The translations under genes and the position numbers were made by a program. From positions 1 through 21,785 of the IMG/VR virus record IMGVR_UViG_3300020057_000167: a DNA stretch of 21,785 bases. The stretch is one strand, 5' to 3'. A model generated the notes under the pieces. It worked only from the letters and a program-made list of their open reading frames with translations. It was not told the DNA's origin and did no database searches. Of this stretch, positions 1 to 21,785 are shown piece after piece; within the stretch, counting starts at the first letter, position 1, and every line of letters begins with the position of its first letter. This DNA comes from a virus.

Positions 1-74
1 ACGATGTGCCACTTACTATGACCGCTGAGCAGGTGAGAGATGTTCTAAAGGAATATTTAACTAAAAAAGACTAA
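1..74 (+). CDS. C-terminal end of an upstream small phage gene (partial)
   Basis: An open frame enters from the left edge (frame starting at base 3) and stops at TAA 72-74. The 23 visible residues run DVPLTMTAEQVRDVLKEYL and end TKKD. They look like a terminal amphipathic helix, and no family can be named from so little. The final Lys-Lys-Asp-stop is the same ending seen in several following genes, where these codons also form the ribosome binding site of the next gene. Here the site reads AAAGACTAACTTATG, a one-base variant of the usual AAGGACTAAC. Confidence 0.6.
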   Translation, partial: DVPLTMTAEQVRDVLKEYLTKKD

Positions 75-77
75 CTT

Positions 78-296
78 ATGAATATATACAAAATAGAAAC
101 AGCAGAAGCTATGTTTTTAGTAATAGCAAAAAATAAAAACCAAGCAAAAAAAATAGTCATACATGATTATTTTGATGATGACGATGAAATAAAAATTGGC
201 GATTCAGATATTGAGACTTCAGAAATACAAGAAGGCATACTCCTGCATTATGACTATGAAGATATTTATTTTAATAAACTAACTAAAAAGGACTAA
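78..296 (+). CDS. Small acidic hypothetical phage protein, 72 aa
   Basis: I do not recognise this protein. It begins MNIYKIETAEAMFLVIAKNK, which reads as two beta strands and then a Lys-rich helix (AKNKNQAKKIVIHDY). A strongly acidic turn, DDDDE, follows at about residues 33-37. The mix of beta strands with a helix suggests a small compact cytoplasmic domain. There is no signal peptide or membrane segment. It starts three bases after the upstream stop and ends TKKD, so its last codons AAG GAC TAA form the Shine-Dalgarno region of the next gene. It is probably one of the accessory genes transcribed together ahead of the virion genes. Confidence 0.7.
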   Translation: MNIYKIETAEAMFLVIAKNKNQAKKIVIHDYFDDDDEIKIGDSDIETSEIQEGILLHYDYEDIYFNKLTKKD

Positions 297-299
297 CTT

Positions 300-701
300 A
301 TGACACTCGATCAAATATGCGTAACCAAGGAATGGGCGGAGAAGTTAAAAAAAGCTAGGTATCCACAAAGGGATAGTGCCTTTTGTTGGTACTTTAACGA
401 TGAGGTTGAGGTAGTTCATCTTGTGCACAATAGTGAAGACCAAGACGGAGTTATTTGCGCAGCTCCCACTGCCTCAGAGATACTGGAGAAGTTGCCACAA
501 ATTATAGAAATAGAAAAAACTAAATTTCAACTTTTCATAAGTATGGTGATGGACAGGCAATACTTTGTAGTGTATGTCGATGAAAAAGACTATCACAACA
601 ATGCAACATTTGCAATTATGGCGTGTCACGAACTAACTCAAGCCCTAGCAAAAATGTATTGCTATCTGGTATCCAAAAATATAATTAAAGTGAAGGACTA
701 A
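300..701 (+). CDS. Conserved phage hypothetical protein with an AAPTASEILEKLP motif, 133 aa
   Basis: The protein opens MTLDQICVTKEWAEKLKKARYPQ, carries APTASEILEKLP at about residues 55-66, and closes with a helix, LAKMYCYLVSKNII. From memory, this order (an N-terminal LAxxLKxxGxPQ helix, an APTxxEL helix and a final xAKMLxxLxxxxLI helix) marks a widespread family of small phage and prophage proteins with no assigned function. They are often found among accessory genes. It is fully cytoplasmic by appearance. Its start is set by AAGGACTAACTTATG across the upstream stop, and it ends VKD, again supplying AAGGAC. The next gene starts 24 bases later with its own AGAAGGAGA site. Confidence 0.75.
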   Translation: MTLDQICVTKEWAEKLKKARYPQRDSAFCWYFNDEVEVVHLVHNSEDQDGVICAAPTASEILEKLPQIIEIEKTKFQLFISMVMDRQYFVVYVDEKDYHNNATFAIMACHELTQALAKMYCYLVSKNIIKVKD

Positions 702-725
702 CTAGCCGAAAGGCAGAAGGAGAAT

Positions 726-938
726 ATGAGCGACCAATTAACACTAATGATCTATTTATTGGTAGGGGGAAAACTTAAGAGGTACATTCTTGCGACTACC
801 CACAATGAAACTTTGTCAAAAAACGATGAAGAATTTGAGAAAAAAGTAATGGAGATTTTATATATTAAAAGACCGCACCTTGTTGGAAAATCTCAATTTC
901 TTGAACTTGAAGGTATTGATGCAACAATAGTTTATTAA
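726..938 (+). CDS. Hypothetical phage protein, 70 aa
   Basis: Unrecognised. The start ATG at 726 follows a good ribosome binding site (AGAAGGAGAAT, spacing about 5). The sequence begins MSDQLTLMIYLLVGGKLKRYILATT, mixing hydrophobic and basic residues in a way that fits two beta strands better than a membrane span. A Glu/Lys-rich helix follows (NDEEFEKKVMEILYIKRP). It is the one gene in this cluster that does not end Lys-Asp. Its own TAA (936-938) instead overlaps the AAGGACTAAC element that serves the next gene. Confidence 0.65.
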   Translation: MSDQLTLMIYLLVGGKLKRYILATTHNETLSKNDEEFEKKVMEILYIKRPHLVGKSQFLELEGIDATIVY

Positions 939-947
939 GGACTAACT

Positions 948-1247
948 ATGACAAAAAACAATTGGCACGATAAACAAGACCGAACAGAAAAAAACACTTT
1001 TAAGCCGAAGTGGACACCTGAGATTATCGAGTGGATCATTGGGCAACTAAATGAAATGGTTGATTTTGTTGACATTCAGTATCAACTTGTAAAGAAACAC
1101 GCAATAAGCTTGGTTTCAGCTGCTCTCTGGATTGAGATGGCTAGGCGAGTTCATACAGATATGCGTAATGGTTTGATTATGGCTAAGGCACTTGAGCGTG
1201 ATAGAGAACGCCGCAACCAAATGCGCAGGAGACTAAAGAAGGACTAA
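948..1247 (+). CDS. Hypothetical basic phage protein, 99 aa
   Basis: Unrecognised. The N-terminus is polar (NNWHDKQDRTEKNTFKPKW). Three helices appear to follow: TPEIIEWIIGQLNEMVDFVDIQYQLV, ISLVSAALWIEMARRV, and a very basic tail rich in Arg and Lys (LERDRERRNQMRRRLKKD). The helical middle and basic tail are compatible with nucleic-acid binding, but I see no definite helix-turn-helix signature, so that is only a suggestion. The start is given by AAGGACTAACTATG at 937-950. The end, AAG AAG GAC TAA, supplies the ribosome binding site for the gene at 1251. Confidence 0.7.
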   Translation: MTKNNWHDKQDRTEKNTFKPKWTPEIIEWIIGQLNEMVDFVDIQYQLVKKHAISLVSAALWIEMARRVHTDMRNGLIMAKALERDRERRNQMRRRLKKD

Positions 1248-1250
1248 CCT

Positions 1251-1427
1251 ATGACAGACAATTTATTAGTTGAAGACCTCGAAAAATTACTTGCCGAGGC
1301 AAAAGCTGGAGAGTTTGGTGATTTTACCAACGAAAAATATCCAGCACCAAAAATGGCTTTAGCTGAACAATTATTACAGCTAAGGCAAAATGTAATAGAT
1401 GGTCGTTACGACGAAGGAACCAACTAA
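1251..1427 (+). CDS. Small hypothetical protein, 58 aa
   Basis: A 58-codon frame starts at ATG 1251, directly after AAGGACTAACCT, and stops at TAA 1425-1427. The protein begins MTDNLLVEDLEKLLAEAKAGEFGDF and is mostly helical: LEKLLAEAKAG, then MALAEQLLQLRQNVIDGRYDEG. The segment LLAEAKAGEFGDF resembles the short N-terminal helix of several small phage accessory proteins, but I cannot name a family. The shared junction before it and the next gene 13 bases after it make it credible. It ends GTN rather than KD, and the following site is the variant AAGGAATAAACTATG. Confidence 0.65.
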   Translation: MTDNLLVEDLEKLLAEAKAGEFGDFTNEKYPAPKMALAEQLLQLRQNVIDGRYDEGTN

Positions 1428-1440
1428 AAAGGAATAAACT

Positions 1441-1575
1441 ATGCATGAACTTCTCACCTCACCTTTTGTTTTTGGATTTGTTATTGGAGTGCTAATATCA
1501 CTAATATTTATTTTAATTAAAGATATGATTGAACTTATATGCAACAAACTACAGCAAAACGCTAAAAAGGACTAA
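1441..1575 (+). CDS. Small single-span membrane protein, 44 aa
   Basis: A 44-codon frame runs from ATG 1441 to TAA 1573-1575. Residues about 8-26 (PFVFGFVIGVLISLIFILI) form one clear transmembrane helix. A charged segment, KDMIELICNKLQQNAKKD, follows on one side. Short single-span phage proteins can be holins, spanins or membrane-bound superinfection factors, and a 3D-domain gene lies 0.6 kb downstream, so a lysis role is possible but unproven. The start is set by AAGGAATAAACTATG, and the protein ends AKKD, which makes the AAGGACTAACCTATG junction for the next gene. Confidence 0.6.
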   Translation: MHELLTSPFVFGFVIGVLISLIFILIKDMIELICNKLQQNAKKD

Positions 1576-1578
1576 CCT

Positions 1579-1803
1579 ATGATAGACACAAAAGAACTTA
1601 TCTGGGAAAAAGGCAAACAAATATGTGTCGTTTTGATTAGTCATGAGGAAAAAACCTACCAAGTTGCTCTCAATAATGAGCAAATGAACTCTTTGATTTT
1701 TATATTGCCACAATTATTTGATAACCACGTAATAAAAGTATTAGAAAAACCACTAGATATTACATTGAAGGACCAACTATGCCAGACACCAGTAAACAAT
1801 TAA
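1579..1803 (+). CDS. Hypothetical protein with a C-terminal extension into the next gene, 74 aa
   Basis: Unrecognised. The sequence MIDTKELIWEKGKQICVVLISHEEKTYQVAL suggests a beta hairpin, followed by a helix (NEQMNSLIFILPQLFDN). The end is odd. At 1768 the cluster's usual AAG GAC TAA reads AAG GAC CAA, so translation continues nine more codons (QLCQTPVNN) and overlaps the next gene by 25 bases in another frame. Without that T-to-C change the protein would end LKD, like its neighbours. The start follows AAGGACTAACCTATG at 1567-1581. Confidence 0.65.
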   Translation: MIDTKELIWEKGKQICVVLISHEEKTYQVALNNEQMNSLIFILPQLFDNHVIKVLEKPLDITLKDQLCQTPVNN

Positions 1804-2081
1804 GAGAACACGAGTATGTTTGTGAAAGCATCTTTTATGCTATGGCTAAGGGTCAAGATGCACTAGCAGTTAAGGTGCTACGAGATGAACTAGCCCAAGC
1901 AGTAGTAGAAGAACGGGCGAGGGTTAGAGAGAACTTGCCGAAAATTATTACACCAACAGTTGAACCGCCACCAAACAACCTTTCGCAAAATCAGATATTT
2001 GCAAGCGGACAGATGAATATGCTTTTACGAGTTACTGACCTCCTCTCCTCCCTAGACAAACCATTAAACAACCAGGACTAA
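1779..2081 (+). CDS. Hypothetical phage protein, 100 aa
   Basis: Unrecognised. The start ATG 1779 is placed by AAGGACCAACT just upstream and lies inside the end of the preceding frame. A long helical N-terminal half, rich in Glu, Arg and Ala, spans about residues 7-54 (LREHEYVCESIFYAMAKGQDA onward, through VVEERARVREN). A Pro/Asn linker follows (TPTVEPPPNN), then a second helix (GQMNMLLRVTDLLSSL). This looks like two helical units joined by a flexible linker. It ends NQD with CAGGACTAAC, but here no ATG follows, so it closes the tandem cassette. Confidence 0.65.
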   Translation: MPDTSKQLREHEYVCESIFYAMAKGQDALAVKVLRDELAQAVVEERARVRENLPKIITPTVEPPPNNLSQNQIFASGQMNMLLRVTDLLSSLDKPLNNQD

Positions 2082-2099
2082 CTCGAGTAATTCTGCTAC

Positions 2100-2128
2100 T
2101 TTACAACCGTTGTAGAACGGTTTATAGT
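2100..2128 (+). promoter_or_regulatory. Sigma-70-like promoter with a palindrome in the spacer
   Basis: TTTACA (2100-2105, one mismatch to TTGACA) is followed after exactly 17 bases by TATAGT (2123-2128, one mismatch to TATAAT). A perfect 13-base palindrome, TACAAC-C-GTTGTA (2102-2114), overlaps the -35 box and enters the spacer, where a repressor operator would be expected. It lies directly after the end of the small-gene cassette and before the 3D-domain block. The predicted start of transcription is about 2135, where an ATG sits. Confidence 0.55.
2102..2114. promoter_or_regulatory. Perfect palindrome, possible operator
   Basis: TACAAC and GTTGTA are exact inverted copies around a single central C. 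The right arm also takes part in an alternative six-base-pair hairpin (AACCGT 2105-2110 with ACGGTT 2117-2122). No binding protein is known, and the operator role is inferred only from its place across the -35 box and spacer. Confidence 0.4.
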
Positions 2129-2134
2129 TAAGTT

Positions 2135-2194
2135 ATGAAATCAAGATCAAGACTAAAACGAAGAAGATACAATTCCATTTTAAGGAGTATATGA
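2135..2194 (+). CDS. Possible 19-aa very basic peptide, leaderless
   Basis: A short frame from ATG 2135 to TGA 2192-2194 encodes MKSRSRLKRRRYNSILRSI. It has eight Arg/Lys residues in 19 and no acidic ones. There is no Shine-Dalgarno sequence before it, but the ATG falls six bases after the -10 box TATAGT, where transcription should begin, so it could be read from a leaderless message. Its TGA overlaps the next ATG (ATGA at 2191-2194), the usual geometry for translational coupling to the 3D-domain gene. Alternatively it is merely the untranslated leader of that gene, which has its own TAAGGAG site. Confidence 0.3.
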   Translation: MKSRSRLKRRRYNSILRSI

Positions 2195-2742
2195 AAAAAA
2201 CACCTCAGATCTCAGCGGCAGTAATAGGATTCATGTTTGGGATAGTCATATCTGTAATTATTTACAGAGCCAATGAGCCAAAGGTGCTGGAATTCCAAGG
2301 TACTCTCATTCAATATCAGTCTGACTGGAAAAGAGAAACCTACATCAAGAAATATAATCAAGCTATCGAAAAACATTTGTTAGAACTTAAAGATCAGAAA
2401 GAAGCAGAGCCGGTTAAAAAAGCAAAAGTTAGCGCCTACTCATGTGGTGGTTTGAATACTCAAGCCGAAATTAAAATGAACTGCCCTTCTATGCTGGCTG
2501 GCAATCCAAAGACTGCAAGTGGCACAACGCCGAGACCAAATATAACCGTAGCTTGTGACAGCTCAAACTTAGGTCAAGAGTTTGAAATCGAAGGAGTGGG
2601 AATAGTAAAATGCGAAGATACTGGCGGTGCGATTAAAGGAGAGGGCAGGTTTGATCTTTATGTCAGTAGCGTGAAAGAAGCCAGACAGTGGGGAGTGCAA
2701 CACTTAGAATATAAATTATTAGAAAAGTATAAGGGAAATTAA
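2191..2742 (+). CDS. Membrane-anchored 3D-domain protein, probable cell-wall hydrolase
   Basis: The N-terminus (MKKTPQISAAVIGFMFGIVISVIIYRAN) is a signal anchor with a hydrophobic span at about residues 8-25. A coiled, charged stalk follows (about 30-77). The C-terminal half matches the 3D domain, a double-psi beta barrel related to the MltA lytic transglycosylase. It shows KVSAYSC (79-85), TASGTTPRPNITVACD (108-123), CEDTGGAIKG (141-150) and GRFDLYV (152-158). The three name-giving aspartates are D123, D143 and D155. Known members cleave or bind peptidoglycan outside the membrane. In a phage this suggests lysis, as an anchored endolysin or accessory lysin. Four cysteines (85, 98, 122, 141) could form disulfides. 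The start is set by TAAGGAG seven bases upstream. The domain call is firm, while the exact activity is inferred. Confidence 0.8.
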   Translation: MKKTPQISAAVIGFMFGIVISVIIYRANEPKVLEFQGTLIQYQSDWKRETYIKKYNQAIEKHLLELKDQKEAEPVKKAKVSAYSCGGLNTQAEIKMNCPSMLAGNPKTASGTTPRPNITVACDSSNLGQEFEIEGVGIVKCEDTGGAIKGEGRFDLYVSSVKEARQWGVQHLEYKLLEKYKGN

Positions 2743-2743
2743 A

Positions 2744-3100
2744 ATGAAACAACACATAACACCTGAGCAATTAGATGAGTTGAGCCTCGATCAAAAAAGC
2801 AAGCTTAATAGCTGGATGCAAGAGCATAACTATTCTAGTTACTCGGTTGTAACACTAATGCTAACGATAAAAACAAACACCATTGGCTATGTGATAACTC
2901 CACTCTCAATCGGTCAGATGATTGAGTTTTTAATGGAAACAAATATTTATATTCAAGATAGTTATATTGATGATTCTTATAAAAATACCGTATCTCAAAG
3001 TGATTATGGCGTATTGGGAATTGGTTGGGATGGAGAACTTTGTGATACTCTTTGGGAAACAGTAAAAGAAGCACTGGATAAACTAGCTAAGAAGGAATAA
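2744..3100 (+). CDS. Hypothetical phage protein, 118 aa
   Basis: Unrecognised. It begins MKQHITPEQLDELSLDQKSKLNSWM, a helical, acidic start like that of many small phage accessory proteins, continues with beta-like stretches (YSVVTLMLTIKTNTIGYVITPL), and carries a Trp-containing segment, LGIGWDGELCDTLWETVKEAL, near the C-terminus. The pattern 'TPEQLDELSLDQKSKLxxW ... PLLSIGQMIEFL' is one I associate with small proteins coded near phage replication or lysis genes, without known function. The start lies two bases after the upstream stop, with AAGGGAA inside the end of that gene as ribosome binding site. It ends KKE, and AAGGAATAACTATG leads into the next gene. Confidence 0.65.
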   Translation: MKQHITPEQLDELSLDQKSKLNSWMQEHNYSSYSVVTLMLTIKTNTIGYVITPLSIGQMIEFLMETNIYIQDSYIDDSYKNTVSQSDYGVLGIGWDGELCDTLWETVKEALDKLAKKE

Positions 3101-3102
3101 CT

Positions 3103-3489
3103 ATGACAGACAGCACTAAAAACGCAATCTCAAAACTATTTATTAAGCACTCCATGCACACCAACCAGGCACTGATTAGTGACTTGGTGGTGATGGTAGA
3201 ACAAGCCATTATAGAATCCAAAGCCTCTCTAAGAGCCTATCAAAAAGCCTACCAGATTACTGAAAAATACAAAGCCTCTCAAAAAGCCTATCATAGTACC
3301 GATAAATTCAAAGCCTCTCTAAGAGCCTATCGGAGTAGCGAAAAAGGTATAGCCACACAAAAGGCCTACCAGAATAGTGAAAAATACAAAGCCTCTCAAA
3401 AAGCTTATCGGAGTACAGAAAAATACAAATCCTACCGAAAAGCTTATCGCTTGAAGAAAAAAGAAGTATTGGAGTACGGTAAAACATAA
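3103..3489 (+). CDS. Lys/Tyr-rich 13-residue repeat protein, 128 aa
   Basis: The first 40 residues form ordinary helices (ISKLFIKHSMHTNQALISDL, VVMVEQAIIES). Then a 13-residue unit of the form KASQKAYxSTEKY recurs: four full units at residues 57-69, 70-82, 83-95 and 96-108, with related partial units at 44-56 and 109-119. The tail is basic (RLKKKEVLEYGKT). The repeat region is strongly positive and should be helical, so it may bind nucleic acid or act as a spacer. Similar xAYxKAY repeats occur in other phage and giant-virus proteins of unknown role. The gene directly precedes the terminase promoter. The start is fixed by AAGGAATAACTATG. Confidence 0.7.
   Translation: MTDSTKNAISKLFIKHSMHTNQALISDLVVMVEQAIIESKASLRAYQKAYQITEKYKASQKAYHSTDKFKASLRAYRSSEKGIATQKAYQNSEKYKASQKAYRSTEKYKSYRKAYRLKKKEVLEYGKT
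3232..3459 (+). repeat. 39-base imperfect tandem repeats inside the Lys/Tyr repeat gene
   Basis: In-frame 39-base units encode KASxxAYxxxEKY. The words AAAGCCTCT and AAAGCCTA recur with drift at third positions, and some units differ by codon choices only (AGCCTAT versus AGCTTAT). The units are imperfect, uninterrupted by spacers and coding, so this is protein-repeat expansion and not a CRISPR array. Confidence 0.75.
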
Positions 3490-3491
3490 TA

Positions 3492-3521
3492 TTCGCATAT
3501 TTTGTGGTGATGTGTCATACT
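3492..3521 (+). promoter_or_regulatory. Candidate terminase promoter, leaderless type
   Basis: TTCGCA (3492-3497) lies 18 bases before CATACT (3516-3521), each with four of six consensus bases. A 14-base segment ending in the -10 box, TGATGTGTCATACT (3508-3521), agrees at 12 of 14 positions with TGATGAGTTATACT (18054-18067) before the 605-residue tail gene. The ATG at 3528 begins six bases after the -10 box, about where transcription would start. Confidence 0.4.
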
Positions 3522-3527
3522 CGGCTT

Positions 3528-4079
3528 ATGCCTACAAAAACGGAAAAACCGAAGGTGGCTGCTAAGGTTCCTGCCAAGGCTACCAAATCACCTCGAAAAA
3601 AAGCAGTCAATTCTCTTTTCTTTAAGTTTACCGGAGATGATGGGATAGAATACTCCCTCACCAAAAAACAAAAACTATTCGTAGAACACTATCTCCTCAA
3701 CAATACCAATGGAGCTGAGGCAGCTATCGCAGCCGGATATGATGTTCAATTTAAAAAGAACGGTAAGCCAACTGGAAAAATCAACAGAAGGCAGGCTTCA
3801 GCCATTGCAAGTGAAAACTTATATAAACCTGATATTTGCGCTTATATAACCATAAAATTAGACCAGTATGGCTTTAATGACAAGAATGTAGAGAAGCAAC
3901 ACCTATTCCTAGTCAATCAAAATTCAGACCTAGCCAACAAGCGAGGCGCGCTTGATATGTATTACAAACTCAAAGGAAGATACGCTCCAATTGAGACTGA
4001 AACTAAAACTACTATCAAATTTCAAAATCTTGACGATGATGAGCTAGATAAGGCTATTAATGCAATTAGATCGAAGTGA
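3528..4079 (+). CDS. terS: Terminase small subunit
   Basis: This is the DNA-recognition subunit of the packaging motor. After a basic, Ala/Pro-rich head (about residues 1-28) comes the Terminase_2-like core. LTKKQKLFVEHYLLN (44-58), GAEAAIAAGY (62-71) and RRQASAIASENLYK (87-100) form the helix-turn-helix region typical of these proteins. DLANKRGALDMYYKLKGRY follows, with an acidic tail, DDDELDKAI, likely for oligomerisation or contact with the large subunit. I choose ATG 3528 (183 residues). An in-frame GTG at 3504 lacks a ribosome binding site and would lie across the candidate -10 box. No Shine-Dalgarno sequence precedes 3528 either, consistent with a leaderless start. The end overlaps the large subunit gene by 20 bases. 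Confidence 0.85.
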   Translation: MPTKTEKPKVAAKVPAKATKSPRKKAVNSLFFKFTGDDGIEYSLTKKQKLFVEHYLLNNTNGAEAAIAAGYDVQFKKNGKPTGKINRRQASAIASENLYKPDICAYITIKLDQYGFNDKNVEKQHLFLVNQNSDLANKRGALDMYYKLKGRYAPIETETKTTIKFQNLDDDELDKAINAIRSK

Positions 4080-5508
4080 GAAGATAAAACTACTAGAATT
4101 GGTGGAAGAGAAAAATCGTAGGACATTAATCAATCCTCTCAAGTATGCTAAACGTCACGATAAGCAGGAAGAGTTTTATAAGGCCCAGCAAGTAATCAGA
4201 GCATTATTCTGGGGAAATCGCGTTGGTAAGACTGAGATTGGGGCGCAGGAAGTAGCGCGCTACCTACTTGGAGACCACGAATACAAAACTATAAAAACTC
4301 CAGTAGAAGTTTGGTCAATCTGCCCCTCATTTGATTCACAGAAGGAAACAACACAGCCAAAGCTACTAAGATATTTACCAGAGGGGTCAATTGCTTCAAT
4401 GACCTGGATAAGGAAGGGAATACTCTCTGAGCTGGTGCTAAAGAATGGTAGTAAAGTTACCTTTAAGTCTTACGAACAGGGACGCGCTAAGTTCCAAGGG
4501 GCCGGTAAAAGATTGATCTGGTTTGACGAAGAACCACCACATGACATCTGGGAAGAGTGTTTTGTGAGACAAGAAGCCGGTCAGAGGCTAGATATCGTCT
4601 TAACGATGACAGCCATTAAGGGTATGACCTGGGTTTACGATGATATATACCTCAACACAGACACTAAGTTGATTTATGTATCAGAAGCCGGATGGGATGA
4701 TAACCCTTGGCTTACCGAAGAACAAAAAGATATTATGTCTAGGGGGTTGACTCCTGATTCACTCAAGGTTCGCAGAGAAGGTAAGTTTGTTAGAAGAGTG
4801 GGACTGGTGTGCAATTGGTGGGATAGAAGTAAGCATTTAAAGGAGTATACAAATACTCCAATTGATTGGACTTTCTATGAGGTCTTAGATGGTGGTTACT
4901 CTGATCCAGCAGCATGGTTACTACTTGGTGTTGATAATGATGATACGGTCCATGTTATTGATGGATTCAGAACCCCTCTCTTGACTACAGAGGAAATCAA
5001 GACAAAACGTGATACGAAAATTGGAGGATTGCACATCAGAGCAGGTTGGGGAGACACAGATAATCCCAGATTAATAAAAGAATTATCCGCATTGGGTATG
5101 TATTTGCAACCAATCCAAAAGATACCTGGAGAAACTAAGTCTTGGGATGAAACACTAGCTAATAAGCTAGCTGAATATGGAATGATTCAAAAAGGTACAG
5201 GAGAACCAAGACTGTATATATCTACTAGCTTACAAACCATGAATCAGAGAACAGGTAATAATCATAATTGGATGATGCAAGAAATAGAAAACTTGTTGTG
5301 GCAAGAAAGAGTAGCTGATGGAATAATCGAAACTAAGCCAGCATGGGATGATCATAGGAAGTTTGGACACCACTTTGATGGTATTAGAGCATTGTCATAT
5401 TTTCTGGTATCGTATAAGAAGCCAAACAAATCTTTGGAAACGATAGTACAAGTAGAACCAAACCTAGATCCCTACTCACAATTATCATCTGGATATGAGC
5501 GACTATGA
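4060..5508 (+). CDS. terL: Terminase large subunit
   Basis: This is the ATPase-nuclease that drives DNA into the procapsid and cuts the concatemer. At 482 residues it is of normal length. The Walker A motif is GNRVGKT (52-58), Walker B is LIWFDEE (152-158) with catalytic Glu after the Asp, and a coupling motif region follows at LTMTAIKGMTWVYDD (181-195). The RNase H-like nuclease domain shows VLDGGYSDP (D277), WGDTDNP (D332/D334) and HFDGIRALSYF (D440), the expected acidic metal ligands. ATG 4060 is preceded by AAGG at good spacing and lies inside the small-subunit gene, so the two are probably coupled. The TGA stop overlaps the next ATG (ATGA). Confidence 0.93.
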   Translation: MQLDRSEKIKLLELVEEKNRRTLINPLKYAKRHDKQEEFYKAQQVIRALFWGNRVGKTEIGAQEVARYLLGDHEYKTIKTPVEVWSICPSFDSQKETTQPKLLRYLPEGSIASMTWIRKGILSELVLKNGSKVTFKSYEQGRAKFQGAGKRLIWFDEEPPHDIWEECFVRQEAGQRLDIVLTMTAIKGMTWVYDDIYLNTDTKLIYVSEAGWDDNPWLTEEQKDIMSRGLTPDSLKVRREGKFVRRVGLVCNWWDRSKHLKEYTNTPIDWTFYEVLDGGYSDPAAWLLLGVDNDDTVHVIDGFRTPLLTTEEIKTKRDTKIGGLHIRAGWGDTDNPRLIKELSALGMYLQPIQKIPGETKSWDETLANKLAEYGMIQKGTGEPRLYISTSLQTMNQRTGNNHNWMMQEIENLLWQERVADGIIETKPAWDDHRKFGHHFDGIRALSYFLVSYKKPNKSLETIVQVEPNLDPYSQLSSGYERL

Positions 5509-5696
5509 CGCAATTTGTGCCACATACACCAGAAAATATAGTTACAGTTGAAATAACTGAAAGAGAATTAATAGTGATTGAAGAACTTAGAAAGTATCCA
5601 TTTGGCAAGATAACCATTCACAAAGCTAATGGGGTGTTGGTCAGATTAGAGCCAGTAATAAGTATATTAATTAACCCTAAAGGTAGTCATGAATAA
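5505..5696 (+). CDS. Small conserved protein, DUF2292/YezD-like, 63 aa
   Basis: It overlaps the terminase stop by four bases (ATGA), so it is probably translated by coupling. The core reads ITERELIVIEELRKYPFGKITIHKANGVLVRLEPVISI, that is helix, then FGxITI strand, then a turn with G, then a final strand. This resembles the small DUF2292 (YezD) fold, with its pattern xLxxIxxIxFGxVxIxxxxGxxxxIE, although residues after the final strand differ. Proteins of this type often lie next to phage terminase genes. Function is unknown, and the family assignment is from memory and moderate. Confidence 0.65.
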   Translation: MTQFVPHTPENIVTVEITERELIVIEELRKYPFGKITIHKANGVLVRLEPVISILINPKGSHE

Positions 5697-6039
5697 AAAA
5701 AAGGAAGTAACACTAGAAGAAGCTAACAATTTATTCAACAAAGCAGAAGTAATTAAAGGCGGTGGCCTCATTAAATTGATGCAGAAGTCAGAATATGAAG
5801 GTTGCCCAATATATCTATTCATGATTGATGGTAAGATATTCATGTATTCTCTTTGGTACAAGGGAGAACAGTACATTGGCTACAATCTCATTACACCTGC
5901 AAAGGGTAAGAAGAAACTCACTAAAGGCCAGATAGCACAGTGTGGAGCATTGATCTTTACAGGCGCAATTACTACCATAGATACGCTAAAAGAGAGAGAT
6001 AGTGTGCTTGCCAAAGATAAAATAAAGACTGTAAACTAA
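5689..6039 (+). CDS. Hypothetical phage protein, 116 aa
   Basis: Unrecognised. The start ATG 5689 has AAAGGT seven bases upstream and overlaps the preceding gene by eight bases. A basic helical head (MNKKKEVTLEEANNLFNKAEVI) is followed by beta strands (CPIYLFMIDGKIFMYSLWYKG, EQYIGYNLITPA) and a Lys-rich loop (KGKKKLTKGQ). The last part is helical (IFTGAITTIDTLKERDSVLAKDK). The layout suggests a small globular cytoplasmic or virion protein. There is no signal or membrane segment. It sits between terminase and the decoration-like genes, where phages commonly carry small uncharacterised morphogenesis genes. Confidence 0.65.
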   Translation: MNKKKEVTLEEANNLFNKAEVIKGGGLIKLMQKSEYEGCPIYLFMIDGKIFMYSLWYKGEQYIGYNLITPAKGKKKLTKGQIAQCGALIFTGAITTIDTLKERDSVLAKDKIKTVN

Positions 6040-6055
6040 TTAAAAAGGAGATTAT

Positions 6056-6352
6056 ATGTACGATATGCCAATGGAAACAGAGAGAGATCTACCATATTTC
6101 AGTTTAAGACAGATTGATTTACCAGAAGTTAGAGAGTGGGAAGTAGGCGGTGAATACTACCTAGTGATTAAAGTTAAGATGATTGGCAAGAGAAGCATGA
6201 GTAATTTAAAAGAAAGTAATGATGGGACTAAACTTGAGGGAGAATTTAAAATGCTCATGGTTGAAAAAGTAGACAACAATTCAGCCACCCAAAAAACATT
6301 AGAAGATAAAGCATTTGAAAAAGCATTAACCAGAGCCAAATCAGGAAGATAG
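6056..6352 (+). CDS. Conserved phage hypothetical protein, 98 aa
   Basis: A strong AAAAAGGAG site precedes ATG 6056 by five bases. The protein reads DLPYFSLRQIDLPEVREWEVGGEYYLVIKVKMIGKR, then a polar segment, then GEFKMLMVEKV and a Lys/Ala helix (DKAFEKALTRAKSG). From memory, the pattern 'LPYFSL....LPEV..WEVG..Y.L..KV.MI.K......GEF.......V' recurs in small proteins of phage head gene clusters. These have a beta-barrel-like core and no assigned function. It lies immediately upstream of the decoration-like gene, so a virion or assembly role is plausible but inferred. Confidence 0.65.
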   Translation: MYDMPMETERDLPYFSLRQIDLPEVREWEVGGEYYLVIKVKMIGKRSMSNLKESNDGTKLEGEFKMLMVEKVDNNSATQKTLEDKAFEKALTRAKSGR

Positions 6353-6354
6353 AC

Positions 6355-6972
6355 ATGGCAGAGAAGGTAAGACTACAGATCAAGACAGTATCAGATCCCG
6401 AAACATGGGTCGATGTTGGTGCTGGTGCAGCAGGAGATCCAATTCCAGTTAGTATAGAATCTGTAACTCCTGGAACAGGAGCAACAAACCTTGGTAAAGC
6501 AGAGGACGAAGTACATACATCAGGGGACGTGGGAGTCTTTGCACTTGGTGTTAGAGCCGACACGCTCGCTGACGTATCAGGGGCAACAGGAGATTATATC
6601 CAAATGACTACCGACTTAAAAGGTCGTGTCATGGTAGGCTCTGCACCAAGAACACTTAAACTTAATCAGGTAACTACAATAACCGCCTCAACATCTGAAA
6701 CGACAATCGTAACAGCAGTAGCCTCAACTTTCTTAGATTTATATGGACTAATAGTAACTAACACCTCTGCAACCGCCGTGACTGTGGCCATAAAAGATGC
6801 GACAGCTGGAACCACGAGGCTTAACATCGCAGTACCAGCAGGAGATACAAGGGGCTTTATGCTTCCAATTGATGCCGCGATTAAACAATCTGCGGTCAAC
6901 AACAACTGGACAGCTACCACTCAATCTGTAACTTCTGTAATTATTACGGCATTAACAGTATCGAACGTATAA
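6355..6972 (+). CDS. Phage virion protein, decoration-like, 205 aa
   Basis: Two parts are visible. Residues about 40-95 carry TNLGKAEDEVHTSGDVGVFALGVRADTLADVSGATGDY followed by TDLKGRVMV. This 'GKAEDxxHxSGDxGVxxLxVRxD ... GDY ... DxxGRxxV' pattern recurs in many phage structural proteins. Residues about 105-205 form an all-beta domain (ETTIVTAVASTFLDLYGLIV, NTSATAVTVAIKDATAGT, VPAGDTRGFML), like the beta-sandwiches that decorate capsids. A head surface or head-completion role is likely. The start has AGGAAG eight bases upstream. Its TAA is followed after one base by the next ATG (TAATATG). Confidence 0.7.
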   Translation: MAEKVRLQIKTVSDPETWVDVGAGAAGDPIPVSIESVTPGTGATNLGKAEDEVHTSGDVGVFALGVRADTLADVSGATGDYIQMTTDLKGRVMVGSAPRTLKLNQVTTITASTSETTIVTAVASTFLDLYGLIVTNTSATAVTVAIKDATAGTTRLNIAVPAGDTRGFMLPIDAAIKQSAVNNNWTATTQSVTSVIITALTVSNV

Positions 6973-6973
6973 T

Positions 6974-7555
6974 ATGGCAAATATAGCAATAGTTCTTACT
7001 CACAATAAATCTTCTAAGGAAAACTTCAATCAAATTGAAGCTATCAAGCCTTTGGTCAAGAGAATTACTGATACTAACGAGGGCGAGGATGAAGAAGGAA
7101 ATCCTACCACTTTTGACACTTACCATTATGAAATGGAAGGCTTAAATGGGTATGAGGTTAGATTCTTCCAGATCGTTCCCTTTGGAGTAGATCGTCCTGA
7201 AAATATGAATGATATAGATTCACATAATGTTATTTATGGATTAGGAGATGAGGATAAGGTGGCAGATCATCCCCGCTTCTTTAACTGGGGACTAAAACGT
7301 GCTACAGACTATGGGGCTGAAGCTGTAATTCATGTAGAGGACTATAAAAAGTTTTCAGTTACAGATTTGGCCTTCCAGTTTAATACACTTATTGATCCAA
7401 ATGATAAAACTGAATTTGTAGAAGATGAAGCAGTTAAGATAACCTCAGTTAGTCTCTTAAAAGAAGTTGGTCAACTTGATGAAGCAAAAAGTATGGAACA
7501 GGCAATTATTGATCTTAAACAAAGGAATATAGATCAGGGGGGTAAAAATGGCTAG
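6974..7555 (+). CDS. Hypothetical phage protein, 193 aa
   Basis: Not confidently recognised. It starts MANIAIVLTHNKSSKENFNQ, a short beta strand followed by a polar loop as in Rossmann-like folds. An acidic insert follows (TNEGEDEEGNPTTFDTYHYE), then RFFNWGLKRATDYGAEAVIHVEDY at about residues 100-123, which recalls the NWGLxxA..GAE.V.....D step of family-2 glycosyltransferase-like folds. No DXD motif or donor-binding site is clear, so I do not assign that activity. The C-terminus is helical and charged. No Shine-Dalgarno sequence precedes the ATG. It starts one base after the upstream TAA (TAATATG), so reinitiation is likely. Its end overlaps the next gene by eight bases. Confidence 0.6.
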   Translation: MANIAIVLTHNKSSKENFNQIEAIKPLVKRITDTNEGEDEEGNPTTFDTYHYEMEGLNGYEVRFFQIVPFGVDRPENMNDIDSHNVIYGLGDEDKVADHPRFFNWGLKRATDYGAEAVIHVEDYKKFSVTDLAFQFNTLIDPNDKTEFVEDEAVKITSVSLLKEVGQLDEAKSMEQAIIDLKQRNIDQGGKNG

Positions 7556-8708
7556 ATTATGGGCAACTGGTTTTGAATTAAACGCTACCCTTGAATACCT
7601 TAATGCCACTGGAACTATTGCCTTTTCCACCACAACAGTCAGGTCTGGAACCTACTCTTTACAAATAGGTAGTTTATCGTCAGGAGTAGCAGAGGGGGCA
7701 GACAACAACTTTCGGGATACTACTTCAAATGGCCCATTCTTTCAAAGTGTCTTTATCAATATAGCCACCCTGCCTTCGGCGGAGAATAGGATTATAGCTT
7801 TTCGTGGTGGTACAACTGACTTTGCATATATAACTTTAGATAGTGCAGGAGCATTGCTGCTTTATGATGAGGATGGGGTAATCGGTAGTGCTAGTTCTGC
7901 CATTTCAACTGACACTTGGACGAAGATAGATTTAAAATTTGACAAAAGCCCCGCACCTGGGTCACACGTTGTAGAAGGAAGATTAAATGATTCAGTCTTT
8001 GCTACAGCTTCAAATAGAACCATTTCCGGAGGTGTTGATAAACTAAGAGTTGGTGGTAATTTGGGGGCTGAAACCCAGACTATTGGGTCATGGTTCTTTG
8101 ACGACTGGAAAGTAAATGACATTGCTGGAGGAGCTGAAACCTCTTATCCAGGAACAGGAAAGATCACTCACCAAAAACCTGATGCGGTAGGTGATGCGTC
8201 CGACTGGACTAATGATTACACCGCTGTTGATGAAGTAACTCCAGATGATGCTGCTACTTTTGCTGCTTCTAATACTCTTAACCAAATTGACGATCACAAC
8301 TTGGAGGCTTCAAGTATCGGTGACAGTGATACTGTAAATTTAGTCAACGTGGGTATGCGAATAAGCGGAGCTGGAGCGTCTGCTAATGCCACTTATGTTT
8401 TAAGAATAAAGGCTTCTGCCGGTGGTACAGTTGAAGAAAGTGTATCTTTTACACCCTCAAATGCGACATGGAGAACCAATCGTGCTGGAGCTAACCCTGT
8501 GGCTTTTAGGTTTACACTTTATGACCTCCCAGGCGCCTCAACAACTGCCTGGACGAAAGCAGATTTAGATACGACACAGATTGGGTATAGATTGTCAGCA
8601 ACCTCTACTAACGCCGCTCAGATATCTACAGTATGGCTACTTGTCGATTATGCAGCAGCAGGTGGAGGCACACCCTCAATCTCAACCATGCTTATGATGG
8701 GGGTGTAG
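7548..8708 (+). CDS. Concanavalin-A-like virion surface protein, 386 aa
   Basis: Residues about 1-195 have the shape of a concanavalin-A-like lectin/glucanase (LamG-like) jelly roll. The segments are SGTYSLQIGSLSSG, FFQSVFINIATLP, AYITLDSAGALLLYDEDG, DTWTKIDLKFDKSPAPG and GSWFFDDWKVND. A second beta-rich domain follows (about 200-370; ITHQKPDAVGDASDWT ... ATYVLRIKASAGGTVEESVSF ... TAWTKADLDTTQIGYRLS). The chain ends with a Gly-rich linker and a hydrophobic tail, GGGTPSISTMLMMGV. Such proteins are attached to the particle and bind glycans. The start has GGGGGGT upstream and overlaps the preceding gene by eight bases. Its place between terminase and portal suggests a head-associated fibre. Confidence 0.7.
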   Translation: MARLWATGFELNATLEYLNATGTIAFSTTTVRSGTYSLQIGSLSSGVAEGADNNFRDTTSNGPFFQSVFINIATLPSAENRIIAFRGGTTDFAYITLDSAGALLLYDEDGVIGSASSAISTDTWTKIDLKFDKSPAPGSHVVEGRLNDSVFATASNRTISGGVDKLRVGGNLGAETQTIGSWFFDDWKVNDIAGGAETSYPGTGKITHQKPDAVGDASDWTNDYTAVDEVTPDDAATFAASNTLNQIDDHNLEASSIGDSDTVNLVNVGMRISGAGASANATYVLRIKASAGGTVEESVSFTPSNATWRTNRAGANPVAFRFTLYDLPGASTTAWTKADLDTTQIGYRLSATSTNAAQISTVWLLVDYAAAGGGTPSISTMLMMGV

Positions 8709-8710
8709 AT

Positions 8711-8764
8711 ATGAAAACACTATATTTTTTAATTAGATATGTTAAAGTAAATAGATATAAGTAA
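8711..8764 (+). CDS. Possible 17-aa leader peptide before the portal gene
   Basis: A frame of 17 codons (MKTLYFLIRYVKVNRYK) starts two bases after the preceding TAG, with GGGGGTG just upstream, and stops at TAA 8762-8764, three bases before the portal ATG. The portal gene has no clear Shine-Dalgarno sequence, so translation of this peptide could carry ribosomes to it. The very AT-rich stretch might instead hold a promoter (TATAAG at 8756-8761, six bases before the portal ATG). Both readings are inference. Confidence 0.3.
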   Translation: MKTLYFLIRYVKVNRYK

Positions 8765-8767
8765 TAT

Positions 8768-10750
8768 ATGAGTAAAAAATCAGTAAGCCAAGAATACTAT
8801 CAAAAGACTGAAGCTGAAGCTCAGAAAGATGATGTTCAAAAAGAAGAGTCTACTCAGAGTTTTGATGGTCTTGAAAGACAGATACAAGCCGAGTATGACA
8901 GAGCCTTTAAGCACCAGAATCCCAAGAAAGTCCAGTGGGCGTTGCGCCTGAAACTCTACAATAATCAGAAGAGAGATTTAGATGCAGTAGGTGATACTAC
9001 CATGTTTACCATTCACCAAACGGTATTGGCCTCATTGTATGATGATCGACTAACAACTGATTTTGTTGGACGTGAAGAGGGAGATGATGAAGTTGCAGAG
9101 AATCTAACAAAAATGGCAGAAGCCGATTATGTTGATATGGAGAAGGATAAGATCGACTATGACTGGGACTGGGATACCACATTTTTCGGCAGAGGTATCT
9201 TGGGATTAGAGGAATATATCAGAGAACCGGACAAAGGTATTTATCTACCACTACCAGAAGTAATTGATCCCATGGTATTTCTCCATGATCCAAATGCAGT
9301 GTCTATCAATGGAGATAGAAAGCACAGAGGTGGTTGTGGATTCTTTGGTTTAGAAGTTTCGCTCACTGAAAAAGACATCAATGATTTACCAGACAAAAGG
9401 GATGATATTGTTTTTACAGAGTTATCCCATACAGGCGGAATAAATTCACTGTACAGAGATGCTTCAGAAGCCAGAAACAACGCTCAAAACCGACAAACAC
9501 AAAAGAATGAGCAACAAGCTAATCTAGGTGCTAATGCAGGCTACATAGTCACTAGGTGGTACACGCATTTTCTAATAGGTGGAGAAGTTAAAAAGGTAAA
9601 AGCATGGCTAGGTAATGATAGATCTAAATTATTAGCAGTTACAGTATTAAAGAATCAAGACTACTGGCAGTTTATTGATAGGCCACTTTATCCAACCTCA
9701 CATGACTGGGACGGAACCTCGATCCCTGATCTCACGGAAGATAAGCAGAGAGCTAGAGCTATAACACAGAATCTAGCCTTGAAAGCAATGGAAGCAGATC
9801 TTTACCAAAGTTATATATATGATTCAGTTAAAATTAACAACAGGGCAGATCTAACTAGAATAGCTAATAATAAGTTTATTCCGGTTGATAAACTAGATAA
9901 TGGCAATATTAATAATGTGATAGCTCCAATTAATAAAGCTAGACCCAACATGGAGTTACTTAGCTTTATTTACAACTCACTAGATGCTTCGGCACAACAA
10001 GCAACAGCTACGCCAGACATCCAACAGGGTATGCAGTCGGCTAAAGATAGACCTTTGGGCGAAACCAATCTTATTGCATCAAGAGTTGATACTCGATATT
10101 CACTATCAGCTAAAGTATTCGGTTGGTCAGAAAGATCATTTTGGCAACAGTGGTACAGATTATACAAAGATAATTTTGTGGACCATATTGACGAGAAGAT
10201 TCTAAGAATAGAGGGCATCTTCGGTGCTAAGTGGAGGCCTCTTACTAGAGAGAACATCATAGCTCCTAAAGTAGATCCAGATATTAAGATCGAATCTAAA
10301 GCAGTGAATCGTGCTAAACAGCTAGAAGATAGACAGGGGATGCAACAGTATCTCGGAATGGCTTTTCAAGAACAGAATACCAATAGAAGATATGGCCTAA
10401 GAATGATGGGTAAACTCTTCGGTATGTCAAAAGCAGAACTAGATAGACTATATCCACCAACTATTGATGAGAGAGAAGCAGAGCAAGAGAACGATTTACT
10501 CAATAATAATAAGCTAGCTCCAGTAACGAGAGAACAGAATCATGAAGTACATTTACTTGAACACATGAAAGCTGCAGATACACCAGCATCAAGGACTCAC
10601 GTTAAAGCACATCAAGAAGCATTATTGATGAAGAGAAGTAAACCAGAGCTATTCCCAGAAGATCCGGCAGATGTACCATTCGGTCCACAAGATCCACAAT
10701 CGGGTGGCACAACTTCAAGACCAATAGCTCCAAGTCAGGCATCATCATGA
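8768..10750 (+). CDS. Portal protein
   Basis: This 660-residue protein has the size and motif order of large podovirus-type portals, the dodecamer at the capsid vertex through which DNA passes. Early on, a helical segment (FDGLERQIQAEYDRAFKHQNPKKVQWALRLKLYNNQKR, given in part) precedes TIHQTVLASLYDD (81-93). A central region has LPEVIDPMVFLHDPNA (162-177). Most typical is RPLYPTSHDWDGTSIPDLTED (305-325), then RARAITQNLALKAMEADLYQS. The wing and stem follow, and the C-terminus is polar and Pro-rich (PEDPADVPFGPQDPQSGG). No clear ribosome binding site precedes the ATG. Its stop overlaps the next start (ATGA). It lies upstream of scaffold and capsid genes, as expected. Confidence 0.88.
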   Translation: MSKKSVSQEYYQKTEAEAQKDDVQKEESTQSFDGLERQIQAEYDRAFKHQNPKKVQWALRLKLYNNQKRDLDAVGDTTMFTIHQTVLASLYDDRLTTDFVGREEGDDEVAENLTKMAEADYVDMEKDKIDYDWDWDTTFFGRGILGLEEYIREPDKGIYLPLPEVIDPMVFLHDPNAVSINGDRKHRGGCGFFGLEVSLTEKDINDLPDKRDDIVFTELSHTGGINSLYRDASEARNNAQNRQTQKNEQQANLGANAGYIVTRWYTHFLIGGEVKKVKAWLGNDRSKLLAVTVLKNQDYWQFIDRPLYPTSHDWDGTSIPDLTEDKQRARAITQNLALKAMEADLYQSYIYDSVKINNRADLTRIANNKFIPVDKLDNGNINNVIAPINKARPNMELLSFIYNSLDASAQQATATPDIQQGMQSAKDRPLGETNLIASRVDTRYSLSAKVFGWSERSFWQQWYRLYKDNFVDHIDEKILRIEGIFGAKWRPLTRENIIAPKVDPDIKIESKAVNRAKQLEDRQGMQQYLGMAFQEQNTNRRYGLRMMGKLFGMSKAELDRLYPPTIDEREAEQENDLLNNNKLAPVTREQNHEVHLLEHMKAADTPASRTHVKAHQEALLMKRSKPELFPEDPADVPFGPQDPQSGGTTSRPIAPSQASS

Positions 10751-11061
10751 TTACAGATGAACTTCTAGATACACCAGAGAAGATTGAATTAGCAGTAGCT
10801 AATTTTATTGATTTAGAAGGTCATTCAGGTTGGATACTACTTAAATCAATGATTAATGCCAATATATTAGTGTTGACAGAACAAATATTAGTAGGTGGAG
10901 ATGAAGAGGTGCTTAACTTGAAACGAAGAGATCTTATAGCGTACAGGAATGTAATTAATACTCCCTCAGAATATATTAAGAGATCGAGAATAAGCCAATC
11001 TCCAGCTCCCTCTTTTGATCCTTATGAGAAACAAAAGAAACTTGACGAAGATGTTGGGTAG
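10747..11061 (+). CDS. Small protein between portal and scaffold, 104 aa
   Basis: Unrecognised by name. It is helical throughout: DELLDTPEKIELAVANFIDL, GHSGWILLKSMINANILVLTEQIL, and LNLKRRDLIAYRNVINTPSEYI. The pattern of a Trp-containing helix, a helix rich in aliphatic residues and then 'LKRRDxxAYRNxIxxP' recurs in small proteins that sit after podovirus-type portal genes, where a role in head assembly or connector formation is possible. The ATG overlaps the portal stop (ATGA), so expression is coupled. The scaffold promoter lies over its last codons. Confidence 0.6.
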   Translation: MITDELLDTPEKIELAVANFIDLEGHSGWILLKSMINANILVLTEQILVGGDEEVLNLKRRDLIAYRNVINTPSEYIKRSRISQSPAPSFDPYEKQKKLDEDVG

Positions 11062-11071
11062 TATATATACT
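11042..11071 (+). promoter_or_regulatory. Promoter for the scaffold gene
   Basis: TTGACG (11042-11047) is separated by 18 bases from TATACT (11066-11071), each with one mismatch to the sigma-70 consensus. It overlaps the end of the preceding gene. The transcript would start near 11078 and run through a 35-base leader into the scaffold ATG at 11113. The layout matches that of the capsid promoter at 12354. Confidence 0.6.
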
Positions 11072-11093
11072 AAATGATTAATAATTAGCTTAA

Positions 11094-11114
11094 TGGAAAA
11101 ACCAAAGGCACTAT
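11094..11114 (+). repeat. 21-base leader element, copy A
   Basis: An exact 21-base match to 12402-12422 begins TGGAAAAACC and ends AAAGGCACTAT. In this copy AAAGG is the ribosome binding site and the last AT belongs to the ATG of the scaffold gene. The element lies about 16 bases after the predicted start of transcription. Confidence 0.75.
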
Positions 11115-11784
11115 GACAGACGAAAACCCAACAATTGACGTGGACGAATTACAGCTAGATGATGTTGTAGGCATGGATCCTGCAGATCTTACTGATACTC
11201 ATAAAGAGTACCTAGAATCTAACAAACAAAATCTCACATCAGATCAACAAGTAAAGTTTGGTTTCTCTAATGAAACCCCACCAGATGAAACCCCACCAAA
11301 AGATGATAAAGAAGATGCTTTTGATCCAAATAAAATAGATATTGGAGTTAAGAAAGCAATAGCTATTGATTTTGATGATAATGATGATGATGGTATGGAT
11401 TTAGAAGATAGAGCAAGAATTAATAAGCAAGTTCTAAAAGGTAACAAAGGTTTGCTTGAAAGACAACAAGAGTACGAGGATAGAAGCGCTTTAAATAATG
11501 TCATTTCGGAAAAACCAGAGCTAAAGAAATACGTAGAACTAGCATATAAGTACATGAAAGCACATCCTAGCCTAGTAGCTGAAGATGCCATGAAGATTGC
11601 AAGCGCTGGAGATCAACAGAGAATTGGTGCGATTAAAGAAAGAGAAGCCAGTGAGAGGGCCAAAAAGACAGCTAATCCAGGGTCAAGCTACCGAGCATCA
11701 TCCGGTGGAGCTAAAGACTGGGGTAAGGTAGATATCAATGAAGTAGAGGCGCAAATAGCATTCGTTAAAGGTCAAAGGTCTTAA
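11113..11784 (+). CDS. Putative capsid scaffolding protein, 223 aa
   Basis: The protein is very acidic and low in complexity over its first 110 residues (DVDELQLDDVVGMDPADL, ETPPDETPPKDDKEDAF, DFDDNDDDGMDLEDRARI). It then becomes helical (QEYEDRSALNNVI, KYVELAYKYMKAHPSLVAED, REASERAKK) and ends with a Gly/Ser linker and a short helix (KDWGKVDINEVEAQIAFVKG). This architecture and its position between portal and capsid genes are typical of scaffolds, whose C-terminal helix contacts the shell. Sequence alone does not prove it. The start ATG has AAAGG at four bases, inside the 21-base element shared with the capsid leader. Confidence 0.7.
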   Translation: MTDENPTIDVDELQLDDVVGMDPADLTDTHKEYLESNKQNLTSDQQVKFGFSNETPPDETPPKDDKEDAFDPNKIDIGVKKAIAIDFDDNDDDGMDLEDRARINKQVLKGNKGLLERQQEYEDRSALNNVISEKPELKKYVELAYKYMKAHPSLVAEDAMKIASAGDQQRIGAIKEREASERAKKTANPGSSYRASSGGAKDWGKVDINEVEAQIAFVKGQRS

Positions 11785-11807
11785 TTATTATATAAAGGAA
11801 TAAATAT

Positions 11808-12350
11808 ATGCAACTAATTGATTTAACACTAAAAGAACTCCAAATCAGGGCAACTGAAGCTGGTATGCCAGAAGCAGTAGCTAACTCGTTTACCACCAAA
11901 GCTCAAGTTGTTGCTGTTATCGAGGCGATTGAATTAAAGAAAACGGCTCAACTTGTAGATCCTGCAACTTCCGCCACCGAAACACCTAAAGAGAAAGTAA
12001 ACACTGATAAAGCATGGCTCAGTAAAAGAGATGCTATGGGTAGAAAACTAGAATCACAACCTAAAGTCGGTATGGCTATTCAACTAGAACCAGGGGAAAA
12101 AGAAGGTATTGTTGAATCTAAGGTAGTAAATGGTATCAGGGAGTTCAGGGTCATTTCAGGTTCAGTCAAAGAAAAGATTATTAATGGTTATAAGTGGATT
12201 ATGCCAAAGGGAGTAATGACATTAGTCCCTGAACAAGTCTATGAATTGATATCTAACGAGCTTAATATCATGGCTAAGATTTCCAGTAAACAATCTATTG
12301 ATAGGATTGATCCTCAAACCGGCAAAACTGTCAGAGATGCTTTAAGTTAG
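11808..12350 (+). CDS. Phage head-cluster protein, 180 aa
   Basis: Residues about 1-42 (MQLIDLTLKELQIRATEAGM, then FTTKAQVVAVIEAIE) form a two-helix unit like SAP or Rho-N/HeH motifs, which commonly bind nucleic acid. A polar linker rich in Thr and Pro follows. The C-terminal half is a beta-rich domain (KVGMAIQLEPGEKEG, REFRVISGSVKEKIINGYKWIMPKG), then VPEQVYELISNELNI. Proteins with this final 'NGYKW.MPKGV...VPEQVYE.I' segment are frequent beside N4-gp56-type capsid genes, function unknown. AAAGGA lies eight bases before the ATG. The capsid promoter begins four bases after its TAG. Confidence 0.65.
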   Translation: MQLIDLTLKELQIRATEAGMPEAVANSFTTKAQVVAVIEAIELKKTAQLVDPATSATETPKEKVNTDKAWLSKRDAMGRKLESQPKVGMAIQLEPGEKEGIVESKVVNGIREFRVISGSVKEKIINGYKWIMPKGVMTLVPEQVYELISNELNIMAKISSKQSIDRIDPQTGKTVRDALS

Positions 12351-12353
12351 CTA

Positions 12354-12382
12354 TTGACATTATAATTTAACTCTAGGATACT
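12354..12382 (+). promoter_or_regulatory. Promoter for the major capsid leader
   Basis: A perfect TTGACA (12354-12359), a 17-base spacer and GATACT (12377-12382) form one of the strongest promoters in the window. Transcription would start near 12389. It is followed by a second copy of the 21-base leader element and then by a strong intrinsic terminator before the capsid gene. Confidence 0.65.
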
Positions 12383-12401
12383 AATCGCTAGTTAGACCTA
12401 T

Positions 12402-12422
12402 TGGAAAAACCAAAGGCACTAT
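12402..12422 (+). repeat. 21-base leader element, copy B
   Basis: An exact copy of 11094-11114. Here the start codon of copy A is lost (AAAGGCACTATG has become AAAGGCACTATT), and AAAGGCACTATT has become the 5' arm of a terminator hairpin. Confidence 0.75.
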
Positions 12423-12449
12423 TTCTGTAAAGGAATGGTGCCTTTTTTT
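12412..12449 (+). terminator. Intrinsic terminator or attenuator ahead of the capsid gene
   Basis: AAAGGCACTATT (12412-12423) pairs with AATGGTGCCTTT (12434-12445) as a 12-base-pair stem with one G-U pair. The ten-base loop is TCTGTAAAGG, and a run of seven T ends at 12449. It lies downstream of the capsid promoter, so it would act on the message for the capsid gene itself. The loop contains AAAGG and the 3' arm contains an ATG (12435) in frame with the capsid gene, so ribosome binding could oppose hairpin formation. Confidence 0.7.
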
Positions 12450-12476
12450 ATTATAAATAATAAAGAGGAATGCAAA

Positions 12477-13439
12477 ATGCCAGTTACATCAAGATCAACC
12501 ATCGCTGCAGAAGTTAATAACTTTTATGACAGAACTTTATTAGTAAGAGCAGTACCAAATTTCGTACACAATAGATTTGCTCAAGTTAGAGATATTCCAC
12601 GTATGGGTGGTACTAACGTTATTAAGTTTCGCCGATATGGTAGCTTAACAGCTAATACTACACCTTTGGTTGATGGCGTTACTCCAGATGGAACTTCACT
12701 CAGTATTACTGATGTGACGGCAACCGTCCTGCAATACGGTGACTATGTGACTTTGACTGATAAACTTCAGATGGAAACATACGATCCTATTTTAACTGAA
12801 ACTGCAGAAATTCTTGGAGAGCAAGCCGGAGATGTGTTAGACCAACTCTGTAGAGCAGTCTTAGCAGCTGGAGCATCTAATCAATACGCTTCAACCGCTA
12901 CCAGCACCGCTACTATTTCAAGTGGCATGAAATTTACTCGAGATGAAGCTAAGGAAGCAGTCCGAACTCTCAAGAACAATAATGCTAAACCAGTTACTTC
13001 CATGATCAATCCAGGAACAGGATACAACACCGTACCTATGAACGCAGCGTTTATCGGTATCGTACATCCTTTCACGACCTACGATTTAGATAATGCAACA
13101 GGTTGGATTCCAGTTGAGAAGTATGCTAACAAGTCAGATGTCATGCCTGATGAAGTTGGTAGTTTAGCAGGAGTTAGATTTATTGAGACATCAAATGCTT
13201 ACACTGTAGCTGGTACCTTAGTTACCACAGTTTACGGCACATTGATTTTCGGTAAAAATGCGTATGCTCAAACTCGTATTTCAGGAGAATCATTAAAGAA
13301 TATCGTTAAGCCACTCGGTACGGCCGGATCAGCAGATCCTCTAGATCAGAGAAGCACATCAGGTTGGAAAGCTAGCTATGTTGCTAAAGTGCTTAATGCT
13401 AACTTTATCATCTTAGTGGAACACGCAGTGTCAGCATAG
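12477..13439 (+). CDS. Major capsid protein, N4-gp56 family
   Basis: This 320-residue protein forms the capsid shell. The N-terminal half carries the family's typical run. AVPNFVHNRFAQVRDIPRMGG is followed by TNVIKFRRYGSLTANTTPL, DGVTPDGTSLSITDVTATV, QYGDYVTLTDKLQMETYDPIL and AEILGEQAGDVLDQLCR. The fold is expected to be HK97-like. The C-terminal half has DEVGSLAGVRFIETSNAY, GTLIFGKNAYAQTRI and DPLDQRSTSGWKASYVAKVLN, as in other members. I choose ATG 12477, which has AGAGGA at good spacing and begins MPVTSRST. An in-frame ATG at 12435 would add 14 residues coded by the terminator stem and T run. A promoter, leader element and terminator precede it. Confidence 0.92.
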   Translation: MPVTSRSTIAAEVNNFYDRTLLVRAVPNFVHNRFAQVRDIPRMGGTNVIKFRRYGSLTANTTPLVDGVTPDGTSLSITDVTATVLQYGDYVTLTDKLQMETYDPILTETAEILGEQAGDVLDQLCRAVLAAGASNQYASTATSTATISSGMKFTRDEAKEAVRTLKNNNAKPVTSMINPGTGYNTVPMNAAFIGIVHPFTTYDLDNATGWIPVEKYANKSDVMPDEVGSLAGVRFIETSNAYTVAGTLVTTVYGTLIFGKNAYAQTRISGESLKNIVKPLGTAGSADPLDQRSTSGWKASYVAKVLNANFIILVEHAVSA

Positions 13440-13467
13440 AAAATTAAAAAAATAAAGGAAACAATAT

Positions 13468-13791
13468 ATGGCAATAGTAAGCACACAATCACACAGCCAG
13501 GTTAGAAACACAGCAGTTGGTAGATATTTAACTGATGCAACAGCAGCGGCCATCACAATCACTTGTGGATTTCGACCTCGCATAGTAACAGTTATCAACA
13601 ACACTTCTTCAGATTCTTATGTCTGGGTAGAAGGTATGGCAGCAGCTTCAGCATTTAAAACAGTTGCAGCCGGCACCAATTCAGCAATTACGACTCTTGG
13701 TATCACCGTTGCCGAAGATGGCTTTGTAATCGGTTTAGATCTTGATGTCAATGTTATCAATGAGCAACTATCTTGGATTGCTGAAGGTTAA
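13468..13791 (+). CDS. Small head decoration-like protein, 107 aa
   Basis: The chain is all beta by appearance: AITITCGFRPRIVTVINNTSSDSYVWVEGM (quoted in part), AFKTVAAGTNSAITTLGITV, DGFVIGLDLDVNVINEQLSWIAEG. The order 'GFRPRxVxVxN....YxWxEGMxxASAxKTVAxGT...TxxGITVxxDGFxIGxDxDVNVxxxQLSWxA' recurs in small proteins coded directly after N4-gp56-type capsid genes. They are most likely decoration or head-stabilising proteins. It follows the capsid gene by 28 bases with AAAGGAAA as ribosome binding site, so the two share a message. Confidence 0.75.
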   Translation: MAIVSTQSHSQVRNTAVGRYLTDATAAAITITCGFRPRIVTVINNTSSDSYVWVEGMAAASAFKTVAAGTNSAITTLGITVAEDGFVIGLDLDVNVINEQLSWIAEG

Positions 13792-13851
13792 TAAGTAAAC
13801 ATAAATAGAAATTACTGTTTTTTTAGGCTGGTAGAAACAAAAAAGGAAAAT

Positions 13852-14835
13852 ATGAGCAATTTTAATTCTGCATCTTTAGGAAACTATGAACTAGAAAAAG
13901 TCCTAGAGTATCTCGATAACAAAGGTTCTGTTGGTTTAACCACTGGAAATGTGTATGTGGTTATTCCATCAACTAATGCGAATTATAATGAGTTCTTCAA
14001 TAAGTTTCAAAAAACCAACTTAGACGGAACATTCTTAATTCAACCAACTTTAACTGCTGCTATGACAGCGTGTACCGCCAATAGAGGAGATTTTATCTAC
14101 CTTGCACCAGGATTTACTTTAACAGTTACCTCAACTGTGCCAGCGTTAGATAAAGCAGGAGTTACTATTGTAGGTATGGGAAATGGCTTAAGCCGACCAA
14201 CCTTTACTTACGGAGCAGCAGCAGCAACTATCAATGTTTCAGCAGCCAACATCAGAGTATTGAATTGTCATTTTGTCGCTAACTTCGATAATGTAGCAGC
14301 AGCATTTACTCTAGCAGCTGCAAAAGACTTTGAATTAAATAACAACACATTTGATGATGTATCAACAATCTTGCATTACTTGAGTATCGTTGTCACAAAC
14401 GCTACAGATCAAGCAGCTGAAGGTCTGAAAGTAATTGGCAATAGATGGAATGGCCTAGCATTAGCACCAAACGCCTTCATTTCAATTTTAGCAGCCACAG
14501 ACAGAATTGTCGTAACAGACAACATTGTCTACATGGATGCTACTAATGATGTAGGACACTTCATGACTCTAGCAGCCAAGATTCTTTTAGAAGCAGAGAT
14601 TAGTCGTAATGTTCTCGCAGTAGTCGGAGCATCTGGCGCTACAGTAGGTATCTTCCTTACTGGCTCAGGCACCACCTCAAAAGGTGTTGTTAGAGGCAAT
14701 CGAGTGAGTTCTCTTGATACTACGACTGAATTAGTATTTACAGCAGGAACCGGCTTAGTGTACTTTGACAACCTCTACACTGGCGTTGCAGATAAATCTG
14801 GTTATGTCTTGCCAGCTATTGACTCAGCAGCTTAA
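13852..14835 (+). CDS. Right-handed beta-helix virion protein, 327 aa
   Basis: From about residue 65 the protein reads as a parallel beta-helix of the pectate-lyase kind. LTAAMTACTANRGDFIYLAPG (given in part) is followed by repeated short strands with Asn ladders. Examples are ANIRVLNCHFVANFDN, KDFELNNNTFDDVS, EGLKVIGNRWNGL, DRIVVTDNIVYMDA, ILLEAEISRNVLAVVG and SKGVVRGNRVSS. The N-terminal 60 residues probably attach it to the particle. No catalytic residue set can be assigned, so enzymatic activity on glycans is not claimed. Beta-helix proteins next to capsid genes are common in uncultured phages and may be head fibres. AAAAGGAAA precedes the ATG. Confidence 0.75.
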   Translation: MSNFNSASLGNYELEKVLEYLDNKGSVGLTTGNVYVVIPSTNANYNEFFNKFQKTNLDGTFLIQPTLTAAMTACTANRGDFIYLAPGFTLTVTSTVPALDKAGVTIVGMGNGLSRPTFTYGAAAATINVSAANIRVLNCHFVANFDNVAAAFTLAAAKDFELNNNTFDDVSTILHYLSIVVTNATDQAAEGLKVIGNRWNGLALAPNAFISILAATDRIVVTDNIVYMDATNDVGHFMTLAAKILLEAEISRNVLAVVGASGATVGIFLTGSGTTSKGVVRGNRVSSLDTTTELVFTAGTGLVYFDNLYTGVADKSGYVLPAIDSAA

Positions 14836-14851
14836 TAAGTAGTTAAAAATT

Positions 14852-14889
14852 AATAGGGGTTAGGTATATAAAATATCTAGCCCCTTATT
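14852..14889 (+). terminator. Hairpin between beta-helix gene and next gene, weak terminator
   Basis: AGGGGTTAG (14855-14863) pairs with CTAGCCCCT (14877-14885) as nine base pairs with one G-U. With a bulge the stem extends by three A-T pairs. The loop is AT-rich. The downstream run TTATTT is only partly T-rich, so it may attenuate transcription, protect the upstream message, or simply separate the genes. Confidence 0.4.
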
Positions 14890-14900
14890 TGAAAGAACAC

Positions 14901-15401
14901 GTGCCACTCGAAAACAAACCCACATTACCAACAGATTCACAAAGTAAAGTCATTTACGACTCTTCATGGGGTACATTTAGATGTGAAAAGCTAGTTACCT
15001 TCTTGGGTGGAACTACTAATGCTTGGGGTCATGACACAGGAACTAGAGATGGCGGAGCATTATTTCATGTTACCGGAACTGTCAGGATGCGTATTATCGG
15101 CATTGTTGAGTCTACCCTAGTAGGTGGGGCAACAGTAAATGCAGGAACTTCAAAAGACGTATCCGGATTATTAACTCAAGTAGCAGATGCAACAACATTA
15201 CAAGTCAATGAGATTTGGCATGATGCAACTTCAGATGCTAGTATTGAACTCTCTTCGGTTGCAACAGAAAAGATTGTAGCCAATGGCCTCGATGTTTTAC
15301 TCTATAATGGAACAGCCAACATTACGGCAGGTGCAATTAGATTCTTAGTATCTTGGCTACCATTATCAGAAGGATCATTAGTCGAACCTTCTGCATTGTA
15401 A
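14901..15401 (+). CDS. Phage virion protein, 166 aa
   Basis: The first clear codon with an upstream purine site is GTG 14901 (GAAAG five bases before), giving (M)PLENKPTLPTDSQSKVIYD. A TTG at 14889 lies inside the hairpin and is less likely. The protein is beta-rich: WGTFRCEKLVTFLGGTTNAWGHDTGTRDGG (quoted in part), ALFHVTGTVRMRIIGIVESTLVGG, ATTLQVNEIWHDAT, GLDVLLYNGTANITAGAIRFLVSWLPLSEG. The phrase 'LFxVTGxVxxRxxGxVxTxLxG.A' followed by 'WxDATxDxSIE' recurs in phage structural proteins of the head-tail region. The role is probably decoration or head completion. It precedes the connector gene by nine bases. Confidence 0.7.
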   Translation: MPLENKPTLPTDSQSKVIYDSSWGTFRCEKLVTFLGGTTNAWGHDTGTRDGGALFHVTGTVRMRIIGIVESTLVGGATVNAGTSKDVSGLLTQVADATTLQVNEIWHDATSDASIELSSVATEKIVANGLDVLLYNGTANITAGAIRFLVSWLPLSEGSLVEPSAL

Positions 15402-15410
15402 AGGTGAGTT

Positions 15411-16148
15411 ATGACTCCAGTTGAGTTTGCATACCATGTTAGATTCATGACTCGAACCACATCAGGAACATTCACTGATGCGCAGATTCTCGCTTTAATG
15501 AAACTAAGACAAGACGAAATCGCTCTTGCTATACTTGATGTTGATGAAGATATTTTACTTATTCCTCAATATACAAACCTAGTAGTATCTAGTATTACGG
15601 CTAGAGAATACCCACAACCTCCAGATATATTATCAAGAATAAAACGTGTCGAGGCTAAACTAGATGGAACTAATTATATTGTATTGAACGAGTTTGACGT
15701 TACCTCATACAGAAAATCTATCTCAACAGAAGCAAGTATCATTGCTAACTTCTCCAATCTAGAAGGAGGGGCATTTTTTGATATAATAAGAAAATCTATT
15801 TTTATTTATTCAGGAACTCTTACAGCAGTTACAGACGGCCTCAAGATATTAGTTAATACATATCCGGCAGCTATAACAGATCTAGCGCTTAGTTCAGATC
15901 TAAGTCAAGATCCTTCAACTACAACTCATGGTATTCCTAGAGCCATGCACGAGATCTGGGCTAGAGGAGTTATTATTGATTACAAGTCTAGTAGAGAAAA
16001 ACCAATCCCATTAAGTGAGCGTGAGTTAAGCTACGAGAAAGATCTAGGGAAAAAAATTAAGGCACTAAAACATGGTAATCTAGATAGAGAAGTAATTGGG
16101 GAATTACCCGATGCCTCAGATAGAGGTAATGATGGTTTTGATTATTAA
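15411..16148 (+). CDS. Head-tail connector (adaptor) protein, 245 aa
   Basis: The N-terminus is helical (MTPVEFAYHVRFMTRTTSGTF, DAQILALMKLRQDEIALAI). A beta-rich middle follows (TNLVVSSITAREYPQPPDILSRIKRVEAKLDG, quoted in part), and then a C-terminal helical arm (IPRAMHEIWARGVIIDYKSSREKPIPL, then ERELSYEKDLGKKIKALKHG). This matches the general plan of podovirus adaptors that dock below the portal, such as P22 gp4 or T7 gp11-like proteins: helical bundle, beta part, C-terminal extension. The start has AAGGTGAG two bases upstream. It sits after head genes and before appendage genes, which supports the call. Confidence 0.7.
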   Translation: MTPVEFAYHVRFMTRTTSGTFTDAQILALMKLRQDEIALAILDVDEDILLIPQYTNLVVSSITAREYPQPPDILSRIKRVEAKLDGTNYIVLNEFDVTSYRKSISTEASIIANFSNLEGGAFFDIIRKSIFIYSGTLTAVTDGLKILVNTYPAAITDLALSSDLSQDPSTTTHGIPRAMHEIWARGVIIDYKSSREKPIPLSERELSYEKDLGKKIKALKHGNLDREVIGELPDASDRGNDGFDY

Positions 16149-16156
16149 AGGATTAT

Positions 16157-16333
16157 ATGGCGTGGAGTAAAACAGCTAAACCAACAATCAGTTTTAGTAG
16201 GGTAGCTAAACCATCAATTGCAGATAACTTTGTATTTCAAGATGGTAATAACTTTGTATTTCAAGATGGTAATAACTTTGTGCTTGATATTAATATAGGA
16301 ATCGACTGGAATAAAGTAGCTAAACCAACATAA
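16157..16333 (+). CDS. Repeat-rich small protein with KPT motifs, 58 aa
   Basis: This 58-residue frame has AAAGGA before ATG 16157 and ends at TAA 16331-16333, one base before the next ATG. It contains three related motifs, WSKTAKPT (3-10), SRVAKPS (14-20) and WNKVAKPT (51-58), and a central eight-residue tandem repeat, NFVFQDGN (24-39), ending NFVLD. The simple repeats and aromatic-Lys-Pro motifs suggest a beta-prism or surface peptide. Similar W-x-x-x-x-KP repeat peptides appear in uncultured phage tail clusters, so an appendage role is likely but unproven. Confidence 0.6.
   Translation: MAWSKTAKPTISFSRVAKPSIADNFVFQDGNNFVFQDGNNFVLDINIGIDWNKVAKPT
16224..16281 (+). repeat. 24-base tandem repeat inside the KPT-repeat gene
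   Basis: Copies start at 16224, 16248 and 16272 with a 24-base period. The first two are identical (ATAACTTTGTATTTCAAGAT and four more bases) and the third diverges after ten bases. Exact identity suggests recent expansion or contraction by slippage, in steps of eight codons. Confidence 0.85.
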
Positions 16334-16334
16334 T

Positions 16335-17282
16335 ATGGCAGATCAAAAACTAACCGATAGAACTGAATTAACAGCTTTTGCAACCGGCGATAAGGTTCAT
16401 GTTGTAGATGTATCAGATACCACTGACAATGCGCAAGGTACTTCTAAGTGGTATCTAATCAGTACCCTATCAGGGTATTTAGCATCTTTAGCTCAAACCC
16501 TCACCAACAAAACTTTGACTTCTCCAGTGATAAACACGCCTACAGGCGATGTAGTAACCATAACAGGAAGTGAAACTTTAACTAACAAAACCTTGACTTC
16601 TCCAGTCATCAATACTGGAGTTTCTGGTACAGCAATTCTTGATGAAGATGACATGGCTTCTAACTCGGCAATAAAAATCGCAACGCAACAAAGTATTAAA
16701 GCGTATGCAGATTCTGCAATTCAAACAGCAACAGATGCAGCTACAATCACTTTTGATCTACAAACTGGTGCAAACAGAAAACACCGTGTAGTACTTGGTG
16801 GCAATCGCACTCTCGCACTAACTGAGGAAATGGTTGGCCAGATCTTCATTATCATGCTTACCCAGGATTCTACCGGCTCAAGAACAGTAACTTGGTTCCC
16901 TGCTGGATCCGACACCATTACTATGACCTTAGCTACTCCTGGCGTGGTTACAACCACCCTTGATCTTAAAACAGGCACACCAGTTGTCTTTACTACTACA
17001 GGCACTTTACTAACAGGTATTACTGCTGGAACTAGGTACTACTGGATTAGAACAGCAGCGACTACGGGCAACGTTGCTACTTCAAAAGCGAACGCTTTGG
17101 CTGGAACAGCTATTGCAACATCAGTCTCTCAATCAGGCGTTCATACCATGAAACCTCAAATACTCTGGTCTGCTGACACAGCTCCAACTCTTTCAACAGG
17201 TAAACACGCAACTGACTACTTTGGCTTCGTGATTCAGTCTACTGGACAAATCACGGGCACAGTCATTAGTCAGAATTTATAG
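16335..17282 (+). CDS. Tail fibre/appendage protein with LTNKTLTSPVINT repeats, 315 aa
   Basis: The N-terminal domain (MADQKLTDRTELTAFATGDK, then VHVVDVSDTTDNAQGTSKW) is the type that attaches phage fibres to the particle. Two copies of LTNKTLTSPVINT lie at residues 56-68 and 82-94, a repeat common in tail fibres that forms triple beta structure. DEDDMASNSAIKIATQQSIKAY (in part) follows, another phrase common in fibres. Next comes a beta-domain (TITFDLQTGANRKHRVVLGG, TLALTEEMVGQIFIIMLTQD) and a distal region with TAGTRYYWIRTAATTGNVAT. It probably forms trimers. It starts one base after the upstream stop (TAATATG) with no Shine-Dalgarno site, so reinitiation is expected. Confidence 0.75.
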   Translation: MADQKLTDRTELTAFATGDKVHVVDVSDTTDNAQGTSKWYLISTLSGYLASLAQTLTNKTLTSPVINTPTGDVVTITGSETLTNKTLTSPVINTGVSGTAILDEDDMASNSAIKIATQQSIKAYADSAIQTATDAATITFDLQTGANRKHRVVLGGNRTLALTEEMVGQIFIIMLTQDSTGSRTVTWFPAGSDTITMTLATPGVVTTTLDLKTGTPVVFTTTGTLLTGITAGTRYYWIRTAATTGNVATSKANALAGTAIATSVSQSGVHTMKPQILWSADTAPTLSTGKHATDYFGFVIQSTGQITGTVISQNL

Positions 17283-17324
17283 AGATTTAATATGAGTTAT
17301 AAAATAAATAGCTTGGAGAAATAA

Positions 17325-18017
17325 ATGCCATACATTGAGCTTTTGAATACTCCATACTACACTGATGCAAACCTCTTATTGTATTATCGACTTGAGGGCA
17401 ACTCAAACGCCTCGGTGGGGGCTGCTAATGGTACTGATACCTCCATTGACTACAGTGTCTCGTATGGGTATGTGAACCAAGGGGCAAGATTTAACGCGAG
17501 TACCGATCTTATTGCTTTAGGCACGAGTGACACCTACAACCTCACTGGAAATATGACCATCATGTGTTGGGTCTATCCTTTAGACATTGGACCGGACTTT
17601 TCACGATTTACCTTTGATAGAGGGGTTGGAACTGGAGGCGTTGGATTTGAAGTGTGGATGCAATCAGCAGCCAATCGAGAAATTGTGCTTGCCATTAACA
17701 CTGGATCAGTAACCTCAAGTACTGGCGCACTTACCTTTAACGCGTGGAACCATGTGGTTATTACTCGAACAACCAGTGCTATTGTTATTTACGTTAATGG
17801 TGTTTCGGTTGGAACTGGTGGAGCAAATACCATCACCTCTGCGTCTGGACAAGCGATGAATATAGGTCAACAGTCAGGAGCAACTACTCGCGCATTTAAT
17901 GGCTACACCGATGAACAAGCGTTATTTAACCGCGCTTTGTCTGCGGCGGAGGTGACACAGATATATAATGGGGAATATCCATCATCAGGCGGATCTTTTC
18001 TACTTAACTTTGTGTGA
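17325..18017 (+). CDS. LamG-like lectin domain protein, 230 aa
   Basis: This is a single concanavalin-A-like (LamG-type) domain: NLLLYYRLEGNSNASVGAANG, YVNQGARFNASTDLIALG, YNLTGNMTIMCWVYPLD, FNAWNHVVITRTTSAIVIYVNG, AMNIGQQSG, AFNGYTDEQALFNRALSAAEV and TQIYNGEYP. These match the usual strand order, with 'YRLEGNSxD' at the start, 'WxHVxxTR....xxYVNGV' in the middle and 'GxxDExxxFNRALSxxEVxxxYN' at the end. It probably binds glycans on cell or virion surfaces. It ends SSGGSFLLNFV. The gene looks richer in G and C than its neighbours by eye. TTGGAG lies six bases before the ATG. Confidence 0.8.
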   Translation: MPYIELLNTPYYTDANLLLYYRLEGNSNASVGAANGTDTSIDYSVSYGYVNQGARFNASTDLIALGTSDTYNLTGNMTIMCWVYPLDIGPDFSRFTFDRGVGTGGVGFEVWMQSAANREIVLAINTGSVTSSTGALTFNAWNHVVITRTTSAIVIYVNGVSVGTGGANTITSASGQAMNIGQQSGATTRAFNGYTDEQALFNRALSAAEVTQIYNGEYPSSGGSFLLNFV

Positions 18018-18053
18018 AAAACACTCTGGACTAAAATGGAGAAGTCTGACTCT

Positions 18054-18067
18054 TGATGAGTTATACT
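18054..18067 (+). promoter_or_regulatory. Candidate promoter element before the 605-residue tail gene
   Basis: TGATGAGTTATACT ends in a -10 box (TATACT, 18062-18067) and agrees at 12 of 14 positions with the element before the terminase gene. The ATG at 18076 lies eight bases after the box, near the expected start of transcription. No good -35 is seen (TGGAGA at 18037-18042 with a 19-base spacer is the best), so the call rests on the -10 box and the shared 14 bases. Confidence 0.4.
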
Positions 18068-18075
18068 AAAAATTT

Positions 18076-19893
18076 ATGGCAGTAAAACGAACGAGCAACA
18101 TTATTCCAATACAAGACTTCAACAGAGGTGGCCTAGCCGATTCTAAGTGGTCAGGCGTAGCTAATTCACTGTATAAAATGACAGGATGGGATCCGCACAG
18201 TAAGCCAGGTATTCTCAAAGTAGCTCAAGCAATGGCCAAGGATACTGCTACAACTATTACAGCACTTTGCAGATGTTCAGTTAGCTCTTCTACTGGTTCA
18301 CAGTATTGGGGAAGCTACACCGATGGCAAGGTCTGGGAACATACAGTGGGTGGTACCTGGAGACTTGTAGACACAATTTCACCTACAAATGGTGGTGCCG
18401 GTATCTTGGGAATGTACGAGTATCAGGGATATATCTATCTAGCCACTCAAAATTGGCTACACAGAATCAAGGTAACTCTAGCAGATGATAATAATTGGGC
18501 TACAGATCTTGTAGAAAATTGGAATTCACTAAACCTAGATCAAGCAGAACTAGGATCAACAGGACAAACGTACACGAACACAACAGCAGTCAATGAAGGA
18601 GCTACACACAAGCGTTCATTCACACCGGCTAATTCACCTATTGAGAGTATTGCTCTTAACGTCAATGGAGTTGGTACTGGTGACTGGACAGTGAAGATCC
18701 ACGATTCGGCTAATGTAGAGGTGGGAACAGCCACTATTGTCAACGCTTCTATGGCTACCGGTTGGGTATTCTTTACTCTTGCAGCGATATTCTATCCAAC
18801 TCTGGGTAGTGTGTATCATATCCATGTGTATTCATCAGTTGCAGATGGTACAACTAAAACTACAACCACAGTAGACTTTGCTACAGGTAATGTAAGGATC
18901 TACAGACAGACTGATAGTGAGTTTCATCCAATGATAGATCAGAATTTGGTTTTATATATTGGTAATGGTAATCATGTATCTCAAGTAAATGTAGAAACAT
19001 TTACCGAAAATGCTTTAGATATTAAGTCACCTCTAAGAATTAAGTCGCTTGGAAAAATTGGTACAGATCTTTTAGTTGGTACATATGTAGCAACTAATGT
19101 TACTCAAACAGAGATTGTCAGATGGAATACATACTCAGTAAGCTTCACTACTTCTGATACTATCCCAGAAGTAGGAATCAATGCTTTTATACCGGCAGAT
19201 AACTTTGTCTTAGTCCAAGCAGGTAATCAAGGAAATCTTTACTATTACGATGGTGTGAAGTTAGAACTCTACATGAAGATACCAGGTGACTACTCACCTA
19301 CTGCGTATGGAACAGTGCATCCTAGTGCAGTAGCAAACGCCAATGGCCAGATCCTTTTTGGGTTTTCTAATGGTTCGGGTAACCCTGCAGATCAGGGAGT
19401 ATATAGAATCGGCAGACATTCAAGGAATCATACTCTCATAATGGACTTTCCATACCCTATCTCAGAAAGAAGTGGAGGAGCCTTAGTCACTACAAACATA
19501 GAGGTAGGAGCTATTCTAGTGGTCGGAAATGACATTTATGTATCGTGGAAGAACTCTAGCACCTATGGAATTGATAAACTGGATTGGTCTAATAAGCTTA
19601 CCCTAGCGTACTTAGAAACAAGAATCATGGTCCAACAAAGAGAGATGTATTCTAATTACTCTAATGCTACAGTTGCTTACTCGAGTATGCCTGCAAGTTG
19701 TTCGGTATCATTACTCTATGATAAAAATTATGAGGGGTATGTAGCTTTCACGAACGAGATTGATGATACTGTTAAAAAAATAGTATATGCAGAAGATGGT
19801 ATCGAGGCAACAACTCTCCAGATTAAACTTACCGCAACAGTCAGTGGTAATACAGCACCAGAGATAGAGAGTATAGCGATATTTACAAGTTAA
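18076..19893 (+). CDS. Large beta-rich virion/tail protein, 605 aa
   Basis: The N-terminus (IPIQDFNRGGLADSKWSGVANSLYKMTGWDPHSKPGILKV, quoted in part) follows a pattern, 'DFxxGLxxSxxxGxxNSxYKxxGxDxHSxPGxLKV', found at the head of long virion proteins in podovirus-type clusters. WGSYTDGKVWEH, GILGMYEYQGYIYLATQNWLHRI (in part), LVLYIGNGNHVSQV, ADNFVLVQAGNQGNLYYYDG and GQILFGFSNGSG look like beta-propeller blades. An inserted beta-sandwich (about 165-285; TGDWTVKIHDSANVEVGTAT) interrupts them. The protein is probably a tail hub or tail-tubular component. No ribosome binding site precedes the ATG, which follows a candidate -10 box by eight bases. The TAA is one base from the next ATG. Confidence 0.65.
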   Translation: MAVKRTSNIIPIQDFNRGGLADSKWSGVANSLYKMTGWDPHSKPGILKVAQAMAKDTATTITALCRCSVSSSTGSQYWGSYTDGKVWEHTVGGTWRLVDTISPTNGGAGILGMYEYQGYIYLATQNWLHRIKVTLADDNNWATDLVENWNSLNLDQAELGSTGQTYTNTTAVNEGATHKRSFTPANSPIESIALNVNGVGTGDWTVKIHDSANVEVGTATIVNASMATGWVFFTLAAIFYPTLGSVYHIHVYSSVADGTTKTTTTVDFATGNVRIYRQTDSEFHPMIDQNLVLYIGNGNHVSQVNVETFTENALDIKSPLRIKSLGKIGTDLLVGTYVATNVTQTEIVRWNTYSVSFTTSDTIPEVGINAFIPADNFVLVQAGNQGNLYYYDGVKLELYMKIPGDYSPTAYGTVHPSAVANANGQILFGFSNGSGNPADQGVYRIGRHSRNHTLIMDFPYPISERSGGALVTTNIEVGAILVVGNDIYVSWKNSSTYGIDKLDWSNKLTLAYLETRIMVQQREMYSNYSNATVAYSSMPASCSVSLLYDKNYEGYVAFTNEIDDTVKKIVYAEDGIEATTLQIKLTATVSGNTAPEIESIAIFTS

Positions 19894-19894
19894 T

Positions 19895-20218
19895 ATGCCA
19901 ACAATAAATCCTTTTAATGATGTTGAGAGTCAGTCATTACCATATCCAACCGGCATAGCAGGACAAAGTGATCTCAGGAGTATTGCAGCTCTTGAGGTTG
20001 GGACTGGAGCTAGATCGTTCAAGGGAGATGGTAGTGGTATTTGGATGGGAGCTAATAAGTTTGAAGATGCACCATTTAAGGTCAATATGCAGGGACAACT
20101 CATAGCTTCTGGAACTAATGGCGCAATCACTGTCAATAACGTAGATGGACGAATAGAATTTTATGATGCTGCTGGAATAATGATAGGAGTTATTGGGTAT
20201 GCTCAAGGGCTATTTTAA
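19895..20218 (+). CDS. Small tail-associated protein, 107 aa
   Basis: It starts one base after the preceding stop (TAATATG) without a Shine-Dalgarno site. After a polar head (MPTINPFNDVESQSLPYPTG), residues about 44-107 read FKGDGSGIWMGANKFEDAPFKVNMQGQLIASGTNG (in part) and then GRIEFYDAAGIMIGVIG. The 'GIxxGANxFxxAPFxVxxxGxLxAS' phrase is frequent in short domains of tail-fibre and baseplate proteins, where it links a fibre shaft to the tip. Length and location fit a fibre-linked virion protein. No catalytic residues are seen. Confidence 0.65.
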   Translation: MPTINPFNDVESQSLPYPTGIAGQSDLRSIAALEVGTGARSFKGDGSGIWMGANKFEDAPFKVNMQGQLIASGTNGAITVNNVDGRIEFYDAAGIMIGVIGYAQGLF

Positions 20219-20220
20219 TC

Positions 20221-21162
20221 ATGGCAAATATTGGCATTGCTTTTGGTTCAGATGTAATCAACAACACTGTTAACCAATTAAAACTTACTAGCAAACACTC
20301 AACACTGAAAATGTATAAGTGGGGAGATGCGCAGTTTACTACTAATGGTTCTAGTGTTGGTTCAGTAACCATAGCTCACGATCTAGACTATGCCCCAATG
20401 GTTGTGGTCTGGAGAAAACTCACAGCCTCATTTTCTTTCTTGGCGGCAACTACCTACGCAAACGCCTATATGTATGAAGGTGGATACAATAATTATGCAC
20501 CGACAGATAAGAACATTTGCTCTATAGTAAAAGCTAGTGCAGACGAAATAGTAATCAGTAATTTCCCGGCAATAGGCTCACCGCTATCTGGTGGCAATCA
20601 ACCAAACACAACTTACTATTTTAGGTACATGATCTTTGCTGATCTATCACAGGCGTTTTCTTCAGTTTCAAACATTGCTCTAACTGGTGATAGAGGTATT
20701 AAGTTTGCAAAACCAGGAGTAGAAGTACTCACTGCACAAGAGTATCAACTAGGCTACTCAAGTAAGTATAAGGCGGTTCAGTATCACGGAAATCATATTC
20801 TTTCATCATCGCTGACTCTACCGACTATGTGGGCATCTAGGCACGATACTGAGGCGCAAGAAGCTACCTATGTAGATTTTAATCATAGTCTTGGCTATGC
20901 ACCATTCTTTCTTGCATATATGGATGGTGGAAGTGGTACGAATTGGTATCAACTACCTTTTATCGAGGGTTATGACATGAGCGCGTTTACTTTATCTGGA
21001 TATAGTGAGGTGTCTGCTTGGGCTGACTCTAGTAGGATTAGAGTTACATACAATAGAGAAAGTTTTTGGACAAGTTCAACCGAAGCTCACACGTTTTCAG
21101 ACTCGACTATAAATATAAAGTGCATAATATTTGCACGAAGTTTGACAGAAACGGCAAACTAA
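20221..21162 (+). CDS. Fibre-like protein with two copies of a module, 313 aa
   Basis: Two related halves can be aligned. Copy 1 (about residues 4-142) runs IGIAFGSDVINNTVNQLKLTSKH, then VTIAHDLDYAPMVVVW, then YYFRYMIFADLS. Copy 2 (about 159-308) runs GIKFAKPGVEVLTAQEYQLGYSSKY (in part), VDFNHSLGYAPFFLAYMDG and INIKCIIFARSL. Shared anchor points are G-I-x-F, QLxxxSKx, HxLxYAP and the final IF(A). Each copy is a beta-domain as in tail-fibre tips. The next gene carries the same linker. It starts two bases after the upstream stop (TAATCATG) with only a weak distant AGGG, so reinitiation is likely. A receptor-binding or tip role is inferred from position and composition. Confidence 0.65.
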   Translation: MANIGIAFGSDVINNTVNQLKLTSKHSTLKMYKWGDAQFTTNGSSVGSVTIAHDLDYAPMVVVWRKLTASFSFLAATTYANAYMYEGGYNNYAPTDKNICSIVKASADEIVISNFPAIGSPLSGGNQPNTTYYFRYMIFADLSQAFSSVSNIALTGDRGIKFAKPGVEVLTAQEYQLGYSSKYKAVQYHGNHILSSSLTLPTMWASRHDTEAQEATYVDFNHSLGYAPFFLAYMDGGSGTNWYQLPFIEGYDMSAFTLSGYSEVSAWADSSRIRVTYNRESFWTSSTEAHTFSDSTINIKCIIFARSLTETAN

Positions 21163-21163
21163 T

Positions 21164-21785
21164 ATGGCAAATGAAACAACAAAAGGAATAAGTGATTCAT
21201 GGCTTGAATCAGGCGCAACCAATTATAGCGGTTCTTGTTTAGTTGGGGATTTTAGTGGAGATGACTCCAAAGGCGCGCTCCGGTTTACAAACTTAAATGT
21301 AAACATAAACACTACCTTTAATTTATGTGAATTGGTTTATAAATATGGTAGTGTGGGCGGATCTGGTACTTGGAAATGGAAGGTTAAAGCGATCAATGAA
21401 GATAACACAGCAGCTTTCGGCTATCCTTTTGGCAGATCATTAACATCAGAGCAGGTTACATACAGCGAGGGCCATCCTATATCAGGAGGCACTAAATCAA
21501 TGAATGTTTCTAGTCTAGTAGAAAAAGTTGTTTCCAGAGGTGGTTGGTCTTATGGAAATGCAATCGGATTTGTTTTAGAAGATAATGGCTCAGATAATAA
21601 TGTGTATGCTTTTGCAAGTATTACTAATAGCTATCTTGTGTACAGAACAAATGGAGAACCTAACTTCAAGCCTACTCCAGTTACCGTTTCGGCACCAACA
21701 ATACCACCAGCAGAAAATTATGGGTTGAAGTTTTCATCACCAGGAATATCAGTACTAACAGCTACAGAGGAACAAACAACTATTA
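21164..21785 (+). CDS. Tail/fibre protein, 3' end cut by window
   Basis: The frame opens at ATG 21164, one base after the preceding TAA (TAATATG), and stays open to the end: 207 codons with no stop. The N-terminal part is beta-rich (KGISDSWLESGATNYSGSCL, NTTFNLCELVYKYGSVGGSGTWKWKVKAI quoted in part, SSLVEKVVSRGGWSYGNAIGF). A Pro-rich linker (NFKPTPVTVSAPTIPPAENYG, in part) leads at residue 186 into YGLKFSSPGISVLTATEEQT. That begins another copy of the GIKFAKPGVEVLTA module of the preceding gene. It therefore seems to be a further fibre-type protein sharing a domain with its neighbour. Confidence 0.65.
   Translation, partial: MANETTKGISDSWLESGATNYSGSCLVGDFSGDDSKGALRFTNLNVNINTTFNLCELVYKYGSVGGSGTWKWKVKAINEDNTAAFGYPFGRSLTSEQVTYSEGHPISGGTKSMNVSSLVEKVVSRGGWSYGNAIGFVLEDNGSDNNVYAFASITNSYLVYRTNGEPNFKPTPVTVSAPTIPPAENYGLKFSSPGISVLTATEEQTTI

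Follow-up and report, generated by a model that had tools for sequence, protein, structure and literature searches.

A covarying mini-hairpin behind late-gene promoters of an uncultured phage lineage and its possible role in terminator read-through

In one phage lineage, strong sigma70-type promoters of late genes are followed by an 11-nt mini-hairpin with an A-rich pentaloop and, before the capsid gene, by a predicted intrinsic terminator; this promoter-hairpin-terminator architecture is linked almost exclusively to late genes and is restricted to that lineage. We give slightly better than an even chance to the reading that late genes are controlled by a conditional terminator close to the promoter and that a read-through factor recognizes the mini-hairpin. 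The analysis started from one stretch of 21,785 nucleotides (IMG/VR record IMGVR_UViG_3300020057_000167, positions 1 to 21,785), here called the window, and all coordinates are positions in it unless a relative is named. The promoters and terminators are predictions.

The capsid leader and its terminator

The capsid promoter (TTGACA-17-GATACT, 12354..12382, plus strand) is of the sigma70 type and occupies the same place in the leaders of relatives. As it ends at 12382, transcription is expected to start at about 12389. The mini-hairpin (12402..12412, plus strand) has the sequence TGG-AAAAA-CCA, i.e., a stem of 3 bp and an A5 loop within 11 nt, and is supported by covariation and by the pairing of its outer bases. 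Its last base, 12412, also belongs to the arm of the terminator, a stem-loop of up to 15 pairs around a GTAA loop at 12427-12430 (12412..12445, plus strand), called from its fold and from the stems of relatives and followed by a run of seven T (12443..12449, plus strand). The major capsid gene (12477..13439, plus strand) matches the major head protein family PHROG 1357 with an E-value of 2.9e-70, and its start codon, ATG 12477, is backed by relatives.

The initial annotation had described a hairpin with seven T at 12412-12449, lying ahead of the capsid gene and about 60 nt past the point where transcripts of a strong promoter should start. Both the structure and its position are borne out by our analysis: the region 12389-12490 folds with -25.7 kcal/mol compared to -15.1 kcal/mol for shuffled sequences (z -3.6), and an RNA stopped at this terminator would be about 60 nt long. 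The element at 12412-12449 is the sole terminator returned by a stricter scan of the window and the only convincing intrinsic terminator found there, with a GC-containing stem and then the T-run. The distance from the T-run to the capsid start is 27 nt in the window and shorter in some relatives, and no promoter fits into 27 nt or less; the capsid promoter thus lies upstream and read-through of the terminator is required. The model R1 locates the unit of the window at 12388-12450 with a score of 48.2 bits.

Relatives were collected with a capsid protein query, which gave 47 viral contigs, and with a second query, which gave 61, many identical to those of the first set. Further contigs were retrieved from IMG/VR by patterns combining promoter and hairpin, or hairpin and T-run. 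We should note that the records bearing the element are metagenomic contigs throughout, and that many are fragments. Relatives closer to the window (capsid identity of 57% or higher, in most cases above 62%) share the order of promoter, mini-hairpin, terminator and capsid start, and this order of promoter, hairpin, terminator and gene is found in most of the 42 aligned units. Most relatives below about 62% capsid identity contain neither the hairpin nor the terminator, and their capsid gene closely follows the upstream gene. The model R1 matches the unit in almost every clade record that was searched (E 2e-4 or better) and reaches no E-value under 0.07 in 32 loci, most of which belong to distant relatives. 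The promoter of the terminator units is close to consensus, with an exact TTGACA in 31 out of 43 and a spacer of 17-18 nt in 40 out of 43.

Among named phage records no DNA match was found, and the best protein relatives listed there are 27-40% identical. In the two annotated phages that we examined, Pagevirus Pascal and Paenibacillus phage API480, the capsid gene comes shortly after the preceding gene, with no annotated terminator between them. A search for the host with the capsid protein in 380 genomes of one phylum, centred on a Campbellbacteria MAG, yielded two distant matches (31-34%), which are uninformative.

The terminator stem forms in all 42 aligned units despite widely different sequences (mean -13.8 kcal/mol), and a run of 6-8 T follows in each of them, either immediately or with a few other bases in between. 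Between distant members, the sequence of the arms has changed almost completely with the pairing kept. Compensatory changes of this kind among relatives had been named in the initial annotation as a check, and a lack of stem conservation as one of the points that would refute its proposal. Since the arms differ and the pairing is kept, the outcome favours a terminator, and a conditional stop before the capsid gene is plausible because the terminator is conserved with these compensatory changes.

Terminator-type leaders, consisting of promoter, hairpin, terminator and gene, precede the capsid gene and, in some genomes, other late genes. Additional units of this type occur in the contigs G001 (5785), G021 (2667, 15080), G022 (3922, 11628) and G023, with G021 and G022 carrying multiple units at different late genes. 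Where a genome carries several units, their terminators differ from one another. We never found a capsid leader having the terminator without the mini-hairpin; the few capsid leaders with a hairpin and no terminator are a scan miss (L012), a degenerate terminator (L109) and two chance-like cases. Some hairpin-terminator units sit between genes without a clear promoter (L009 4711, L177 6253). The hairpin is missing from almost all other strong promoters of these genomes. An exception to the link with late genes is G011, in which the hairpin is located at a gene without an assigned role.

The mini-hairpin in scaffold and capsid leaders

The conserved part of the leader is the mini-hairpin, which was overlooked in the initial annotation; outside of it, the leader RNA is little conserved. 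The window contains a second copy of the capsid-leader hairpin, again TGG-AAAAA-CCA (11094..11104, plus strand), in the leader of the putative scaffold gene, where no terminator follows. This leader has its own sigma70-type promoter (TTGACG-18-TATACT, 11042..11071, plus strand). The putative scaffold gene (11113..11784, plus strand) has no Pfam or PHROG match and is assigned by its position between portal and capsid and by homologues that follow the mini-hairpin in relatives. Between scaffold and capsid lies a gene for a protein of 180 aa (11808..12350, plus strand), recognized by alignment, whose N-terminal segment is weakly SAP-like in most element-bearing genomes. Scaffold-type leaders generally consist of a promoter, with an exact TTGACA in 23 out of 26 units, and a hairpin 0-8 nt before the start codon, without a terminator except in L079.

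Three scaffold leaders deviate in their organization. That of L079 (4096-4170) has a promoter, a hairpin, a terminator and a second hairpin before the scaffold gene, suggestive of a capsid-type leader brought in by recombination. In L030 (2739-3252), an open reading frame of 166 aa, which by its sequence may encode an HNH-type endonuclease, is present between the mini-hairpin and the scaffold start, and L014 (2349-2590) has one of 74 aa at this place.

An exact 21-nt direct repeat, TGGAAAAACCAAAGGCACTAT, is found at 11094-11114 and 12402-12422, with 0 expected by chance, and it contains the mini-hairpin. This repeat accounts for the complementarity between the terminator RNA and the scaffold ribosome site from which a small RNA linking capsid and scaffold levels had been proposed. 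The complementarity is present in the window, but the pairing is not conserved among relatives: with the closest relatives of the window set aside, the terminator RNA pairs with the scaffold leader of its own phage at -9.1 kcal/mol on average and with the leaders of other phages at -8.7 kcal/mol (sd 2.7). The feature really common to scaffold and capsid leaders is the mini-hairpin.

The core of the element is NNG-AAAAA-CNN, usually with TAA directly before it. Its commonest form is CGG-AAAAA-CCG; other stems are TGG/CCA, AGG/CCT, CCG/CGG, CTG/CAG, CAG/CTG, and GGG/CCC. The A-rich loop is nearly invariant, with the variants AAGAA, AAATA, and AAAAC. With GAA[AG][AT][AC]C as the only anchor, scaffold and capsid leaders gave 61 matches, 54 of which kept both outer pairs, versus 136 out of 881 across the same loci overall. 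This test is less biased than the covariation analysis of 28 copies, which were chosen to show the range of stems and whose counts include related sequences: all of these copies are paired (100%), with 15 double-change cells versus 2.2 in shuffles and a covariation score of 0.67 versus 0.15 in shuffles and at most 0.12 when slid. The stems differ between the scaffold and capsid leaders within one phage (e.g., L011, L017, L018), and inheritance alone therefore does not explain their variety.

The commonest form, CGG-AAAAA-CCG, occurs in 31 stretches of the viral collection, about 20 of which are real units; in the same collection, the form with a swapped closing pair, CGC-AAAAA-GCG, has a single match, apparently by chance. 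A 3-bp stem is weak on its own, with about -1 kcal/mol for the commonest form. In 18 clade records, GGAAAAACC is confined to one strand within each record. The conserved loop, the covarying stem and the fixed orientation together point to recognition of the mini-hairpin as RNA.

The window has no Rfam match at the gathering score; the weak matches obtained all fall below it. A search of 257 Gb of cellular genomes for the mini-hairpin element gave 19 pattern matches, which we take as chance because none has the full layout of promoter, hairpin and terminator and most look like coding sequence. The element is nowhere mentioned in the open-access literature searched, in which the exact-string matches looked irrelevant by title.

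Read-through of the terminator and competing explanations

A near-consensus promoter ahead of a conserved terminator would make little sense unless read-through is allowed or controlled. We infer from the leaders that the terminator is functional, that its read-through is regulated and that the hairpin is the site recognized. The strong sigma70 promoter would start the transcript, and within about 10-20 nt the RNA could fold into the 3-bp mini-hairpin with its A-rich pentaloop. Directly after this hairpin, the intrinsic terminator would come in the capsid leader, and some genomes would have it at other late genes too; this terminator, if unaided, would end most transcripts near 12449 as an RNA of roughly 60 nt. 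A putative factor, most likely phage-made and late, would bind the mini-hairpin on the nascent RNA, allowing the polymerase to read through.

The main difficulty for regulated read-through is the scaffold-type leader, in which the hairpin has no terminator to act on. Polymerases starting at the scaffold promoter may be modified at its hairpin and arrive in this state at the capsid terminator, which lies 1.2-2 kb further downstream, and we consider this polymerase modification, with about an even chance or slightly more, a likelier function of the scaffold-type hairpin than a role in translation, which we regard as unlikely. Given such leaders, the hairpin may act otherwise, for example in translation. 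Also weighing against the read-through reading are the weakness of a lone 3-bp stem and the negative searches for NusG-type and PF06530 proteins in ten records and for a conserved boxA-like sequence, and the terminator could be simply leaky.

The role in translation would be that of an operator. A phage protein, such as free scaffold or capsid protein, would bind the mini-hairpin and block ribosomes at the scaffold start; in the capsid leader, it would also affect the terminator next to the hairpin, and it would set the ratio of scaffold to capsid. In scaffold leaders, 0-8 nt separate the hairpin from the start codon and a clear Shine-Dalgarno sequence is often missing, the scaffold leader of L079 keeps its second hairpin copy beside the start codon, past the terminator, and the 180-aa gene appears to begin at a hairpin in L075 and G022. 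However, the hairpin of the capsid leader lies 38-76 nt from the start codon and is tied to the terminator, the units of L009 and L177 that lie between genes without a clear promoter fit an operator poorly, and nearness to a start codon is hard to avoid in short 5' leaders. We consider such an operator unlikely, though the likeliest of the alternatives to regulated read-through.

Rather unlikely is a 5' leader structure that stabilizes the capsid mRNA, its U-rich stretch aiding ribosome binding, and that is no working terminator. Several capsid leaders without a clear Shine-Dalgarno sequence do have the T-run just before the start codon (L011, L014, L016), but the 6-8 T after the stem in all aligned units are needed by a terminator and not by a stabilizer.

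The leader could also be a small-RNA gene with leaky read-through, producing an abundant short RNA acting in trans together with some transcripts into the capsid gene. The spacing of promoter and terminator suits an RNA of roughly 60 nt, and there is a precedent in IsrK of Gifsy-1, for which the function in trans depends on binding to a long transcript (PMC4825925). As in IsrK, a promoter and a terminator with read-through would give a short and a long RNA, in that case from a prophage; unlike in IsrK, the pairing with the target tested here, the scaffold leader, is not conserved. Since the leader is little conserved apart from the hairpin and single genomes hold several units with different terminators, we find this explanation quite improbable.

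A translation-dependent attenuator, in which a ribosome at AAAGG and ATG 12435 melts the terminator as had been suggested initially, is highly improbable. The window does contain ATG 12435 in frame with the capsid gene and the AAAGG motif (12429-12433), but most of this motif lies at the tip of the 3' arm and not free in the loop, and the predicted fold has it largely base-paired. Only 3 out of 43 terminators include an in-frame ATG, two of these three being closely related to each other, and no leader reading frame common to the units was seen. Both ribosome-dependent attenuation and pairing of a small RNA thus fail as conserved functions, a judgement that concerns the relatives and not this one phage.

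To return to regulated read-through, its wider form is a tentative proposal to which we give somewhat less than an even chance: a previously undescribed phage antitermination, in which an 11-nt A-loop hairpin behind sigma70 promoters tags late transcripts and a phage-encoded factor reads this tag to get past adjacent terminators, so that timing is set on the nascent RNA and not by the choice of promoter. A lineage of uncultured phages could then time and balance its late genes using host-type promoters, with control exerted not by the promoter but by a terminator and a very small covarying RNA hairpin. As a short, modular element, it recurs before scaffold, capsid and other late genes, and the motif helps to flag late transcription units in metagenomic phage contigs. 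Were a read-through factor identified, phages would have a new means of regulating bacterial RNA polymerase, and gene circuits would gain a compact switch.

Known antitermination systems and candidate factors

The unit may work like the LoaP/dfn, N/nut, Q or put systems, which we treat as analogies rather than as its class. The nearest analogy is the LoaP/dfn leader, with N/nut, Q and HK022 put as looser ones. In Bacillus velezensis, the 5' leader of dfn contains a hairpin and an intrinsic terminator with factor-dependent read-through that needs the hairpin (PMC12691694). This hairpin is of the UNCG type, stands apart from the terminator in a leader of 417 nt and acts via a NusG paralogue (PMC12691694). 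Both leaders thus have a small RNA hairpin near the 5' end and then an intrinsic terminator, but the phage hairpin has an A-rich pentaloop and abuts the terminator. The NusG N-terminal domain (PF02357) had no match in ten phage records, in a search whose control matched in 11 out of 14 genomes; a LoaP supplied by the host would be compatible with this result.

The boxB hairpin of phage lambda has the pentaloop GAAAA. The N/nut system may be comparable to the unit: a short RNA hairpin around an A-rich pentaloop lies near the start of phage transcripts in both, and terminators are read through, as is proposed for the unit. It differs in its stem of 5 bp, compared to 3 bp in our element, and in serving early rather than late genes. 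No conserved boxA-like block was found in the 24 nt that precede the hairpin; the TAA adjoining it is the one conserved sequence there. Small basic open reading frames are present in the phage, none of which was singled out as an N-like arginine-rich protein.

Phage lambda also has a promoter-proximal terminator in its pR'-tR' region. There, as in the capsid leader, late genes lie behind a strong promoter and such a terminator, and Q is the late factor that lets the polymerase through. Recognition by lambda-type Q involves a -10-like pause element together with DNA between -35 and -10 (PMC6606751), unlike the phages studied here, in which the conserved element is a transcribed hairpin. Beyond a preference for A/T, their spacers contain no conserved block between -35 and -10 that would represent a Q-like DNA element. 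PF06530, the only Q family searched, went unmatched in ten records, of which some are incomplete. Like the mini-hairpin, the put element of HK022 folds in nascent RNA soon after a phage promoter; it comprises about 70 nt with two long stem-loops and acts without a protein (PMC9378689), unlike the scaffold-type element, which is a single 11-nt hairpin.

Two protein families are candidates for the putative factor, but they are leads only, and shared ancestry alone could give both of their patterns. A family of 63-79 aa, encoded just after the large terminase gene, is present by phylogenetic profile in seven out of ten element-bearing genomes and in none of nine others. Its member in the window, a 63-aa protein (5505-5696), is weakly DUF2292-like, and its structural model has middling confidence. 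The second lead is the N-terminal segment of the 180-aa protein, which according to the alignment is present in most element-bearing genomes and absent from the others. SAP matches are weak and were obtained for four out of 12 members of this family (best E 0.019), and a structure search with the 180-aa protein gave no match; a role of this protein as regulator is possible.

The window has three further features. An open reading frame of 128 aa (3103-3489) is strongly basic and contains four to five tandem repeats of 39 nt (13 aa) of the type KASQKAYRSTEKY. In the first 3 kb, several genes share a near-identical ribosome-site block, AAAAAGGACTAACTTATGA (55-80, 277-302, 937-960, 1236-1260, 1418-1443, 1556-1588, 1768-1791, and 3092-3115), which the scaffold and capsid leaders lack. 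A perfect 24-nt tandem duplication, ATAACTTTGTATTTCAAGATGGTA, is located at 16224-16271 in a short repeat-rich stretch after a gene for a protein of 245 aa.
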